Shown: positions 1-64,000 of the stretch, in pieces
How positions within the stretch are numbered: position 1 is the stretch's first letter
Layout: every line of letters starts with the position of its first letter
From: Stigmatella ashevillena
GTDB taxonomy: Bacteria; Myxococcota; Myxococcia; Myxococcales; Myxococcaceae
Direction: 5' to 3'
NCBI RefSeq assembly: GCF_028368975.1
Contig: NZ_JAQNDM010000002.1
Coordinates: 8,488,425-8,552,424 of the forward strand
Length of the DNA: 64,000 nt
Program-made: the position numbers and the translations under genes
The notes under the pieces: generated by a model
Databases searched by the model: none
What the model was told of the DNA's origin: nothing
Seen by the model: only the letters and a program-made list of their open reading frames with translations

Positions 1-74
1 TGTGCCACCTGGATGTGTCAGCATCCGACATCGACGAGGCGCTCTCCCGCTTCCGGCGGACCGTGGAATCGTGA
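1..74 (+). CDS. 3' end of a gene, possibly L-threonine aldolase (partial)
   Basis: The reading frame starting at base 3 is open to a TGA at 72-74 and encodes about 23 residues (HLDVSASDIDEALSRF region). This resembles the C-terminus of PLP-dependent low-specificity L-threonine aldolases, which often end in a similar helix. Only the tail is present, so no active-site residue can be checked. The assignment rests on this short match and on the stop lying just before the next gene. It could be another fold-type I aminotransferase-like enzyme. Confidence 0.35.
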   Translation, partial: CHLDVSASDIDEALSRFRRTVES

Positions 75-106
75 TGCTGGGGGGGCCGTGGTAGGCTGAG
101 CAGGCC

Positions 107-1072
107 TTGTCCCGCCTTGCCGCCATCGCCCTGGTTGCGCTGTCCGCCTGCGCCACGCCGCGCGCGGACAAGGTCAGCTTCGAAGAGGCTTTTGGTTCCC
201 CTTCGGCATCCCCTCCGGCCGAGGAGGCCCTGCCTGCCCCCGTGCGCCGGCCCAAGCGGGTGCTCGCGGCGCCCGGCGTGGAGCTGCCGTCCGCGCGGAA
301 GTCCCTGGAGCTGGAGGCCGCACTGGCCTTCTTCGTCGATCAGGCCCGGGCGTACCGCCGGGTGGTGGAGCGCGGCAGTCCGATGACGTCCTCCCAGGTG
401 CAGAACTGGGAGCAGATCAACGGCGCCCTCGATGCGTTCCTCGAACGTCCCGCGGCCAAGACGTCCTCGTTGGATGTCGTCCGGGCGCGGGTGACGTTGG
501 AGTCGGAGCTGGAAGAGGACGCACGCACCTATGGAGACATTCCTCCGGAGCTCGCCGAGGCGGTGATGAGCCGGGTCTCGCTGCTCGCGGTTCGCATGAC
601 GGAGGTGCGTGGGCTGGTGGTGAAGTCGTCGCGTCAAGCGCCGCGCCTCTCCTGGCCCCTGGAGCCCGTCTCCGTGACGAGTCACTTCGGCGAGCGGGTC
701 CACCCCATCAAGGGGGAAGTCCGGGACCACCTGGGGGTGGATCTCGCGGCGCGGCGGGGACAGGCCATCGCCGCGGCGGCGCCGGGGGTGGTGCTGCGCG
801 CGGGCTGGAATGGCGCCCACGGCTATTCGGTGGAGGTGCAGCACGCCGAGCGCGTCCTCACCCGCTACAGCCACCTGTCCCGCGTCCTCGTAGAGACCGG
901 CGAGATTCTGGAGCGCGGCGACGTGCTGGGGCTCGCGGGGGACACGGGGCTGGCCACCGGGGTGCATCTGCACTTCGAGCTGTGGGAGGACGGCCAGCCG
1001 ATCGATCCGCTCGATGGGATGGGCTCACCCCAGGAAGCCGTGGCCGGAGGGGCCTCCCTGTCACAGCGGTAG
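107..1072 (+). CDS. M23 family metallopeptidase lipoprotein
   Basis: A TTG start gives a 321-residue protein that opens with a lipoprotein signal peptide (hydrophobic run, then LSAC with the lipid-modified Cys near residue 15). The middle is a helical, coiled-coil-like region. The C-terminal third is a peptidase_M23 (LytM) domain with the zinc ligands visible as HxxxD (DHLGVDLAARRG) and HxH (HLHFELW). M23 enzymes cleave peptidoglycan cross-bridges or activate amidases. With the zinc ligands kept, this one is probably an active envelope hydrolase rather than an EnvC-type activator. The lipid anchor places it at the inner or outer membrane facing the periplasm. There is no ATG in a suitable place, so the TTG start is inferred from the signal peptide. 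Confidence 0.85.
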   Translation: MSRLAAIALVALSACATPRADKVSFEEAFGSPSASPPAEEALPAPVRRPKRVLAAPGVELPSARKSLELEAALAFFVDQARAYRRVVERGSPMTSSQVQNWEQINGALDAFLERPAAKTSSLDVVRARVTLESELEEDARTYGDIPPELAEAVMSRVSLLAVRMTEVRGLVVKSSRQAPRLSWPLEPVSVTSHFGERVHPIKGEVRDHLGVDLAARRGQAIAAAAPGVVLRAGWNGAHGYSVEVQHAERVLTRYSHLSRVLVETGEILERGDVLGLAGDTGLATGVHLHFELWEDGQPIDPLDGMGSPQEAVAGGASLSQR

Positions 1073-1109
1073 GAGGGGGGGCTGGGGGTGGCTGCCCTGG
1101 AAGCACGAA

Positions 1110-1135
1110 GGGCGCCGTCCGGCAGGACGACGCCC
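1110..1135 (-). terminator. Hairpin terminator behind the HU gene
   Basis: GGGCG-C-CGTCC, loop GGCA, then GGACG-A-CGCCC forms a 10-bp stem with one mismatch. It lies 24 bp past the HU stop codon and also between convergent genes, so it may work in both directions. On the minus strand it is followed by a modest T-rich stretch (TTCGTGCTT). Confidence 0.55.
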
Positions 1136-1159
1136 CTGAACTGATAGGACCTCTTGGGT

Positions 1160-1429
1160 CTACAGGGAGTTCTTCAGTTCCTTGGCCGGGCGAAAGCCGA
1201 TGGTCTTCGAGGCCTTCAGCTTCATCATCTCGTTGGTCTGCGGGTTGCGAATCTTCCGCGCCTTGCGCGAGCGGACGGACCAGGTCCCGAAGCCGGGGTA
1301 GCTGAAGCGCGCATCCCGCTTCACCGCCTTGCCAATGTTGCTGAAGACGATGTCGAGGATCTCCGCCGCCGACTTCTTCGTCAGCCGCGACTGCGCTGCT
1401 ACCACCTCCACGAGCTCTGCCTTGGTCAT
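1160..1429 (-). CDS. HU/IHF family DNA-binding protein
   Basis: This 89-residue protein has the usual length and fold signature of HU: N-terminal helices (MTKAELVEVVAAQ), the GFGTWSVRSRKARKIRNPQTNE segment of the DNA-binding beta arm, and the C-terminal TIGFRPAKELK. HU dimers bend and compact DNA and help replication, recombination and transcription. A strong ribosome site (GGAGGGG) lies 5 nt before ATG. It is a single-gene unit with its own promoter and terminator. HU and IHF subunits cannot be told apart safely from this sequence alone, although the arm and the lack of IHF-specific features favour HU. Confidence 0.92.
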   Translation of the reverse strand: MTKAELVEVVAAQSRLTKKSAAEILDIVFSNIGKAVKRDARFSYPGFGTWSVRSRKARKIRNPQTNEMMKLKASKTIGFRPAKELKNSL

Positions 1430-1479
1430 TCGCCCCTCCGTCCGGGGTTGTCTGGCGTTGAATCGAAAACCCGTGGCGG

Positions 1480-1508
1480 TGGTAACAAATCGCTCTTTTC
1501 CCTGTCAA
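1480..1508 (-). promoter_or_regulatory. Sigma-70 type promoter for the HU gene
   Basis: Reading the minus strand, a perfect TTGACA (1508-1503) is followed after 17 bp by TTACCA (1485-1480). The -10 box is weak but the spacing is ideal, and the site is about 50 bp before the HU start codon. The rest of the 1430-1737 gap is the divergent leader of the beta-helix lipoprotein. Nothing else in it is recognisable beyond a weak plus-strand TTGACG at about 1552. Confidence 0.45.
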
Positions 1509-1737
1509 TGATGGAGCGTCTCCCAGCCCGGAAAATCGGTCCCCGAGAAATGTTGACGGATGAAACACACGGCATACAGAGGGAATGCGCGTGAAAGACG
1601 TTCCACGCTCTTACTCAGTCCGGTTTGGCAATTGAGAGGGATTGTGATCGATTGGAGAGGAATTCCTTTGTTGTTTCGATCACTTCCGTGGCCGGTCTGA
1701 TCGCACAGGCCCTGTGAGGGATAGAGTGGCCCACCCC

Positions 1738-3228
1738 ATGCGCTCGCGCCTCCTGCCCCTCGCGCTGTTGTGGCTGAGCGCCTGCCGCGCACCCACCTCT
1801 GCCCCGCCCGCGCAGGCCCTCCCGGCCCCGGTGCAGGGCGTGTGGGTGAATAGCGCACAAACCACGCCAGGAGATGGCTCTCGGGAGCGGCCTTTCCGGA
1901 CGCTCGCCGAGGCGCTGGCCGTTCGGCCCTTGCCTACCGTGTACGTTGCGTCCGGCGTGTACGCGGGGCCTGTCCGGTTGCCCCCCGGGGGACACCTCGT
2001 GGGGGAGGGCCCGGGCACCGTGCTGAGGGGGGAGGGGCAGGCCCCCGTGGTCCGCGCTGAGGGGGGCGGGACGTTGGTGCGGATGACGCTCCAGGGGGGC
2101 GCCTGGGGCGTGGAGACCTGGGGCGCGCTGCGGTTGGAGGCGGTGGCGTTCCGCGGGCAGCAGGAGGGCGCGGTGGGGGTGAGGGCAGGCCGGCTCGTGG
2201 TGCAGGGGGCGCGGTTCGAGACCCACCTCCAGGAGGCGGTGGGGATTGCCGTGGAAGGAGCGTCCGCGGCGGAGGTTCGGGGGAGCACCTTCACCGGTTC
2301 CTGGCGCCGGGGCGTGCATGTCCGGGGTGGCGGAGAGGTGCTCCTGGAAGACGTCCGTTTCTCCGGGGCGGAAATGGGGCTGGACCAGGAAGGGGGCCGG
2401 AGCAGGCTGCTCCGGGTGACGGTGGAGGGAGGCCGAGGGCCCGGCTTGCTGGTGCGGGGGGGGGCGATCGACATCGAGGCGGGGAAGGTCTCTGGCCACG
2501 AGTACGGGCTCGCCGCCCAGGGCGCCTCGCTCGAGGTGCGTGACTTCACCTCGGTGCGCGCGCAGCGGGCGGGAATGGGGCTGACCCGGACCACCGGGCG
2601 CCTGCGGGACATCCAGGTGCGCGAGAGCGGGAGCTTCGGGGCGCTGCAACTCGTGGACTCGGATCTGGAGCTTCGGGGCTTCCGGATAGAAGACGTGGAC
2701 GCCTATGGCGTGGTGGCCACCCGGGGGCATCTGCGTGCCTCGAAGGGAAGCATTGCCCGGGTACGGTCCTCCGACGGCTTCACGGGAGAGGGGCTGCACC
2801 TGCGGGGCGCGAAGGCGCAGGTGGAGGGGCTGGAGGTGCGTGACGCGAAAGGGGCCGGGGTGCTGGCGGCGCAAGGCGCTGAGGTGGAAGTGCGTGACGC
2901 GCGCTTCAGCGGGTGCAAACAGGCTGGGCTTCTGGTGGAGAGCCTGTCGGCGCTTCAAGCCACGGGAATCGAGATTCAGGAGACGGAAGGGCCCGCCCTG
3001 GCGGTCCTGCGAGACGGAAAGCTCCAGGCCGAGGCGCTCACCGCGAGCGGGTTGGCCGAGGGGCTCGTGTGGGCCGAGTGTGGAGGGGCCACCCGGGTGC
3101 GGTTGGGGCTCGTGCGGTCAACGGATCTCCGGGGCCTCGAAGCCCCGTGCGTGGAGCGTGTTTCCACGCCTTCTGTTTCGGGCCCGGCGCCAGGAGCGGG
3201 AGCGGCGCCCCGCGTCCTGCCGCGGTGA
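1738..3228 (+). CDS. Parallel beta-helix lipoprotein with DUF1565-like domain
   Basis: The chosen ATG gives 496 residues beginning with a lipoprotein signal (RLLPLALLWLSAC). A GTG 24 bp upstream would only add eight charged residues before it. After a short Pro/Ala linker comes a DUF1565-like start (GVWVNSAQTTPGDGSRERPF then RTLAEAL) that is typical of right-handed beta-helix proteins. The rest is many ~22-residue repeats of the G-x-hydrophobic-x-V-x-D/E type. Such proteins sit on the cell surface and may bind or process polysaccharide. No catalytic residues typical of pectate lyases could be identified, so an enzymatic role is not claimed. Confidence 0.75.
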   Translation: MRSRLLPLALLWLSACRAPTSAPPAQALPAPVQGVWVNSAQTTPGDGSRERPFRTLAEALAVRPLPTVYVASGVYAGPVRLPPGGHLVGEGPGTVLRGEGQAPVVRAEGGGTLVRMTLQGGAWGVETWGALRLEAVAFRGQQEGAVGVRAGRLVVQGARFETHLQEAVGIAVEGASAAEVRGSTFTGSWRRGVHVRGGGEVLLEDVRFSGAEMGLDQEGGRSRLLRVTVEGGRGPGLLVRGGAIDIEAGKVSGHEYGLAAQGASLEVRDFTSVRAQRAGMGLTRTTGRLRDIQVRESGSFGALQLVDSDLELRGFRIEDVDAYGVVATRGHLRASKGSIARVRSSDGFTGEGLHLRGAKAQVEGLEVRDAKGAGVLAAQGAEVEVRDARFSGCKQAGLLVESLSALQATGIEIQETEGPALAVLRDGKLQAEALTASGLAEGLVWAECGGATRVRLGLVRSTDLRGLEAPCVERVSTPSVSGPAPGAGAAPRVLPR

Positions 3229-3245
3229 GCCCTGGCCGAAAGGCC

Positions 3246-4382
3246 TCAAGCGGGAAGGGTGGGGGGCTCAGCGGCTTGATCGACAGGGTCGGGCAGGGGG
3301 GTGGCGTGCGCCTGGAGCCACGCGCCCATGAGGGGGTAGACCTCGAGCGGGGCCCCCGTCCCGAAGATGAGGTCGCCGTGCCCGTAGTCCATCTTGTCTC
3401 CCCGGTCGCGGCCGAACACATAGAGCGTTCGGTCGGAGCAGGTGAGCAGTTCGTACTGCTTGCGGACGTTCTCCGGGGTGGCGAGCCGGTCGCTGCTGCC
3501 GCCCATCACCAGCATGGGCTGGGTGAGATGGGACAGGCCCGCGCGCCAGTCCACGGTGCGATCGTAGGAGCGGAATGCGTCGTGTTCGATCCAGTCCCGG
3601 AACTGGAGGAGCACCTTGCGGCTCATCGACGACATCATGTTGGCGTAGACCTGCCGCTGAATGGCGGGCGGCATGTGCTGGGGGTTCACGAGCAGCTCGG
3701 ACAAGGGCAGGGTGACGTATCCCAGGAAGGGGGCCAGGGTGGCGCTCATCCACTCTTGCCGGAACCGGGCGGGCCAGGCCGCGCGAACCCCGATGCCCAC
3801 CAGGGCGCGCAGCAGGGGGCCGGACTTGAGGAAGACGGGCGCCCCCAGGGCCAGAAGGCCCGCGAGCTTCGGTCCGTGAGCCCCTTGGGCCACGCCATAG
3901 CCCACCAGGGCGCCCAGCGAGTGGCCCAGCCAGAAGGCCCGCTTCGCGCCCGTCTCTGACAGGGCGAACTCCAGCACCGCCGGGCCATCCTGGTGGATGT
4001 GGTCATCCACCGTGAAGTCCGTGTACCGCCGTCCCAGGGCAGGGTTGCGGGACTGGCCCGTGCCCCGCCACTCCACACTGAAGCAGTCGAAGCCCGCCTC
4101 GGCCAGGTAGTGGGCCACCGAGTAGGGTGGGGCGAAGTCGAAGGTGAATCGGTTCGCCGACAGTCCGTGGCACAGCAGGACGGGTTCCTCGAAGCGCCGC
4201 ACGGGGGCCCGGCGGACGTGGACGGCAATCTCCCAGCCGTCTGCGCACCGGACCCGCTGCAATTGTGGTGGGACTGTACGGGGACGGTACAACCGTCGTA
4301 CGCCCAGCACCCAGAGGATGTTTCCCAGGATGAGAAGGAGGACGATGAGTGTCCCCCAAAGCGCCCAGACTTCCGGATGCAT
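3246..4382 (-). CDS. Membrane-anchored alpha/beta hydrolase
   Basis: A 378-residue protein with one N-terminal transmembrane helix (about residues 7-27) and an alpha/beta-hydrolase domain. The oxyanion region is CHGLSANR near residue 71. The nucleophile elbow GHSLG sits at 153-157 (Ser155), the acid is in MGGSSDR near 300, and the His is in YGHGD near 335. It resembles lysosomal lipase/esterase-like (AB-hydrolase lipase) proteins, so the substrate is probably a lipid or ester. ATG at 4382 is preferred over an upstream TTG because GGAGGG lies 8 nt before it. It is transcribed divergently from pssA. Confidence 0.8.
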   Translation of the reverse strand: MHPEVWALWGTLIVLLLILGNILWVLGVRRLYRPRTVPPQLQRVRCADGWEIAVHVRRAPVRRFEEPVLLCHGLSANRFTFDFAPPYSVAHYLAEAGFDCFSVEWRGTGQSRNPALGRRYTDFTVDDHIHQDGPAVLEFALSETGAKRAFWLGHSLGALVGYGVAQGAHGPKLAGLLALGAPVFLKSGPLLRALVGIGVRAAWPARFRQEWMSATLAPFLGYVTLPLSELLVNPQHMPPAIQRQVYANMMSSMSRKVLLQFRDWIEHDAFRSYDRTVDWRAGLSHLTQPMLVMGGSSDRLATPENVRKQYELLTCSDRTLYVFGRDRGDKMDYGHGDLIFGTGAPLEVYPLMGAWLQAHATPLPDPVDQAAEPPTLPA

Positions 4383-4464
4383 CCAGTCCCTCCGTCGGAG
4401 CAATAAAATCTTGCTATGGTTCGTTCATCCCGCCGTGAACGGGCATCAGAAAAGCGAGGACACG

Positions 4465-5316
4465 ATGAAGTTGCGAAAGCTGATGTTCGTTCTGCCGAAC
4501 CTCTTCACCGTTACCTCCATCTTCTGTGGCTTCTACGCCATCACCCTGTGCGCCGGAGAGGCCACGCCCGTCCACCTCTATCAAGCCGCATTGGCGATCC
4601 TCTTCGCCATGTTCTTCGACGGGTGTGATGGCCGTGTTGCCCGGCTGACGAAGACGCAGAGCGACTTTGGCGTGCAGCTCGACAGCTTGGCGGACGTGGT
4701 GTCCTTCGGCGCAGCGCCTGCCCTGCTGGTGTACAAGTGGGCGCTGGCCCCCTTGGGCTTCCTGGGCCTGTTCATCTCCTTCACTTTCGCCGCCTGCGGC
4801 GCGCTGCGGCTGGCGCGCTTCAACGTGATCGCCGCGCGCAATCCCCACGGGGGCGGGGGCAACTTCTTCGTGGGCCTGCCCATTCCGTTGGCCGCCGGAG
4901 GGCTCGTGTCGCTGATCATCGCGCACCATGTGGTCCGCGGGGGCGAGGTGAGCCCTTCGGTGCAGGGGCCGGTCGCGGCGGCGGTGATGGCGCTGGCCTT
5001 GTTGATGGTCTCCACGGTGCGTTACCGCACCTTCAAGGACCTGCGCCTCTCCAAGAAGTCGGCGCTCGTCCTGATGCTCATGGCGGTGGCGGGCTCGGTC
5101 ATCGCTACCCGCGCCCATCCTGCCTATGTGCTGGTGGCCTTCTCCTCCGCCTACCTGATGATGGGCCTCATCGAGTCCGCCTTCCTGGTGCGCCGCCGGT
5201 TCACCGCGCGCAAGGTGCGCGCGGGGGCCGCGGGGGCTGCCGCCGTCGTCCTCGACGAGGAGGACGAGGAGGACGAAGAGGACGCCAGCCCCGAGAACCG
5301 GCCGAACTTCCTGTAG
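4465..5316 (+). CDS. pssA: CDP-diacylglycerol-serine O-phosphatidyltransferase
   Basis: This 283-residue membrane protein has the CDP-alcohol phosphatidyltransferase signature D-x2-D-G-x2-A-R-x8-G-x3-D-x3-D, seen as DGCDGRVAR...GVQLDSLAD near residues 52-78. It joins CDP-diacylglycerol and serine to make phosphatidylserine, the precursor of phosphatidylethanolamine. About eight hydrophobic segments follow. The last ~20 residues form an odd acidic tail (EEDEEDEED), probably cytoplasmic. The first hydrophobic helix (VLPNLFTVTSIFCGFYAI) is typical of the Bacillus-type PssA group, which supports the specific call. Confidence 0.9.
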   Translation: MKLRKLMFVLPNLFTVTSIFCGFYAITLCAGEATPVHLYQAALAILFAMFFDGCDGRVARLTKTQSDFGVQLDSLADVVSFGAAPALLVYKWALAPLGFLGLFISFTFAACGALRLARFNVIAARNPHGGGGNFFVGLPIPLAAGGLVSLIIAHHVVRGGEVSPSVQGPVAAAVMALALLMVSTVRYRTFKDLRLSKKSALVLMLMAVAGSVIATRAHPAYVLVAFSSAYLMMGLIESAFLVRRRFTARKVRAGAAGAAAVVLDEEDEEDEEDASPENRPNFL

Positions 5317-5372
5317 CCCGGGCGCGCGAGGTGGATGCGGGGGGCGGTTCGTGCCGCTAGGATGCTCCGCCC

Positions 5373-6638
5373 ATGCGCGTCGAGCTGCTGTGTACCGGGG
5401 ATGAACTCGTCACCGGGCTGATCACCGACACCAACAGCCCCTGGTTCGAGGCCCGGCTCTTCGAGCTGGGGGTGAAGGTGGAGCGGGTGCAACTCGTGGG
5501 GGACGTCCGCCCGGACATCACCCACGCCCTCCTGGAAACCGCCCAGCGCGCGGATGTGGTGCTCGTCTCCGGAGGCCTGGGGCCCACGGCGGACGACTTC
5601 ACCCTTGAGTGCGCAGCCGCGGCCCTGGGAGTCCCGTTGGTGGAGGATGCCCGGGTGGTGGAGTGGCTCCGGGAGCGCTACCGGAACCGGAGCGTGACAC
5701 TCACGCCCAGCGCCTTGCGCATGGCGCGGGTTCCCCAGGGGGCCGAGGTGGTCCGCAACCCCGCGGGCTCCGCGCCCATGGTCATCCTCCGGTTGGGGCG
5801 GTGCCGGCTCTTCTTCGTGCCAGGGGTGCCGCGCGAGTACCGGGCGCTGGCGGAGGGGGAGGTGTTGCCCCGTCTCCGGACCCTCCTGGAGGCCGAGCCC
5901 GGGCGCGTGTACCGCGCCTTCCGGTTGCTGCGCACGGTGGGGGTTCCCGAGTCTCAGCTCGACGCCCGGGTGGCCCCGCTGCATGCGCTGCACCCCCAGG
6001 TGGTGTTCGGCTTTCGCACCCATGCGCCGGAAAACCACGTCAAGCTGATGGCGTCTGCGTCCTCGCAGGCCGAGGCCGACGCGGCGCTCGCCGCGGCCGA
6101 GGCCGCTTGCCGCGAACTGCTGGGCACCTCCCTGTTTGGCGTGGACGGTGAGGAGTACCCGCAGGTCCTCGCCCGGCTGTTGACGGAGGCGGGCGCGACG
6201 CTGGCCACGGCGGAGAGCTGTTCAGGGGGGCTCATCGCCCAGCAGCTCACCGAGGTCCCTGGCGCCAGCGCCTTCTTCATCGGCGGCGTGGTGTCCTATT
6301 CAGAGAAGATGAAGCGGGAATGGGTGGCCGTGCCCTCCGAGGTGCTGGCGCGCCACACCGCCGTGTCGCGGCAGACGGCGGAAGCCATGGCGGAAGGGGT
6401 GCGTGCCTCCTGCGGCACCACGTATGGCCTCTCGGTGACAGGCTATGCGGGCCCCACGGGGGGCACCGCCGAGGATCCGGTGGGCACCGTCTACTGCGCG
6501 CTCGCCCGGCAAGGGCACCCCACGCGGTGCGAGCGCTACGTCCTCTCGGGAGACCGGGAGCGGGTGCGCCTCTTCGCGGCCTCCTCGGCCCTGGAGTTGC
6601 TGCGCCAGTCCCTGCTGACAGAAGGCGCCGCCTCATGA
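5373..6638 (+). CDS. cinA: CinA: nicotinamide-nucleotide amidase / competence-damage-inducible protein
   Basis: At 421 residues it has the full two-domain CinA layout. The N-terminal molybdopterin-binding-like (COG1058) domain contains TGDELVTG and VSGGLGPTADDF (about residues 65-77). The C-terminal amidase domain has ATAESCSGGLIAQQLT and SVTGYAGPTGG. The C-terminal domain deamidates nicotinamide mononucleotide in pyridine nucleotide recycling, and the N-terminal domain acts on ADP-ribose in related proteins. In several bacteria cinA is co-transcribed with recA. Here recA is 2 kb away on the other strand. The next gene overlaps the stop codon (ATGA), so the two are translationally coupled. 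Confidence 0.93.
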   Translation: MRVELLCTGDELVTGLITDTNSPWFEARLFELGVKVERVQLVGDVRPDITHALLETAQRADVVLVSGGLGPTADDFTLECAAAALGVPLVEDARVVEWLRERYRNRSVTLTPSALRMARVPQGAEVVRNPAGSAPMVILRLGRCRLFFVPGVPREYRALAEGEVLPRLRTLLEAEPGRVYRAFRLLRTVGVPESQLDARVAPLHALHPQVVFGFRTHAPENHVKLMASASSQAEADAALAAAEAACRELLGTSLFGVDGEEYPQVLARLLTEAGATLATAESCSGGLIAQQLTEVPGASAFFIGGVVSYSEKMKREWVAVPSEVLARHTAVSRQTAEAMAEGVRASCGTTYGLSVTGYAGPTGGTAEDPVGTVYCALARQGHPTRCERYVLSGDRERVRLFAASSALELLRQSLLTEGAAS

Positions 6639-7945
6639 AGGCCGTGGGACTGAGGCTCTGGCTCTCGGCATACAAGGTCGAGGCCGTGCTCTTCCTGGTG
6701 GGGTTCGGGGTGCTGGCGAGCTTCAGTTCACAGCGCTTCTTGCGCCAGAGCGCGGCGCCACACTTCGTCTACCAGGCCCAGTCCTGGCTGGAGGGAAGGT
6801 TGGACGTGGATCCGCAGGTGCTGCCCAACTTGGAGGACTGGGCGTGCGTGCGCGTGAAGGAGGGCAAGAAGGTCCGGTGTGAGGGGAAGCTGTTGCCGGG
6901 AGACCGCTGGTACGTGAGCTTCCCGTCGTTTCCAGCGGTGGTGATGCTCCCGTTCGTGGCACTGCACGGCTACCAGTTCAACGACACCTCATTTGGCGTC
7001 ATCACCGGGGCGCTGGCCCTGGTGTGCTTCTACGCCCTGCTGCGCTTCCTGTCCCGGCGGGGAGAGTCCACGCGGAGCCAGACGGAGAACATCGCGCTGG
7101 CGCTCCTCCTCGCTTTCGGCACGCTGTTTTTCTACTGCGCGATCCGGGGCGAGGTGTGGTTCAGCGCGGAGGTGATGGGGGTGGCGTTCACCTGCCTCTA
7201 CGTGCGCAACGCGGTGGGGGCAAACCGCCCGGTATGGGCGGGCCTCTTCTTCTCCATGGCCACGCTGACGCGGACGCCGCTGCTCTTCGCGGGTCTCTTC
7301 TTCGTCCTGGAGGCACTGTGTCCTGGGCCCGACCGGCGCGAGCAACTCCAGGCCCTCTCCAGGAACTGGAAGCCTGCGGCCCGGAAGCTGGGCCTCTTCG
7401 CGTTGGGCGCCGCGCCACTTGCCAGCCTCGCGGCGGCCTACAACGTCTATCGCTTCGGCCGGCTGGGAGAGTTCGGCCACGCGTTTCTCTACAACAACCG
7501 CGTCAACGTGGACATTGACCGGCATGGGCTGTTCAACCTCGCCTACCTGGGGCGCAACTTGGAGGCTGCCTTCCTCAAGCTGCCCCAGGTGTCGTGGAAC
7601 CCGCTGCGGCTGGGGTATGACCCGCATGGATTGACGCTGCTGCTGACGCTGCCGCTGCTCGTCTTCCTGCTCATCCCGAAGACGCGCCCGCGGCTGCATC
7701 TGAACCTGTGGCTCACCGTGGCGGTGTGCGCGCTGCCCGGGCTCTTCTACCAGAACACCGGCTACATGCAGTTCGGCTTCCGGTTCAGCTTGGACTACAC
7801 GCCCTACCTGCTGCTGCTGTTCGCCGTGGGGGGATGGTCTCTTCGCCACCGGGGCGTGCTGGCGGCGGTGGCGCTCGGCGTCCTGGTGAACTTCTGGGGG
7901 GCTGTGGCCTTCCGGGGCTACACGGAACTTGTCCGGAACTGGTAG
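6635..7945 (+). CDS. Polytopic membrane protein, GT-C glycosyltransferase-like
   Basis: A 436-residue protein whose ATG overlaps the cinA stop codon by 4 bp. It has roughly ten hydrophobic segments and a periplasmic first loop between the first two of them. There is an acidic/Arg-containing motif (YLGRNLEAAF), and the end is strongly hydrophobic. The layout (first TM, long outer loop, then many TMs) is that of GT-C fold glycosyltransferases or dolichyl-phosphate-mannose-type transferases. No diagnostic DxD in the first loop could be confirmed, so the substrate is unknown. Confidence 0.55.
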   Translation: MKAVGLRLWLSAYKVEAVLFLVGFGVLASFSSQRFLRQSAAPHFVYQAQSWLEGRLDVDPQVLPNLEDWACVRVKEGKKVRCEGKLLPGDRWYVSFPSFPAVVMLPFVALHGYQFNDTSFGVITGALALVCFYALLRFLSRRGESTRSQTENIALALLLAFGTLFFYCAIRGEVWFSAEVMGVAFTCLYVRNAVGANRPVWAGLFFSMATLTRTPLLFAGLFFVLEALCPGPDRREQLQALSRNWKPAARKLGLFALGAAPLASLAAAYNVYRFGRLGEFGHAFLYNNRVNVDIDRHGLFNLAYLGRNLEAAFLKLPQVSWNPLRLGYDPHGLTLLLTLPLLVFLLIPKTRPRLHLNLWLTVAVCALPGLFYQNTGYMQFGFRFSLDYTPYLLLLFAVGGWSLRHRGVLAAVALGVLVNFWGAVAFRGYTELVRNW

Positions 7946-7999
7946 CCGGTGGCCAGTGGGCTTGCGTCCGCCCGCGCCCCCGCGCACATAAGGAGTGTC

Positions 8000-8499
8000 A
8001 TGCAACCCCCCTCCGGTCAGCCCCCTCCCGGCCAGCGCTGGCACACGCGCGAGGACAGCGGTATCCGCCTGGATGCCGCCTTGCGCTGGTGGCACGACGA
8101 CATTCCCGTCGAGCACCCGAAGATCATCGAACTCTTCAACAGCTCGCTCGTGCTCGACGAAGAGGGGCGCTACCAGCTGCGCATCGGCAAGGACTGGTGC
8201 TACGTCCAGGTCGAGGAGGCCGCCTACGAGGTGCGCACGGTGGACGTGACGGAAGACGAACGTGTGTCCGTCCGGCTGAGCGATCGCACCGCCGAGGCTT
8301 TGGATCCCGCCACGCTGGCGCTGGGGGCGGACGGCGTCTTCCGGTGCCGGGTCAAGGGCGCGAGGGCCCAAGCCCGCTTTTCCCGCGACGCCCAGCACCA
8401 ACTGGGCGAGCTGCTGGAGGAGGGGGAGGAGGGCCGCCTCTACCTCCGCGCGGGCCAACGCCGGACGGCGCTGACCGTGTCGCTGGGCGCCTCGTCCGT

Positions 8500-8503
<4 letters not shown>
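8000..8503 (+). CDS. DUF1285 family protein
   Basis: This 167-residue protein contains the DUF1285 pattern: [14 protein letters not shown], then [12 protein letters not shown], then a beta-rich C-terminal half. The family has a PH-like double fold and no proven function. AAGGAG about 5 nt before ATG fixes the start, and the in-frame upstream extension has no ribosome site. It ends convergently with recA and the two stop codons overlap by 4 bp. Confidence 0.75.
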
Positions 8504-9531
<1,028 letters not shown>

Positions 9532-9719
9532 GGTTGCTCCAACGCCGCCCTTCACGGGGACTGGTTGCTGCGCCCGGGCCACGCCCATGCCCAGGGGCGC
9601 ATCGTGCCTGCCCAGGAGCAATGGCCGTGCCGCGCGGCTTCCGCTCGAAAGCGCGTGAGGGGAGGAGTCCAGAAACGAGCCGTTCGTCCTGTTCCGTGGA
9701 TGGAGACGGACGGGAGCGC

Positions 9720-10523
9720 TTACGGCGACGAAGAAGGAGGCGGGGGAGAGCGGCCCTCGTGGCCTTGCTGGGCGATGGCTTCGTCCACGGCGCCCGGGCC
9801 TCCCAGTTCCCGGTGGAGCTGGATGATGGCGTCACGCGTCCGGCGCAGCAGCGCATCCCGGTCGGTCCCCTGGAGTCCCCGGGTCTCGATGGGCTCCCCC
9901 ACCTTCACGCGGATGTCGTGCCGGCGCAGGCGGATGCCGCCGGTGGGCAGGGCGCGGCCGGAGCCTTCGATGGCCACGGGAACGATGGGCACCTGGGCCT
10001 CGATGGCGAGGACGAAGGGGCCCTTCTTGAAGGGGAGGATGAGCCCATCCACGGAGCGCGTTCCCTCGGGAAACGCCAGAATGCTCTTGCCCGCGCGAAT
10101 GCGTTCACCCGCCTGCTTCAAGCTCTGCACCGCCTTGCGGCGCTGGGTGCGGTTGATGAAGATCATCCCCGTCATCGCCATGTACCACCCGAGGAAGGGC
10201 ACATACTGAAGGGCGTGCTTGGCGATGAACCGGATGTTCACCGGCAGCGCGGCGAACGCGCAGGGGATGTCCATCGCGGACTGGTGGTTCACCAGGAAGA
10301 TGTGGGGCTGGCTCCAGTCGATGTCCGGCAGTGGCTCCACATGCAGGTGGGCGCCGGCGATGCGCCAATGCATGGGGGCCCAGATGCGCCGCGCCATGAT
10401 CAACGGCAGGTTGCCGTTGAGTGTCAGCACCATCAGGATCCCCGACAGGCTGATCCAGAAAACCCCCCACACCACCAGAAAGGCGAGTTGAAGCACGTTG
10501 AGCAGCGGGTAGAGCCACGTCAT
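9720..10523 (-). CDS. PlsC-type 1-acyl-sn-glycerol-3-phosphate acyltransferase
   Basis: A 267-residue acyltransferase with two N-terminal hydrophobic segments. The catalytic HX4D motif is visible as NHQSAMD (near residue 78) and the substrate-binding block as FPEGTRS (near 150). It would transfer an acyl chain to lysophosphatidic acid at the membrane, or to a related acceptor. Bacteria often carry several PlsC paralogues. Without comparison it cannot be said whether this is the housekeeping copy. Confidence 0.85.
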
Positions 10524-10672
10524 GTCCGGCAAAACCTCTTGGGCGTCACAGCGCCCCTGGGGATCGTCTTTTTGTCGCGTTGAAGTCAATTGGAGAGGAC
10601 GCAACGCGGTGCCAGACCGGAGGTTACAAGACAAGATTGACTTCGCGGAGGGAGGAACGGACTGCTCTGCCT

Positions 10673-11962
10673 GTGACTTCCCCAACGGACACTCGGCACC
10701 ATGTGGTCATCCTCGGCGGCGGCTTTGGCGGGCTCTACGCGGCGATGAGGTTGAAGCGCGCACCGGTCAGGGTGACGCTCGTGGACCGCCACAACCACCA
10801 TCTGTTCCAGCCGTTGCTCTACCAGGTCGCGACGGCGACGCTCAGTCCGAGCGATATCGCCTCCCCGCTGAGGGGCTTGCTGGGCAGGCACCACATCTCC
10901 GTCCTGCTCGCGGAGGCCACCCGCGTGGATGTCCAAGCCAAGCGTGTGATTCTCGCGGATGGCGAACTGGCGTACGACTCGCTGATTGTCGCCACGGGGG
11001 CCACCCACTCCTACTTCGGGAACGACGCATGGGCGAAGCATGCGCCGGGGCTCAAAAGCATCGAGGACGCGGTGGAGATCCGCCGGCAGGTTCTGCTGGC
11101 CTTCGAGATGGCGGAGCGCGAATCCGATCCAGAGCTGCGCCGGCAGTTGTTGACCTTCGTCATCGTTGGAGGGGGGCCCACGGGGGTGGAGCTGGCGGGA
11201 GCGCTCGCGGAGATCAGCCGCCATGCCCTGGTGCGGGACTTCCAGAACATTGATCCCTCGCAGGCCCGGATCATCCTGGTGGAGGGCACCCATCACCTGC
11301 TGCCCTCCTATCCCGAGGCCCTGGCCCACCGGGCGAGACAGTCGTTGGAACGCCTGGGCGTTGAGGTGCGGACAGGGGTCCGGGTCACCCGGATCGACGA
11401 GACGGGGGTCTTCGTGGGAGACGAATACATCCCGGCCCGGACGAAGCTCTGGGCCGCGGGGGTGGCGGCCTCTCCCCTGGCACGGTCACTGGGCGTGGCG
11501 CTGGATCGCGCGGGCCGGGTCTCGGTCTCACCGGAGCTGACCCTGCCAGGACGGCAGGATGTCTTCGTCATTGGAGACCTCGCATTCATCCAACAGGGGG
11601 AGCACCCCATTCCTGGCGTGGCGCCGGCGGCAATGCAGCAAGGGCGGCACGCGGCGAGCAACATTCTGCGCCAGCTCAAGGGGCAGCCCATGGAGCCCTT
11701 CCGCTTCAATGACCGGGGAACGTTCTCCGTCATTGGCCGCGGTTCGGCCGTGGGGCTCGCCCTGGCACGCTTCCCGATGTCGGGCTACATCGCGTGGCTC
11801 GCTTGGCTCTTCATCCACGTGCTCTTTCTCATCGGGTTTCGAAGCAAGGCGGCGGTGCTGCTGAACTGGGCCTACTCGTATCTGGCCTTCCGGCGCTCGG
11901 CGCGCATCATCACGGGGGCTGTTCCCCTGCTGCCGCGGCCCCCGCCCCCCGGGGAATCATGA
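10673..11962 (+). CDS. Type II NADH dehydrogenase (NDH-2), FAD-dependent
   Basis: About 429 residues. An FAD-binding Rossmann motif (GGGFGG) lies right at the N-terminus, and a second NADH-binding dinucleotide motif (VIVGGGPTGVELAG) near residue 165. The FAD contact VFVIGDLAF is near 300, and there is a C-terminal amphipathic/hydrophobic membrane-binding part (AWLAWLFIHVLFLIG). NDH-2 passes electrons from NADH to quinone without pumping protons. The GTG start is chosen because the fold begins about ten residues later; the purine-rich site GGAGGGAGGA lies rather far upstream, so the exact start is uncertain. Confidence 0.85.
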   Translation: MTSPTDTRHHVVILGGGFGGLYAAMRLKRAPVRVTLVDRHNHHLFQPLLYQVATATLSPSDIASPLRGLLGRHHISVLLAEATRVDVQAKRVILADGELAYDSLIVATGATHSYFGNDAWAKHAPGLKSIEDAVEIRRQVLLAFEMAERESDPELRRQLLTFVIVGGGPTGVELAGALAEISRHALVRDFQNIDPSQARIILVEGTHHLLPSYPEALAHRARQSLERLGVEVRTGVRVTRIDETGVFVGDEYIPARTKLWAAGVAASPLARSLGVALDRAGRVSVSPELTLPGRQDVFVIGDLAFIQQGEHPIPGVAPAAMQQGRHAASNILRQLKGQPMEPFRFNDRGTFSVIGRGSAVGLALARFPMSGYIAWLAWLFIHVLFLIGFRSKAAVLLNWAYSYLAFRRSARIITGAVPLLPRPPPPGES

Positions 11963-11971
11963 TGCCCGGGC

Positions 11972-12919
11972 TCAGGGCTTGCCGGGGCGCGAGAACGCAT
12001 CCGGGCGGCCGGGGAGGGCCCCGTGCGTGTTGGCGTGGAGCCAGCCCCGGCGATCGAGGATGCGGCAGTCGATGGCCAGTTGAATGTCCACGTCTTCGAT
12101 GCGCGCGTGTCCCTCCAGATCGGCCCGCGTGAGGGCCAGCTTGAGGATGCGGTCGTGGGCCCGGGCGGACAGTCCATGGTGGCGCACGGCCAACTCCAGC
12201 ATGCGCTCGGCGCGAGAACTCAGGACGCAATGGCCGCGCAGCAACCGGGGGGGCATCTGGGCATTGCAGTGGACGCCCGGCTCGTCTCGGAAGCGGGTGC
12301 GTTGCCGTTCCCGGGCGGCTTCCACCCGTTCCCGGTAGTAGGTGCTCGGGGGTTCATCGGCGTGGGTCCGGGCGATCTGGTGGTACTCCACGGGGCGGGT
12401 CTGGAGGGTGATGTCGATGCGGTCCAGCAGGGGCCCGCTCACCCGGGCGTGGTAGTCGAAGACGCGGTGCTCAGCACAGGTGCACGTGCGTCCGGGCACG
12501 TTGAAATAGCCGCAGGGGCAGGGGTTCATCGCCGCCACCAGCATCACCCGGCAGGGGTAGGTGACGTTCTGGCTGGCGCGCGCCAGGTGGATGAGCCCCT
12601 CCTCCATCGGTTGGCGCAGCACCTCCAGCACGTTCTTGCGGAACTCCGGCAGCTCATCGAGGAACAGCACTCCGTGGTGTCCCAGGGACAGCTCGCCGGG
12701 CCGCGCCGCGGGGCCACCGCCCACCAGACCGGCATCGGAGATGGTGTGATGCGGGGCTCGGAAGGGCCTCTCGCGCATCAAGGCCTGGTCCTCGCCCAAC
12801 ATCCCGAGGACCGAGTAGATCTTCGTCACCTCCAGTGCCTCGGTGAAGGTCATCGTGGGCAGGATGCTGGGCAACCGCCGGGCGAGCATGGTCTTGCCCG
12901 AACCCGGAGGGCCGCACAT
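11972..12919 (-). pseudogene. comM: comM, 3' fragment (C-terminal ATPase part)
   Basis: This fragment encodes the last 315 residues of ComM (YifB, Mg-chelatase-like AAA+). It begins exactly at MCGPPGSGKT, so Walker A is at the very edge. Walker B (GVLFLDELPEF), sensor 1 (VAAMNPCPCGY) and the C-terminal Mg-chelatase domain are intact. ComM is a hexameric helicase that promotes branch migration during natural transformation. The remaining N-terminal part lies 5.4 kb away at 18349-19002 in the same orientation. Joining the two at the shared GCACAT restores a 533-residue frame. Translation here could only start from element-derived codons (ATG at 12923-12925). Confidence 0.92.
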
Positions 12920-12945
12920 CAACATGTAGAGGACTTCGAGACCCC
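12894..12945. other. attL junction of the integrative element
   Basis: Host comM sequence ends with the core GCACAT at 12914-12919. To the right, element sequence runs to AGACCCC at 12939-12945. That block is the inverted copy of GGGGTCT at the other end of the element. The element-side arm aligns with the opposite arm in 16 of 22 positions. Confidence 0.75.
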
Positions 12946-12982
12946 ATCTCGGGGTAAGGTACTCTTCTCGGAGCCCTTCACC

Positions 12983-14518
12983 ATGCTCGCACCCAAGCCA
13001 AAGGCGTACAGCTACCTGCGGTTCTCAACCCCGGAGCAGAAGCAGGGAGACAGCGGTAGACGACAGACGACACTGGCCCGGGAGTATGCGGAGAAACACG
13101 GCCTGGACCTGGATGCTCAGTTGGCCTTCAACGATGAAGGGGTGAGCGCCTACAGGGGAAAGAACTCCGAGACTGGGAAGCTAGGGGAGTTCTTGGGTGC
13201 GGTGAGGACGGGGATTGTTCCCCCAGGGGCGTATCTGCTCGTTGAGTCCCTGGACCGTATCAGCCGACAGGCAGCACGGAAGGCTCAGAGGGTTCTTGAG
13301 GACATCTGCGAAGAGGGTGTGACGGTAGTCACGCTGACGGATGGCCGGGCATACACCAAGGAACTACTGGACTCAGACCCCACGGCCCTCTTGATGTCCC
13401 TGCTGATCTTCATCCGTGCGAACGAAGAGAGCACCATGAAGTCTCGGCGGCTCAAGGCTGCATGGACTGGGAAGCGCCAGAGGGCCAGCAGCGAGCCGAT
13501 AACCGCGAAGTGTCCGGGATGGGTGAGGCTCAACAAGGCTACCGGCAAGTGGGCGCTAATCCCCGAGCGGGCAGAGGTAGTGCAGCGCGTGTTCCGTGAG
13601 TCCCTGGAAGGACGCGGACAGCACACCATCACTCAAGGGCTCAACAGGGACGCAATCCCCGTGTTCGGGAAGGCCGGGCACTGGCACCGTTCCTACGTCG
13701 CAAAACTTCTGAGTAACCCCGCTGTCATGGGGACCTACGTCCCTCACTCCCTCGAATGGCTGGACGGGAAGCGCGCCCGAAAGGCACTGGACCCAATCCA
13801 GGGTTACTTCCCTGCGGTAGTGGACTCTGAGACGTACCAGCGAGTGCAGGCCCTCCGGATGGATGCTGCAAGTCCCCAGAGGGGCCGTCATGCTGGGAAG
13901 GACCTGCGGAACATCTTCGGTGGCCTCCTCCGGTGTTCGGAGTGTGGTGGGGCGATGGTCATGGTCAACAAGGGGAAGAGGAGTCAGCCTTACGTGGTCT
14001 GCGGCAAGGCGAAGACCGGGGCAGGGTGCGGCTACAGGGCGGTCAGGTATGAACGGCTGGAGTACGCCTTGCTGAATCATGCCCCTCAACTGCTGGCCAT
14101 CATCCCTGGGGGGGGAAGTGAAGAGGGGGAGGAAGTCCAGGCAGAACTCGACCGCGCAGAAGCCGCTCTTGATGCTGCTGATGACCTCCTAGCTCAACTA
14201 GGGGAGGACTACCGGAACACGCGGCTCCGGACTCTCCTGACTCAGATTCAGGAAGTGGAGCAAGAGCGAGATGCCCTCAAGGCCAAGAGGGATGAACTCG
14301 TAGAGAGGCGGGATGCGACGGTCGGCCCGTTCCTCGAACAGCGGGCAAGTGAGGCCCTCTCTGCCGTGACTGCGGAACCCTTGGACAGGAAGCGCGCGAA
14401 TGTGGCGCTTCGGACCGTCCTAGCGAGTGTAACCGTAAACCCCAGAGGTGGACTGATGGTGCTCCGCTGGAAGCATGGGGGAGAGGCTCAACACCTCTTC
14501 TCCTTCCCCGAAGAGTAG
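12983..14518 (+). CDS. Large serine recombinase (integrase)
   Basis: A 511-residue site-specific integrase. The N-terminal resolvase domain has the nucleophile in YLRFSTPEQ (Ser15) and the conserved SLDRISRQ block near residue 90. A recombinase domain follows (about 170-300). Next comes a zinc-ribbon domain with CSEC near 317-320 and two more Cys around 339 and 347. The last part is a coiled-coil rich in E/R/L (about 370-460) that controls direction of recombination in this family. The start is the ATG with GGAG 9 nt upstream; the long open frame before it is comM antisense. It catalyses attP x attB integration; excision normally needs a recombination directionality factor, and none was recognised. 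Confidence 0.95.
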   Translation: MLAPKPKAYSYLRFSTPEQKQGDSGRRQTTLAREYAEKHGLDLDAQLAFNDEGVSAYRGKNSETGKLGEFLGAVRTGIVPPGAYLLVESLDRISRQAARKAQRVLEDICEEGVTVVTLTDGRAYTKELLDSDPTALLMSLLIFIRANEESTMKSRRLKAAWTGKRQRASSEPITAKCPGWVRLNKATGKWALIPERAEVVQRVFRESLEGRGQHTITQGLNRDAIPVFGKAGHWHRSYVAKLLSNPAVMGTYVPHSLEWLDGKRARKALDPIQGYFPAVVDSETYQRVQALRMDAASPQRGRHAGKDLRNIFGGLLRCSECGGAMVMVNKGKRSQPYVVCGKAKTGAGCGYRAVRYERLEYALLNHAPQLLAIIPGGGSEEGEEVQAELDRAEAALDAADDLLAQLGEDYRNTRLRTLLTQIQEVEQERDALKAKRDELVERRDATVGPFLEQRASEALSAVTAEPLDRKRANVALRTVLASVTVNPRGGLMVLRWKHGGEAQHLFSFPEE

Positions 14519-14547
14519 CGAACCCCCGCGCTCTATCGGTCCGGTTT

Positions 14548-14576
14548 GCTCCCCTGCACTCACCTCTCAGGGGAGC
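14548..14576. terminator. Bidirectional hairpin between integrase and KTPK-tail gene
   Basis: GCTCCCCTG (14548-14556) and CAGGGGAGC (14568-14576) form a perfect 9-bp stem with an 11-nt loop. It lies 30 bp after the integrase stop and 34 bp after the stop of the convergent gene. No T-run follows on either side. Confidence 0.5.
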
Positions 14577-14609
14577 ATGGTGTCTCCTTCGGTTTCTCTT
14601 TGGGTACAG

Positions 14610-15161
14610 CTAGTGGAGAAGAGGAGCCGCTTGCTTGGTCTTGTGGGTCTTGGACTTCGGAGTCTTGGCCTTCGGAGTCTTGTGGGTCTTGGACTTCGGA
14701 GTCTTGGGGGGCTTGGACTTCGGAGTCTTGGCCTTCGGAGTCTTGGGGGTCTTGGGCTTCTTCGGAGTCTTGGGGGTCTTGCTCTCCAGTCCTTCAACGG
14801 GGAACCGCCACATGACCAAGGGCACCCGACCGGATGCACGAGAGAACAGGACGATATCCCCTGGGAACTCTCCAGAGATCGCAGGGTCCTCTACCGCGTT
14901 GTGAGATGCCCACAGGTGAGCAGGGTCTTCTTCGTTACGGACAACCCTGCGCAGTTGGTTGATGCGCTCTCGCACTAGAGCGAGCACGGAGTAGATGCCC
15001 ACCGGGGCATCCCGCTCCTGTTCCTCGTCCAGTTCCTTCCTCGCGTAGAGATCCGCAAGCAGTTGAGCCCCCAGAGTCGCTCCAGACAGGGTGGCTAGCT
15101 CCAAGTCCAGGCTGACCACCAGGGGTCTGGGGGTGATGCTGAATCCGCTCTCTTCGGTCAT
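14610..15161 (-). CDS. Element protein with lysine-rich KTPK-repeat tail
   Basis: A 183-residue protein of unknown function. The first ~115 residues form a mixed, partly helical domain (DLELATLSGATLGAQLLADL, later VLALVRERINQLRR). The last ~65 residues are tandem KTPK/KAKTPKSK units, similar in style to histone H1 tails, so the tail probably binds nucleic acid. The chosen ATG has AAAGGA 9 nt upstream. An ATG 48 bp earlier lies inside the first operator palindrome and would be an alternative. The gene is divergent from the XRE regulator and shares its operator region, which suggests repression by that regulator. Confidence 0.6.
   Translation of the reverse strand: MTEESGFSITPRPLVVSLDLELATLSGATLGAQLLADLYARKELDEEQERDAPVGIYSVLALVRERINQLRRVVRNEEDPAHLWASHNAVEDPAISGEFPGDIVLFSRASGRVPLVMWRFPVEGLESKTPKTPKKPKTPKTPKAKTPKSKPPKTPKSKTHKTPKAKTPKSKTHKTKQAAPLLH
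14640..14795 (-). repeat. Tandem repeat coding for the KTPK tail
   Basis: On the plus strand, units related to GTCTTGGACTTCGGA and GTCTTGGCCTTCGGA repeat about nine times with small changes. They encode the KTPK/KAKTPKS units in frame. Such DNA is prone to slippage, so unit number may vary between strains. Confidence 0.7.
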
Positions 15162-15202
15162 GTAGGCCGTCCTTTCGTCGGTGTAGGCCCGCTCACCATG
15201 GT

Positions 15203-15291
15203 AACTCATGAGTTGGGTAACTCAACAGTTTCCATGCGGTCTCTCCTACCACCAAGGTCGGCAACTCCTGAGTTGTGGTAACTTGAGAGTT
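15203..15291. promoter_or_regulatory. Four 12-bp palindromic operators, in two pairs
   Basis: AACTCATGAGTT (15203-15214) is a perfect palindrome. AACTCAACAGTT (15219-15230), AACTCCTGAGTT (15263-15274) and AACTTGAGAGTT (15280-15291) are close variants. Start-to-start spacing is 16, 44 and 17 bp, so they form two pairs whose first members are 60 bp apart. They fill the gap between the KTPK-tail gene and the divergent XRE gene. This is the arrangement of a phage-type repressor controlling both directions. The binding protein is inferred to be the neighbouring XRE protein. Confidence 0.7.
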
Positions 15292-15311
15292 GGGCTGGCC
15301 AATGTCCGCCC

Positions 15312-15617
15312 GTGGCCACACGCAAGTCACCCCACACCCACGGGCGTTCCGAAGTCCGGACAAGGAAGGATCTGGCACCCGCCATCAAGCGGGAGCTAAA
15401 GCGCCTTGGTACGCGGCTCCGCGAACTTCGCACAGAGCGGGGACTCTCTCAGGAAGAGGCAGCAGAGATCATGGGGATTCACCCCAAGTCCATGCCGCGC
15501 CTTGAGGGAGGGAGCACAAACCCCACTGTTGCCACCCTCGTAGCTGCGGCAGTGGCCTTCAAGGTTCCACTCCGAGACCTGTTCCCGGAGAGCGAAGAGG
15601 AAGTGACCGGGAAGTGA
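15312..15617 (+). CDS. XRE-family transcriptional regulator
   Basis: A 101-residue protein with a central helix-turn-helix of the Cro/CI type: LRELRTERGLSQEEAAEIMG, then a recognition helix, then LEGGSTNPTVATLVAAAVAF. The N-terminus is basic and the C-terminus acidic. A GTG start is used, 20 bp after the last operator; no clear ribosome site precedes it, so the mRNA could be nearly leaderless. The operators on both sides of the divergent promoters suggest autoregulation and control of element genes. Confidence 0.8.
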   Translation: MATRKSPHTHGRSEVRTRKDLAPAIKRELKRLGTRLRELRTERGLSQEEAAEIMGIHPKSMPRLEGGSTNPTVATLVAAAVAFKVPLRDLFPESEEEVTGK

Positions 15618-15724
15618 CAGAGGGACATGGCCCTTAGTCCGACCATCCCCAATGGAGGCCAACTCCCTGACGCGCTACCCACTCGGAATAGGGGAGGAGG
15701 GTAACGAAGTAGGTACCAGTCAGA

Positions 15725-15900
15725 GGGGAGGGTAAAGTCTACTATAGAGATACTATAAGGTATCTATAGTGTACTTTAAGGTATCTATTAAGGACTTTAT
15801 AGTAGTTCTTATTTAAGTAGATCTATGTAGAAGAAAGTCTACAGAAGACAGAGAACTTAGAGATCCACGAGTCCACAGGTAGAGATCTGCTAGTGCTCTT
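15725..15900. other. AT-rich island inside the element
   Basis: This stretch is strikingly AT-rich in a GC-rich genome. It contains the repeat AAGGTATCTAT twice (at about 15757 and 15778) and a dyad with GAGATAC facing GTATCT across TATAAG. An AAGTCTAC motif occurs near each end (about 15735 and 15835). No protein reading frame fits. The whole 15618-16110 gap between the convergent XRE gene and the TM-protein gene holds only this island and one copy of the ~120-bp repeat. It could be a replication or transfer origin, a promoter region, or a non-coding RNA. Confidence 0.45.
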
Positions 15901-15977
15901 GCTGGTCTCTGGTGACTTCCGCTTCCGGACCGCGCAACAGACAACACCCTACAGTAGCTCCCAAAACCCTACCCTCT

Positions 15978-16100
15978 CGGCAAAGGTCCTGGGAGGCTCC
16001 AGGCTCCACGAGAGGTGAGGTGGCTACCCCCTTAGCTGGATAGGCGGAATCGTGGCCCTACGGGGCTCCTGGAGGCCTCTGCGGGGCTGTTTGATTGCCG
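15978..16100 (-). repeat. ~120-bp foldable repeat, copy A
   Basis: Copy A begins 10 bp after the stop codon of the TM-protein gene. It has nested inverted repeats: outer CGGCAA/TTGCCG, middle CTCCAG/CTGGAG, inner CCACGA/TCGTGG. It matches copy B at about three quarters of positions by eye, in the same orientation. The outer stem has changed in both arms relative to copy B and still pairs. Confidence 0.6.
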
Positions 16101-16110
16101 TCCGTGCTTC

Positions 16111-16773
16111 TCATTCCCCCGTGGCTTTGGCCGGAGGCGGTAGGACAGATGCCCCGGAAGTTACCACGAGGTTTTGCTCAGGTTCGTGTAGTGCGATTGG
16201 GCCGAGAAGACCCTCTAGCTCTTGTGCGCACTGGTCGATCTTCTGAGGGCCTAGGTTGTGGAGACTGTGGATACTTTTCTCAGTCGCTGCATCCGCACTG
16301 GATCGGTTGAGGCCGTGTGCGTGCATCCGTTCATCCGTGAGTAACTGACCACGGAGGGCCCAGAGTCGTCCTAGAGCTTCGTTGACGGCTTGGCTCAGGT
16401 GCAGTCGTGCAAGTGGCCAGACTTCAAGTAGAGCGTTGGCGCGTTCGTGGACCTCCTTCCTCAGATCTTTTCTCTCCGAGAGATACAGATCGCCGAGCTT
16501 TGGGTGCTCTAAGAGTTCTTCGTCGCTGATCTCAAGGATGTTTCTGCCCATGTAGCAAGCGTCCGTGAAACCGCGCAGCGCGACGATCAATCGATAGGCG
16601 TCCCCCCACACCGTCTCTGCTACTTCGGCCCGGCGTTCAGCTCTCTTGGTTTGCCGGAGTTTCTCCATTTCGTTAGGGATCGTTCTCTTAATCGCCAACA
16701 CTGCTACCACGAACGCTGCGAGGGAGCAGAAGCCGCTTAGAAAGTCGCCTATTTCGGCAAGGATATTGAGCAT
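16111..16773 (-). CDS. Hypothetical one-TM protein of the element
   Basis: A 220-residue protein of unknown family. It has a single N-terminal transmembrane helix (GFCSLAAFVVAVLAI, about residues 12-28). A charged, mostly helical cytoplasmic part follows (NEMEKLRQTKRAERRAEV, then VHERANALLEVWPLARLHLS). No catalytic motif is seen. A GTG 27 bp upstream is an alternative start; neither has a good ribosome site. It lies between two copies of the ~120-bp repeat like a cassette. Base composition is lower in GC than the host genes. A role in defence or superinfection exclusion is possible but not shown. Confidence 0.5.
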   Translation of the reverse strand: MLNILAEIGDFLSGFCSLAAFVVAVLAIKRTIPNEMEKLRQTKRAERRAEVAETVWGDAYRLIVALRGFTDACYMGRNILEISDEELLEHPKLGDLYLSERKDLRKEVHERANALLEVWPLARLHLSQAVNEALGRLWALRGQLLTDERMHAHGLNRSSADAATEKSIHSLHNLGPQKIDQCAQELEGLLGPIALHEPEQNLVVTSGASVLPPPAKATGE

Positions 16774-16829
16774 AGGAGAGCAGCCTAACCAGGGTGCCAC
16801 TCACCGCAACGCAAGGTTGCTCCGTCACT

Positions 16830-16952
16830 TTAGCGAAGGCCCTAGCAGGCTCTGCGAGCCACGAGAGGCAGGGCAGGTAGTCCCCTAGCTGGGCCGGTAC
16901 AATCGTGGCCCAGCGGGGCTTCTAGAGGCCCTGGCAATGCTGTTTGAAGCTA
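16830..16952 (-). repeat. ~120-bp foldable repeat, copy B
   Basis: Copy B starts at the stop codon of the zinc-ribbon gene and ends about 57 bp before the start of the TM-protein gene. The inner CCACGA/TCGTGG stem is identical to copy A, while the outer stem is TAGC/GCTA instead of GGCA/TGCC. The conserved blocks CACGAGAGG, CTAGCTGG, AATCGTGGCC and GCTGTTTGA are shared with copy A. Confidence 0.6.
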
Positions 16953-17435
16953 GGCAGCAACGGTCGAGCCGCAAGCATAGCAGTGGATGGACTCGCGCCA
17001 ATCCTCACTGACCTTAAGGAGCGCTGGCGGGTGGCAAGAGGGCGTCACCAAGCGTGAAGCATCTGCGTGCTTAGGCAGGGGTGGGGGTGGGGTAGAACCC
17101 CGAGTGGATCCAGTAGACCGATATCTGATGTTTCCTTTGCTGCGCCGCGCTACATCCTTGAAGAGCTTGTCGAACCCTTCCATTGCGGACGAGCTAGCCG
17201 CATCTCTAAGGCTGTGGGCCAACTTCATGTGGAACTGCTGTTGCTCCTGAGTCCACCATGAATTGACGGGGTACTCCTGCGCGCAGTATGGGCAGGTGTA
17301 GGTTTCCTGGCTTGGCACCCCTTCGTTGTGTGCCCTGAACTGACGGAGACAGTCCGGGTTCGGGCACTCGCGACTGAGGAAACCCTCGGGGTCCAGCAGC
17401 GGCTCGATGGGCATGGCGATTCGGGCGAGAGTCAT
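16950..17435 (-). CDS. Hypothetical zinc-ribbon protein of the element
   Basis: A 161-residue protein with CPNPDC near residue 24 and CPYC near 48, which together look like one zinc ribbon, and a further CYAC pair at the very C-terminus. The middle is Gln/Lys-rich and helical, and a Pro-rich linker (TPPPPLPKH) follows. The second Met (MPIEPLL, residue 8) may be the true start. No family with known function is recognised. It may bind nucleic acid or protein. It is followed directly by repeat copy B. Confidence 0.5.
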   Translation of the reverse strand: MTLARIAMPIEPLLDPEGFLSRECPNPDCLRQFRAHNEGVPSQETYTCPYCAQEYPVNSWWTQEQQQFHMKLAHSLRDAASSSAMEGFDKLFKDVARRSKGNIRYRSTGSTRGSTPPPPLPKHADASRLVTPSCHPPALLKVSEDWRESIHCYACGSTVAA

Positions 17436-17833
17436 GAGGTAGGAACTCCGGGTAACGACTTCCGGTCGTAATGACCGTTGTCGAACCTACCCGAAGGCTC
17501 TGACATGCCCGTTAAGACCACAGAACCCCCTGCATCCTCTCCCGTCAAGGCACTAGGAGCCTGTTGGGGTAATCCGATGGCCTACTACATGGGCTTCGAC
17601 TCCGGAGCCGGTACTACCGCTCGTAGGTCGAAGCTCGTTTTTCCCGTTACTGCAACACACTCCTAGCTCAGGCTATTAGAAGTCTGGGGCCATCCAACCG
17701 GCGATGGCTAGGTTCCTTGTTTGGAGGAGCAGGATTGCCTAAAGCTTCTTCGTACTTGGCCCGAGGCCCTCACTACTTTTGGCCCAAAAAGTAGTAGAGC
17801 CCCCCGGGAGCTGAAGATCCCGGGAGGCCCATG
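17436..17833. other. Non-coding stretch between zinc-ribbon gene and tRNA
   Basis: No convincing gene is present. The visible structure is a hairpin, CTACTTTT (17773-17780) facing AAAAAGTAG (17786-17794), followed by a CCCGGG-based inverted repeat at about 17802-17823. Both lie just downstream of the tRNA on its strand, so they could help terminate it. Confidence 0.4.
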
Positions 17834-17836
17834 TTG

Positions 17837-17923
17837 TCGGGGACACGGGAATCGAACCCGTAATGAGGCTTGCGCCTCGCCAGCGTGCAAGGCTGGTGCG
17901 TCTGCCAGTTCCGCCAGTCCAAG
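17837..17923 (-). tRNA. Class II tRNA, Leu-like body with UGC (Ala) anticodon
   Basis: The 87-nt minus-strand sequence folds as a tRNA with a long variable arm. The D-arm is GCG-GAACTGGCAGA-CGC. The anticodon stem CCAGC/GCTGG has loop CTTGCAC, so anticodon UGC. The variable stem is GAGGC-GCAA-GCCTC and the T-arm ACGGG-TTCGATT-CCCGT. The D-arm, class II variable arm and A73 match tRNA-Leu, while UGC reads the alanine codon GCA. The acceptor stem (CTTGGAC/GTCCCCG) has two T-C mismatches at pairs 2-71 and 3-70. The G3-U70 pair needed by AlaRS is absent, and the 3' end is CAA rather than encoded CCA. It may be a decayed or an altered-specificity tRNA. Confidence 0.7.
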
Positions 17924-17947
17924 AACAACGTAATGCCGGAACGGCGG

Positions 17948-18345
17948 ATGTCAACAGCGGCAAGCGCCCCATGCGGAGCGCACGTAAAGGGGGGCGGCTT
18001 CTGCGAGTAGTGCGGTTACGGCTTCAAGGTTGGCAGCGGCATTCTCCGCAGATGCGAAGGCATAACGCATCTGGGAATCCTTGGTCCCATCAAGACTCTG
18101 TTGGGCGCACCTTAGTTCCACCTCGGCGCGCATGAGTCTCGCCGCTAGGTCTCTCCATTGAGCATCACCCGTAGGAATCTCTCTGGAGGTTTTGGTGGAG
18201 ATTTTCTCGGGAGCACCTCGTGACGCTCGCGGCCGTTTTTTCCCCCCTGTACCCCTCGGGGGAGTGGCCCTTGTTGAATGTTGCTGTCCACCCTCGCCCC
18301 AGTGGCGGGGAGTTTTTGTCGTCTTTGGGGTCTTGACGTATTGCA
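17948..18345 (-). CDS. Small basic element protein whose ORF crosses the att core
   Basis: In the integrated state the frame can start at GTG inside the core (18345-18343). It ends at 17948-17950 or nearby after about 130 residues. The N-terminal part is KTPKTTKTP-like and basic (TGGKKRPRAS), and the C-terminal half is a plausible helical domain (RDLAARLMRAEVELRCAQQ, then NLEAVTALLAEAA). In the excised circle the same frame extends across attP to an ATG at 12947-12945 (start MGSRSPLHVDV). Integration would therefore remove its native start and leader. The KTPK style links it to the tail of the other element protein. The existence of a product is inferred. Confidence 0.4.
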
Positions 18346-19002
18346 CATGAGGACATTGTGACCCCCCGCGGCGGCCAGCTCGAGCGCCAGCTTCAGGTCC
18401 GGCTGTCCGCGCACATCCGCCATGTCGAGGGGCGGAGGCCCCCGAGGGGCTTCCCGTAAAGCCGCCTGGCGCGAGTAGGGGGTGAGCGGGTGGGCACCGG
18501 TGAGGTGCTCGACGGCTTCGCGCAAATGGCGGACCGGAAGCACCTGGATGCCCTCCATCAGCGCGGCTTCGGCCGCGTTGGCGGTGGGCACCATGACTCC
18601 CTCGAAGCCTCCGTTTCGTGCGGCCACCGCCAGCGGCAGGACGCCCTTGATGGGCTTCACCCATCCGTCCAGCGACAGCTCTCCTCCGAAGAGGTAGCGC
18701 CCCAGGGGCTCTTCCTCCATGAGCCGTGCCGCGGCCAGCACCCCCAACGCGATGGGGAGCTCGAAAGCCGCGCCTTCCTTGCGAATGTCGGCGGGGGCCA
18801 GGTTCACGGTGATGCGTTTCTGGGGAAGCTCGAATCCCGTGTTCTTCAAGGCTGAGACGACGCGCACCTTCGATTCGCGCACGGCCCCGTCCGGCAGACC
18901 CACGACATTGAAGTAGGGAAGGCCCAGTGCCATGTCCACCTCACACTCCACCACCACCGCGTCGATGCCCATCAACGCGCCGGACCTCACCCTTGCCAGC
19001 AT
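18145..19002 (-). pseudogene. comM: comM, 5' fragment with element-encoded tail
   Basis: The ATG at 19002 has a strong GGAGGT 5 nt upstream and begins the standard ComM N-terminus (MLARVRSGALMG). The host part codes 218 residues: the Lon-protease-like/ChlI domain, ending in GGHNVL just before Walker A. Translation then runs 69 codons (including the core) into the element and stops at 18145. The product would be 285 residues without any ATPase domain, so ComM activity should be lost. The 3' part is at 11972-12919. Confidence 0.9.
18327..18368. other. attR junction of the integrative element
   Basis: The element arm runs from GGGGTCT (18327-18333) to the core GCACAT (18343-18348), followed by host comM (GAGGACATTGTGACC). 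With attL this defines attP as a 48-bp imperfect dyad when the circle is closed. Confidence 0.75.
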
Positions 19003-19162
19003 CACCACCTCCGGGTTGCTGGTGGGGTAGATAGCAACCCGCGTACCAATCCCCCCCGCCAGGAGAACCCGTGTCCGCCGTCCGTGAACGGGGATGGTCC
19101 ATCCACCCGTGGGATGGGGGGGGCGGGCAAAGTGCAGAGGGGTTGGGTAGTCTCCGCCTCGC

Positions 19163-19813
19163 ATGGACGACACTTCGCCTCAAGACACCGCGTCGAGCCG
19201 CTTCCGCATCCGCCGCGCCGATCGGCTCCGGGCGCAACGGGTCAAGCGCTCCTATACCGTCTTCCGCTTCTGGCTCTACGGAATGGTGGGGATCTCCTCG
19301 GAGATTTTCTTCTACAACTTCGTTCGCATTGCCCGGGACATCCCGCTGCTCGAGGCGCTGTTTCGCTTCCGCTGGCAGGTCGACGAGCGGCTTCCGCTCA
19401 ATGACATCTGGGACACGCCCGCGATCGCCGCCTACGGCCAGTGCTCACTGTGGATGTTCGCCGTCTACGGCATCGCGTCGCTCTTCTTCATCGAGCCGCT
19501 CTTCCGGCGGCTGGTGCGCCAGCACCTGATGGTGCGCGCCGCCGCGTATGGCACCGTCATCCTGCTCTTCGAGGGCGTGTGCGGCGCGCTCCTGCATCAG
19601 CTGACGGGCTATCGCATCTGGTACTACGCGGATGCAGGGGCGATCCTCTGGGGGATGACGTCCCTCTACATCCTGCCCATCTGGATGGTGACGGGCCTGC
19701 TGACGGAGCGTATCTACAGGGAGTTGATGGACCCGGCCCTCTTGGAGGCCTTCGAGTCGCCACTGCCCACCACCACGGAGGAGACCGAGGCCTCCTTCCA
19801 GCTGATCCGGTAG
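19163..19813 (+). CDS. Membrane protein, TMEM229/ABC-type IV-like
   Basis: A 216-residue protein with a basic N-terminus and four or more hydrophobic helices. The segment GYRIWYYADAGAILWGMTSL resembles the TMEM229 / PF06541 signature, in which G-x-LWDY is followed by a helix. The function of that family in bacteria is unknown. The gene runs 100 bp into the 3' end of the convergent DUF2378 gene. The assignment to the family is tentative. Confidence 0.5.
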   Translation: MDDTSPQDTASSRFRIRRADRLRAQRVKRSYTVFRFWLYGMVGISSEIFFYNFVRIARDIPLLEALFRFRWQVDERLPLNDIWDTPAIAAYGQCSLWMFAVYGIASLFFIEPLFRRLVRQHLMVRAAAYGTVILLFEGVCGALLHQLTGYRIWYYADAGAILWGMTSLYILPIWMVTGLLTERIYRELMDPALLEAFESPLPTTTEETEASFQLIR

Positions 19814-20337
19814 GTGCAGCCGTGGCCGTCGTGGCCAGTGGGCTCGACGCGGATGTTCTGAGCCCCTGCCACGCGAAGCCCGGCATGGATGATGCCGGCG
19901 GTGAAGGAGGGCAGGGCGCCCACCTCATTCATCCACAGCTCGAACTGGGCGGGGGCCAGCTCGGTCAGGCGAGACTCGGTGTAATTGTTCCCCGCCCGGA
20001 AGCTCTGCGTTGCACGGGCCAGCGCACGCCGGGGGCCCAGCACGCGCAGCAGGGACAACACGGCGCGCCCCAGCATCGTCTCCCGGAAGCCCTCGATGTA
20101 GAGCTCTCCGAGCTTGAAGGCGCCTTCTTCCAGGGGAATGCCCGCGTACAGCTCGTCCGTGGCGATGCGCAGAAACGTCATCCAGGACTGGAAGGAGTAG
20201 GCGGGCTTGAGCTTCTGATCGACGTCCAGGCCTGCCTGGCGCAGACGGGCCTTGCAGTCGGGCTTCAAGCGTCCGGCGAGCGCCCGGAGAAAGAGCGCTT
20301 CGATGGTCTGCTCGAAGATCAGGAGCTCGTCGGCCAT
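19714..20337 (-). CDS. DUF2378 (TIGR02265) family protein
   Basis: A 207-residue member of a family expanded in Myxococcales. It shows the typical DIDQK/DVDQKLKPAYS region, the WMTFLRI helix, LGELYIEGFRETMLGRA and the closing YRISW. The fold resembles haem-NO-binding or V4R-type ligand domains, but the role is unknown. The Met of MADELLIFEQ is the start. After YRISW a 25-30 residue Ser/Val/Gly-rich tail extends into the neighbouring convergent gene. Confidence 0.8.
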   Translation of the reverse strand: MADELLIFEQTIEALFLRALAGRLKPDCKARLRQAGLDVDQKLKPAYSFQSWMTFLRIATDELYAGIPLEEGAFKLGELYIEGFRETMLGRAVLSLLRVLGPRRALARATQSFRAGNNYTESRLTELAPAQFELWMNEVGALPSFTAGIIHAGLRVAGAQNIRVEPTGHDGHGCTYRISWKEASVSSVVVGSGDSKASKRAGSINSL

Positions 20338-20386
20338 GTGGTGACCACTGTAGCCGACGAGCCCCGGAATGTGAATCGGACCCGTA

Positions 20387-20905
20387 CTAAGGAGTAGGAG
20401 GGGGGGGAGGCGGAATAGCATCCGGGGAAACCGGGGCTTCCCCCTCGGCGCCTGGGACGACGGCGCCCTGGGGCAGATCCTCGGTGGCCATGCCCAGCAC
20501 GAAAGCCCCGGCCGCCTTGGCCCCGTCCAGCGCGGCGACGAGGGCACCGTAGTTCGTCTTGTCGGTGGCCATGAAGAAGACGATCCGCTCTTCCTTCGGC
20601 TTGGCGGCCAGCATGCGCTTCAGCCGCGTGACGTAGTCGTCGGGGCTGGCCATCTGCTCGGCGTTGATCTTGATTTTGCCGGTCTCGTCGAGCTGCACCA
20701 CGAGCTGGTCCGGATTCTCGGGCGGAGGCGTGTTCTCCACCTCCGTCTCTGGCACCCGTACCTCGATGTCCTTCTCGAGCAGGGGCGTCACCACCATGAA
20801 GATGATGAGCAGCACGAGCACCACGTCCACCAGAGGGGTGACGTTGATGTCCGAGTTGGGCGCGCTCTGAGGCTTGACCCACTGCCGTTGTTTGTGTGCG
20901 GCCAT
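20387..20905 (-). CDS. ExbD/TolR family biopolymer transporter (second copy)
   Basis: A 172-residue protein with one N-terminal membrane helix containing the proton-path Asp (INVTPLVDVVLVLLIIFMV). A periplasmic domain and a Pro-rich end follow. ExbD works with ExbB to convert proton flow into movement of TonB. It starts 3 bp after the stop of the other exbD, in the order tonB-exbB-exbD-exbD. The C-terminal poly-Pro extension is unusual for ExbD. Confidence 0.9.
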   Translation of the reverse strand: MAAHKQRQWVKPQSAPNSDINVTPLVDVVLVLLIIFMVVTPLLEKDIEVRVPETEVENTPPPENPDQLVVQLDETGKIKINAEQMASPDDYVTRLKRMLAAKPKEERIVFFMATDKTNYGALVAALDGAKAAGAFVLGMATEDLPQGAVVPGAEGEAPVSPDAIPPPPPPTP

Positions 20906-20907
20906 GG

Positions 20908-21321
20908 TTATTCCTTCAGCTCCTCGACGCCGAGCGCGATGCTCTTGGCCTGTGCCTTGCGGGCGATGTCCATCACCCGGCGCACGTCGCCGACATCCAA
21001 CGTGTTGTCACCCTTGAGGAGGATCTTCCGGCCGGGCGTCTTGCCGAGTTCCTCGCGCAGCTTGGTCTCCAACCCCGCCGCGTCGAACTCGTCATTCTCC
21101 AGGAACGTCTTCTTGTCCGGCGTGACGGACAGGATCAGCGGATCCGAGTCCGTCTTGTCCTTCTCGGTGTTCTGCGCCTTGGGCAGCGTCACGGACTTGC
21201 CGCGCTGGAGCATGGGCGTGATCACCATGAAGATGATGAGGAGCACGAGCACCACGTCCACCAAGGGCGTGACGTTGATCTCGTTCTTGATCCCCTTGTT
21301 GGGGCCTACTGCCATTCCCAT
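20908..21321 (-). CDS. ExbD/TolR family biopolymer transporter (first copy)
   Basis: A 137-residue ExbD with the same INVTPLVDVVLVLLIIFMV membrane segment (Asp near residue 23) and a compact periplasmic domain (RKILLKGDNTLDVGDVRR). Two ExbD paralogues following one ExbB is a common myxobacterial arrangement, and they may form mixed dimers inside the ExbB pentamer. Confidence 0.92.
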   Translation of the reverse strand: MGMAVGPNKGIKNEINVTPLVDVVLVLLIIFMVITPMLQRGKSVTLPKAQNTEKDKTDSDPLILSVTPDKKTFLENDEFDAAGLETKLREELGKTPGRKILLKGDNTLDVGDVRRVMDIARKAQAKSIALGVEELKE

Positions 21322-21402
21322 GAGTGCACCTGGAACTCCCGGCAGGGAGCTTGGAGGAAGGGGGCCCGCCTGGAACAGGCGGGCCTGCCAACACGGCTCG
21401 GA

Positions 21403-22089
21403 TCAGGCCGACGGGGAGTGGGAGGCGGCCCCACCGGTCAGCTGCCGGGCCACCACGTCGAGGAACTCGTTGGACGACTCGGAGATGTCCACCGAGCGTG
21501 CATCCACCCAGCCCTGCAGGAAGTTGTAGGCCATCACCGCGGGGATGGCCACCAGCAGGCCGAACGCCGTGGTGATGAGCGCCTCGGCGATACCGGCCGA
21601 GATGGTTCCCAGACCGCCCGAGCCCGCTTCCGCCATGAGCTGGAAGGCGTTCACGATGCCCATCGTGGTGCCGAGCAGACCGACGAACGGCGCCGTCGAG
21701 CCCACCGTGGCCAGCACGCCCAGGCCGCGCTTGAGGCTTTGCACCTCACGCTGCGCCTGACGCTCCAGGGCGCGCGCCACGGACTCCACGGCCACGTCCT
21801 TGTTGCTGGGGCTGATCTTGTAGGCCGTCAGACCCGAGTTGATGACGCGGCCCAGGTGGCCCACGTCCTTGCCCAGGTTCGTGTTGGCCGCCGCGGTGAG
21901 GTCCCCCTTGGCGAGGATGGCCCCCATCTTCGCGGCGAAGTTCCTGGAGTCAGAGCGCGTCTTGCGGAAGACGAAAATCCGCTCTGCCATGACGACCAAG
22001 GATGCAATCGACATGAATGCCAGGGTGAAGATGATGAAGCGGGCGAAGAGGCCCGTGTGCGCCCAGATATCCGCCAGTGTGAATTGCAT
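21403..22089 (-). CDS. ExbB/TolQ family proton channel
   Basis: A 228-residue MotA/TolQ/ExbB protein with three membrane helices. The conserved block GVLATVGSTAPFVGLLGTTM and the third helix AEALITTAFGLLVAIPAVMAYNF are both present. It forms the pentameric channel around ExbD. It lies 70 bp after tonB in the same operon. Confidence 0.93.
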   Translation of the reverse strand: MQFTLADIWAHTGLFARFIIFTLAFMSIASLVVMAERIFVFRKTRSDSRNFAAKMGAILAKGDLTAAANTNLGKDVGHLGRVINSGLTAYKISPSNKDVAVESVARALERQAQREVQSLKRGLGVLATVGSTAPFVGLLGTTMGIVNAFQLMAEAGSGGLGTISAGIAEALITTAFGLLVAIPAVMAYNFLQGWVDARSVDISESSNEFLDVVARQLTGGAASHSPSA

Positions 22090-22161
22090 GGTTGTAGGAG
22101 CGCTCCTCCTCGAGCGCGGGGGAAAGGACAGGTGACGACAAGGGACAGGGCCGCTGCGGTG

Positions 22162-22914
22162 CTAGCGCGGCATCGAGAGCTTGATGTTGAAGGTGTAGTC
22201 GACCTGGACGGGGCGGCCCTGGAAGGTCACCGGCTTGTAGCGCTGGGCATACAGCGCGTCCAGAACCGACTGCTCCATGTGGGGCAGGGGCTTGATGATG
22301 CGGCACTTCTCGACCTTGCCCTCGGTGGTGATGACGCACTTGACGATCATCAACCCCTGAACGCGGGCCTCCAGGGCCTCACGCGTATACTGCGGCTGAG
22401 GACCCGACACCTTCTCGGGCCGCGTCATGCCCGCGCCGAACGGCAGCACGTCCGTCCCGGTCCCGCCCACCTGGCCTCCCAGGACACCGCCCAGCACGCC
22501 ACCGACGACACCGCCCACCACACCGCCGGCCACGCCCCCCTCGACGCCGCCTTCGACGGCCTCTTCGGTCGGCTCCTCGGGCGCGGGCGGCTCCTCCACG
22601 GGCTCCTGCTCGGGCGGCTTCTCCTGAGGGATTTCCTTGGGCTGAACGATGACGTCGGGCTTCTTGACGGGCTTCTTGGGAGTGGTCTTCGGCTTGGAGG
22701 CGGCGGGAGGGGGAGGCGGCGGCGGGGGAGGCGGGGGAGGCGCCATCGCGGCCTTGAAGGTGACTTCCACCTCTTTTTCCTCGAGCGGTGGCGGCCGGGT
22801 GGAGAGATAGATCGCCACACCGAAGAGGGCCACGTGCAGCACCACGGAGACTACGGCTCCGGTGCCGAACCGGCCTCTGGGGCCGGCTCCGCGGTCAAGG
22901 ACAGAGTCGAACAT
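22162..22914 (-). CDS. TonB family energy transducer
   Basis: A 250-residue TonB. One N-terminal membrane helix (VVSVVLHVALFGVAIYL, with the His expected for ExbB contact) is followed by a 12-residue poly-Pro run and Lys-Pro/Glu-Pro repeats. A Gly-Gly-Val repeat linker follows (near residues 120-150), then the C-terminal beta-alpha-beta domain (VQGLMIVKCVITTEGKV, YKPVTFQGRPVQVDYTF). It spans the periplasm and energises outer-membrane receptors. The receptor gene is immediately divergent, which suggests a dedicated partnership. Confidence 0.92.
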   Translation of the reverse strand: MFDSVLDRGAGPRGRFGTGAVVSVVLHVALFGVAIYLSTRPPPLEEKEVEVTFKAAMAPPPPPPPPPPPPAASKPKTTPKKPVKKPDVIVQPKEIPQEKPPEQEPVEEPPAPEEPTEEAVEGGVEGGVAGGVVGGVVGGVLGGVLGGQVGGTGTDVLPFGAGMTRPEKVSGPQPQYTREALEARVQGLMIVKCVITTEGKVEKCRIIKPLPHMEQSVLDALYAQRYKPVTFQGRPVQVDYTFNIKLSMPR

Positions 22915-23084
22915 TCGCGATCACTCCTCAGTTACCGATGCGACCCCAGGAGAGCCCCGGCCGCTTCGCCTGATCAAAGGCGTGCTACCATACAGAAATG
23001 CAGTCCGGGTTCAAGCAAGGGACGTCCAGGAGTTGACGGCCGCTGCGGTGCCAACCCCCTCGGTCTCCAGCAAGCAACCATTTG

Positions 23085-23112
23085 TTGACAACTTGCCGGC
23101 CTCAAGTATTTT
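23085..23112 (+). promoter_or_regulatory. Sigma-70 type promoter for the Oar-like receptor
   Basis: TTGACA at 23085-23090, a 16-bp spacer and TATTTT at 23107-23112 form a strong vegetative promoter. The predicted start is about 40 nt before the receptor ATG, which has GGAGG 8-13 nt upstream. Confidence 0.6.
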
Positions 23113-23159
23113 CCACGACCATTTTTGGTTGCATTCGCCCACCTTGGAGGGGTTCCGGC

Positions 23160-26100
23160 ATGAGATTAACCCGTGTGCTCCGGGAAACCGGAGTTGTGCT
23201 GCTTGCTGGCCTATTGTTTGGGTCAGCGGCCATGGCGCAGTCGAGCGGCGTCATCATCGGTACCGTCGTCAACGCTGATCCTGCTGCGAACAAGGCCTCC
23301 CTGGCAGATGTGGTGGTGACCGCGACGTCGCCTAACCTCCAGGGTGAGCAGACCGTGGTTACCGACGCTCAAGGCCAGTACCGTATTCCCCAGCTGCCTC
23401 CGGGTGTGTACACCCTGCGGTTTGATTCTCAGGGCTACAAGCCCTTCGCCCGCTCGGACATCCAGCTGCGCCTCAACCGCACGATCCGGGTGAACGTGGA
23501 GCTGCTGCCCGAGGCGTTCACCGAGCTCATCGAGCTGACGGGAGCCCCGCCGACGATCGACATCGGCAGCACCACTCAGGGCGTGAACGTGGATCAGGAG
23601 TTCGTCCGGCGCATCGCGGTGAACCGCCCCGGCGGCAAGGGCGGCGCGGCCCGCTCCTTCGACAGCCTCGCGGAGCTCGCTCCTGGCGCGCAGAACGACC
23701 AGTTCGGCGTGTCTGTCAACGGCGCGTCCTCTCCTGAGAACGGCTTCACGGTGGACGGTCTGTCCACCAACGATCCGGCCTTTGGCATCAACGGCAGCGC
23801 GCTGAGCGTCGAGTTCGTGCAGGACGTGAGCATCATCACCGGTGGTTACCTGCCGGAGTTCGGCCGCGCCACGGGCGGCGTCATCAACGCGGTGACCCGC
23901 TCGGGCTCCAATGAGTTCCACGGCTCCGTGTTCGGCAACTGGACCCCGGGCGCCCTGGAAGGCAACCGGACGATCGCCCTCAACGCGGGCTCCGTCATCA
24001 CCGGCAACAACGAGCTGAAGAACCTGGGCGACTTCGGCGCCACCTTGGGCGGCCCGATCATCAAGGACCGGCTGTGGTTCTTCGCCGGTGTCATCCCGTC
24101 CTTCACGCGCTACACCCACACCCGTGGCATCAACTACTACCAGTTCGATGAGGCCGGGGAGCCGATCCTGGATGAGAACGGCGACCAGACGGTGGCGCCC
24201 ATCGAGGGGGCCGAGCGGAAGTACTTCGCGGACTCCCGCAGCATCCAGTACCTGGGCAAGCTGACGTACCTCATCAACCAGGATCACAACCTGGCGGTGT
24301 CCGTCAACGGAACGCCCGCGAGCACGGGTGGCCGGGGCAAGCTGACCATCAATCCCCAGAGCGGCGGTCTGCCCGCTGCCCAGGCGCGCCGTCCGAGCGA
24401 CATCGGGTTGGCGGAGATCACCTCGGGCGCCACGTCCGTGGGCTTGAAGTACGCCGGCTCCTTCATGGAGAAGAAGCTGCTCGTCGACGTGAACGCGGGC
24501 TGGTTCCACCAGGTCGCCTCCACGTTGCCGGTGGACGGCAGCGAAGTGGGTGACATCTACGGGAGTGGGCTGGCGGGCTACGCGATCGCGGATTACGTGA
24601 AGCCCCGCTCGCTGTCGTACTTCGAGAACCTGGGAGCGACCGCGACCGTGTGCGATGCTGCGGACTCCGAGGATCCCATCCGCTGCCCGGTGAACGCCTA
24701 CCGGGTCGGTGGTCCGGGCCTGCTGACCGATGGTTCGCTGAACCGCTACCAGGCCAACGCGAAGGCGACCTACCTGCTGAACGCGCTGGGCAGCCACGTG
24801 TTCAAGGCGGGTGTGGACATCGAACTGCTCGCCTACAACCAGAAGAAGTCCTACAGCGGTGGCGTGGCCTTCGAGGAGCAGGATCTGACGGGCCTCATCG
24901 ACCGTCGGACGGGAGAGACGCTGGATGAGGTGTACGGCTGGTTCGACGGCCGCCGCTACGGCATCCAGACCAGCCCGGACACGGCCCAGGTGCTGCCGTT
25001 CCTGGAGTCCAACACGCGCAGCAACACGATCGGTGGCTTCCTGCAGGACAGCTGGACCATTGCCAACCGCGTCACGCTCAACCTCGGCTTCCGTTACGAT
25101 GTCCAGCAGGTGTACGGCGCGGATGAGAAGCTGGCGCTGGTGCTGCCCAACCAGTGGTCGCCGCGCTTGGGCGCGATCGTGGACCCCCTGGCCAACGGCC
25201 GCATGAAGTTCTTCTTCAACTTCGCCCGCTACTACGAGCAGGTTCCGCTCAACCTGGCGGATCGTCAGTTCCCGCCGGAGAAGCAGTACTACGCTTACCG
25301 CGTCGCCCCCACGACGGAGGGCGGGACGGATGGGTGTGACCCGTCCACGCAGGCAGGACAGCAGTCGGGTTGCGCCAACGAGGACTACGTGGCCGCCACG
25401 CCGGAGAACGGCCGTAACCCGAGCCGCCTGTACGGCGGTGGCAAGTCGGAGCCGACGCCCGTGGATCCGGACCTCAAGCCGCAGTCGTCCAACGAGTATG
25501 TGGTCGGCGGCGAGTACGAGGTCGTGACGAACACCCGCTTCGGTGCCAACTACACGCACCGCAACATGGGAGCCGTCATGGAGGACATGAGCCGTGACAA
25601 CGGCGCCACGTACTTCATCGGTAACCCGGGAGAGGGCTTCGCCGGCGAGTTCCCCAAGGCGCAGCGTGACTACGACGCCGTCACGCTCTACCTGAACCGG
25701 AACTTCTCGAATGGGTGGCTGGCTCAGGCGAGCTACACCTGGTCGCGCCTGTACGGTAACTACCCCGGTCTGTTCCGCCCGGAGACGGGTCAGCTCGACC
25801 CGAACATCACCGCGGACTTCGACCTGATCGAGCTGCTGGACAACCGCACCGGTCTGCTGCCCTTCGACCGGACGCACTCCGTGAAGCTGTTCGGCGCCAA
25901 GGAGATCGTCTTCACCAACGCGTTCTCGGCCAACGTCGGTGTGTCCTACCGCGGCAACTCGGGTACGCCCATCAACTACCTGGGCGCGCACCCCCGCTAC
26001 GGCACGGATGAGGCGTTCATCCTCGAGCGCGGCGCGGGTGGCCGCACCCCGTGGATCAACATCATCGACTCCAACGTGGGTGTGAACTACCGCGTCAGCA

Positions 26101-26387
26101 AGGACAGCGTGGTGTCGCTGACCATGGACGTGTTCAACCTCTTCAACTTCCAGACGGCGGCCTCCGTGGATGAGACGTACACGTTCCGGAACGTCTACCC
26201 GGTCGTGGGCGGAACGGAAGCGGACCTGCCGACCCGGGTGCAGATCAACACGAACAATGCGGCTGCGGACGCGGAGACCCCGCGGTACCTCACCGATTCT
26301 GCCGAGGACGTGAACCCCAACTTCCGGAACGCGCGGACGTACCAGGCGCCTCGTCAGTTCCGCTTCGGCGTCCGTTACACCTTCTAA
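23160..26387 (+). CDS. TonB-dependent receptor, Oar-like
   Basis: A 1075-residue outer-membrane protein. Signal peptide (ETGVVLLAGLLFGSAAMAQ) is followed by a carboxypeptidase regulatory-like beta-sandwich domain (about 30-110, with GQYRIPQLPPGVYTLRF). Next comes a plug domain (GFTVDGLSTNDPAFG, RATGGVINAVTRSGSNEFHG). The barrel ends in the outer-membrane signature RFGVRYTF with terminal Phe. The domain order is that of Oar, an abundant myxobacterial outer-membrane protein linked to development and protein secretion. High-abundance codon use and a strong promoter fit heavy expression. Whether it exports or imports a substrate is not known. Confidence 0.92.
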   Translation: MRLTRVLRETGVVLLAGLLFGSAAMAQSSGVIIGTVVNADPAANKASLADVVVTATSPNLQGEQTVVTDAQGQYRIPQLPPGVYTLRFDSQGYKPFARSDIQLRLNRTIRVNVELLPEAFTELIELTGAPPTIDIGSTTQGVNVDQEFVRRIAVNRPGGKGGAARSFDSLAELAPGAQNDQFGVSVNGASSPENGFTVDGLSTNDPAFGINGSALSVEFVQDVSIITGGYLPEFGRATGGVINAVTRSGSNEFHGSVFGNWTPGALEGNRTIALNAGSVITGNNELKNLGDFGATLGGPIIKDRLWFFAGVIPSFTRYTHTRGINYYQFDEAGEPILDENGDQTVAPIEGAERKYFADSRSIQYLGKLTYLINQDHNLAVSVNGTPASTGGRGKLTINPQSGGLPAAQARRPSDIGLAEITSGATSVGLKYAGSFMEKKLLVDVNAGWFHQVASTLPVDGSEVGDIYGSGLAGYAIADYVKPRSLSYFENLGATATVCDAADSEDPIRCPVNAYRVGGPGLLTDGSLNRYQANAKATYLLNALGSHVFKAGVDIELLAYNQKKSYSGGVAFEEQDLTGLIDRRTGETLDEVYGWFDGRRYGIQTSPDTAQVLPFLESNTRSNTIGGFLQDSWTIANRVTLNLGFRYDVQQVYGADEKLALVLPNQWSPRLGAIVDPLANGRMKFFFNFARYYEQVPLNLADRQFPPEKQYYAYRVAPTTEGGTDGCDPSTQAGQQSGCANEDYVAATPENGRNPSRLYGGGKSEPTPVDPDLKPQSSNEYVVGGEYEVVTNTRFGANYTHRNMGAVMEDMSRDNGATYFIGNPGEGFAGEFPKAQRDYDAVTLYLNRNFSNGWLAQASYTWSRLYGNYPGLFRPETGQLDPNITADFDLIELLDNRTGLLPFDRTHSVKLFGAKEIVFTNAFSANVGVSYRGNSGTPINYLGAHPRYGTDEAFILERGAGGRTPWINIIDSNVGVNYRVSKDSVVSLTMDVFNLFNFQTAASVDETYTFRNVYPVVGGTEADLPTRVQINTNNAAADAETPRYLTDSAEDVNPNFRNARTYQAPRQFRFGVRYTF

Positions 26388-26419
26388 CGCTCAGCTCCGA
26401 GACGGGAATCCAGAGAGTC

Positions 26420-27130
26420 ATGATCAAGAACATCGTTTCCACCGTGACCGTCCTGGCCAGCGCGAGCCTGCTGCTGGCAGGCTGCGACCAGCCGAGCGCC
26501 GGATGCATCGTTCAGGATTCATCCAGTTGGTACGCGAAGTATGACCTGAAGGAAGGCCAGACCATCTCCGATGCTTGCCGTCCCCTGGTTCCTCAGGGCG
26601 AACTGGTCGGTGTCTTCAAGTACGTGGACCCCGAGGTCGCCGACTCGGGCGTGCTCACCCTGCGGCCTGCGGCCCTGGCCTCCCGCTCCCTGCGGGACCC
26701 GAGCTTCAACAACCCGAAGGAGGGCGTCTATCCCCAGACGGCCATCGCCGACCTGGAGTCAGACCCGGATGCGGATGACTTCTGCGGAACGTCCAACTGG
26801 AAGCCGGCCTCGGTGACGGCCACGGCGACCTCCACCGTAGCCGCCACGGACATCTCCTACGCGTACAACAACGTGAAGGTGTTCGCCCGGCCGGACGCTC
26901 CCGGAACGCAGATGACGGGGGATGTCTCCTACAGCCGGACGGAGAATGGGGTCACCTGCACCGCACAGATGGTGATGCGGGCCATGTGGCCGGCCGTTGC
27001 CTGCAATCCCGACAACGCGGACAGCTGCGGTCCTAGCGCGCGCATCAACCCGGCCTTCGCCGTGGTGTGCGATCCGGTGTTGAAGTACTGCGTGCCGTCC
27101 AAGCCGATTCCGTCCTTCAAGGACGAGTGA
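26420..27130 (+). CDS. Lipoprotein co-transcribed with the Oar-like receptor
   Basis: A 236-residue lipoprotein (ASLLLAGC lipobox, Cys near 22) starting 33 bp after the receptor gene. The mature part is beta-rich with several Cys that could form disulfides (CNPDNADSC, CDPVLKYC). No family is recognised. Position in the operon suggests it is a surface or periplasmic partner of the receptor. Confidence 0.7.
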   Translation: MIKNIVSTVTVLASASLLLAGCDQPSAGCIVQDSSSWYAKYDLKEGQTISDACRPLVPQGELVGVFKYVDPEVADSGVLTLRPAALASRSLRDPSFNNPKEGVYPQTAIADLESDPDADDFCGTSNWKPASVTATATSTVAATDISYAYNNVKVFARPDAPGTQMTGDVSYSRTENGVTCTAQMVMRAMWPAVACNPDNADSCGPSARINPAFAVVCDPVLKYCVPSKPIPSFKDE

Positions 27131-27153
27131 TTCCGGCTCAAACTGTTTGACCG

Positions 27154-27196
27154 CAGCCCCGGCTGCCCTCCCGTTGGGAGTGGCCGCTCGGGGCTG
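27154..27196 (+). terminator. Hairpin terminator after the Oar operon
   Basis: CAGCCCCG (27154-27161) pairs with CGGGGCTG (27189-27196), with a smaller CTCCC/GGGAG stem inside. A T-rich TGGTGTTTG follows. Confidence 0.6.
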
Positions 27197-27233
27197 TGGT
27201 GTTTGAAGGGAACAGGGTTTTCATCGGAGGCGC

Positions 27234-28835
27234 ATGGAGGGCCGGTACTCACTCGTTGAAGCGGTGCGCGCGCGGTTGGGCGAAGAGCAGGGGACGCTCT
27301 TCAAGGAGGCGCCCTACCGGGTGGCCCTGTGCTACCCGAGCCCCTACCACGTGGGGATGAGCTCCCTCGGTTACCAGACAATCTACCGGGAGCTTCACGC
27401 CCATCCGGAGGTCACCGCCGAACGGGTGTTTCTTCCGGAGGATGTGGAGGCATACCGCCGGACCCGGACGCCGCTCTTCACCTACGAGTCCGCGGCGCAT
27501 GTCTCGGGCTTGCCCATGCTGGCCTTCTCGGTGGCGTATGAGCTGGAGCTCACCGGGCTCTTCACGATGCTGGAGCTGGCGGGGTTGCCCGTTCTCCGAG
27601 AAGAGCGGACGGCACAGCACCCGCTGATCATCGCGGGAGGGCCGCTGACCTTTTCGAATCCGGACCCGCTGGAACCCTTTGTGGATGTGCTGCTTCAAGG
27701 GGAGGCGGAGGAACTCGTCCATACCTTGATGGACGCCGCCCTCTCGATGGATCGGGAGGCCTTGCTGGAGGATCTGGCGCGGCGGCCCGGCTTCCTGGTG
27801 CCTGGGCGGGGAGGCAAGCGCTACTTCGTCGCCAAGGCGATGGATGCCCGGCTTCCGGCCCGGTCGCAGATCATCACCCCCCATACCGAGCTGCGCTCGA
27901 TGTTCCTCATCGAACCGGAGCGGGGCTGCTCCCGGGGGTGTCACTATTGTGTGATGCGCCGGACCACCAACGGGGGGATGCGGACCGTGCCGCCCGAGCG
28001 GGTGCTGTCGCTCATTCCGGAGCATGCCCGGCGCGTGGGTCTGGTGGGTGCGGCCGTGACCGACCACCCGCGCATCGTCGAGCTGCTGCGGACGCTCGTG
28101 GACGCGGGGCGCGAGGTGGGCGTGTCCTCGTTGCGCGCGGACCGGCTCACCCAGGAGTTGGTGGACACGCTGCGCCGGGGAGGCGCTTCCAACCTCACGG
28201 TGGCCGCGGATGGCTCCTCCCAGCGGATGCGCGACCTGGTGGACCGCAAGCACTCGGAGGAGCAGATCCTCCGCGCGGCGAACTTTGCGCGGACCGCGGG
28301 CCTCAAGCAGCTCAAGGTCTACAACGTCGTCGGTCTTCCCCTCGAGGAGGATGCGGACGTGGATGAGCTCATCCGCTTCACGGCCGAGCTGTCGCGCATC
28401 ATTCCCGTGGCGCTGGGCGTGGCCCCCTTCGTGGCCAAGCGGAACACCCCGATGGATGGCGCGCCCTTCGCGGGCATTCGCGAGGTGGATGCGAAGCTGG
28501 ATCGGTTGAGGCGGGGGCTTCGCGGACGGGCGGAGGTCCGCCCCACTTCGGCCCGGTGGGCCTGGGTGGAGTACATGCTCGCCCAATGTGGACCCGAGGC
28601 GGGGCTGGCCGCCCTGGATGCCTGGAAGGCCGGGGCGGGGTTCGCTGCCTTCAAGCGCGCCTTCGAGGCCCGCGGGTGCGTGCCGTACCTGGCCCGCCGG
28701 GTGGAGGATGGCCGGAGAAATCCCACGGTGTGGCCCACCGTGCCTCAGGTGGCCCCACTCGCGGCCAATGCTCTGCTAGAAGGCCCGCTGGCGTCGGCGG
28801 ACGGCGCGATGAGGAGACGCAGCGTTGAGCACTGA
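27234..28835 (+). CDS. Radical SAM protein with B12-binding-like N-terminal domain
   Basis: A 533-residue protein. The N-terminal half resembles a cobalamin-binding Rossmann domain (RVALCYPSPYHVGMSSLGY, LIIAGGPLTFSNPDPLEPFVD). The radical SAM domain carries the iron-sulfur ligands as CSRGCHYC (about residues 231-238). The layout is that of the TIGR03960 group of radical SAM proteins, whose substrate is unknown. GGAGG lies 4 nt before ATG. The following gene overlaps by 11 bp and is likely a partner. Confidence 0.82.
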   Translation: MEGRYSLVEAVRARLGEEQGTLFKEAPYRVALCYPSPYHVGMSSLGYQTIYRELHAHPEVTAERVFLPEDVEAYRRTRTPLFTYESAAHVSGLPMLAFSVAYELELTGLFTMLELAGLPVLREERTAQHPLIIAGGPLTFSNPDPLEPFVDVLLQGEAEELVHTLMDAALSMDREALLEDLARRPGFLVPGRGGKRYFVAKAMDARLPARSQIITPHTELRSMFLIEPERGCSRGCHYCVMRRTTNGGMRTVPPERVLSLIPEHARRVGLVGAAVTDHPRIVELLRTLVDAGREVGVSSLRADRLTQELVDTLRRGGASNLTVAADGSSQRMRDLVDRKHSEEQILRAANFARTAGLKQLKVYNVVGLPLEEDADVDELIRFTAELSRIIPVALGVAPFVAKRNTPMDGAPFAGIREVDAKLDRLRRGLRGRAEVRPTSARWAWVEYMLAQCGPEAGLAALDAWKAGAGFAAFKRAFEARGCVPYLARRVEDGRRNPTVWPTVPQVAPLAANALLEGPLASADGAMRRRSVEH

Positions 28836-29736
28836 GCGCGTGGACAAGGCATGGCAGACCAAGGGCCTCCAGGGGTATTCGACCGAGGCCATCCTCGGCA
28901 CCCTGGGGCACTATGGGGCGCCCGTCACCGAGGCTGACTTCCGGACGCTGTCCGAGACGGTCTGGCCCGCGGACATCGCCCAGCAGTGGGGAGCCAAGTG
29001 GAAGGGCACGGGCCCTTTCAAGATCTTCCCCTTCGGCGCGGCCGAGGAACTGTGGCGCCGATGGGTTCCCGATCGTCTCGCGCCGAGAGATTTGTCGGAG
29101 AGCCTGGTCGAGGTGATGAGGTCGGCGGTGACGTTGCTGGGCGGCACCCCGGATGCGCCCCTCGGGGCCGCGTTCGAGCGGATGAACGCCGTGCGCCAGA
29201 AGGTCCCTCTGGACGACAAGGGCCAGCCCAAGCTCCCGTTCATCGAGCGTGCGCTCGGGGTCTTCAACGAGAAGGTCGCCGAGACGTTCGACTCGCTCGC
29301 CGAGTCGCTCACGAAGGCGGGGCATGTGCAGCACGGCGAGGCCTTCGCGGAGATGGAAGAGTTCCTGCTGCCCGAGCGCCGGGGCATTGCCAGCGCCATC
29401 GTCCGTGCCTCCAAGGGCGAGCGCGAGCCGGCCATCGCCGCGCTGGAGCAGATCATCCAGGACACCTCCCGGACCCCGTTGTCCCGGTTGCTCTCCGTGG
29501 ATGGGTTGATCCACCTGGGCGCTTATCCGCAGGCGGCGAGCCATGCCCGGCCTGTCATGTTGCAGGCCGAGAAGGATGGAGACATCCACCTGGCGATCGA
29601 TCTCTGCTCGCGGTTGGAGCACATCTTCAAGGCCACGGGAGACCGGGCCGCGCAGTTGGAGGTGGTCCGGGACATGGATCGCCTCGGCGCGCTGCATGAC
29701 CAGGTCCACCCGGGTCATGGGCATCGGCACGGCTGA
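28825..29736 (+). CDS. Hypothetical protein coupled to the radical SAM gene
   Basis: A 303-residue protein starting at TTG inside the end of the previous gene, with GAGGAGA upstream. It looks soluble and helical; the C-terminal half (REPAIAALEQIIQDTSRTP, ATGDRAAQLEVVRDMDRL) looks like TPR-type helices. The last residues are His-rich (HPGHGHRHG) and could bind metal. No family is recognised. Confidence 0.65.
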   Translation: MSTERVDKAWQTKGLQGYSTEAILGTLGHYGAPVTEADFRTLSETVWPADIAQQWGAKWKGTGPFKIFPFGAAEELWRRWVPDRLAPRDLSESLVEVMRSAVTLLGGTPDAPLGAAFERMNAVRQKVPLDDKGQPKLPFIERALGVFNEKVAETFDSLAESLTKAGHVQHGEAFAEMEEFLLPERRGIASAIVRASKGEREPAIAALEQIIQDTSRTPLSRLLSVDGLIHLGAYPQAASHARPVMLQAEKDGDIHLAIDLCSRLEHIFKATGDRAAQLEVVRDMDRLGALHDQVHPGHGHRHG

Positions 29737-29742
29737 CGCGCG

Positions 29743-30339
29743 TTACTTGGCGTCTGTTCCCGTCGGAGCGAGGGCCTCGGTCTCGGGGCCCTCCTGGCCT
29801 CCGGCAGCCTGAGGGAGGGCGGCTTGCTTGGCCGCGCCCCGTTTCAAGGACACGCAGAGAACGCCCGGCACGGCATCGGCCACCTCGTGGCACGGAACCA
29901 CCGCGCCCACCGTGGTGTAGCGGATGGCGCCCGTCTTCGTGGTCGTGTGCTTGAGCGCATAGTCCTTGGCGCGCGGCAGAAACCACTCCCGGACGTTCTT
30001 CAGTGGCAGGGCGTGGAGCTGGGCCTGGGAGAGGAAGACGTAAACGAGCAGATCCGCGGCGCTGTAGAGGAAGCAGCCGGGCGTGTCCTTCTCCACGTTG
30101 GAGACCAGCTCGAACCAGTAGCGTCGGCGCGCCTGCCGGTCGCCCTTCACTTCGATGCCGCGCACCTCGCCCGAGGGCAGTTCCCAGAGCAGATCGACGC
30201 CCCGGTGCTGGAAGCGAGGGTCCTCTTGCACGTCATGAATGCGGGAGCCGGGCTCGGTTTCCAGCATCCAGGTCCGGGCGTGTTGCACGGCCCGGTCGGC
30301 CGCGCCCTGCACGCCCCTCATGCTGAAGCTGCGCACCAT
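29743..30339 (-). CDS. PD-(D/E)XK nuclease-like protein
   Basis: A 198-residue protein. Its N-terminal part has GVDLLWELPSGEVRGIEVKG, a D-x(n)-E-x-K arrangement typical of restriction-endonuclease-like folds (Asp near 49, Glu/Lys near 63-65). The next segments (FELVSNVEKDTPGCFLYSAA) fit the alternating helices and strands of that fold. The DNA or RNA target is unknown and no methyltransferase is nearby. The C-terminal ~35 residues are low-complexity. Confidence 0.55.
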   Translation of the reverse strand: MVRSFSMRGVQGAADRAVQHARTWMLETEPGSRIHDVQEDPRFQHRGVDLLWELPSGEVRGIEVKGDRQARRRYWFELVSNVEKDTPGCFLYSAADLLVYVFLSQAQLHALPLKNVREWFLPRAKDYALKHTTTKTGAIRYTTVGAVVPCHEVADAVPGVLCVSLKRGAAKQAALPQAAGGQEGPETEALAPTGTDAK

Positions 30340-30342
30340 CGC

Positions 30343-30900
30343 CTAGCGGCGCAGCTCGACGCCGGTGGCCACGAGTTGGACTTCACGCGGCTTTCCATCG
30401 CTGCCCCGGGGGACGATGGCGCCTTCTCCTTCGTAGTGCTTGGCGCGGGACTCGCTCAGCTCCGCCACCTTCACCACGCCCTCCACGCGGGCCGCGGAGC
30501 CCGCGGAATCCACGGGGACGAAGAAGCCGTAGTCCTTGAAGGTCACCCGGACCCCCGGGCTCTTGGCATCCTGGGACGAGGCCAGCTCCATCCAGCAGCC
30601 CTTCTTCTCGCAGGCCTTGCGCACCTTGCCCTCGAGGAGGACCGTCTTGCCGTCGTGCTCCTGGGGCTTGGCCAGCACGTCCGCCAGCTTCACCGCCGGG
30701 GCGCCCTTGAGGGGCTCTCCCCGCGTCAGGGTCCAGTCGCCCGTCGGCGCGGCGGCTTGCGGCGGGGGAGGGTGGTGACACTCCGCCTCGTCCGCCTTGG
30801 CCGGAGCCTTCTGGGCAGCGGGGGCGGAGGCGGGCGCACCGGCCAGCGCCACGCAGGGAACGGCGATCAGCATCAGCAAGGCGGAACGGAGCGTCTTCAT
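30343..30900 (-). CDS. Exported DUF4920-type protein
   Basis: A 185-residue protein with a signal peptide (ALLMLIAVPCVALAGAPA) and a Pro/Ala-rich, His-containing linker (ECHHPPPPQ). The DUF4920-like domain has DGKTVLLEGKVRKACEKKGCWMEL, with a CxxxxC pair that may bind metal or form a disulfide. The function of the family is unknown. It is convergent with no gene at its end and divergent from the DUF2752 gene. Confidence 0.7.
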   Translation of the reverse strand: MKTLRSALLMLIAVPCVALAGAPASAPAAQKAPAKADEAECHHPPPPQAAAPTGDWTLTRGEPLKGAPAVKLADVLAKPQEHDGKTVLLEGKVRKACEKKGCWMELASSQDAKSPGVRVTFKDYGFFVPVDSAGSAARVEGVVKVAELSESRAKHYEGEGAIVPRGSDGKPREVQLVATGVELRR

Positions 30901-30990
30901 GCCCCAGCGAATAGCCCAAAAGTCTTTGTCCGGGCAAGACAGGCGCCCCCCGCAGTCCACTCCGGCACAGCTTCCAGGTAGAGTCCCTTC

Positions 30991-31422
30991 GTGAAGGTTT
31001 TTTTCCCTCCTCCCAATCGCCGGTTCGGCCCCGTGGATGTGCTGGGCCTGGTGGGTCTGACCGGGCTGCTCATTGGCCGCTACGTCCCCGTGGCGAAGCT
31101 CATTCCCTTCTGGGGCTGCATCCTGCGCGAGACGACAGGCTGGCCCTGCCTCGGCTGTGGGCTGACCCGGGTGGCGGACCGTGTGGCCCACTTCAACTTC
31201 ATCGGGGCCTGGGAAGCCAACCCCATGGGGACGGTGGCCGCGCTCCTGTTCGCGCTGGCCGCGGTGGTGATGCTGTTGCACATGGCTTTCAAGATGCCGG
31301 TGCCCGAGTTGCAGCTCTCGCCCCGGGAGTGGACCTGGGTGCGCGTGGCCTTCCCCATCCTCCTCTTCGTCAACTACGCCTATGTGGTGGTGAAGACGAA
31401 GTTTCCTCACCTGCTGACCTGA
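30991..31422 (+). CDS. DUF2752 membrane protein
   Basis: A 143-residue inner-membrane protein with the DUF2752 hallmark WPCLGCGLTR near residue 50 and three hydrophobic helices. Function unknown. It uses a GTG start and is followed 8 bp later by plsY. Confidence 0.85.
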   Translation: MKVFFPPPNRRFGPVDVLGLVGLTGLLIGRYVPVAKLIPFWGCILRETTGWPCLGCGLTRVADRVAHFNFIGAWEANPMGTVAALLFALAAVVMLLHMAFKMPVPELQLSPREWTWVRVAFPILLFVNYAYVVVKTKFPHLLT

Positions 31423-31429
31423 GCCCCGC

Positions 31430-32008
31430 GTGCTCGCTGCCCTCATCCTGCTGGGTTACCTCGCGGGCTCCATCCCCTTTGGCGTCCTGGTGACGCGCTG
31501 GGCGCGGGGGGTGGATGTCCGCGCGGAGGGCAGCGGCAACATTGGCGCCACCAACGTGGCGCGGGTGGCCGGCAAGAAGGCGGGAGCGCTGGTGCTGGGG
31601 CTGGATGCGCTCAAGGGGGCGCTGCCCGTGCTGCTGACCTTGCAACTCATGCCGGGAGAGCCCCGGGCGCATGTGTCCGTCGGCCTGGCGGCGTTCCTCG
31701 GACACTGCTTTCCCGTGTGGCTGAAGCTGCGGGGAGGCAAAGGGGTGGCCACCGCGTTGGGCGTGTTGCTTGTCCTGGTGCCCTGGGCGGCGCTCGCGGG
31801 GGCCGCCGTGTATGGGGTGGTGGTCAAGGTGGCGCGGATGAGTTCCCTGGGCTCGCTCTCCGCGGGGGTGGCGGCCGTTGTCACCGCGGCCTTCACCGCC
31901 GCCGCCCCGGAGTACGCGTTCCTGTCAGGGCTCCTCTTCGCCTTCATGCTCTGGACGCACCGAGAGAACATTGGGCGCCTGCTTCGCCGGACCGAGCGCA
32001 GGTTCTGA
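31430..32008 (+). CDS. plsY: Acyl-phosphate:glycerol-3-phosphate acyltransferase
   Basis: A 192-residue polytopic protein with the three PlsY motifs: SIPFG near 14, GSGNIGATNVAR near 35-46, and KLRGGKGVATALG near 100. PlsY uses acyl-phosphate made by PlsX to acylate glycerol-3-phosphate, the first step of phospholipid synthesis. A GTG start is used. The 3' end overlaps the convergent methyltransferase gene by 84 bp. Confidence 0.93.
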   Translation: MLAALILLGYLAGSIPFGVLVTRWARGVDVRAEGSGNIGATNVARVAGKKAGALVLGLDALKGALPVLLTLQLMPGEPRAHVSVGLAAFLGHCFPVWLKLRGGKGVATALGVLLVLVPWAALAGAAVYGVVVKVARMSSLGSLSAGVAAVVTAAFTAAAPEYAFLSGLLFAFMLWTHRENIGRLLRRTERRF

Positions 32009-33178
32009 GCGGCCCTCCGCCCCCGGGCCCCCTCGGAATCCGAAGCGGTAGCCCAGCAATTCGCACTCGATGGGGCCGTTCCACATCTCTCGGCGGCTGG
32101 AGGGGCGTGCATGGAAGGCGCTCTCGAAGCCGGGATTGCCGGAGAGGATGTGGGCCCGCCAGCCGTCCAGCTCCTGGAAGTTCTCGCCGAGCTTGAAATA
32201 GAAGGACTTCATGCCCTTCTGTCCCCCCGTGCCGATGCGCTCTCCGTAGGGTGGGTTGGTCATGAGTAGACCTGCTGGCTTGGGCAGGGGCAGGGGCTTC
32301 GTGGCGTCGCCCTCGGCGACCTGGATCTCCTCGGAGAGCCGCGCTGCTTTGATGTTGCGGCGTGCCGCCTCCAGGGCTTCCGGGTCCTTGTCGAAGCCCA
32401 GGATGGGGAAGAGCACCTTGCGCTCGTTGCGGCGCGCATCCGCGCGCAGCTCCTCCAGCAGCTCCTTGGCGCGAGTCCCCTGGTGGGGCCAGCGCTCCAC
32501 CGCGAAGGACCGGCCGATGCCGGGCGCGCGGTGCCTTGCGATGAATCCCGCCTCGATGAGCAGCGTGCCGGAGCCGCACATGGGGTCCACCAGCGCCTCT
32601 TCGCCGGTGTAGTTCGCCGCGCGCAGCAGGGCTGCGGCCAGGGTCTCCTTGAGCGGGGCGGCGGTCGGCCGCACGCGGTAGCCGCGGCGGTTGAGGGGAT
32701 CGCCGCACAGGTCCAACGAGAGCGAGAGCTTCTCCCGGGCCAGGTGGGCGACCACGCTCACGTCCGGTTCGCGCGTGTTCACGTCCGGCCGGGCGCCCAG
32801 GACCCGGCGCATCCGGTCCACGAGGGCATCCTTGACCTTGAGCGCCACGAAGCCTGAGTGGCTGTGCTCGCTGTCGCGCAGCGTCGCTTCCACCGCGAAG
32901 GTGTGGTCCGGGGTGAGGTGCTCTTCCCAGGGCACGCTCGCCGCGGCGTCGTAGAGGCCTTCGGCTCCGCGCGCTTCGAACTCCCCGAGCGGGTAGAGGA
33001 CGCGCATGGCGATGCGGGACCAGAGACAGACCTGGAGGGCCTCATACAAGGTGGCGAGGAAGCGCACGCCCCCCCGGTCCTGACGGATGCGGCGTGCCCC
33101 CAGCTCGCGAAGCTCCTCGGCGAGGAGATCCTCGGTGCCGCGGGCAGTGGTGGCGAAAAGGGCGAGGCGTTCGGCCAT
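31925..33178 (-). CDS. RlmL/TrmG10-type THUMP-domain RNA methyltransferase
   Basis: A 417-residue protein with an N-terminal ferredoxin-like/THUMP region (about 1-165). The methyltransferase domain has the SAM motif DPMCGSGTLLIEAGF near 205 and the catalytic NPPY near 306. This class makes N2-methylguanosine in 23S rRNA (G2445, RlmL) or tRNA. The closest bacterial role is 23S rRNA. A ~40-residue low-complexity acidic tail overlaps plsY. Confidence 0.82.
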   Translation of the reverse strand: MAERLALFATTARGTEDLLAEELRELGARRIRQDRGGVRFLATLYEALQVCLWSRIAMRVLYPLGEFEARGAEGLYDAAASVPWEEHLTPDHTFAVEATLRDSEHSHSGFVALKVKDALVDRMRRVLGARPDVNTREPDVSVVAHLAREKLSLSLDLCGDPLNRRGYRVRPTAAPLKETLAAALLRAANYTGEEALVDPMCGSGTLLIEAGFIARHRAPGIGRSFAVERWPHQGTRAKELLEELRADARRNERKVLFPILGFDKDPEALEAARRNIKAARLSEEIQVAEGDATKPLPLPKPAGLLMTNPPYGERIGTGGQKGMKSFYFKLGENFQELDGWRAHILSGNPGFESAFHARPSSRREMWNGPIECELLGYRFGFRGGPGAEGRSEPALGPAKQAPNVLSVRPEHEGEEEP

Positions 33179-33219
33179 GATGCTTCGCCCTTAACGGACC
33201 TGGAGCCTCTTGGGAACGG

Positions 33220-33257
33220 AGAAGAGGTTCAGAAGAGGTTCAGAAGAGGTTCAGAGG
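33220..33257. repeat. Three tandem copies of an 11-bp unit
   Basis: AGAAGAGGTTC is repeated exactly three times (33220-33252) with a partial fourth copy, in the gap between two minus-strand genes. It may act in the leader of the methyltransferase gene or be plain slippage. Confidence 0.7.
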
Positions 33258-33261
33258 AGCC

Positions 33262-33546
33262 TCAATGGGCCACGAGCTCGTACATCGTGAAGGTGGCGTC
33301 CTCCTGGACTCCCCCGGAGGCCTTGGCGGCCTGGAAATCCTCCGACTGGAGGTAGGCCTTCAAGGCCTCCCTGTCCCGCCAGCGGGTGATGAGCAGGAAC
33401 TCCGGCTGGCGTTCGAAGGAGCGCAGCACTTCCAGGCCCAGAAAGCCCTCGTGCCGGTCCACGAGCCTCGAGCGACTCTGGAGCCGGGCGACCAGGGGCT
33501 CCAGCTGTTCCTCGGGGGGGCGGAAGCGGGAGATGGCGACGATCAT
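33262..33546 (-). CDS. Antibiotic-biosynthesis-monooxygenase (ABM) domain protein
   Basis: A 94-residue single-domain protein of the dimeric alpha/beta-barrel (ABM) fold: MIVAISRFRPPEEQ, GFLGLEVLRS, EFLLITRWRD and LKAYLQSEDF. The RWRD and His/Trp placements resemble haem-degrading or quinol-monooxygenase members, but the substrate cannot be read from the sequence. It lies directly before ftsK's end in the same direction. Confidence 0.75.
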   Translation of the reverse strand: MIVAISRFRPPEEQLEPLVARLQSRSRLVDRHEGFLGLEVLRSFERQPEFLLITRWRDREALKAYLQSEDFQAAKASGGVQEDATFTMYELVAH

Positions 33547-33556
33547 CTCCCGGAGA

Positions 33557-36500
33557 TTACATCGCCCCCGCGCCGGGCATCTCGCCCACGCCGCGAATGA
33601 GCACCTCGCGCGGCTTGGCACCATCCGCCGGGCCGACGACGCCCTCGCGCTCCATGCGTTCGATCATGCGCGCGGCGCGGTTGTAGCCGATGCGCATCTT
33701 GCGCTGGAGCATGGAGATGGAGACGGCGCGCATCTCGCTCACCGTGGCGAGCGCCTGGTCGTACAGCTCGTCGGACAGCTCGTCCTCCTCGCCGCCGCCC
33801 TCGGAGTCCTCATCGCGCGGCTTGAGGATGGACTCGTCGAAGACGGGCTTGCCCTGGGCCTTGAGGTGGTCCACCGCACGTTTGATTTCCGTCTCGGAGA
33901 CGTAGGCCCCATGCACACGCTGCAGGTGGGCGCTGGTGGGAGGCATGATGAGCATGTCGCCCATGCCGAGCAGGGCTTCGGAGCCCACCGTTCCCAGGAT
34001 GGTCATCGAGTCCGGCTTGGAGCGCAGCATGAAGCTGATGCGCGTGGGAAAGTTGGCCTTGATGACGCCCGTCACGACGTCCGTCGACGGGCGCTGGGTG
34101 GCGACCATCAGGTGGATGCCGGAGGCGCGGGCCATCTGCGCCAGGCGCGCCACGTACGTCTCCACTTCGCGGCTGGCCACCATCATGAGGTCCGCCAACT
34201 CGTCGATGATGACCACGAGGTAGGGCAGCTTCTTGAGCTCCTTCTTCTCCGGAGCATCGGAGGCGTCGTCACGCTCCTCGGTCGCCAGCGCGTCCACGTC
34301 CGCAGCAGCTTCCACCGGAGTCTCGGGGGCTTCCGGCTCGGACAGGACGGCCTCGCGCATGTCCTCCAGGTCGTCCTTGGGCGCGGCGACTCCGGGGCCC
34401 TCACTGGAAGGGGAGGCCGAGCCGTCCACGACGAGCACCTTCTTGGCCTTGGCGGGCTTCTTCTCCTCGGCGGCCTTGTCGGGTGTCGGGACGACGGTGG
34501 CGGAGCTCTCGACGAGCTTGTTGTACCCGGCGATGTTGCGCACGCCCGCCTCGGACAGGAGCTGGTAGCGGCGCTCCATCTCCTCCACGGCCCAGCGCAG
34601 CGCGAGCGCGGCCTTCTTCGGATCGGTGACCACCGGCAGCAGCAGGTGGGGGATGCCCTCGTAGACCGACAGCTCGAGCATCTTCGGGTCCACCATGATG
34701 AAGCGGACCTCCTCCGGCGTGGACTTGAGGAGGATGCTCATGATCATCGAGTTGACCGCCACGGACTTGCCCGAGCCGGTGGTTCCCGCGATGAGCAGGT
34801 GGGGGGCCTTGGCCAGGTCGAGCACGTACGGCATGCCCTCGATGTCCTTGCCCATGCACATGGTGAGCTTGCTCTGGCTCTTCTGGAAGGCGTCCTGCTC
34901 GGCGATCTCCTTGAGGTAGACGGTCTCGCGGTCCTTGTTGGGGACCTCGATGCCCACCACGCCCTTGCCGGGGATGGGGGCGACGATGCGCACCCGCATG
35001 GCCTCCATGGCCATGGCGAGGTCATCGGAGAGCGAGGCGATCTTGCTGACCTTGATGCCGGGCCCCGGGAGGAACTCGTACATGGTGACGACAGGGCCGG
35101 GACGGATCTCCACCACCTCGCCCTGGATGCCGAAGTCCGCCAGCTTGGCGCGCAGCTTCTCGGCGGTGACCAGGAAGGCGTCCTTGTCCAGCGCCGAGCG
35201 CTCCTTCAAGTCACATTCGAGGACGTTCAGGGGCGGCAGCGAGAAGCTCTTGCGGCCTCCGACGAACTCGAACTCCTCCATGTCGCGCCTCTTCGGCACG
35301 GTGGGCTTGGGCGGCGCCTTGGGCTCCACGATGAGCGGCATGCGGGCCAGCGCCGAGGAGGGCGCGGGAACGATGGCCGAGGGGGCCGCGGCCACGGGCG
35401 CCGCGGGCGGAGGCGCACTGGCCGCCGCCATCGGTGGGGACGCGGGCTCTTCCTCTTCGGCCAGGGCGGCCGGAGGCAGGGGGAACACGGCGTTGGGGGT
35501 CGCCGGAGCGGTGACGATGTTGGGCGTCTTGCGATCGCGCTTGCGCGGCTCGGGGGCCGCCTCTGGAGAGGGCAGGTGGGGCGTGGGCGAAAGGAAGGAC
35601 GCCCAGGCGGGATCCGCCCCGGGAGCGGGCCGTTTCTCGACGTGCGTCACGGGAGCGGCGGTGGGCTCGGCGGGCTTCTCCTTCGCCAGCGCCTTGGCCT
35701 CGCGGGGGAGTTCCTTGGCCTCCTTCGAGGCCTTCTTGGCGGCGAGCAACTGCTCCTTCTCGGCTTCCCGTGCCAGGCGCACGGCTTCCTCGGCCATGGC
35801 CTCGGCCTCGGCGGCCTCGGCTTCCGCGGCTTCACGCTCGGCTTCCAGGAGCTCCTCTTCGTCCGCCTCGAGCTGGGCCAGGAAGGCGGCCTCCTCCTCC
35901 TTCTCCTTGGCGGCCCGCTCCTGGCGCTGCTGATAGGCCACCTTCTGGGCTTCCCAGAAGGTGTTGCCTGCCTCCGAGGCACGGCGGCCGAGCACACAGG
36001 CCCCGGCCCACAGCAGGGAGCACAGCTTCAGGAAGGTGTACTGCGTGCCGACGATGAGCCCCGCGACCGCGACGGCGGTGACGAGGATGACGGTGCCGAC
36101 CGTGGAGAAGAGGTTCTGCAGGGTGCCGCCGAGCGCCACCCCCACCGCGCCTCCAGGGGGGTGTGCCCACCCCTTCTCCCCTGCGAAGAAGATGTGCGCG
36201 AGCACCGAGGCACTCACCGTCAGCAGCGTCAGCGCGACGATTTGTGGCAGCCGGCGGCGCTCGCGATCCCCCACGAACAGGATCATGGCGGCGTAGCCCC
36301 CGCACAGCGGGATGAGATAGGCACACACGCCCACCACACCGCGCAGAGACTCCGCGATGAGGTGGCCCATGGGGCCCACCATGTTCCGGAAGCCAGGCCC
36401 CACGCGATCCTTCGCGCTGAAGGTGGCGACCGACAATAAAGAGATGATCGATGCCGAGAGGATGAAGACGCCCACGATGGCGCGCCGGCTGGCGCCTCCC

Positions 36501-36595
36501 GTTTGCATCTTCTTGGCCGCCAGCGCCTTGCGACGCGTGGCGATCTCCTGTCTCGACAGGACCGTCTTCTCCGCCCTGGCCTTCCTGGCCGTCAT
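33557..36595 (-). CDS. ftsK: FtsK/SpoIIIE DNA translocase
   Basis: A 1012-residue protein with four N-terminal membrane helices, a long Ala/Glu/Pro-rich linker and a RecA-like motor. Walker A is GTTGSGKS near residue 604 and Walker B is VVIIDELADLMM near 790. A C-terminal winged-helix gamma domain reads orienting sequences (RMRIGYNRAARMIERMEREG region). FtsK pumps chromosome ends through the division septum. The start is the Met of MTARKARAEK, with GGGAAGG upstream. A ~90-residue low-complexity stretch interrupts the motor just before Walker B, which is unusual. Confidence 0.93.
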   Translation of the reverse strand: MTARKARAEKTVLSRQEIATRRKALAAKKMQTGGASRRAIVGVFILSASIISLLSVATFSAKDRVGPGFRNMVGPMGHLIAESLRGVVGVCAYLIPLCGGYAAMILFVGDRERRRLPQIVALTLLTVSASVLAHIFFAGEKGWAHPPGGAVGVALGGTLQNLFSTVGTVILVTAVAVAGLIVGTQYTFLKLCSLLWAGACVLGRRASEAGNTFWEAQKVAYQQRQERAAKEKEEEAAFLAQLEADEEELLEAEREAAEAEAAEAEAMAEEAVRLAREAEKEQLLAAKKASKEAKELPREAKALAKEKPAEPTAAPVTHVEKRPAPGADPAWASFLSPTPHLPSPEAAPEPRKRDRKTPNIVTAPATPNAVFPLPPAALAEEEEPASPPMAAASAPPPAAPVAAAPSAIVPAPSSALARMPLIVEPKAPPKPTVPKRRDMEEFEFVGGRKSFSLPPLNVLECDLKERSALDKDAFLVTAEKLRAKLADFGIQGEVVEIRPGPVVTMYEFLPGPGIKVSKIASLSDDLAMAMEAMRVRIVAPIPGKGVVGIEVPNKDRETVYLKEIAEQDAFQKSQSKLTMCMGKDIEGMPYVLDLAKAPHLLIAGTTGSGKSVAVNSMIMSILLKSTPEEVRFIMVDPKMLELSVYEGIPHLLLPVVTDPKKAALALRWAVEEMERRYQLLSEAGVRNIAGYNKLVESSATVVPTPDKAAEEKKPAKAKKVLVVDGSASPSSEGPGVAAPKDDLEDMREAVLSEPEAPETPVEAAADVDALATEERDDASDAPEKKELKKLPYLVVIIDELADLMMVASREVETYVARLAQMARASGIHLMVATQRPSTDVVTGVIKANFPTRISFMLRSKPDSMTILGTVGSEALLGMGDMLIMPPTSAHLQRVHGAYVSETEIKRAVDHLKAQGKPVFDESILKPRDEDSEGGGEEDELSDELYDQALATVSEMRAVSISMLQRKMRIGYNRAARMIERMEREGVVGPADGAKPREVLIRGVGEMPGAGAM

Positions 36596-36775
36596 GGACC
36601 TTCCCTCGTGACACCCGTAGCAGGCTGTAGCGACTGCCTGCGGCGAGTGTAGGGAGGGACGCCGATCGGTCAACTTTCCATCCTGTTGAGCGGTGGCCGT
36701 TCGAGGACTCCAAATTGAGGTCTTGGCAGTCTGGAGCAAGTATGTTGCCTGAACCGAAGGCGGCAGGCGGGGTGC

Positions 36776-38155
36776 ATGGACGTCCGATGTGATCGCTGCA
36801 AGTCTCAGTACCAGCTTGAGGACTCGCGCATCTCCGAGGCTGGCCTCACCGTTCAGTGCACCGCGTGCCAGTACGTCTTCGTGGTGAAGAAGAAAGCGCT
36901 GCTCGTCACCCTTCCCGTGAAGCCTGGTGAGTCAGCCGCGCCGGCGGTGCTCCTGGGAGGAACTCCGCCTGGGTCCGGAGCGCCTCCAGAGGAAAGTCCG
37001 GAGCCGAACCTTCCTCCATCGACAGGGCCCGGGGAGCGCGTCCGGGAGTGGCGGGTGCGTCAGGCCAGCGGAAACGTCTTCACCCTCAAGGATCTCACCA
37101 CGCTCCAGAAGTGGATCATCGAGCGCAAGGTGGGGCGGGACGATGAAATCTCCCTGACGGGGGAGAGCTGGAAGCGGCTGGGGGACATCGCGGAGCTGGC
37201 GACGTTCTTCCAGGTCCTGGACGAAGCCCAGAGGGCGTCCCTGCTGCAAGCCCAGGTGGATCTCGGAAAGGCCCTGGGAACACCGCCCCGGGGTGGGTCG
37301 GCAGGGGGAGCAAGCAAGGGAGCCGGGGGGCTGACCCCCTCGCCCCAGGCCCCGGTGGCCATGCGGCGGGGAAACCCGCTTCCCCTGCTGCTGGCGCTCC
37401 TCTTGGTGGCCGGGGGGGCGTTCTTCTACTTCCGGGTGTTGATCCCCCAGCGCGAGGAGGCTGCGCGCCAGGAAGCGGTTCAGCGAGAAAACGCCCTGAA
37501 AGAGGAAGAGGCGCGTCAGGCGCGACTCCTCGCCGAGAAGGCCGCGGCGGAAGCCCCCCCCCTGGCCGAGGACGGAGGGGGTGGGAATGACCCCTCTGCG
37601 GAAGGGGGCTTGCCCGCCGCGGTGGCGCCGCCGAGCACCGAGGATGCCGGGGCCGTGGTCCTGGAGGATGCGGGAACCCTGCCCGACGCGGGCGTTCTGC
37701 CCGGAGTGGGGGTGGCGGCGGACGCGGGGGTGGCGTCAGACGCAGGGGTGGACCTGGATGGGGGCAGCCCCCCCGTGAAGCGGCCCGAGCCGGTGCGCGA
37801 CTTCAACTACTACATGGCGCAAGGCAAGCGCCTCCGAGAGCGGGAGCGCTTTGCGGCGGCCGTGGATGCCTACGGGCAGGCGGCGGAGCTCGAACCGGAC
37901 CGGGCGGAGCCTTACTCCGGCCGGGGGCTGGCGCTGCTGGACCTGGGCAACGCCCCGGAGGCGGCCACGGAGTTTCAGCAGGCCCTCCGGCTCAACCCGC
38001 GGTACGGGGAGGCCATTATTGGACTTGCGGAAACCTACCGGTCCCAGGGAAAGAAGTCAGAGGCGGTTCGCTATTACCAAAGGTACCTTGAGGTCCTGCC
38101 AGAGGGTCCCGAGGCAGAGGTGGCGCGCAGCGCCATCGATCGATTGATGGAGTGA
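36776..38155 (+). CDS. MJ0042 zinc-ribbon / GYF-like / TPR membrane protein
   Basis: A 459-residue protein. The N-terminus is an MJ0042-type zinc ribbon (CDRCKSQYQ, CTACQYVF). Then comes a GYF_2-like domain (VREWRVRQASGNVFTLKDL, DDEISLTGESWKRLGDIA) and one membrane helix (LPLLLALLLVAGGAFFYF, near 205). An acidic/Ala repeat linker follows (DAGVASDAGVDLDGG). The C-terminal half has about three TPR repeats (AAVDAYGQAAELEPDRAEPY, then a second copy). This layout is common and expanded in myxobacteria, where some members act in motility or polarity. No specific role is claimed. Confidence 0.78.
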   Translation: MDVRCDRCKSQYQLEDSRISEAGLTVQCTACQYVFVVKKKALLVTLPVKPGESAAPAVLLGGTPPGSGAPPEESPEPNLPPSTGPGERVREWRVRQASGNVFTLKDLTTLQKWIIERKVGRDDEISLTGESWKRLGDIAELATFFQVLDEAQRASLLQAQVDLGKALGTPPRGGSAGGASKGAGGLTPSPQAPVAMRRGNPLPLLLALLLVAGGAFFYFRVLIPQREEAARQEAVQRENALKEEEARQARLLAEKAAAEAPPLAEDGGGGNDPSAEGGLPAAVAPPSTEDAGAVVLEDAGTLPDAGVLPGVGVAADAGVASDAGVDLDGGSPPVKRPEPVRDFNYYMAQGKRLRERERFAAAVDAYGQAAELEPDRAEPYSGRGLALLDLGNAPEAATEFQQALRLNPRYGEAIIGLAETYRSQGKKSEAVRYYQRYLEVLPEGPEAEVARSAIDRLME

Positions 38156-38166
38156 GGGAGAATCAC

Positions 38167-38493
38167 ATGGCCGATTTCGACAAGCCGTCGTCTACCGAGG
38201 ACGAATATTTCGCGCGCGAGGACATTGAGAAGAAGCGCAAGCTCGCACTTGAGCAGACCGAGCAACTGGCCGCGAAGCAGCGGGAGGACCTCCGGCAGCT
38301 CCACTTCATGAAGTGCCCCAAGTGCGGCATGAACCTGCACACGCTGAAGAAGGGGAGCGTGGAGCTCGACACCTGCTTCAACTGCAAGGGGGTCTGGCTG
38401 GACGCGGGTGAGCTGGATCAGGTGCTCTCCCAGGGCTCGGAGAACAATGGCAAGGTGATGGGCGCCATCCTCAACATCTTCAAGCGCAGCTAG
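38167..38493 (+). CDS. TFIIB-type zinc-ribbon protein
   Basis: A 108-residue protein with a Lys/Glu-rich coiled N-terminus and a zf-TFIIB ribbon: CPKCGMNL and CFNCKGVWLDAGEL. Such proteins are widespread with unknown function; the helical start suggests a partner protein. It begins 12 bp after the previous gene and ends 12 bp before gatC. Confidence 0.82.
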   Translation: MADFDKPSSTEDEYFAREDIEKKRKLALEQTEQLAAKQREDLRQLHFMKCPKCGMNLHTLKKGSVELDTCFNCKGVWLDAGELDQVLSQGSENNGKVMGAILNIFKRS

Positions 38494-38504
38494 GAGGGCT
38501 TTCC

Positions 38505-38792
38505 ATGGCGCTCACGCTCGAGCAGGTCCGTCATGTGGCCTCGCTGGCCCGGCTGTCGCTGTCCCCCGACGAGGAGCGGCGCTATGCCACGCAGCTCTCG
38601 GCGGTTCTCGATGCGGTGGCCCAGCTCCAGGAACTCGACGTGAGTGGCGTGGAGCCCACCTCTCACGCCACGCTCGCCTCCTCGCTGCTTCGCGAGGACG
38701 TGACGCTGCCCTCTCTGCCACCCGAGAAGGGGCTCGCCAATGCCCCTTCGAAGGTCGGCACCCGTTTTGCCGTACCGAAGATCATCGAGTGA
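38505..38792 (+). CDS. gatC: Asp/Glu-tRNA amidotransferase subunit C
   Basis: A 95-residue GatC ([20 protein letters not shown] at the N-terminus, then [10 protein letters not shown]). It wraps around GatA and stabilises the complex. First gene of the gatC-gatA-gatB set. Confidence 0.93.
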
Positions 38793-38796
38793 GGCC

Positions 38797-40257
38797 ATGG
38801 TCCTGACCGAGCTGTCGATGTTGGAGCTGGCGGCGAAGCTCACCTCCGGAGAGGTCTCCTCCCTGGAGGCCACGCGCGCGTGCCTGACGCGCATCGCCCA
38901 GGTGGACGGGCAGGTGAAGGCCTTCCTGCGCCTGGACGAGAAGGGGGCCCTGGCCGCCGCCGAGGCCAGCGATGCGCGCCGCAAGGCGGGCAATCCGGCG
39001 AGTGCCCTGGACGGTGTTCCCATCGGGCTCAAGGACATCTTCCTCACCGAGGGAGGGGAGACGACCTGCGGCTCGCGCATCCTCCAGGGCTTCGTTCCGC
39101 CGTATGACGCCACCGTGGTGCGTCTCCTGCGGGAGGCGGGCCTGCCCATCGTGGGCAAGTTGAACATGGACGAGTTCGCGATGGGCTCGTCCACCGAGGG
39201 CAGCGCGTTTGGCCCGACGCACAACCCGTGGGACCTGGAGCGGACGCCGGGAGGGTCCTCCGGAGGCTCGGCGGCAGCGGTGGCGGCGTGCGAAGTCTTC
39301 GGGGCGCTGGGGACGGACACGGGCGGCTCCATCCGCCAGCCCGCGGCGCTCACCAACACGGTGGGGCTCAAGCCCACGTACGGGCGGGTGTCACGCTACG
39401 GCGTCATCGCCTATGCCTCGTCGTTGGATCAGGTGGGGCCCATGGCGCGCACGGTGGCGGACACCGCGGCGCTTCTGCAACTCCTGGCCCGGCATGACCC
39501 GCTCGATTCGACCTCCGCGAAGCTCGAAGCGCCGGACTACCGGGAGGACTTGGAGGGTGGTGTGCGGGGCCTCCGGCTGGGGGTGCCCCGCGAGTACTTC
39601 ACCGGGGGCATGGATCCCGAGGTGGAGCAGGCGGTGCGCGAGGCGCTGAAGGCCTATGAGCACATGGGGGCGACGCTGGTGGACGTGTCGCTGCCCCACA
39701 CGAAGTATGCCCTGGCCACGTATTACCTCCTGGCCACCGCGGAGGCCTCCAGCAACCTCGCCCGCTACGACGGCATCCGCTTCGGCCTGCGGGCGAAGGA
39801 TGCGAAGGGCCTGAGGGAACTCTACGGCTTGACGCGGGAGCGAGGCTTCGGTCCAGAGGTCAAGCGCCGCATCATGCTGGGCACCTATGCGCTGTCCGCG
39901 GGCTACTACGATGCCTACTACCTGCGAGCCCAGAAGGTGCGCACGCTGATCCGCCAGGACTTCGCGAGCGCCTTCGAGCAGGTGGATGCCTTGGTCTCGC
40001 CCACCTCGCCGGTGCCGGCCTTCAAGCTGGGCGAGAAGGTGGCCGATCCCCTGTCGATGTACCTGATGGACGTCTTCACGCTGCCGTGCAACCTGGCGGG
40101 CCTGCCGGGTCTGTCACTGCCGTGTGGCTTCACGAAGTCGAACCTGCCCATCGGGTTGCAGATCCTGGGCAAGCCCTTCGACGAGGCCCGTCTGTTGCGC
40201 ATCGCCCGCGCGTTCGAGCGCGAGCACGGCTTTGTCCGCCGTTTTCCGACGCTCTAA
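38797..40257 (+). CDS. gatA: Asp/Glu-tRNA amidotransferase subunit A
   Basis: A 486-residue amidase-signature enzyme. The catalytic Ser-cisSer-Lys triad lies in [10 protein letters not shown] (Lys) and [13 protein letters not shown], with a Ser in [10 protein letters not shown]. It releases ammonia from glutamine and feeds it to GatB. It starts 4 bp after gatC. Confidence 0.95.
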
Positions 40258-40267
40258 AGGTACCGCC

Positions 40268-41713
<1,446 letters not shown>

Positions 41714-41723
41714 GGCCTCCTGT

Positions 41724-42689
41724 CTACTTGATGAGGCCGATCTCGCGCAGGCGCTGCTGGAGGAAGGCATCCGCCGTGATGGGAGGCGGTGGCACCGGGT
41801 GCTCGGCGGTGGCGGTGTTGGGCAGGGGCTGCAGCACGCACTGCGGATAGGGATGGACGAAGAAGGGCATGGAGTAGCGGGTGGTGTCCTGCTCTCCGCT
41901 CTTCGGGTTCACCACGCGGTGGGTGGTGGCGGGAATGACGTTGTTGGTGACCCGGCTGAGCATGTCCCCCGAGTCCACGACGATCTGCCCGCGCAGCGTG
42001 TCCACGGGCAGCCACTCCCCGTCGCGCGTGAGCAGCTCCAGTCCGGACGCGGTCCCCTCGCACAGCAGGGTGATGAGGTTGATGTCCTCGTGTTCGGCGG
42101 CGCGGACGCCTCCGGGGATGAAGCGCTCCCGGAGGGGCGGATAGTGGATGAGCCGGAGGATGGAGTTTCCATCTTCCGCCATGGCGCTGAAGGTGTTGCG
42201 CTCCACGCCGAAGTACTCCGCCAGCGCCTGGAGCATCACCGCCGCCGCACCGTCGAGCGCTTGGAAGAGTGCCCGCGTATTTTCTTGGAAAGAGGGAACT
42301 TCCGTTGGCCAGATGTTAGGTCCGTACTGAGGGGAGAAGTGGGGGTGGGTGGGAGAGAGCTCTCGGCCGACGTGCCAGAATTCCTTGAGGTCGCCCACGG
42401 TGCGGTTCTTCGCATGCTCCTGGCCATAGCCGGTGTAGCCGCGCTGGCCCGCGCCGCCCGGGACGACGTAGCATTGCTTCACCGCCTCGGGGAGCTGGAA
42501 GAACCGCTCCACGTCCGCGTAGGTGCGGCGGATGAGGCCATCTTCGATTCCATGTCCTTCCACCGAGACGAAACCGAACTCCTTGAGCGCATCCCCGAAG
42601 ACCTGGACGAAGCGGGCGCGCTCCTGAGGAGTCCCAGAGCGGTAGTGGGCGAGGTGAACGAGCGGGACGCGGCGGGCCGAGGTGGGCAT
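41724..42689 (-). CDS. Isopenicillin-N-synthase-like 2OG-Fe(II) oxygenase
   Basis: A 321-residue iron- and 2-oxoglutarate-dependent oxygenase. The iron ligands are His200 and Asp202 (HED) and His257 (THRVVNP). Arg271/Ser273 (RYSMPFF) bind 2-oxoglutarate, as in plant-type DIOX_N/2OG-FeII_Oxy proteins. Substrate unknown; such enzymes act in secondary metabolism or hydroxylation. The Met of MPTSARRVPL is the likely start. Confidence 0.88.
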   Translation of the reverse strand: MPTSARRVPLVHLAHYRSGTPQERARFVQVFGDALKEFGFVSVEGHGIEDGLIRRTYADVERFFQLPEAVKQCYVVPGGAGQRGYTGYGQEHAKNRTVGDLKEFWHVGRELSPTHPHFSPQYGPNIWPTEVPSFQENTRALFQALDGAAAVMLQALAEYFGVERNTFSAMAEDGNSILRLIHYPPLRERFIPGGVRAAEHEDINLITLLCEGTASGLELLTRDGEWLPVDTLRGQIVVDSGDMLSRVTNNVIPATTHRVVNPKSGEQDTTRYSMPFFVHPYPQCVLQPLPNTATAEHPVPPPPITADAFLQQRLREIGLIK

Positions 42690-42914
42690 GGGGCGCGACT
42701 CTACCCAGGCCCTGGGAATCATTGAATCAACCCCGCGTTCGGGTGTCCGGGCTTTTTGTCTACTGCCCGGATGGGCAATCGGGTCCCTCTTTTGAGACAC
42801 TCCTCGAAACCGGGATGGCGTGAAAGACCCGGAGTGCTTTAAAACGAAGGTGGGGGACGGAGTGAGCGCATCGCGGATGACTCCCTGCCAGAACATGTCG
42901 AGAATGGGCTCCGT

Positions 42915-44801
<1,887 letters not shown>

Positions 44802-44811
44802 CCCAACGACA

Positions 44812-44842
44812 AGAGCCCAGCCCTCATCGAGGACTGGGCTCT
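44812..44842. terminator. Bidirectional hairpin between convergent genes
   Basis: AGAGCCCAG (44812-44820) pairs with CTGGGCTCT (44834-44842); an inner CCTC/GAGG extends the stem. It lies between the kinase gene and the small lipoprotein gene. Confidence 0.7.
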
Positions 44843-44869
44843 GGGTGCTCGTGAAGCAATCTGAAGAGA

Positions 44870-45277
44870 TTAGCGGGCGCGGCTGAAGTTCGCAGGGGAG
44901 TGCAGAGAGCTACCGAGCACCGCCGCCCCACACGCAGGCGTCAGCTTGTTGGCCGCTTCCAGCAGACAGATCGTGAGGCCGTTCTCAAAGGGCTCGGTAT
45001 TGCTCGCGGAGCACTTGGGGACTTTCTTGGCGCAATCGGCGAAGTCCTTGATGACGTCCTTGTCGCCGTCCGAGCAGTTATCGAGACCCTCTTTGCACTC
45101 ATCCAGCTCGGCGTCGGACATTCCCTCGAAGTACGAGTCGTCGATCACATTGCGGCAGGCCTCTGCCTTGTCGGCGACTTCGTCGTTGGCCTCATCCACA
45201 TCATCGCACGCGTCACCGCCACCACAGCCCACCATCGCCAGGGACATCGCCGCCACACATGCCAGCCACTTCTTCAT
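44870..45277 (-). CDS. Small Cys-rich acidic lipoprotein
   Basis: A 135-residue lipoprotein (AMSLAMVGC, Cys18). The mature part is acidic with about seven spaced Cys (CDDVDEANDE, ACRNVI, CKEGLDNC, DCAKKVPKC, CLLEAANK, ACGAAV), suggesting several disulfides and an all-helical fold. This kind of small secreted helical protein is common in myxobacteria; function unknown. Confidence 0.7.
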   Translation of the reverse strand: MKKWLACVAAMSLAMVGCGGGDACDDVDEANDEVADKAEACRNVIDDSYFEGMSDAELDECKEGLDNCSDGDKDVIKDFADCAKKVPKCSASNTEPFENGLTICLLEAANKLTPACGAAVLGSSLHSPANFSRAR

Positions 45278-45410
45278 GGGAAACTCCCTTTGAGGACAAT
45301 GAAGTAAAGCGGCGGCATCCTAGCGATGGCTTTCCACGGTGCCAGGAGAGCCTGCAACCGGGCGAAAGTTCAGCCGACTTTCGTACTTTCCGGGTGTCCC
45401 GACATCCGCC

Positions 45411-45439
45411 TTGACTCCCCGGGGCATCTCTCGTAGATC
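45411..45439 (+). promoter_or_regulatory. Sigma-70 type promoter for rplU-rpmA
   Basis: TTGACT at 45411-45416, a 17-bp spacer and TAGATC at 45434-45439. The -10 is imperfect. It would leave a ~85-nt leader before rplU, room for ribosomal-protein feedback, though no defined leader structure was identified. Confidence 0.4.
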
Positions 45440-45530
45440 GGCCATCCTTTGCGTATCCGGGCGATCAGCCGTCCGAAATGCGCGGCGACTCCCACGGGTT
45501 GACCCAACCCGACCGATAGAGGGTTTGACG

Positions 45531-45839
45531 ATGTACGCAGTGATTCGCACGGGCGGTAAGCAGTACCGCGTTGCCGAGGGTGACGTGCTCCGCATCGAGA
45601 AGGTCGCGGGCGACGTCGGTGCCGAGGTGACTTTCAACGACATCCTCCTGCTGGGTGGCACGGACTCCCCGAAGGTGGGTCGTCCCACGGTCAGCGGCGC
45701 CAAGGTGGTGGGGAAGATCCTCGCGCAGGACAAGCACCGCCGCGTCCTCCACTTCCGCAAGGAGAAGGAAGGCTGGACGCGCCGCCGGGGCCACCGCCAG
45801 CCGTACACCGAGGTCAAGGTCACCTCCATCGCGGGCTAG
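45531..45839 (+). CDS. rplU: 50S ribosomal protein L21
   Basis: A 102-residue L21 ([18 protein letters not shown] start, [14 protein letters not shown] end). It binds 23S rRNA in the large subunit. Standard rplU-rpmA-obg gene order. Confidence 0.96.
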
Positions 45840-45898
45840 TTCCGGCTCATCCACTTTTCGGCCGCCTCTGGTGGCCCGTTTCATGTAGGACAGGTGTC

Positions 45899-46165
45899 AT
45901 GGCTCATAAAAAGGGACAAGGTTCTTCTCGCAACGGTCGCGATTCGAATTCACAGCGTCGCGGCGTCAAGGTGTACGGCGGCGAGGCAGTGTCCGCGGGC
46001 AGCATCCTCGTGCGGCAGCTCGGCACGGTCATCCACGCGGGCACCAATGTGAAGCTGGGCCGTGACTACACCCTCTACTCCACGGTGGACGGAGTGGTGA
46101 AGTACGAGCGGCTGGGGCGTGACCGCAAGAAGGTGTCGGTCTATCCGGCTGAGGCGAGCGCCTAG
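45899..46165 (+). CDS. rpmA: 50S ribosomal protein L27
   Basis: An 88-residue L27 starting directly [16 protein letters not shown] with no cleavable N-terminal extension, and containing [19 protein letters not shown]. Its N-terminus reaches the peptidyl-transferase centre. A hairpin follows the gene. Confidence 0.96.
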
Positions 46166-46177
46166 GCGTCGCCCAGG

Positions 46178-46199
46178 GGCCTGGTCTTTTGGCCAGGCC
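46178..46199 (+). terminator. Hairpin after rpmA
   Basis: GGCCTGG (46178-46184) and CCAGGCC (46193-46199) flank TCTTTTGG. It may partly separate ribosomal genes from obg. Confidence 0.5.
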
Positions 46200-46315
46200 T
46201 GGTTGCATCCGAGCGGGTCGTTCCCGGTCCAGGTGCCTGAAGGCGGCTGGACGCGAGAGCGGCCCGTTTTGCATTTTTCGACTCACGCTTCCCCGGCTGG
46301 GGTGAGGCCAGAGCC

Positions 46316-47671
46316 ATGAAATTCGTCGACGAAGTCCGCATCTTCGTGAAGGCCGGTGATGGTGGGAACGGTGCCGTCTCCTTCCGGCGGGAGAAGTTCA
46401 TCGAGCGGGGAGGGCCCAACGGAGGCGATGGGGGCAACGGAGGCTCGGTGGTGTTCGTGGGAGATCCACAGCTCACCACGCTCCTGGACTTCCGCTATCA
46501 GCAGCACCACCGGGCCAAGGGTGGTGAAAACGGGATGGGCAGCGACTGCAACGGCCGGGGCGCCGAGGACATGATCCTCCGGGTACCGGTGGGCACGCTC
46601 ATCCGTTCCACGGATTCGGGCGAGCTGCTGGTGGACCTGAGCGAGCCGGGCCAGCGCTTCGTGGCCGCCCAGGGAGGGCGCGGGGGCCTGGGCAACATGA
46701 ACTTCGCCACCTCGACGCGGCAGACGCCGCGCTTCGCCCAGGATGGGACGAAGGGGGAGGAAGTCACCCTCACCCTCGAGCTGAAGCTGCTGGCGGACGT
46801 GGGGCTCTTGGGCTTCCCCAACGCGGGCAAGAGCACCTTCATCTCTCGGGTGAGCCGGGCCCGGCCGAAGGTGGCGGACTACCCATTCACCACGCTGGTG
46901 CCGAACCTCGGCATGGTTCAGTACAAGGACAACCTCTCGTTCGTGATGGCCGACATTCCCGGCATCATCGAGGGGGCCAGCGAGGGCGTGGGGTTGGGCC
47001 ACCAGTTCCTGCGGCACGTGGAGCGGTGCAAGGTGCTCATCCACCTCATCGACATGGGCGCCGAGGGAGAGGGGCGCGAGCCGCTGCAAGACTTCGACAT
47101 CCTCAACCGCGAACTGGCGAAGTACAGCGCGGAGCTTGCGAAGAAGCCGCAGGTGGTGGCCGCCAACAAGCTGGATCTCACGCATGCGCGTGAGCGCTTG
47201 GAGGCACTCACCGACTCCCTGCGTAAGCGCGGGATCGCGGTGTTCCCAGTCTCCACCGCGACCGGCGAAGGAATGCAGGCGCTGTTGGATGCCACTGCCG
47301 AGGTGCTCTTCACGGGAAGGACGGACAAGCTCCACGTGGAGGCTCCCGCGAAGGCCGCTCCCCGGGTCGAGCGCACGAAGGCCCCTGCCCGGAAGGCGCC
47401 TGTGAAGAAGGCTGCTTCCCGGAAGGCTGCCGCGAAGAAGGCCCCTGCTCGGAAGGCGCCTGTGAAAAAGGCCGCCTCCCGGAAGGTGGCCGCGAAGAAG
47501 GCGCCCGTCCGCAAAGCGCCTGCTCGGAAGGCCGCTGCGAAGAAAGCGCCTGCGAAGAAGGCACCGGCGAAGAAGGCACCGGCCAGGAAGGTCCCCGCGA
47601 AGAAGGTTGCGCCTCGCCGGGGTTCGAAGAGCCCTGCGAAGCCGGTGCGCGCAAAGGGGCGGAGGGCTTAG
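46316..47671 (+). CDS. obg: Obg/CgtA GTPase with histone-H1-like tail
   Basis: A 451-residue ribosome-assembly and stress GTPase. The glycine-rich Obg fold occupies about 1-158 (GGPNGGDGGNGGSVVF). The G domain has GFPNAGKST (167-174), DIPG (213-216) and NKLD (284-287). In place of the usual C-terminal domain there is a ~105-residue Lys/Ala/Pro tail built from KKAPARKAP and KKAASRK units, similar to histone H1 or HU-tail proteins. The tail should bind rRNA or DNA. Confidence 0.93.
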   Translation: MKFVDEVRIFVKAGDGGNGAVSFRREKFIERGGPNGGDGGNGGSVVFVGDPQLTTLLDFRYQQHHRAKGGENGMGSDCNGRGAEDMILRVPVGTLIRSTDSGELLVDLSEPGQRFVAAQGGRGGLGNMNFATSTRQTPRFAQDGTKGEEVTLTLELKLLADVGLLGFPNAGKSTFISRVSRARPKVADYPFTTLVPNLGMVQYKDNLSFVMADIPGIIEGASEGVGLGHQFLRHVERCKVLIHLIDMGAEGEGREPLQDFDILNRELAKYSAELAKKPQVVAANKLDLTHARERLEALTDSLRKRGIAVFPVSTATGEGMQALLDATAEVLFTGRTDKLHVEAPAKAAPRVERTKAPARKAPVKKAASRKAAAKKAPARKAPVKKAASRKVAAKKAPVRKAPARKAAAKKAPAKKAPAKKAPARKVPAKKVAPRRGSKSPAKPVRAKGRRA

Positions 47672-47674
47672 GCG

Positions 47675-48355
47675 ATGAGTGGTGGTGGTCCCCGCTACGC
47701 GCCTTTCGAGGGCAAGCCCGTGGAAGCGGAGTCGTTCCTGCTCGATGTGCGCAAGGAGAAGATCGATCGCGTGGTGGAGCAGCGGACGCGAACGTTCACC
47801 GTCGTGCTGGACCGGTTGGAGGACAGCTTCAACATGGCCGCAGTGCTGCGGACCTGCGAGGCCATGGGCGTGCAGGAGGTGCACGTCGTCATCAACCCCG
47901 AGGCCCCCTTTCTTCCCAACTCACGGGTGGCCCAGGGGTGTGACAAGTGGCTGGACGTGAAGCTCTACAAGACGTTCGCCGAGTGCCGCGAGCACCTCAA
48001 GGAGCGGGGGTTCGCGCTGTACGCATCGGCCATCCGGGAGGGGGCCACGAGCCTCTACTCGATGCGCTTCGACTCCAAGGTGGCGATCATCTTCGGCAAT
48101 GAGCGCTTCGGGGTGAGCGAAGAGGTGCTCGCCGGGGTGGATGGCACCTTCTGGATTCCCATGCGGGGATTCAGCCAGAGCATCAACATCTCGGCTGCCG
48201 CGTCGGCTTGCGTGAGCCGGGTGATGGCTTGGCGCGAAGAGCACCTCGGCAAAGTGGGCGATCTCTCCGAGGCGGAAGCCCAGACTCTCCGCGAGCGCTT
48301 CTATGTGCTGTCCCTTAAACAGAGGAAGCGGATTTTCAAGGGAAAGCAGCCGTGA
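47675..48355 (+). CDS. trmH: TrmH-type tRNA/rRNA ribose methyltransferase (SpoU family)
   Basis: A 226-residue SPOUT enzyme with the three conserved motifs: NMAAVLRTCEAMG (near 49-61), IIFGNERFGVSEE (near 140) and IPMRGFSQSINISAAASAC (near 165-183). The length, and the C-terminal LRERFYVLSLKQRKRIF helix, fit TrmH, which makes Gm18 in tRNA. It starts 3 bp after obg. Confidence 0.88.
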   Translation: MSGGGPRYAPFEGKPVEAESFLLDVRKEKIDRVVEQRTRTFTVVLDRLEDSFNMAAVLRTCEAMGVQEVHVVINPEAPFLPNSRVAQGCDKWLDVKLYKTFAECREHLKERGFALYASAIREGATSLYSMRFDSKVAIIFGNERFGVSEEVLAGVDGTFWIPMRGFSQSINISAAASACVSRVMAWREEHLGKVGDLSEAEAQTLRERFYVLSLKQRKRIFKGKQP

Positions 48356-48418
48356 ATGAGGCAGTCCCTGGCCTCGTCATGAAGGGATAGACGCCTTCTT
48401 TCTGGAGACTTCACCGCC

Positions 48419-49138
48419 ATGCTGATCGAGACCTTGCTCGTGTCCTTGCTGTCCGCACAAGCAGCCCCTCCAGCGCCTGTCGCTCCCAAGCCCACTCCCG
48501 CCGTCGAGGTGAGCAAGCCCGCCGCCACGGCCAAGGGCAGCGTCGCCCCCGAGGTGAAGACGCTGGTCGAGCGGATGCAGTCCTTCTACGAGAAGACCGA
48601 GGACTTCCAGTCGGGCTTCAAGCAGGACTACAAGTACAAGACGTTCCGCCGCACGCAGACCTCCACGGGCACGGTGACCTACAAGAAGCCCGGGCTGATG
48701 CGCTGGGAGTACGAGAAGCCGTCCCCCCGCACCTTCGTGCTCGCGGGCAGCAAGGTGTACGCGTACGACCCTGGGGCGCAGAGCCTCACCGTGGGCAACG
48801 TGGACACCAATACGCTGTCCGCCTCGGTGACGTTCCTCTTCGGGCAGGGATGTCTGGCCGATGAGTTCAACATCACCAAGGGCACGTGCGCCGATTGCAA
48901 GGGCACGCTGTTGGTGCTGGATCCGGCCCAGGCGGATCCGCGCTTCAAGCAAGTCCGCCTGGAGGTGGACTCCAAGACGGCGCAGGTGCTCAAGAGCACC
49001 GTGATCGATCCGGACGGCAGCGAGAACACCATCGCCTTCCTGGACCTGAAGACGAACGTGGGGATCTCGAAGGACAGCTTCAAGCTGGATCCTCCCGAGG
49101 GCACCCGCATCGACGATTTCACCAAGCAGGGAAAGTAG
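48419..49138 (+). CDS. lolA: Outer-membrane lipoprotein carrier LolA
   Basis: A 239-residue periplasmic chaperone that ferries lipoproteins to the outer membrane. It has a short N-terminal signal-like segment (TLLVSLLSAQAAPPAP) and LolA motifs: FQSGFKQDYKYKTF, GTVTYKKPGLMRWEYEKPSP and the C-terminal IAFLDLKTNVGISKDSFKLD. Lipoprotein abundance in this window fits a need for it. Confidence 0.9.
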   Translation: MLIETLLVSLLSAQAAPPAPVAPKPTPAVEVSKPAATAKGSVAPEVKTLVERMQSFYEKTEDFQSGFKQDYKYKTFRRTQTSTGTVTYKKPGLMRWEYEKPSPRTFVLAGSKVYAYDPGAQSLTVGNVDTNTLSASVTFLFGQGCLADEFNITKGTCADCKGTLLVLDPAQADPRFKQVRLEVDSKTAQVLKSTVIDPDGSENTIAFLDLKTNVGISKDSFKLDPPEGTRIDDFTKQGK

Positions 49139-49144
49139 CTCGGC

Positions 49145-50560
49145 GTGCGTGGCGTGCTCCTCGTGGCGCTGTTGTGGCTCGCCGGCTGTCTCCGGGGCGC
49201 CGCCGTTCCCGCTCCCGAGAAGCCCCGTTTCGCGGGCCGGACCTTTCCGCTGCTGTCCACCCCGGCGCTGCGCCTGTCCGTGCCGGGCCGGCTGGGAGAG
49301 CGGCCCATCCCCGTTCTGCTCGATGTGGCCCGGCCACTGTCCCTGGTGGCCACCGCTTGCTTCGGGGCCAGCCCTCCGCGTCCCGAGGGGAAGGTCCGCG
49401 CGCCCGAACCCAGCGGCATGCGGGAATGGGCCATGGTGCCGCTGCCCGGCTTGCAGGTGGGAGATGTGCCCCTGCCAGGATTCTCGGCGGGGCTCACGGG
49501 GGAGAAGTTCTGCGCGGTCACGCTGGGAGCCGATGTGTTGGCCCCGTATGCGCTCACGGTGGACTCCCTTCGCCGGGAGGTCTCGTTTGCTTCCTCTCGT
49601 TCACGAGAGGCTTACGCCGCCGAGCTGACGGCGCTTCAGGGTGACCTTGCTTGGGAAGGGCACTTGCTGGAGCTGAGCCGCGAGCCCATTGGGGATTGGC
49701 CGCTGCTGGCCGCCCGGGTGGCACAGGGCGAGGCCCGTCTCACGGGCCCCCTGGTCCTCTCCACGCGAGATCCGTTTTCGCGCCTGGCCCAGGGGCCCGC
49801 GGAAGCACAGGGGTTACGCCCGCTGGAGACCGCCGCCGGGCTGCCCCCGCGCGCCATCCTGGTGGATTCCGTGGAGGTGGCGGTGGGCCTGGGCGTTCAC
49901 CCGCTGGTCGTCGAGACGGGTGAGTGGGCTTCGGCGAGTTCGCTGGGGCGCCTGGGGCCGGATGTCTGGGGGCACTTCCTCGCCACCGTGGATGTGCAGG
50001 GTGGGGTGCTTCTGCTGCTGCGGCCCCGCGTGCGCGATTCGGGGAGCCGCCAGCTCTGTGCCCGGACCGGCGGCAAGGGCTTCGATGAAGCGTTCTGCTA
50101 CGCGCTCCACACGCGGAGGGATCCCGATGGGGTGCTGGCCCTCTCGGTGGTGACGTATCGGGATCTCCCTGAGGGAGGACGTCTCCACCTCGAGCCGCTG
50201 GGCGCGGATGGCGCCCCCCTCCAGACGGGCTGCCGGGTGGGCATCACCTTCGCTCAGACAAGCCGGGGGGCCACGACGCAGCACCGCCTGCCCTGGCCCG
50301 CCCTGGCCCAGTCCATGCCCGAGTGCCACGCGGAGCTCGCTTCTGGACACGGGTATGCGCTGGCCCTCTTCGAGGAGGGCAGCCTGCCCGAGTGTTCGCT
50401 GACGTGTGCCTTCGTCCACGAGACGCGCACCCGGCGCACGCTGTGCGAGTGTCCGCCGACGCCCCTGGGCGAGGGCGTGAGTGCCGCGGTTCGCAAGCCC
50501 AGGCCCTCGCGGCTTCCTCCTCCCGAGGAGCGGCGCCTGGAGCCCGAGGATCCGAAGTAA
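49145..50560 (+). CDS. Lipoprotein with a degenerate retropepsin-like region
   Basis: A 471-residue lipoprotein (GTG start, LLWLAGC lipobox) 6 bp after lolA. Residues about 40-150 resemble bacterial aspartyl-protease (retropepsin) repeats: RPIPVLLDVARPLSLV in the place of the DTGA strand and TLGADVLAPYALTVDSLRREVSF in the place of ILG-D-FL. The catalytic Thr-Gly-Ala is changed to Val-Ala-Arg, so it is probably inactive. The second half has several Cys near its end. Function unknown. Confidence 0.6.
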   Translation: MRGVLLVALLWLAGCLRGAAVPAPEKPRFAGRTFPLLSTPALRLSVPGRLGERPIPVLLDVARPLSLVATACFGASPPRPEGKVRAPEPSGMREWAMVPLPGLQVGDVPLPGFSAGLTGEKFCAVTLGADVLAPYALTVDSLRREVSFASSRSREAYAAELTALQGDLAWEGHLLELSREPIGDWPLLAARVAQGEARLTGPLVLSTRDPFSRLAQGPAEAQGLRPLETAAGLPPRAILVDSVEVAVGLGVHPLVVETGEWASASSLGRLGPDVWGHFLATVDVQGGVLLLLRPRVRDSGSRQLCARTGGKGFDEAFCYALHTRRDPDGVLALSVVTYRDLPEGGRLHLEPLGADGAPLQTGCRVGITFAQTSRGATTQHRLPWPALAQSMPECHAELASGHGYALALFEEGSLPECSLTCAFVHETRTRRTLCECPPTPLGEGVSAAVRKPRPSRLPPPEERRLEPEDPK

Positions 50561-50569
50561 CGGGGTGTT

Positions 50570-51295
50570 TCAGGCGACGGCGGGCCGACTGCCGACCAGG
50601 ATGAACTCGCTCAACAGCATGGGGTGGTCGGTCAGTCCGGGAAACCGCTCCAGGGTCTGTTTCAGCAACTGGATGCCAGTCCCCCGGTAGAGGATGAAGT
50701 CGATGAAGTCCCCCGGGGTTCCGCTGTTGAGGAGCCCCTCCTTCATCACCCGCTGAAGCTCGTCTGTTTCCTGATGGGTGTTGAAGTCCCCTCCACACAG
50801 GATGACGGTGTCGGCGGGAACATGGCTCATCCGGGCGGCGGTGGCGGCTGCGGCCGTCTTCCGGTTGACGAGCTGTCGGTTGTCCCAGTGATGGGACGAC
50901 ACGTGAAAGCGCATGCCGTTGTGCTGGAACGCGGCGATGCAGAAGTATACATCCCGGCGATTGAGCAGTTGCCGGATGGGCGTCAGCGAAGGCTTTCGCG
51001 GTAGCTCGGGGGCCTCGAAGTTCGTGAGTTCAAACCGGGAGAGGATGGCCACATCTCCGGACCGGACCCCGTGGGAGAACCCGGCCACCCGCCGGAAGAG
51101 GTCGAACTGGGCCGCGGTGCCGTCCATCTCTTGGAGCAGCACCACGTCCAGGTTCCGTTCGCGCAGCGCCGCAGCGAGCCCTTGGTTGCGCTGCGTCTTG
51201 TCCGGACCCGGATTCCAGACGTTCAGAGAAGCAACCCGGAGCGTGAACGTCAGGCCGCCGGGGAGGGCACTGCTGTCCGGAATCGGTGGGCTCAC
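50570..51295 (-). CDS. Endonuclease/exonuclease/phosphatase family protein
   Basis: A 241-residue EEP enzyme (DNase I-like fold) with motifs SLNVWN, VVLLQEMDG, SSHHWDN, GGDFNTH, DFILYRG and TDHPMLL. Metal and catalytic Asp/His residues are all present. Substrate could be a nucleic acid or a phosphoester. GTG start. The gene follows rimO on the same strand. Confidence 0.85.
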   Translation of the reverse strand: MSPPIPDSSALPGGLTFTLRVASLNVWNPGPDKTQRNQGLAAALRERNLDVVLLQEMDGTAAQFDLFRRVAGFSHGVRSGDVAILSRFELTNFEAPELPRKPSLTPIRQLLNRRDVYFCIAAFQHNGMRFHVSSHHWDNRQLVNRKTAAAATAARMSHVPADTVILCGGDFNTHQETDELQRVMKEGLLNSGTPGDFIDFILYRGTGIQLLKQTLERFPGLTDHPMLLSEFILVGSRPAVA

Positions 51296-51328
51296 AGGGA
51301 AGGCCTCCCGGAAAGGTTCGGTTCGAAC

Positions 51329-52738
51329 CTATCGCGGAGAGGCCCACGTGGCCATGGGGGTGGGTACGGCGTCGCGTGCCTTCAGGATGCGCTGTTTCGG
51401 GTCGGGCCGCTCCACCACCCGGCCCACCAGGTCGTAGTCATGCGCCTCCGTCACCTCGAGGGTGACGAACTCGCCCGGGTAGGCCAGGCCGTCGTTGATG
51501 TAGACCTGACCGTCGATTTCGGGGGCCTGCCCCTCATGGCGGCCCACCAGCAGGTGCTCGGTCTCCGGGCTTGTCCCTTCCACCAGCACCTCGATGCGCT
51601 TGCCCACGAGCTTCTTGTTCTGCTCGCGGTTGATGCGCTTCTGGATGGCCATCACCTCGCGCCAGCGCCGCTCGATGGTCTTCTGGGGAATCTTGTTCGG
51701 CATGTCGTAGGCCGCCGTCCCCTCCTCATCCGAGTACTGGAAGACTCCCAGCCGCTCGAAGCGCTGCGTCTTCACGAACTCCTTCAGCAGCTCGAAGTCC
51801 TCCTCCGTCTCGCCCGGCAGGCCCACGATGAGCGAGGTGCGCATCACCAGGCCTGGAACACGGGCGCGCAGCTTGACCAGCAGGTCCGTGAGGAACTGTG
51901 AGTTGCGGCCGCGCTTCATGGACATGAGCAGCTTGTCGCTGGCGTGCTGCAGCGGCATGTCCAGGTACTTGGCGATCTTCTTCTCCGTCGCCATCACCTC
52001 GATGAGCTCATCCGGGAAGATGCGCGGGTAGGCGTAGTGCAGGCGGATCCACCGCACGTCCACCTTGACCAGCTCCTTGAGCAAGTCGTGCAGCTTGGGC
52101 TTGCCGGGCAGGTCATGGCCGTAGGCCGTGAGGTCCTGCGCCACCAGGTTCAGCTCCTGCACGCCCTGGTCCGCCAGGCGGGTGGCCTCCGCGACGACGT
52201 CCGCGATGGGGCGCGAGCGCTGGCCGCCGCGCAGCGTGGGGATGATGCAGAAGGCGCACGCGTTGTCGCACCCTTCGGACACCTTGAGATAGGCGGTGTA
52301 CGAGGGCATCGAGTTGATGCGCGGCGTCTCCGCGTTGTGGATGTAGTCCGGATCGGGGATGACCTGCCGCGGAGAGGCCTCGGCCGCCAGCAGGTCGCCA
52401 ATCTGGGCGTAGGCGCTGGTGCCCAGGAAGTGGTCCACCTCGGGCATCTCCTGGGCCAGCTCGCCGCCGTGGCGCTGGGACAAGCAGCCTGTCACCACGA
52501 GCGTGCTGCAGGCCCCCGACTTCTTGTACTCGGCCATCTCCAGGATGGAGTCCACGGACTCCTGCTTGGCCGGGCCGATGAAGGCGCAGGTGTTGACGAC
52601 GATGACCTGGGCTTCCGCGGGCTCCTGCACGAGCCGGTAGCCGCGCTGCTTGAGGGTTCCCAGCATCACCTCGGAGTCCACCCGGTTCTTCGGGCAGCCG
52701 AGGGTCATCATGTAAAGGCTCTTGGGTTCTGGCTGCAC
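51329..52738 (-). CDS. rimO: Ribosomal protein S12 methylthiotransferase RimO
   Basis: About 469 residues. The N-terminal UPF0004 domain has three cluster Cys (TLGCPKN, NTCAF, TGCLSQ). The radical SAM domain has CDNACAFC near 150, followed by a C-terminal TRAM domain. RimO adds a methylthio group to Asp88 of S12. Absence of the MiaB-type TKVL/EYDY features and presence of GTSAYAQIG favours RimO over MiaB. The GTG start (5 bp after the previous gene) is inferred. Confidence 0.85.
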
Positions 52739-52743
52739 TGCGT

Positions 52744-53847
52744 CTACCGCTTTCCGAGTTCGGTTCGCTCGAAGTGGTCTGCACTCCAAACGAAGTTGAT
52801 GGTCGCGCCGTTCGAGTAACCGATGGTCAATGCACCGTCTTCATCGAGGCTCACGGAGAGGGCCCTGCCCAGCGCGCACGAAGCAGCCGGCCACTCGAGC
52901 ACACGCTGTGCTGTCTTGCCCTTTCCCACCACGAGGTAGAGTCCCAGCCTCAACTCCTGGTCCCCGTCACATTTTCCCTCGGTGGCATACGGGTTCTTGC
53001 CGGAGACCACGGTCAGGATTGCTCGCCCGCCCGGCAGGGTGAGGGACTCCGGCACGTTCACGCCCACCTGCGAAGGGTCCACCGAGTCCTGGGCCACCAG
53101 CGCCCGCAGGGACCGGGTGTTCAGAGGCTCGTCGGCCTCGACCCAGGCCGGGTGGTGGAGCACGCTCCAGCCCAGCCAGCCGCCCTCCACCGCCTCCAGC
53201 GCGAGGATGTCCGGGGGCGGCTTGAGCTTGAGCCCCTTGCGGAACTCGTCCGGCAGCTTCAGCGCCTCGCCCAGCATGCCCCCATCCTTGCAGTTGGAGA
53301 GGACGGCCGGGGTCTGGCCCTCGGTGTCCTGGTCCTCGTAGGTGAGGCAGAGATCGAAGAGGAGCGGGTCCACGGCGGGAAAGCGCGGGAAGGCCTGGAC
53401 GGGCAGCGCGATCTCCAGGTTCAGCTTGTTGTCCTGACGCTGGGTTCCCACGTCCACCTTCGCTTGGGCGAAGGCGGTGGTGTGGGCCTCGGGCCCCGTG
53501 GCGTGCTTGCCATCGAGGGCGAAGCGGAAGGTGTTGCCCGTGGCGGTGAGCCCGGCGCCGGGAAAGAAGAGGGTGAGGGTGAGCAGGTCTCCGGCCAGCA
53601 GATGGTCGTCGGTGATCTCCACGCCGACGTAGAGCGTCTCCTTGCGCCAGGCCACCCGGGCGGTGAAGGACGCCGAGGCATCCACCTTGGCTGGCGGCCG
53701 GAGCGTCAGGGGCGAGGCGAAGTCCTTGAGGGAGCCCTCCAACTTGGGGGCCTTGGCCAGCGCGGGCACGGCCTTGCTGGGGCGCTCCTGCGCGGTGGCG
53801 GCCAGGGGGACGAGCAGCAGGCACAGCGGGAGGAAGGCGGCGCGCAT
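52744..53847 (-). CDS. Secreted protein with CBM9/DOMON-like domain
   Basis: A 367-residue exported protein ([15 protein letters not shown] signal). Residues about 25-180 look like a CBM9-type beta-sandwich ([21 protein letters not shown] then [13 protein letters not shown]). This fold binds sugars or haem. The rest is of unknown type. It starts 3 bp before yajQ's end, tightly packed in a same-strand run. Confidence 0.65.
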
Positions 53848-53849
53848 GG

Positions 53850-54347
53850 CTAGTCCCGGAAGTTGGTGAACTGCATGTCCAGCTTCAGCCGGTCCTGTTC
53901 CTTGCGGAACAAAGCAATGGCGGCCTGCAGGTCATCCCTGTTCTTTCCGGTGACGCGAAGCTGGTCGGCTTGGATGGACCCCTGGACCTTCAGCTTGGAG
54001 TCCTTGAGGAGCTTGGTGAGTTCTTTGGCCTTCTCCACGGGGATGCCCTGCTGGAGCTTGATGTTCTGCTTGACGTTGTGCAGGCCCGTCTTCTCGATGT
54101 CGAGAAACTCCAGCGCACGCAGGGAGATGTTGCGCTTGGCCAGTTTGGCCAGGAGGACTTCCTTGGCGGCCTGGACCCGCTCCTCGCTGTGGGCCTTCAC
54201 GGTGAGGACGGTCTGGTCCGGGGCAATGACGACATCCGCCTGGGTCCCCTGGAAGTCGTAGCGGGTGCTGAGCTCCTTCTTGGTCTGGTTGACCGCGTTG
54301 TCGAGCTCGGCCAGATCGATCTTGGAGACGACGTCGAAGGAAGGCAT
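53850..54347 (-). CDS. yajQ: YajQ family nucleotide-binding protein
   Basis: A 165-residue YajQ (MPSFDVVSKIDLAELDNAVN start, QIRVTGKNRDDLQAAI-like end). Members bind RNA or c-di-GMP. The downstream Met of MPSFDVV is preferred over an upstream in-frame Met. It lies 17 bp after the RNase J gene. Confidence 0.93.
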   Translation of the reverse strand: MPSFDVVSKIDLAELDNAVNQTKKELSTRYDFQGTQADVVIAPDQTVLTVKAHSEERVQAAKEVLLAKLAKRNISLRALEFLDIEKTGLHNVKQNIKLQQGIPVEKAKELTKLLKDSKLKVQGSIQADQLRVTGKNRDDLQAAIALFRKEQDRLKLDMQFTNFRD

Positions 54348-54364
54348 GGACGCCAGGGCCCTTA

Positions 54365-56005
54365 TCACACCTTGACGACCATGGGCACCACCAGGGGGCG
54401 CTTGCTGGTGAACAGCTTGAAGGCGCGGCGGACGGAGCGGGTCAGTTCCTCTCGTACCAAGGCGTCGTCCCCGCGCAGTTGTGGGGAGAGCTGGAGAAAC
54501 AGGGTGCGGGCCTCTTCGGCCACCCGGGGCAGCATCGCCTGTTCATCCAGGGAGAGCCCCTGGCCGGAGAGCTGGGGACCGGCCATCAGCGCCAGGGACG
54601 CGCGGTCGATGACGACCACCGCCACCACCATGCCCGTCTCGGCCAGCCGGGTGCGCTCCTGGAGGGATTCGGGTGTCACCACGCCCCCGCTGTAGAGGTC
54701 CCTGTGGATGCGGCCGGTGGGCACCTGGCCGGCGAAGCGGCCCCGGCCCTCCTCGAAGGAGATGAGGTCCCCATCCCGGGCCAGCAGGAGCTGCTCGGGG
54801 GTAAGCCCCGACTCGCGCGCCGTGGCCAGGTGGCGGTGAAGGTGGCGCATCTCCCCGTGGACAGGGATGAAGTGCTGGGGGCGCACCAGCTCCAGGACGC
54901 GGCGCTGCTGCGGCTGGCTGGCATGCCCGGAGACGTGGATGTCGGGTTCCACCTGGGCGTAGACGAGGCGGGCCCCCGTCCACTGGAGCTGATCCAGGAG
55001 CGCCCCCACGGAGCGCTCGTTGCCGGGGATGGGCCGGGCGCTGAGGACGACCATGTCCCCGGGGCCCAGCCGCACGGGCCCCTTGCCGGCGGCGAGTTGG
55101 GCCAGCCCCGCGCGGGCCTCTCCCTGGGCGCCCGTGGAGAGCAGGACGACGCGGCTCGGGGCCAGGCTGGGAACGGCCTCCAGGGGCACGAAGAGGGACT
55201 CGGGCACGTCGAGATAGCCCAACTGCCGCGCCATCTCCACGTTGCGCGTCATGCTCCGGCCCTGGAGGGCCACCCGGCGGCCGAGCTGCTCGGCCAGCTT
55301 CAGCACGGTGCGGACGCGGTGGAGGTTGGAGGCGAAGAGCGCCACGACGATGCGGCCCTGGGCCTCGCGAAAGAGCCGCTCGAAGGCGTGCTCCACGACG
55401 CGCTCGCTGCCCGTCTCCTGGGTCACCTCCGAGTTGGTGGAGTCCGACAGGAGGCAGAGCACCCCCTGCTCGCCGGCTTCTCCCCAGCGCTCGAGGTCCG
55501 TGCGCAGGCCGTCGATGGGGTCGGGGTCCAGCTTGAAGTCGCCGGTGTGGATGATGGTCCCCTCGGGGGTCCGGATGATGTAGCCCACCGCGTCGGGGAC
55601 GGTGTGGGTGACGCGGCTGGCCTCCACCGTGAAGACCGAGCCGACGGGGAAGGGGGTCCGGGGCTCGATTTCCCGCAGGTCGGCGATGACGCCCAGCTCA
55701 TCCAGCCGGTTGCGCGCCATGGCGAGGGTATACCGGGTGCCGTACACGGGCACGGGCAGGTCATCGAGGAGGTAGGGCAGCGCGCCCATGTGGTCCTCGT
55801 GCCCGTGGGTGAGGACGATGCCTCGGAACTGGGAGGCGTTCTGTTTCAGGTGGCTGAAATCAGGAATGACGATGTCGATGCCCGGGGCCTCCACGGTGGG
55901 GAACATCAAGCCCGCGTCGATGAGGAGCATCTCCCCTCGGCACGCGAGCACCATCGCATTGAGGCCAATCTCACCCAACCCGCCCAGCGGAATCACATGA
56001 AGCAT
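54365..56005 (-). CDS. Ribonuclease J
   Basis: A 546-residue metallo-beta-lactamase/beta-CASP nuclease. The metal motif is HGHEDH (67-72), and THTVPDAVGY, HTGDFKLDP and SGHASQ follow. It degrades and matures RNA from the 5' end. The second Met is preferred as start because AGGA lies 4 nt upstream of it; the first Met (56017) is an alternative. It lies directly after the AAA+/RF2-like gene. Confidence 0.93.
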   Translation of the reverse strand: MLHVIPLGGLGEIGLNAMVLACRGEMLLIDAGLMFPTVEAPGIDIVIPDFSHLKQNASQFRGIVLTHGHEDHMGALPYLLDDLPVPVYGTRYTLAMARNRLDELGVIADLREIEPRTPFPVGSVFTVEASRVTHTVPDAVGYIIRTPEGTIIHTGDFKLDPDPIDGLRTDLERWGEAGEQGVLCLLSDSTNSEVTQETGSERVVEHAFERLFREAQGRIVVALFASNLHRVRTVLKLAEQLGRRVALQGRSMTRNVEMARQLGYLDVPESLFVPLEAVPSLAPSRVVLLSTGAQGEARAGLAQLAAGKGPVRLGPGDMVVLSARPIPGNERSVGALLDQLQWTGARLVYAQVEPDIHVSGHASQPQQRRVLELVRPQHFIPVHGEMRHLHRHLATARESGLTPEQLLLARDGDLISFEEGRGRFAGQVPTGRIHRDLYSGGVVTPESLQERTRLAETGMVVAVVVIDRASLALMAGPQLSGQGLSLDEQAMLPRVAEEARTLFLQLSPQLRGDDALVREELTRSVRRAFKLFTSKRPLVVPMVVKV

Positions 56006-56090
56006 TGTCCTACTCATTATGAATGGAGGTGTGGCGCCGCCCGAGCTTTTTAAGCGGACGCCTGCCCTGCTGCCTGCTCTCCGCTCCCGC

Positions 56091-58910
56091 TCAAGGCAGG
56101 GGCGGAGCTTCAGGCGGTGGGCGGGAGATCCAGGCCGCGATGAACAGGTCCATGTCGCCGCGCAGCACGTCTTTGACGCGGGGCGTTCCTGCGCCGGTGC
56201 GGGGGTCTTCCACGCGCGCGCCGCGTCCCAGGTAGTAACGGCGGGCCTCGTCCGTGCTGGTTGCCTGGCCCGAGACGACGCGCGTGGCGATGTCCTTCAG
56301 CTCGTCCAGCTCGCCCGAGCCCATCAGGGTCAAGACCCGGCCGGTGGCGGTGTCCTTCACCGTGGCTTCGGTCCGGACGCGCTCCAGGAAGGCGCCTTCG
56401 TGCTGTCTGACCGGGCGGCCTTCGACCGAGAGTTCCAGGTCCTCCCGGTGGGTGAGCACCCCGCCGCGATGCACCCGGACGTAGGCGCGCTGGCGCTTCT
56501 CTTCTTCGATTCGCCGGTGCAGCCCGGCCTCCCCCGCGAGAAACCCGTAGGCGCCTGGCCCCGCGATGCGCACCACCACCCGGGCAGGGCTCTCCGCCTC
56601 GGCCACGAGCATGGCCTCGTAGCCCCGCCTCTGGGCCCATCCGAGATACATGGCGGCGAGCTCCTGGAGCCATGCATCCTGGGCTTCCACCGAGTCGCTG
56701 GCGCAGATGTCCACCAGCGCCTCGACGTCGTCGGCGGTGGCGCCCGAGGCATGCAGGGCCTCGGACATCTGCACCTCGCGGGCAACCTCCTCCACCTGCT
56801 TCGCCGCGGAGGTCAACTGCACCTCGTTCTTGGCTTCGCGCACCAGCCGCCGGGCGAAGGTGACGGCCTGCTCCATCCGCTCCAGCTCGTTGATCTGCGC
56901 CTCGATGGTGCGGAAGGCACGCAGGGTCGCCGCCGCGCGCGCCGGGTCATCCCAGAGGTTGGGGGCCTGGGTCTCGGACAGGAGCTGGTTGCGCTTTTCC
57001 TCGAGCAGGGGCCGCTCGGCGGACACCGACAGCGCCCGGGCCCGTCCCACCAGCCGGTCCATCTCATGCAGCAGGGACTTGCGGTCCAGTCGGCGCTTGA
57101 CGGAGGCCGCCTTGGGGGTGGGCAGGGAGAGCTGGGCGGTGGCCTCGCGGGGGAGCGGCAGGGGCTCGGCCACGGCCATGACCTTGCCGCCGGGGCGGGC
57201 TTCCACCCGCACCGGGGTGCCGGGCCGCAGGGGGCGGCGGGCGATCTCCACGGCGAGCGCGGCGGTGAGCGTCTTCTCGATTTCCCGCTGGAGGAACCGC
57301 GCGCCAAACTGGGGCGAGTAGCCGCGCTCCACGAGCAGGTCCACCACCTCCGGGGTCACCTCCACGTCCAGGGCCCGTGCCCGGATGCCCTCGCGCTCCA
57401 GCACGCGGCCCACTTCGCGCTGGGCAATCTTCCGGATCTCCACCTTCGTCAGCGGCCGGAAGTGGCAGATGGCATCGAAGCGGTTGAGGAACTCGGGACG
57501 GAAGGCCTCGGCGATGCGCCGGTCCACCTCGATGACGAGCTCCTGCTCGCGCCGGTTGCCAGCAAAGCCCAGCGCGGGCTCCCGGTACACCTCCGCGCCC
57601 ACGTTGGACGTGGCCACGATGAGCGTGTTGTTGCAGGAAATCGTCTCGCCTGCCCCGTTGACGAAGGTCCCCTCATCGAAGAGCTGGAGAAAGCGGTCGT
57701 GCACGCTGCGCGCCGCCTTCTCGAACTCATCGAGCAGCAGCACGGTGAAGACCTTGCCGTCGAGCAGGGCGGTCAGCTCACCGCGCCGTGTCTCCATGGC
57801 CGGGGCCCAGGAGGCGCCGAAGGGGACATTCTCGTCCCCATCGTTGGGGAAGTCCGCCATGTTGAGGCGCACCAGCCTGTCCGCGGAGCCGAACAGGTAC
57901 TCGGCCAGCAGTTTGGCGAGCTGGGTCTTTCCCACGCCCGTGGGGCCGGCGAAGAGGAACACGCCCAGCGGACGGCGCGGATCGTTCAGGCCTGCCTTGA
58001 GCAGCGCCACGGAGCGCAGCACCGCGCCCACCGCGTCCGTCTGTCCGAGCAGCCGCTCGCCGAAGAAGCGCTCCGTCTCGTCCAGGTCCAGCGGCATCGC
58101 GTCGTCCACCACGAAGCGGGGCAGGCGCGTGGCGGCGCAGAACCGGGTAAGGACATCTTCGGGGCCCACCCGGTCGTGGGCCGCGCTGCCCGCCTCGGCG
58201 GCGGTCTCCTTGAGCAGCTCGATGGCCTTGCGCGGCATCCGCTGGGCCAGCAGGAACTTGGCGGACAGGCGCAGGGCCAGATCACACGCGGCCGGCTCAA
58301 TGGGCAGGCGCAGCGCGCGCTCTAACTCCTCGGCGACCCGGCCGAGGATCCACCGCGCGCGCTCCAGGGTGGGCTCCTGGAGGGGAATGAGGTGGAGCCG
58401 CTCCGCGAGGGCCTCGTCCGCGCGCAGGAGTTCCTGCACGCGCTTGGGCTCGGTCTCGAAGATGAAGCGCACGCCTCCGGTGCGCAGGGCGCGGATGGCC
58501 ACGGGCGCCAGCGGTCCACCCAGCACCAGGGGAAGGTCCCGGATATAGACGATGGGGCAGGGGTGGCGGCCCAGGTGCTCGAGCAGCTCCTCGAAGCGCT
58601 CCGCGGCCTGGCGATCCGTGCTCCGGGCCAGGATGTTGGCGGTGGAGATCTCCACCAGACGCGCCTGGGCCAGCTCTGCGTCCACGCGCCCCTCGGCGAT
58701 GCGGCGAGCCACTTCCTGGATGAGCGCGCTCTTGCCCACCCCGGGCTCTCCTGCCAGCAGGGGGTGCTTGCCCCCCCGCGTGAGCAGCCCGAGGACCTCC
58801 GCCACCACCGCGTCCGCGCCGTGAGCGGGGGGGAGCTTGCCTTCACGCGCGACCGCTGTGAGGTCGCGATCGATGAGCCTCTCGTTGTCCTCGCTCTTCC
58901 GCGTCGCCAT
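56091..58910 (-). CDS. Two-ring Clp-type AAA+ ATPase fused to an RF2-like module without GGQ
   Basis: A 939-residue single reading frame. D1 (about 20-260) has Walker A GEPGVGKS (54-61) but a changed Walker B (IVYIRDLPLVLG, Arg-Asp in place of Asp-Glu) and no KYRG-type pore loop. D2 (about 285-585) is complete: GPTGVGKT (322-329), LLLDEFEKA, sensor 1 VATSNVG, and GARFL. Its GYVG pore loop is replaced by GASWAPAMETRRG. Residues about 605-935 align with release factor 2 from end to end: NLWDDP, VEAQDAWLQELAAMYLGWAQ, GPGAYGFLAGEAGLHR, and the closing DPRTGAGTPRVKDVLRGDMD. The stop-codon-reading SPF and the peptide-releasing GGQ are absent. There is no Clp N-domain. It heads an RNA/ribosome gene run. 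Confidence 0.88.
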   Translation of the reverse strand: MATRKSEDNERLIDRDLTAVAREGKLPPAHGADAVVAEVLGLLTRGGKHPLLAGEPGVGKSALIQEVARRIAEGRVDAELAQARLVEISTANILARSTDRQAAERFEELLEHLGRHPCPIVYIRDLPLVLGGPLAPVAIRALRTGGVRFIFETEPKRVQELLRADEALAERLHLIPLQEPTLERARWILGRVAEELERALRLPIEPAACDLALRLSAKFLLAQRMPRKAIELLKETAAEAGSAAHDRVGPEDVLTRFCAATRLPRFVVDDAMPLDLDETERFFGERLLGQTDAVGAVLRSVALLKAGLNDPRRPLGVFLFAGPTGVGKTQLAKLLAEYLFGSADRLVRLNMADFPNDGDENVPFGASWAPAMETRRGELTALLDGKVFTVLLLDEFEKAARSVHDRFLQLFDEGTFVNGAGETISCNNTLIVATSNVGAEVYREPALGFAGNRREQELVIEVDRRIAEAFRPEFLNRFDAICHFRPLTKVEIRKIAQREVGRVLEREGIRARALDVEVTPEVVDLLVERGYSPQFGARFLQREIEKTLTAALAVEIARRPLRPGTPVRVEARPGGKVMAVAEPLPLPREATAQLSLPTPKAASVKRRLDRKSLLHEMDRLVGRARALSVSAERPLLEEKRNQLLSETQAPNLWDDPARAAATLRAFRTIEAQINELERMEQAVTFARRLVREAKNEVQLTSAAKQVEEVAREVQMSEALHASGATADDVEALVDICASDSVEAQDAWLQELAAMYLGWAQRRGYEAMLVAEAESPARVVVRIAGPGAYGFLAGEAGLHRRIEEEKRQRAYVRVHRGGVLTHREDLELSVEGRPVRQHEGAFLERVRTEATVKDTATGRVLTLMGSGELDELKDIATRVVSGQATSTDEARRYYLGRGARVEDPRTGAGTPRVKDVLRGDMDLFIAAWISRPPPEAPPLP

Positions 58911-58961
58911 GATGAACCGCCCCTGGGAGGTGCGGCACTCTCTCCAGCGCGCTGGCTGGGG

Positions 58962-59258
58962 TCAAGCGACCGCGCGGCAGTAGGTGATTTCCAGCGGCGC
59001 TGCCAGGATGGTTTTCAGCTCCGAGAATGCCCGCTCTATGTGGGGCATGGCCAGGTGCGTGTTGAGGACGGTTTCGCTCGTCCACTCCTCCATCAAGAAG
59101 AACAAGGTCGGATCCTGCTGGCTCTGGACGGGCTCATAGCGGAGGAGGCCTTCTTCCTGAAGGGTCTTCTCCTTCAGTGCGCGCATCAGATGGCGCAGTG
59201 ATTCCTCTCCGCCGGACTTCGTCTTCAACCGGACGACGACACAAACCTTGTCAGTCAT
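58962..59258 (-). CDS. Putative quinol monooxygenase (ABM fold)
   Basis: A 98-residue YgiN-like protein: VCVVVRLKTKSGGEESLRHL, RYEPVQSQQDPTLFFLMEEW and HLAMPHIERAF. This fold forms dimers that act on quinols or similar small molecules. The Met with GGAGGGG upstream is chosen. Single-gene unit. Confidence 0.82.
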   Translation of the reverse strand: MTDKVCVVVRLKTKSGGEESLRHLMRALKEKTLQEEGLLRYEPVQSQQDPTLFFLMEEWTSETVLNTHLAMPHIERAFSELKTILAAPLEITYCRAVA

Positions 59259-59412
59259 GGTTCCCCTCCCCGTGTGCCAGTGCAATCTATCTCACATGCC
59301 AAGCGGCTGTGCCTGCGGCGAACCTTTCGATTCGTCGTCAGCTGAACAGTGTGATGTGACCTTGGAAGTAGGGCAGTAGCCGGGTGACCTATCGGGTATT
59401 CATTCTCTCGGC

Positions 59413-60096
59413 ATGAGCGAGAGTGCCGGAGCGTTGCATGGCTGGGAGGTGACGCCTCAGGAGGCGGTGGTGTTGCAGGCCACGCTGCGGGAGCGGCTGG
59501 TATTGAGGCCACCGCCGCACCTGAGGGTGTCTCGGATCGCGGGGGCGGACATCTCCACCGAGAGCGGCAATGCGCTGGGATACGGAGGTTTCGTTGTCCT
59601 CGATGCGGTCTGCTTGCGGCCCGTGGAGCAGGCAGGGGCCGCCGTCGAGTTGCGCTTCCCCTATGTCCCGGGGCTGCTCTCGTTTCGAGAGTTGCCCGTG
59701 CTCCTGGCGGCGTGGAACCGCTTGGTGCAGAAGCCCGACCTGCTCATCTTCGATGGGCAGGGCATCGCGCACCCCCGCCGCTTTGGATTGGCCTGTCATG
59801 GGGGACTGCTGCTGGGGGTGCCCTCCATCGGGTGCGCGAAGTCCTTGTTGGTGGGAAAGGTGGAGCCCCTGGGAGAAGCGCGGGGAGACACGGCGGAGAT
59901 CCGGCACCGGGGAGAGGTGGTGGGGATGGCGGTCCGGACCCGCCGGGGCGTGAGCCCGGTCTATGTCTCGCCGGGGCACCTGATGGACCTGCCCACGGCG
60001 GTGGAGTGGGTGCTTCGCGTGAGCCCGCGTTACCGCGAGCCGGAGACCACCCGTCAGGCCCACCGCTTCGTCAATGCGTTGCGCACCGCGGAATGA
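59413..60096 (+). CDS. nfi: Endonuclease V
   Basis: A 227-residue Nfi that cuts DNA near deaminated adenine (inosine). Catalytic acids are Asp46 (GADIS), Glu93 (PYVPGLLSFRE) and Asp114 (DGQGIAHPRRFG). The wedge motif PYVPGLL is intact. The motif set and length match bacterial endonuclease V. Confidence 0.93.
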   Translation: MSESAGALHGWEVTPQEAVVLQATLRERLVLRPPPHLRVSRIAGADISTESGNALGYGGFVVLDAVCLRPVEQAGAAVELRFPYVPGLLSFRELPVLLAAWNRLVQKPDLLIFDGQGIAHPRRFGLACHGGLLLGVPSIGCAKSLLVGKVEPLGEARGDTAEIRHRGEVVGMAVRTRRGVSPVYVSPGHLMDLPTAVEWVLRVSPRYREPETTRQAHRFVNALRTAE

Positions 60097-60110
60097 GGAG
60101 CCCGGCGGGT

Positions 60111-60818
60111 TCAGGAGAAGACCGAGACATCTCCATGGATCGGAAACAGCGCCACGTTCTTTCCCCCCCGGTGAGCCCGCCGCGCGGGAACCGAAACGAG
60201 CTCCCAGGAGGGCAGCACCACCGCGGTCAGAGAGCGGCCATACACGCACCCGGTATCGATGCCCACCGCATGGGGTGTGACGAGCGGTTTGTCGAAGACC
60301 GTGTGCCCGAAGATGATCCGCTCGGGTCCTGTCCAGTGATGCGTCCAGAAGCGGTGCGTGGCGGGAGCCTTGGAGGGCCAGTAGCTCTTGGACTCCGGTG
60401 GCCGGATGCACTGGGCATGCAGCAGGTGGTACGGATCCTGGCCTTCGAGGCTCTTGCCGGGCATCACGCCAGCGTGCACGACGGCGGCGTTGTGTTCGGG
60501 CAGCCGGAGGTAGAACGGCAACCGGGCCATGTAATCGAAGTGCTCTGGCCCCAGGGCGCGTCGCGTCTCCAGGTGATCGGGCGTCAAGCGCTCGTCGGCG
60601 CGGTGGCGCTGCTGGAGGTGCTTCTCCTCGTGGTTGCCTTGAATGGCCTCGTGGCGCATGGCCAGCTCGACGCACTCGCGGGGCTTGGGACCTCGGTCCA
60701 CGAGGTCTCCCGCGAAGACAATCCGGTCACTGGAGGTGGCGCCCACTTTCTCGAGCAGCTCGAGGGCCTCGTCGTAACAGCCGTGGAGGTCGCCAATGAC
60801 GATGGTACGGGTAGACAT
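60111..60818 (-). CDS. Metallophosphatase (PrpA/ApaH-like)
   Basis: A 235-residue calcineurin-like phosphoesterase with GDLHGC (9-14), GDLVDRG (near 37), GNHE (near 61) and GHT near 175. The pattern suits bacterial PPP-family Ser/Thr phosphatases or diadenosine-tetraphosphatases. Substrate class cannot be fixed. AGGAG 8 nt before ATG sets the start. Confidence 0.88.
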   Translation of the reverse strand: MSTRTIVIGDLHGCYDEALELLEKVGATSSDRIVFAGDLVDRGPKPRECVELAMRHEAIQGNHEEKHLQQRHRADERLTPDHLETRRALGPEHFDYMARLPFYLRLPEHNAAVVHAGVMPGKSLEGQDPYHLLHAQCIRPPESKSYWPSKAPATHRFWTHHWTGPERIIFGHTVFDKPLVTPHAVGIDTGCVYGRSLTAVVLPSWELVSVPARRAHRGGKNVALFPIHGDVSVFS

Positions 60819-61084
60819 GAAATCGCTCCTTGCCGCCAAGACGCGGAGGTCCCCGGGGGCTGACAACGTACTGCGCGTCTGGCGCGTTGCCCGAGCAAGC
60901 AGGCAAAGGGGCCCATCGTCTTTGTCAGGGGACGCGCAGGGGCTGCGTCGCATTTCTTCGAACGACGTCCTTTCGTTGGAGGATGCCTGCGGATGCCATC
61001 GTGGTACCTTGTCACGCCGTGGATGAGGCCCCTACCGGAGCAGTGGGTAGGTTTTGACCCTCTCGGCGCAATCAGGTCCTTTCG

Positions 61085-61792
61085 GTGTACGACCAACGCA
61101 CGGATGAAGAGTTGTTCGCGGAAGTGGCTCGACGCCGCGCCGCGGGCCAGGCTTTCGGAGGCCCTCTCGGGGCCCTCGTCGAGCGGTGGGGACGCCCTGC
61201 TCGTTATGTGGTCGGCAAAATCCAGGCCAGTTATGGCCGCGGCGCGCCGGCGGACGCGGACGAGCTCTTCCAGGACGCGGTGGGCAAGTTCATCGACCGT
61301 GGGCTGGATCAGTTCCGGGGCATCTCCGAGCAGATGCCCGGCAGGAGCGCCTCGCCCAAGACGTTCTTCCTGCGCATCGTCAAGCATGTCGCCATCGACT
61401 TCTACCGGCGTCAACGCGAGGACCTGGCCCCCGCGCCCAGAGATCCCGACGACGTCATGGAGGAGTCCCCTGTCCAAGCCCTCCGCGCCGTGGAGAACGC
61501 CCGGCGCACCGAGGAGCGCTCCGAAGCCCAGGCGTTCTACTGGGCCGCGTTCGCTCGCCTCCAGAAGGAACACCCCAAGGAGGCGGGCGCGTGGGAGCTG
61601 TACCACCACCAGGACGTGGAGGATCACGTGGAATGTGCTCGCCGCCTCGACATCACCGTGGCCAATTCCTACAAGCGCGTCAGCCGCGCCCAAGCCTACT
61701 TGAAGCTGTACTTGCTCGAAGCGCGGCAAACAGCCGAGGCCGAGGCCGCACCCAACCCGTCCCCCCTTGCTGGAAAGGTGTCCGATGAGTGA
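61085..61792 (+). CDS. ECF-like RNA polymerase sigma factor
   Basis: A 235-residue protein with sigma region 2 features (ADADELFQDAVGKFIDRG, KTFFLRIVKHVAIDFYRRQRED). A region 4-like helix-turn-helix comes near 195-220 (CARRLDITVANSYKRVSRAQ). GTG start. The next gene overlaps by 8 bp and encodes a likely anti-sigma factor, the standard arrangement. No regulon can be inferred from this window. Confidence 0.78.
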   Translation: MYDQRTDEELFAEVARRRAAGQAFGGPLGALVERWGRPARYVVGKIQASYGRGAPADADELFQDAVGKFIDRGLDQFRGISEQMPGRSASPKTFFLRIVKHVAIDFYRRQREDLAPAPRDPDDVMEESPVQALRAVENARRTEERSEAQAFYWAAFARLQKEHPKEAGAWELYHHQDVEDHVECARRLDITVANSYKRVSRAQAYLKLYLLEARQTAEAEAAPNPSPLAGKVSDE

Positions 61793-62954
61793 AGCACTCT
61801 CGCGTTATCAGGAGCGGCGCCATCAGCTCGCAGGAGCCTCTCAGTCCGTGGGCAGCACGTTGGAGAGCGTGGGGGACATTCTCCGCCGGAGCACGCGGCT
61901 GGGGGGCGAGGGGGTGAAGCCCGCGTTGCTGGCCCTGAGCCGGCCGCAGCTCGAGGCATGGCTGAGCGGATTGAAGCCAGGAGAGCTGCGGTCCACCCTG
62001 CTGCGTGCAGCGGAAGAGGCCATCGAGGTGGCCCTGGGGGAGGGAGGCGAAGAGGCCGAGCTGTGGCGTGCTTCCGCGATGGAGGGCTTGAATGCGCGAG
62101 ATCGCGCGGCCTCCGCGGTCCGCGCGCTGAAAGAGTGGGAGGCGCTTCATGGGGAGCTCCAGGGCGAGGCCGCACAGCTCAAGGCCGGATTTCTCCAGGC
62201 CCTGGGGAACATCGACACCGCATTGCTCCCCCGGGCCCGGTGGTTCATTCCGTTGAATCCGTACCGCAGAGAAGAAAGAGACTTGCTCGATCCAAGCGAG
62301 CGAGACCGCGCCTGGTGGTTCTCCGCACGAGTCCATTGCGATGACCTGGTGGCCTCTTGGACGGTCCCGTCGGCGTCGAACTCCCCGCACCTGAAGAGTT
62401 GCTCCGAGTGCCGTGAAGACCTGGAGGAGGCCGCTGCCATCGACAGCCCCCCCCTCCAGCACCTGAGCGCGGACGAGCTGTGGCGATTCGACATGGGGAT
62501 GCTCTCCCCGGCGGAGCGGGCCCGGGTGGATGCCCACTCCTCGAAGTGCTCTGAATGTGCGCAGGCCCTGTTCGCCCTCGAGGAAGGGGATGCGGCCGTC
62601 GAAGAGGCGCTCGGCCAGGAGGCAGGGGCTCCCGCAGCGCGGACCTCCCGTGCGTCTCAGGCTCCCCGTTCTGGGGCCCGCTCTCCCGAGCAGCGGGAGG
62701 TGCTTGAGGAGCGGCGCGAGTTCCGCGTCTTCCTCGTGAGGGAGCGTCAGCGGGTGAGGCTGCTGGTGTCGCCGCTGGAGGGCCGCACCCTGACCGCCGC
62801 GGTGTTTCTCACCCCGGGTAAGCCGTCGCTCAAGCCCATCCCCGGGCCCGAGGGGCTCTCCTTCGAACTGGGGGATGACACGGGTGGCCGCCGCTCGGCC
62901 CACCTCTCGGTGCAGGCCGGGGGCGAGAAGCTGGAGCGAGACTTCTCGTTCTGA
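61785..62954 (+). CDS. Zinc-type putative anti-sigma factor
   Basis: A 389-residue protein coupled to the sigma gene by an 8-bp overlap (ATGAGTGA). It has two HxxxCxxC zinc motifs, HLKSCSEC (about 202-209) and HSSKCSEC (about 251-258), as in ZAS/zf-HC2 anti-sigma domains. There is no clear membrane helix, so it may sense a cytoplasmic signal through zinc or redox. The first 180 residues are helical and of unknown type, and the C-terminus is beta-rich. Confidence 0.65.
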   Translation: MSEALSRYQERRHQLAGASQSVGSTLESVGDILRRSTRLGGEGVKPALLALSRPQLEAWLSGLKPGELRSTLLRAAEEAIEVALGEGGEEAELWRASAMEGLNARDRAASAVRALKEWEALHGELQGEAAQLKAGFLQALGNIDTALLPRARWFIPLNPYRREERDLLDPSERDRAWWFSARVHCDDLVASWTVPSASNSPHLKSCSECREDLEEAAAIDSPPLQHLSADELWRFDMGMLSPAERARVDAHSSKCSECAQALFALEEGDAAVEEALGQEAGAPAARTSRASQAPRSGARSPEQREVLEERREFRVFLVRERQRVRLLVSPLEGRTLTAAVFLTPGKPSLKPIPGPEGLSFELGDDTGGRRSAHLSVQAGGEKLERDFSF

Positions 62955-62977
62955 AGCACCCGGGCGAAGCGTTTGAA

Positions 62978-63448
62978 TCAGTTGATGGCGGGGCTCTCGC
63001 CTGAAGCCCAGGGCAGGGTGGAGATCCGGACGACTCCTTGGGCCCGTGCGCAGATGTTGCCCTGCGCATCCCGGATACGGGCGGAGGCGAAGAGGGTGCT
63101 CTTGCCGTGGGAGTCGATCTCGGCTTCCGCTTCGAGGGAACTGCCCACCAGCGGGCGCTGGAAGCTGAGGGAGAGCTGCAAGGTGGCGCAGCGCCGGGTG
63201 GGATCCAGCAGCGCGGGCGTGCAGCCGATGGCCAGGTCGAACATGGCGGAGAGGACGGCGCCGTTGACGGCCGTGGTGCCCAGGCCCCCCAAGTGCTCGG
63301 GGCGTACCTCGGGCAGGGAGATGAGGACCTTGCGGCCCTCCGGGAAGGAGAGACGCACCCCCAGATGCCGCAGGGTCTGGCTCTGGGTGAATTGCTCCGC
63401 GTAGCGGTCCAACTGCTCCTGGGTGGGACGGGTGGGGGGGGCGGACAT
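62978..63448 (-). CDS. PaaI-type hotdog thioesterase
   Basis: A 156-residue hotdog-fold protein. The active region is HLGGLGTTAVNGAVLSAMFDLAIG with the typical G-x-x-x-N-G-x-hydrophobic-hydrophobic pattern and Asp, followed by LQLSLSFQRPLVGSSLEAEAE. It likely hydrolyses acyl- or aryl-CoA. Convergent with the putative anti-sigma gene. Confidence 0.8.
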   Translation of the reverse strand: MSAPPTRPTQEQLDRYAEQFTQSQTLRHLGVRLSFPEGRKVLISLPEVRPEHLGGLGTTAVNGAVLSAMFDLAIGCTPALLDPTRRCATLQLSLSFQRPLVGSSLEAEAEIDSHGKSTLFASARIRDAQGNICARAQGVVRISTLPWASGESPAIN

Positions 63449-63560
63449 GGCTGCACTCTATCGATGCAAGCAGCCAGGGGGGAGCAGGGCCCCTGAGGAT
63501 CGTCCTTCACCTGGGCCGGAAAGGCGTTAGAAGAGAGGGTTGCCGTCTCCTGGACCCGCC

Positions 63561-64000
63561 TTGAATACCCACGAACAAGCCCTTCTTGAAGATCTCAATC
63601 CCCCCCAGAAGGAGGCAGTCCTTCATGGGGAGGGCCCTCTGCTCGTCCTCTCCGGAGCAGGCAGCGGCAAGACCCGCGTCATCACCCGCCGGGTGGCGCA
63701 CCTGGTCAAGGTCCGCCGGGTGTTCCCCTGGCGGATCCTCGCCGTGACCTTCACCAACAAGGCCGCCCGGGAGATGCGCGAGCGCCTCGTCCAGCTCCTG
63801 GGAGTGCAAGCCCACGAACTGGTCGTCAGCACGTTCCACTCGTCCGCGGCGATGATCCTCCGCCGGGAGGCGGAGGCGGTGGGGCTCACCCGCAGCTTCG
63901 TCATCTATGACGACGGCGATCAGCTCAACATCGTCAAGCGCGCCATGCGCGAGGCCCGCGTGGAGCCCAGCATGCAGCCGCGCGAGATCCTCCACCGCAT
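63561..64000 (+). CDS. UvrD/Rep-family DNA helicase (5' part)
   Basis: The first 146 residues of a superfamily 1A helicase run off the window end. Visible motifs are the Q motif (LNPPQKEAV), Walker A/motif I (GAGSGKTRVIT) and motif Ia (VTFTNKAAREMRERL), then TFHSSAAMILR. It unwinds DNA 3' to 5' in repair or replication. TTG at 63561 is the likely start. PcrA, Rep and UvrD cannot be told apart from this part. Confidence 0.88.
   Translation, partial: MNTHEQALLEDLNPPQKEAVLHGEGPLLVLSGAGSGKTRVITRRVAHLVKVRRVFPWRILAVTFTNKAAREMRERLVQLLGVQAHELVVSTFHSSAAMILRREAEAVGLTRSFVIYDDGDQLNIVKRAMREARVEPSMQPREILHR

Follow-up and report, generated by a model that had tools for sequence, protein, structure and literature searches.

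Clp (Hsp100) unfoldases and class-I release factors are the described systems closest to the locus reported here. Of the tandem AAA+ Hsp100 proteins, ClpB contains a middle domain. It has been described that ClpA docks on the peptidase ClpP via a conserved IGL/F motif, which ClpB/Hsp104 are reported to lack (PMC5540906). The IGF loops are characterized as flexible in another study (PMC9035409). Among release factors, PrfH is reported to possess the GGQ motif and to have no domain 1 (PMC1586002).

The window analyzed in this work, a stretch of 64,000 nucleotides from Stigmatella ashevillena, contains a gene in which a Clp-type AAA+ tandem is joined to a domain resembling release factor 2 (RF2). 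Among the papers listed by searches of the open-access literature, none describes such a Clp-RF2 fusion in its title or in the beginning of its abstract. PrfH/RFH is comparable in that it too is related to class-I release factors and has an unusual role, whereas the fusion is its reverse in composition, with GGQ absent and domain 1 present.

Domain architecture and the AAA+ motor

The reading frame is genuine and encodes 939 amino acids on the minus strand, from an ATG at 58910 to a stop at 56091 (Table 1). Pfam places AAA_2 at residues 313-481 (E 1.8e-34), ClpB_D2-small at 487-569 (E 4.5e-14) and PCRF at 637-799 (E 2.6e-16). The NCBIfam ClpA model (TIGR02639) is matched in a single stretch, residues 15-570 against profile positions 173-733, with 287.7 bits (cut-off 993.15), and the ClpB model (TIGR03346) in two stretches with a close score of 284.2 bits (cut-off 1232.1), while the prfB model (TIGR00020) covers residues 630-801 with 86.9 bits (RF2 cut-off 370). 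Since all three scores lie far under the curated cut-offs, the fusion protein is not a member of ClpA, ClpB or RF2. The contiguous alignment to the ClpA profile reveals two AAA+ domains without a middle domain. The Clp N-domain is absent, as the protein begins at the start of ClpA D1 and no Clp_N occurs among the 25 of 41 Pfam matches listed. In the full-length model (mean pLDDT 71.9, pTM 0.49), the best structure matches are ClpC and ClpC1-ClpP. Pfam, NCBIfam and the family profile thereby bear out the preliminary description, made from the letters of the DNA, of one 939-residue frame with two Clp-type ATPase domains followed by an RF2-colinear region. The fusion combines known parts into a new architecture.

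Table 1. Positions of the fusion gene, its domains and motifs, and its neighbors in the window.
Feature	Position	Strand	Basis
Whole gene, Clp AAA+ tandem and RF2-like domain	56091..58910	-	ORF, Pfam, NCBIfam
D1 AAA+ domain, residues ~12-245	58176..58877	-	Pfam, NCBIfam, Clp alignment
D1 Walker B place, Arg124-Asp125 instead of Asp-Glu	58536..58541	-	Clp alignment, 65 rows
D2 AAA+ domain and small domain, residues ~271-585	57156..58100	-	Pfam, alignments
Trp368, D2 pore loop, GASWAPAM for GAPPGYVG, 65/65 rows	57807..57809	-	Clp alignment, 65 rows
LGF 447-449, predicted ClpP-docking tripeptide	57564..57572	-	Clp alignments, 65 rows, model
Flexible linker, residues 585-607 (20-odd), pLDDT <50	57090..57158	-	Full-length model
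RF2-like domain, residues 604-930 (helical domain 1, superdomain 2/4, domain 3 remnant)	56121..57101	-	Pfam, profile, model, alignment
SPF place, residues ~800-806, six-residue deletion and Glu/Arg stretch	56493..56513	-	RF2 alignment
GGQ place, residues 837-841, HEGAF	56388..56402	-	RF2 alignment, 65 rows
Conserved RF2 domain-4 C-terminal motif, residues 890-927, RRY...VEDPRTG..PR.KDV.RG..D.FIAAW	56130..56243	-	Profile, RF2 alignment
RNase J gene, downstream neighbor	54365..56017	-	ORF, domain search
YajQ (DUF520) gene	53850..54368	-	ORF, domain search
RimO-like gene (UPF0004, radical SAM, TRAM)	51329..52789	-	ORF, domain search
Antibiotic biosynthesis monooxygenase-domain gene, just upstream	58962..59285	-	Domain search

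The motor was aligned with four Clp proteins of the same genome, namely ClpA (L003; NCBIfam, 959.6 bits on the part given), ClpB (L006; above its cut-off), a protein presumed by eye to be ClpV (L007), and L002, a second Clp without a middle domain that scores higher as ClpB (673 bits) than as ClpA (591 bits), both under cut-off. Conservation was followed in 65 rows, the query plus 64 loci, several of which represent the same species via two collections, so that the rows are not independent. In D1 the Walker A is intact and the Walker B place reads Arg-Asp in 63 of the 65 rows (Pro-Asp in one, one row without the region), as had been noticed in the window. The D1 pore loop lacks KYRG/KFRG in the three family rows aligned with the Clps of the same genome. 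The Walker A, Walker B, sensor 1, Arg finger and sensor 2 of D2 are present in 65/65 rows, supporting the earlier proposal that D2 is the motor. It had also been claimed that both pore loops are without an aromatic residue. This holds for D1, and GYVG itself is missing in D2; nevertheless D2 keeps Trp368 in every row, two residues ahead of the position at which GYVG would have its tyrosine, and for D2 the claim was thus too strong. In a tree with non-fusion Clp rows, the AAA parts of the fusion form their own clade (support 100/100); long branches were flagged in this tree and five rows entered it as D2 only.

A hydrophobic-Gly-Phe tripeptide at the predicted ClpP-docking place of D2, new here, is found in 65/65 rows (28 MGF, 25 LGF and 12 IGF), and the residues flanking it are variable across the family. 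The LGF of the window aligns exactly with the IGF of ClpA from the same genome, whereas ClpB and ClpV are without the tripeptide. The loop around it, residues 445-451, has pLDDT <50 when the full-length protein is modelled. Of 16 Clp rows that are not fusions, [ILVM]GF is present in 11/11 that group with ClpA of the same genome (4) or with L002 (7), two of these ClpP-type rows having MGF, and it is missing in the other five (two ClpB, ClpV, L044 and L045). The genome contains two ClpP matches over the whole family length and one weak partial match. Judged from these sequence comparisons, the fusion probably partners with ClpP. The tripeptide had been missed by the preliminary description, and it makes degradation rather than remodelling the likely output. 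On the other side, MGF, the commonest form in the family, is looser than the textbook IGF/IGL, and this counts against a ClpP reading. The near equality of the whole-protein ClpB and ClpA scores, and the higher ClpB score of L002 in spite of its tripeptide, count likewise against assignment to the ClpA/ClpP type.

The fusion thus resembles ClpA/ClpC in its tandem AAA+ domains without a middle domain, its intact D2 and a ClpP tripeptide in the same loop. It differs from them in the missing N-domain, the lost Walker B and pore loop of D1, the D2 pore loop (GASWAP vs GAPPGYVG), its separate clade (100/100) and its C-terminal RF2 fold. ClpB and ClpV share the Hsp100 tandem, and the ClpB score of the fusion is near its ClpA score, but both lack the tripeptide that the fusion carries.

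The RF2-like domain: fold, motifs and selection

An 18-member family profile aligns to residues 29-360 of E. coli RF2 (E 6.7e-22), almost the entire RF2 length, and this alignment covers the C-terminal V.DPRTG..PR.KDV.RG..D.FIAAW. EDPRTG is found in 64/65 rows, the one remaining row being without the region. Residues 604-939 were modelled with AlphaFold2 on a 34-row alignment, and this model has a mean pLDDT of 76.6, with an average <50 for the last ~55 residues. It superposes on free E. coli RF2 (1gqe) with Z 20.7 over 311 residues at 4.6 A (second aligner). The top Foldseek matches are RF2 structures, with moderate TM-scores of at most 0.66, and the PrfH/RFH structures 9mor and 7sa4 are among the fold matches (Z 9.3 and 8.5). 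Superposition on RF2 had been set as the test of the preliminary description, and as the model does superpose, the objection that it had raised against itself falls away.

The motifs of RF2 were compared in an alignment of 23 Myxococcota RF2s and 38 RF2-like rows, in which positions conserved in 90% or more were called invariant and the places of SPF and GGQ served to set the domain borders. The consensus at the GGQ place of this alignment is EG plus a variable residue, and SPF falls in a six-residue deletion. Of the 65 family rows, the 62 listed have [HRQ][EAPQ]Gx[YF] at the GGQ place. The replacement of GGQ and the replacement or deletion of SPF, both noted earlier, were thus confirmed. Also missing from the RF2-like rows of this alignment are two further functional elements of RF2, the GGT tip of helix 5 and the motif of the switch loop. 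Of the RF2-invariant positions, 3/8 are kept in domain 1, 10/41 in domain 2, 1/26 in domain 3 and 7/21 in domain 4, in all 21/96, mainly outside the GGQ domain (domain 3). Several of the kept positions may be fold rather than contact positions, and the low total counts against the recruited-unfoldase reading given below. The claim that the protein can neither decode nor release in the known way is therefore supported beyond its original terms, with the GGT tip and the switch loop lost as well and a single invariant position left in domain 3. Ordinary prfA and prfB genes are carried by the same genome.

A release-factor tree of 48 rows, made after omission of four short RF2 fragments, unites the 18 RF2-like rows in one clade (100/100) whose branch measures 3.49 changes per column; RF1 falls within RF2, so the rooting of the tree is ambiguous. 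The RF2-like domain shares with prfB products the RF2 fold, the domain-4 C-terminal motif and the motif G..GfL.GE.G.HR, and it differs from them in lacking GGQ, SPF and GGT, in its shortened domain 3, in the attached motor and in its long-branch clade.

A simple Nei-Gojobori count over nine pairs gave dN/dS of 0.015-0.055 for D2, 0.077-0.139 for D1 and 0.069-0.132 for the RF2-like part. Within the latter, domain 1 and domain 2/4 do not exceed 0.185 and domain 3 is the loosest (0.139-0.577). Purifying selection acts on every part, least on the remnant of the GGQ domain. The matches in 84/147 class genomes, together with dN/dS <1 for each part and pair, indicate that the fusion is not due to chance. 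Identity of the RF2-like part vs the AAA part is ~78% vs ~90% among cultured species and ~49% vs ~70% for divergent species.

Candidate role and competing explanations

The reading put forward here, tentatively and as somewhat short of probable, is that the fusion works as an unfoldase together with ClpP and is brought by its RF2-derived domain to ribosomes, ribosome-bound clients or an RF2 partner. It builds on the domain order, the integrity of D2, the place of the tripeptide, the RF2 fold, the loss of RF2 motifs and purifying selection, each observed by sequence or structure comparison. The protein would be a ClpA/ClpC-type unfoldase in which a C-terminal dead RF2 brings the motor to its clients, the usual N-terminal adaptor-binding domain being absent. 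D1 would hold the hexamer together, its normal hydrolysis presumably lost. D2 would hydrolyze ATP, pull with its tryptophan pore loop and dock on ClpP via [MLI]GF. The RF2 arm would bind either a ribosomal complex, most likely on the A-site side via the retained domain 1 and superdomain 2/4, or one of the partners that RF2 usually encounters at this site, and a ribosome-bound protein would be passed to the ring for unfolding and degradation.

The role of the RF2 fold as a ribosome-docking adaptor, suggested in the preliminary description, is plausible. Given the lost motifs, the chances that the RF2-like arm addresses the ribosome appear evenly balanced. The confidence placed in the combined reading reflects that its ClpP and ribosome parts are not independent and that an RF2 partner is allowed in place of the ribosome. 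A narrower form, in which a ribosome-targeted Clp protease sends six dead-RF2 arms to stalled, damaged or factor-jammed A sites and ClpP destroys the extracted protein, is doubtful. In Clp rings, a C-terminal fusion would lie near the ClpP face, so that six RF2 bodies could hinder docking, which counts against the ClpP-partnered, ribosome-recruited unfoldase. Linker 585-607 may let the RF2 arm swing clear of that face.

The RF2 fold might instead have been re-used off the ribosome by a ClpP-partnered unfoldase, for substrate binding, oligomerization or regulation, a possibility on the unlikely side. The disappearance of the stop-codon and peptidyl-transferase motifs, the 75/96 RF2-invariant positions not kept and the very long RF2-like branch (3.49 changes per column) would agree with it, whereas the retained RF2 fold including domain 1 and the near-invariant domain-4 C-terminal motif (EDPRTG, 64/65) speak against it. 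The RF2 fold with an intact D2 would suit the reading of the preliminary description, a protease-independent A-site remodeller that clears stalled complexes or factors; LGF would then be a ClpA-type relic. In favor of this reading, an RF2 arm at the C-terminus might not allow docking on ClpP, and the ClpB score is close to that for ClpA. However, a relic is unlikely to stay hydrophobic-Gly-Phe in 65/65 rows between variable flanks, and a protease-independent role is considered quite unlikely.

That the RF2-like part is a functionless, decaying appendage is already disfavored and very improbable. It does evolve faster than the AAA part, and the frame is broken at the junction in one genome (G109), but its dN/dS is 0.069-0.132 over nine pairs, no value for domain 1 or domain 2/4 being above 0.185, and the full query is matched in 84/147 class genomes. 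Homology to RF2 might also suggest an active release factor with altered specificity, which is scarcely credible with GGQ, SPF and the helix-5 GGT tip gone and ordinary prfA and prfB genes in the same genome.

Should the RF2 arm bind ribosomes, as in the recruited-unfoldase reading, the fusion would act as an AAA+ protease that is linked to the bacterial translation machinery through its own polypeptide, not by a tag or a separate adaptor, and would offer a route to asking how bacteria clear proteins off jammed ribosomes. The ribosome-targeted form would amount to a direct bacterial AAA+ extraction machine at the ribosome. In eukaryotes, Cdc48/p97 is an AAA+ ring that acts on ribosome-bound protein; it would be a counterpart in principle only, under this ribosome-targeted form, and no homology is claimed. 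Even if ribosome binding proves false, the fusion would be an unusual example of a universal translation factor turned into a permanent accessory domain of a machine for protein destruction. A dead-RF2 fusion kept across a bacterial family also lends itself to clear tests at the level of residues.

Gene neighborhood and distribution

RNase J, YajQ and RimO had been noted to follow the fusion on the same strand. This is correct in the window; as a general link it does not stand, RNase J being downstream in 6/24 fusion loci whose downstream sequence reaches about 5.9 kb or more. It adjoins the fusion in L036 and lies ~3 kb off in L011, L014, L015, L022 and L029. Outside these 24, in loci with shorter downstream sequence, it adjoins the fusion in L009 and in 7/7 near relatives (L046-L052), and is ~3 kb away in L030. 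A shared operon with RNase J, YajQ and RimO was dropped as a general clue; adjacency to RNase J is confined to close relatives. Of the loci whose neighborhoods were compared, L001 and L046-L048 alone have the monooxygenase-domain gene next to the fusion.

In cultured species, the fusion usually comes after an HNH endonuclease gene and often after a long tRNA array. Upstream of the fusion, HNH is present in 27/38 loci and at least 10 tRNAs in 11/38 (L040 contributes only 243 bases of upstream sequence). The tRNA array is also found in G084, a genome without the fusion (L175), and apart from the fusion in G137 (on another contig) and G048 (~42 kb away; 10 tRNAs). G073 has HNH with 4 tRNAs on a contig other than that of the fusion, and the genome of the window has the fusion without HNH. 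As these modules and the fusion occur separately, their proximity is treated as co-location and a functional link was rejected. Co-occurrence with an RqcH-type NFACT protein was uninformative, NFACT_N being matched in 137/142 genomes (131 above cut-off). The neighboring genes give no specific pointer to the ribosome, which counts against recruitment of the unfoldase to ribosomes.

The full query was matched at E 1e-100 or better in 84/147 class genomes, in some of them in pieces on short contigs. Of these 84 genomes, 83 belong to the Myxococcaceae, the family of the window, and one (G137) to another family of the order. A scan of contigs by exact peptide patterns, which distant fusions elsewhere could escape, yielded 37 loci. 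Of these, 35 match the fusion at 59-90% identity, and L044 and L045 match the AAA part only; the match of L043 stops at residue 582 with the end of the contig, and L030 is in two pieces. The RF2-like profile found strong matches in the same lineages among 195 phylum genomes, with a best E of 1.2e-24 elsewhere; the six profile-matched places inspected outside the fusion lineages are all prfB. Among phage and plasmid records, 29 and 30 were matched, the 10 listed of each at 22-27% identity, and the six listed matches with an annotated gene are prfB.

One genome, G086, has an RF2-like frame without the AAA part, flanked by genes that we recognized by eye as presumably xerC and hslV-hslU. Its interpretation as a standalone ancestor was rejected, as an upstream start in another frame resembles, by eye, the N-terminus of the fusion; the locus is accordingly interpreted as a former fusion from which the AAA part has disappeared. 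Such a frame is not predicted by a simple motor-plus-adaptor model, and it may be decaying. The break in G109 is a frame change at the AAA/RF2-like junction. A record titled Comamonas also contains the fusion, 84% identical to that of the window.

Copies of the fusion in other records

In one genome of the collection (G109), the Clp-type AAA part and the RF2-like part of the fusion lie in different but overlapping frames, with the overlap near residues 594–600; the gene may be split here, or the frame change may stem from a fault in the assembly. Another genome (G086) retains the RF2-like frame, flanked by genes that by appearance resemble xerC and hslV–hslU. Upstream of this frame, a start in another frame resembles by eye the N-terminus of the fusion, and the AAA part therefore seems to have been lost. 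The fusion is also present, with 84% identity to that of the window, in a record titled Comamonas sp. KCTC 72670 (L027), a label that is probably wrong.

Clp and ClpP genes of the Stigmatella ashevillena genome

A second Clp protein lacking the middle domain in this genome (L002) carries a ClpP-type loop of its own (LGF), and its NCBIfam scores fall below cut-off for ClpB and ClpA alike. In the tree, it stands apart from ClpA, in a clade whose other six rows belong to further genomes of the family. The S. ashevillena genome also has two full-length ClpP matches, both candidate partners of the fusion.

tRNA arrays with HNH endonuclease genes

In many Myxococcaceae, an HNH endonuclease gene lies inside or adjoining long arrays of up to 25 tRNAs. 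These arrays look supplementary, because the S. ashevillena genome, with no such array among those listed, has 51 tRNA matches, whereas array-bearing G082 has at least 68 (150 of its 199 candidates scored).

Coordinates of the features described
Feature	Locus	Position
Fusion, two frames (G109)	L107	3339-6159
RF2-like frame (G086)	L105	5138-6284
Second Clp protein	L002	G000:C2:537669-539390
ClpP match, full-length		G000:C2:9070065-9070601
ClpP match, full-length		G000:C2:4006450-4006986
tRNA array + HNH endonuclease gene	L036	2716-4935
tRNA array + HNH endonuclease gene	L009	2819-4936
tRNA array + HNH endonuclease gene	L017, L019, L020, L028, L171, L175
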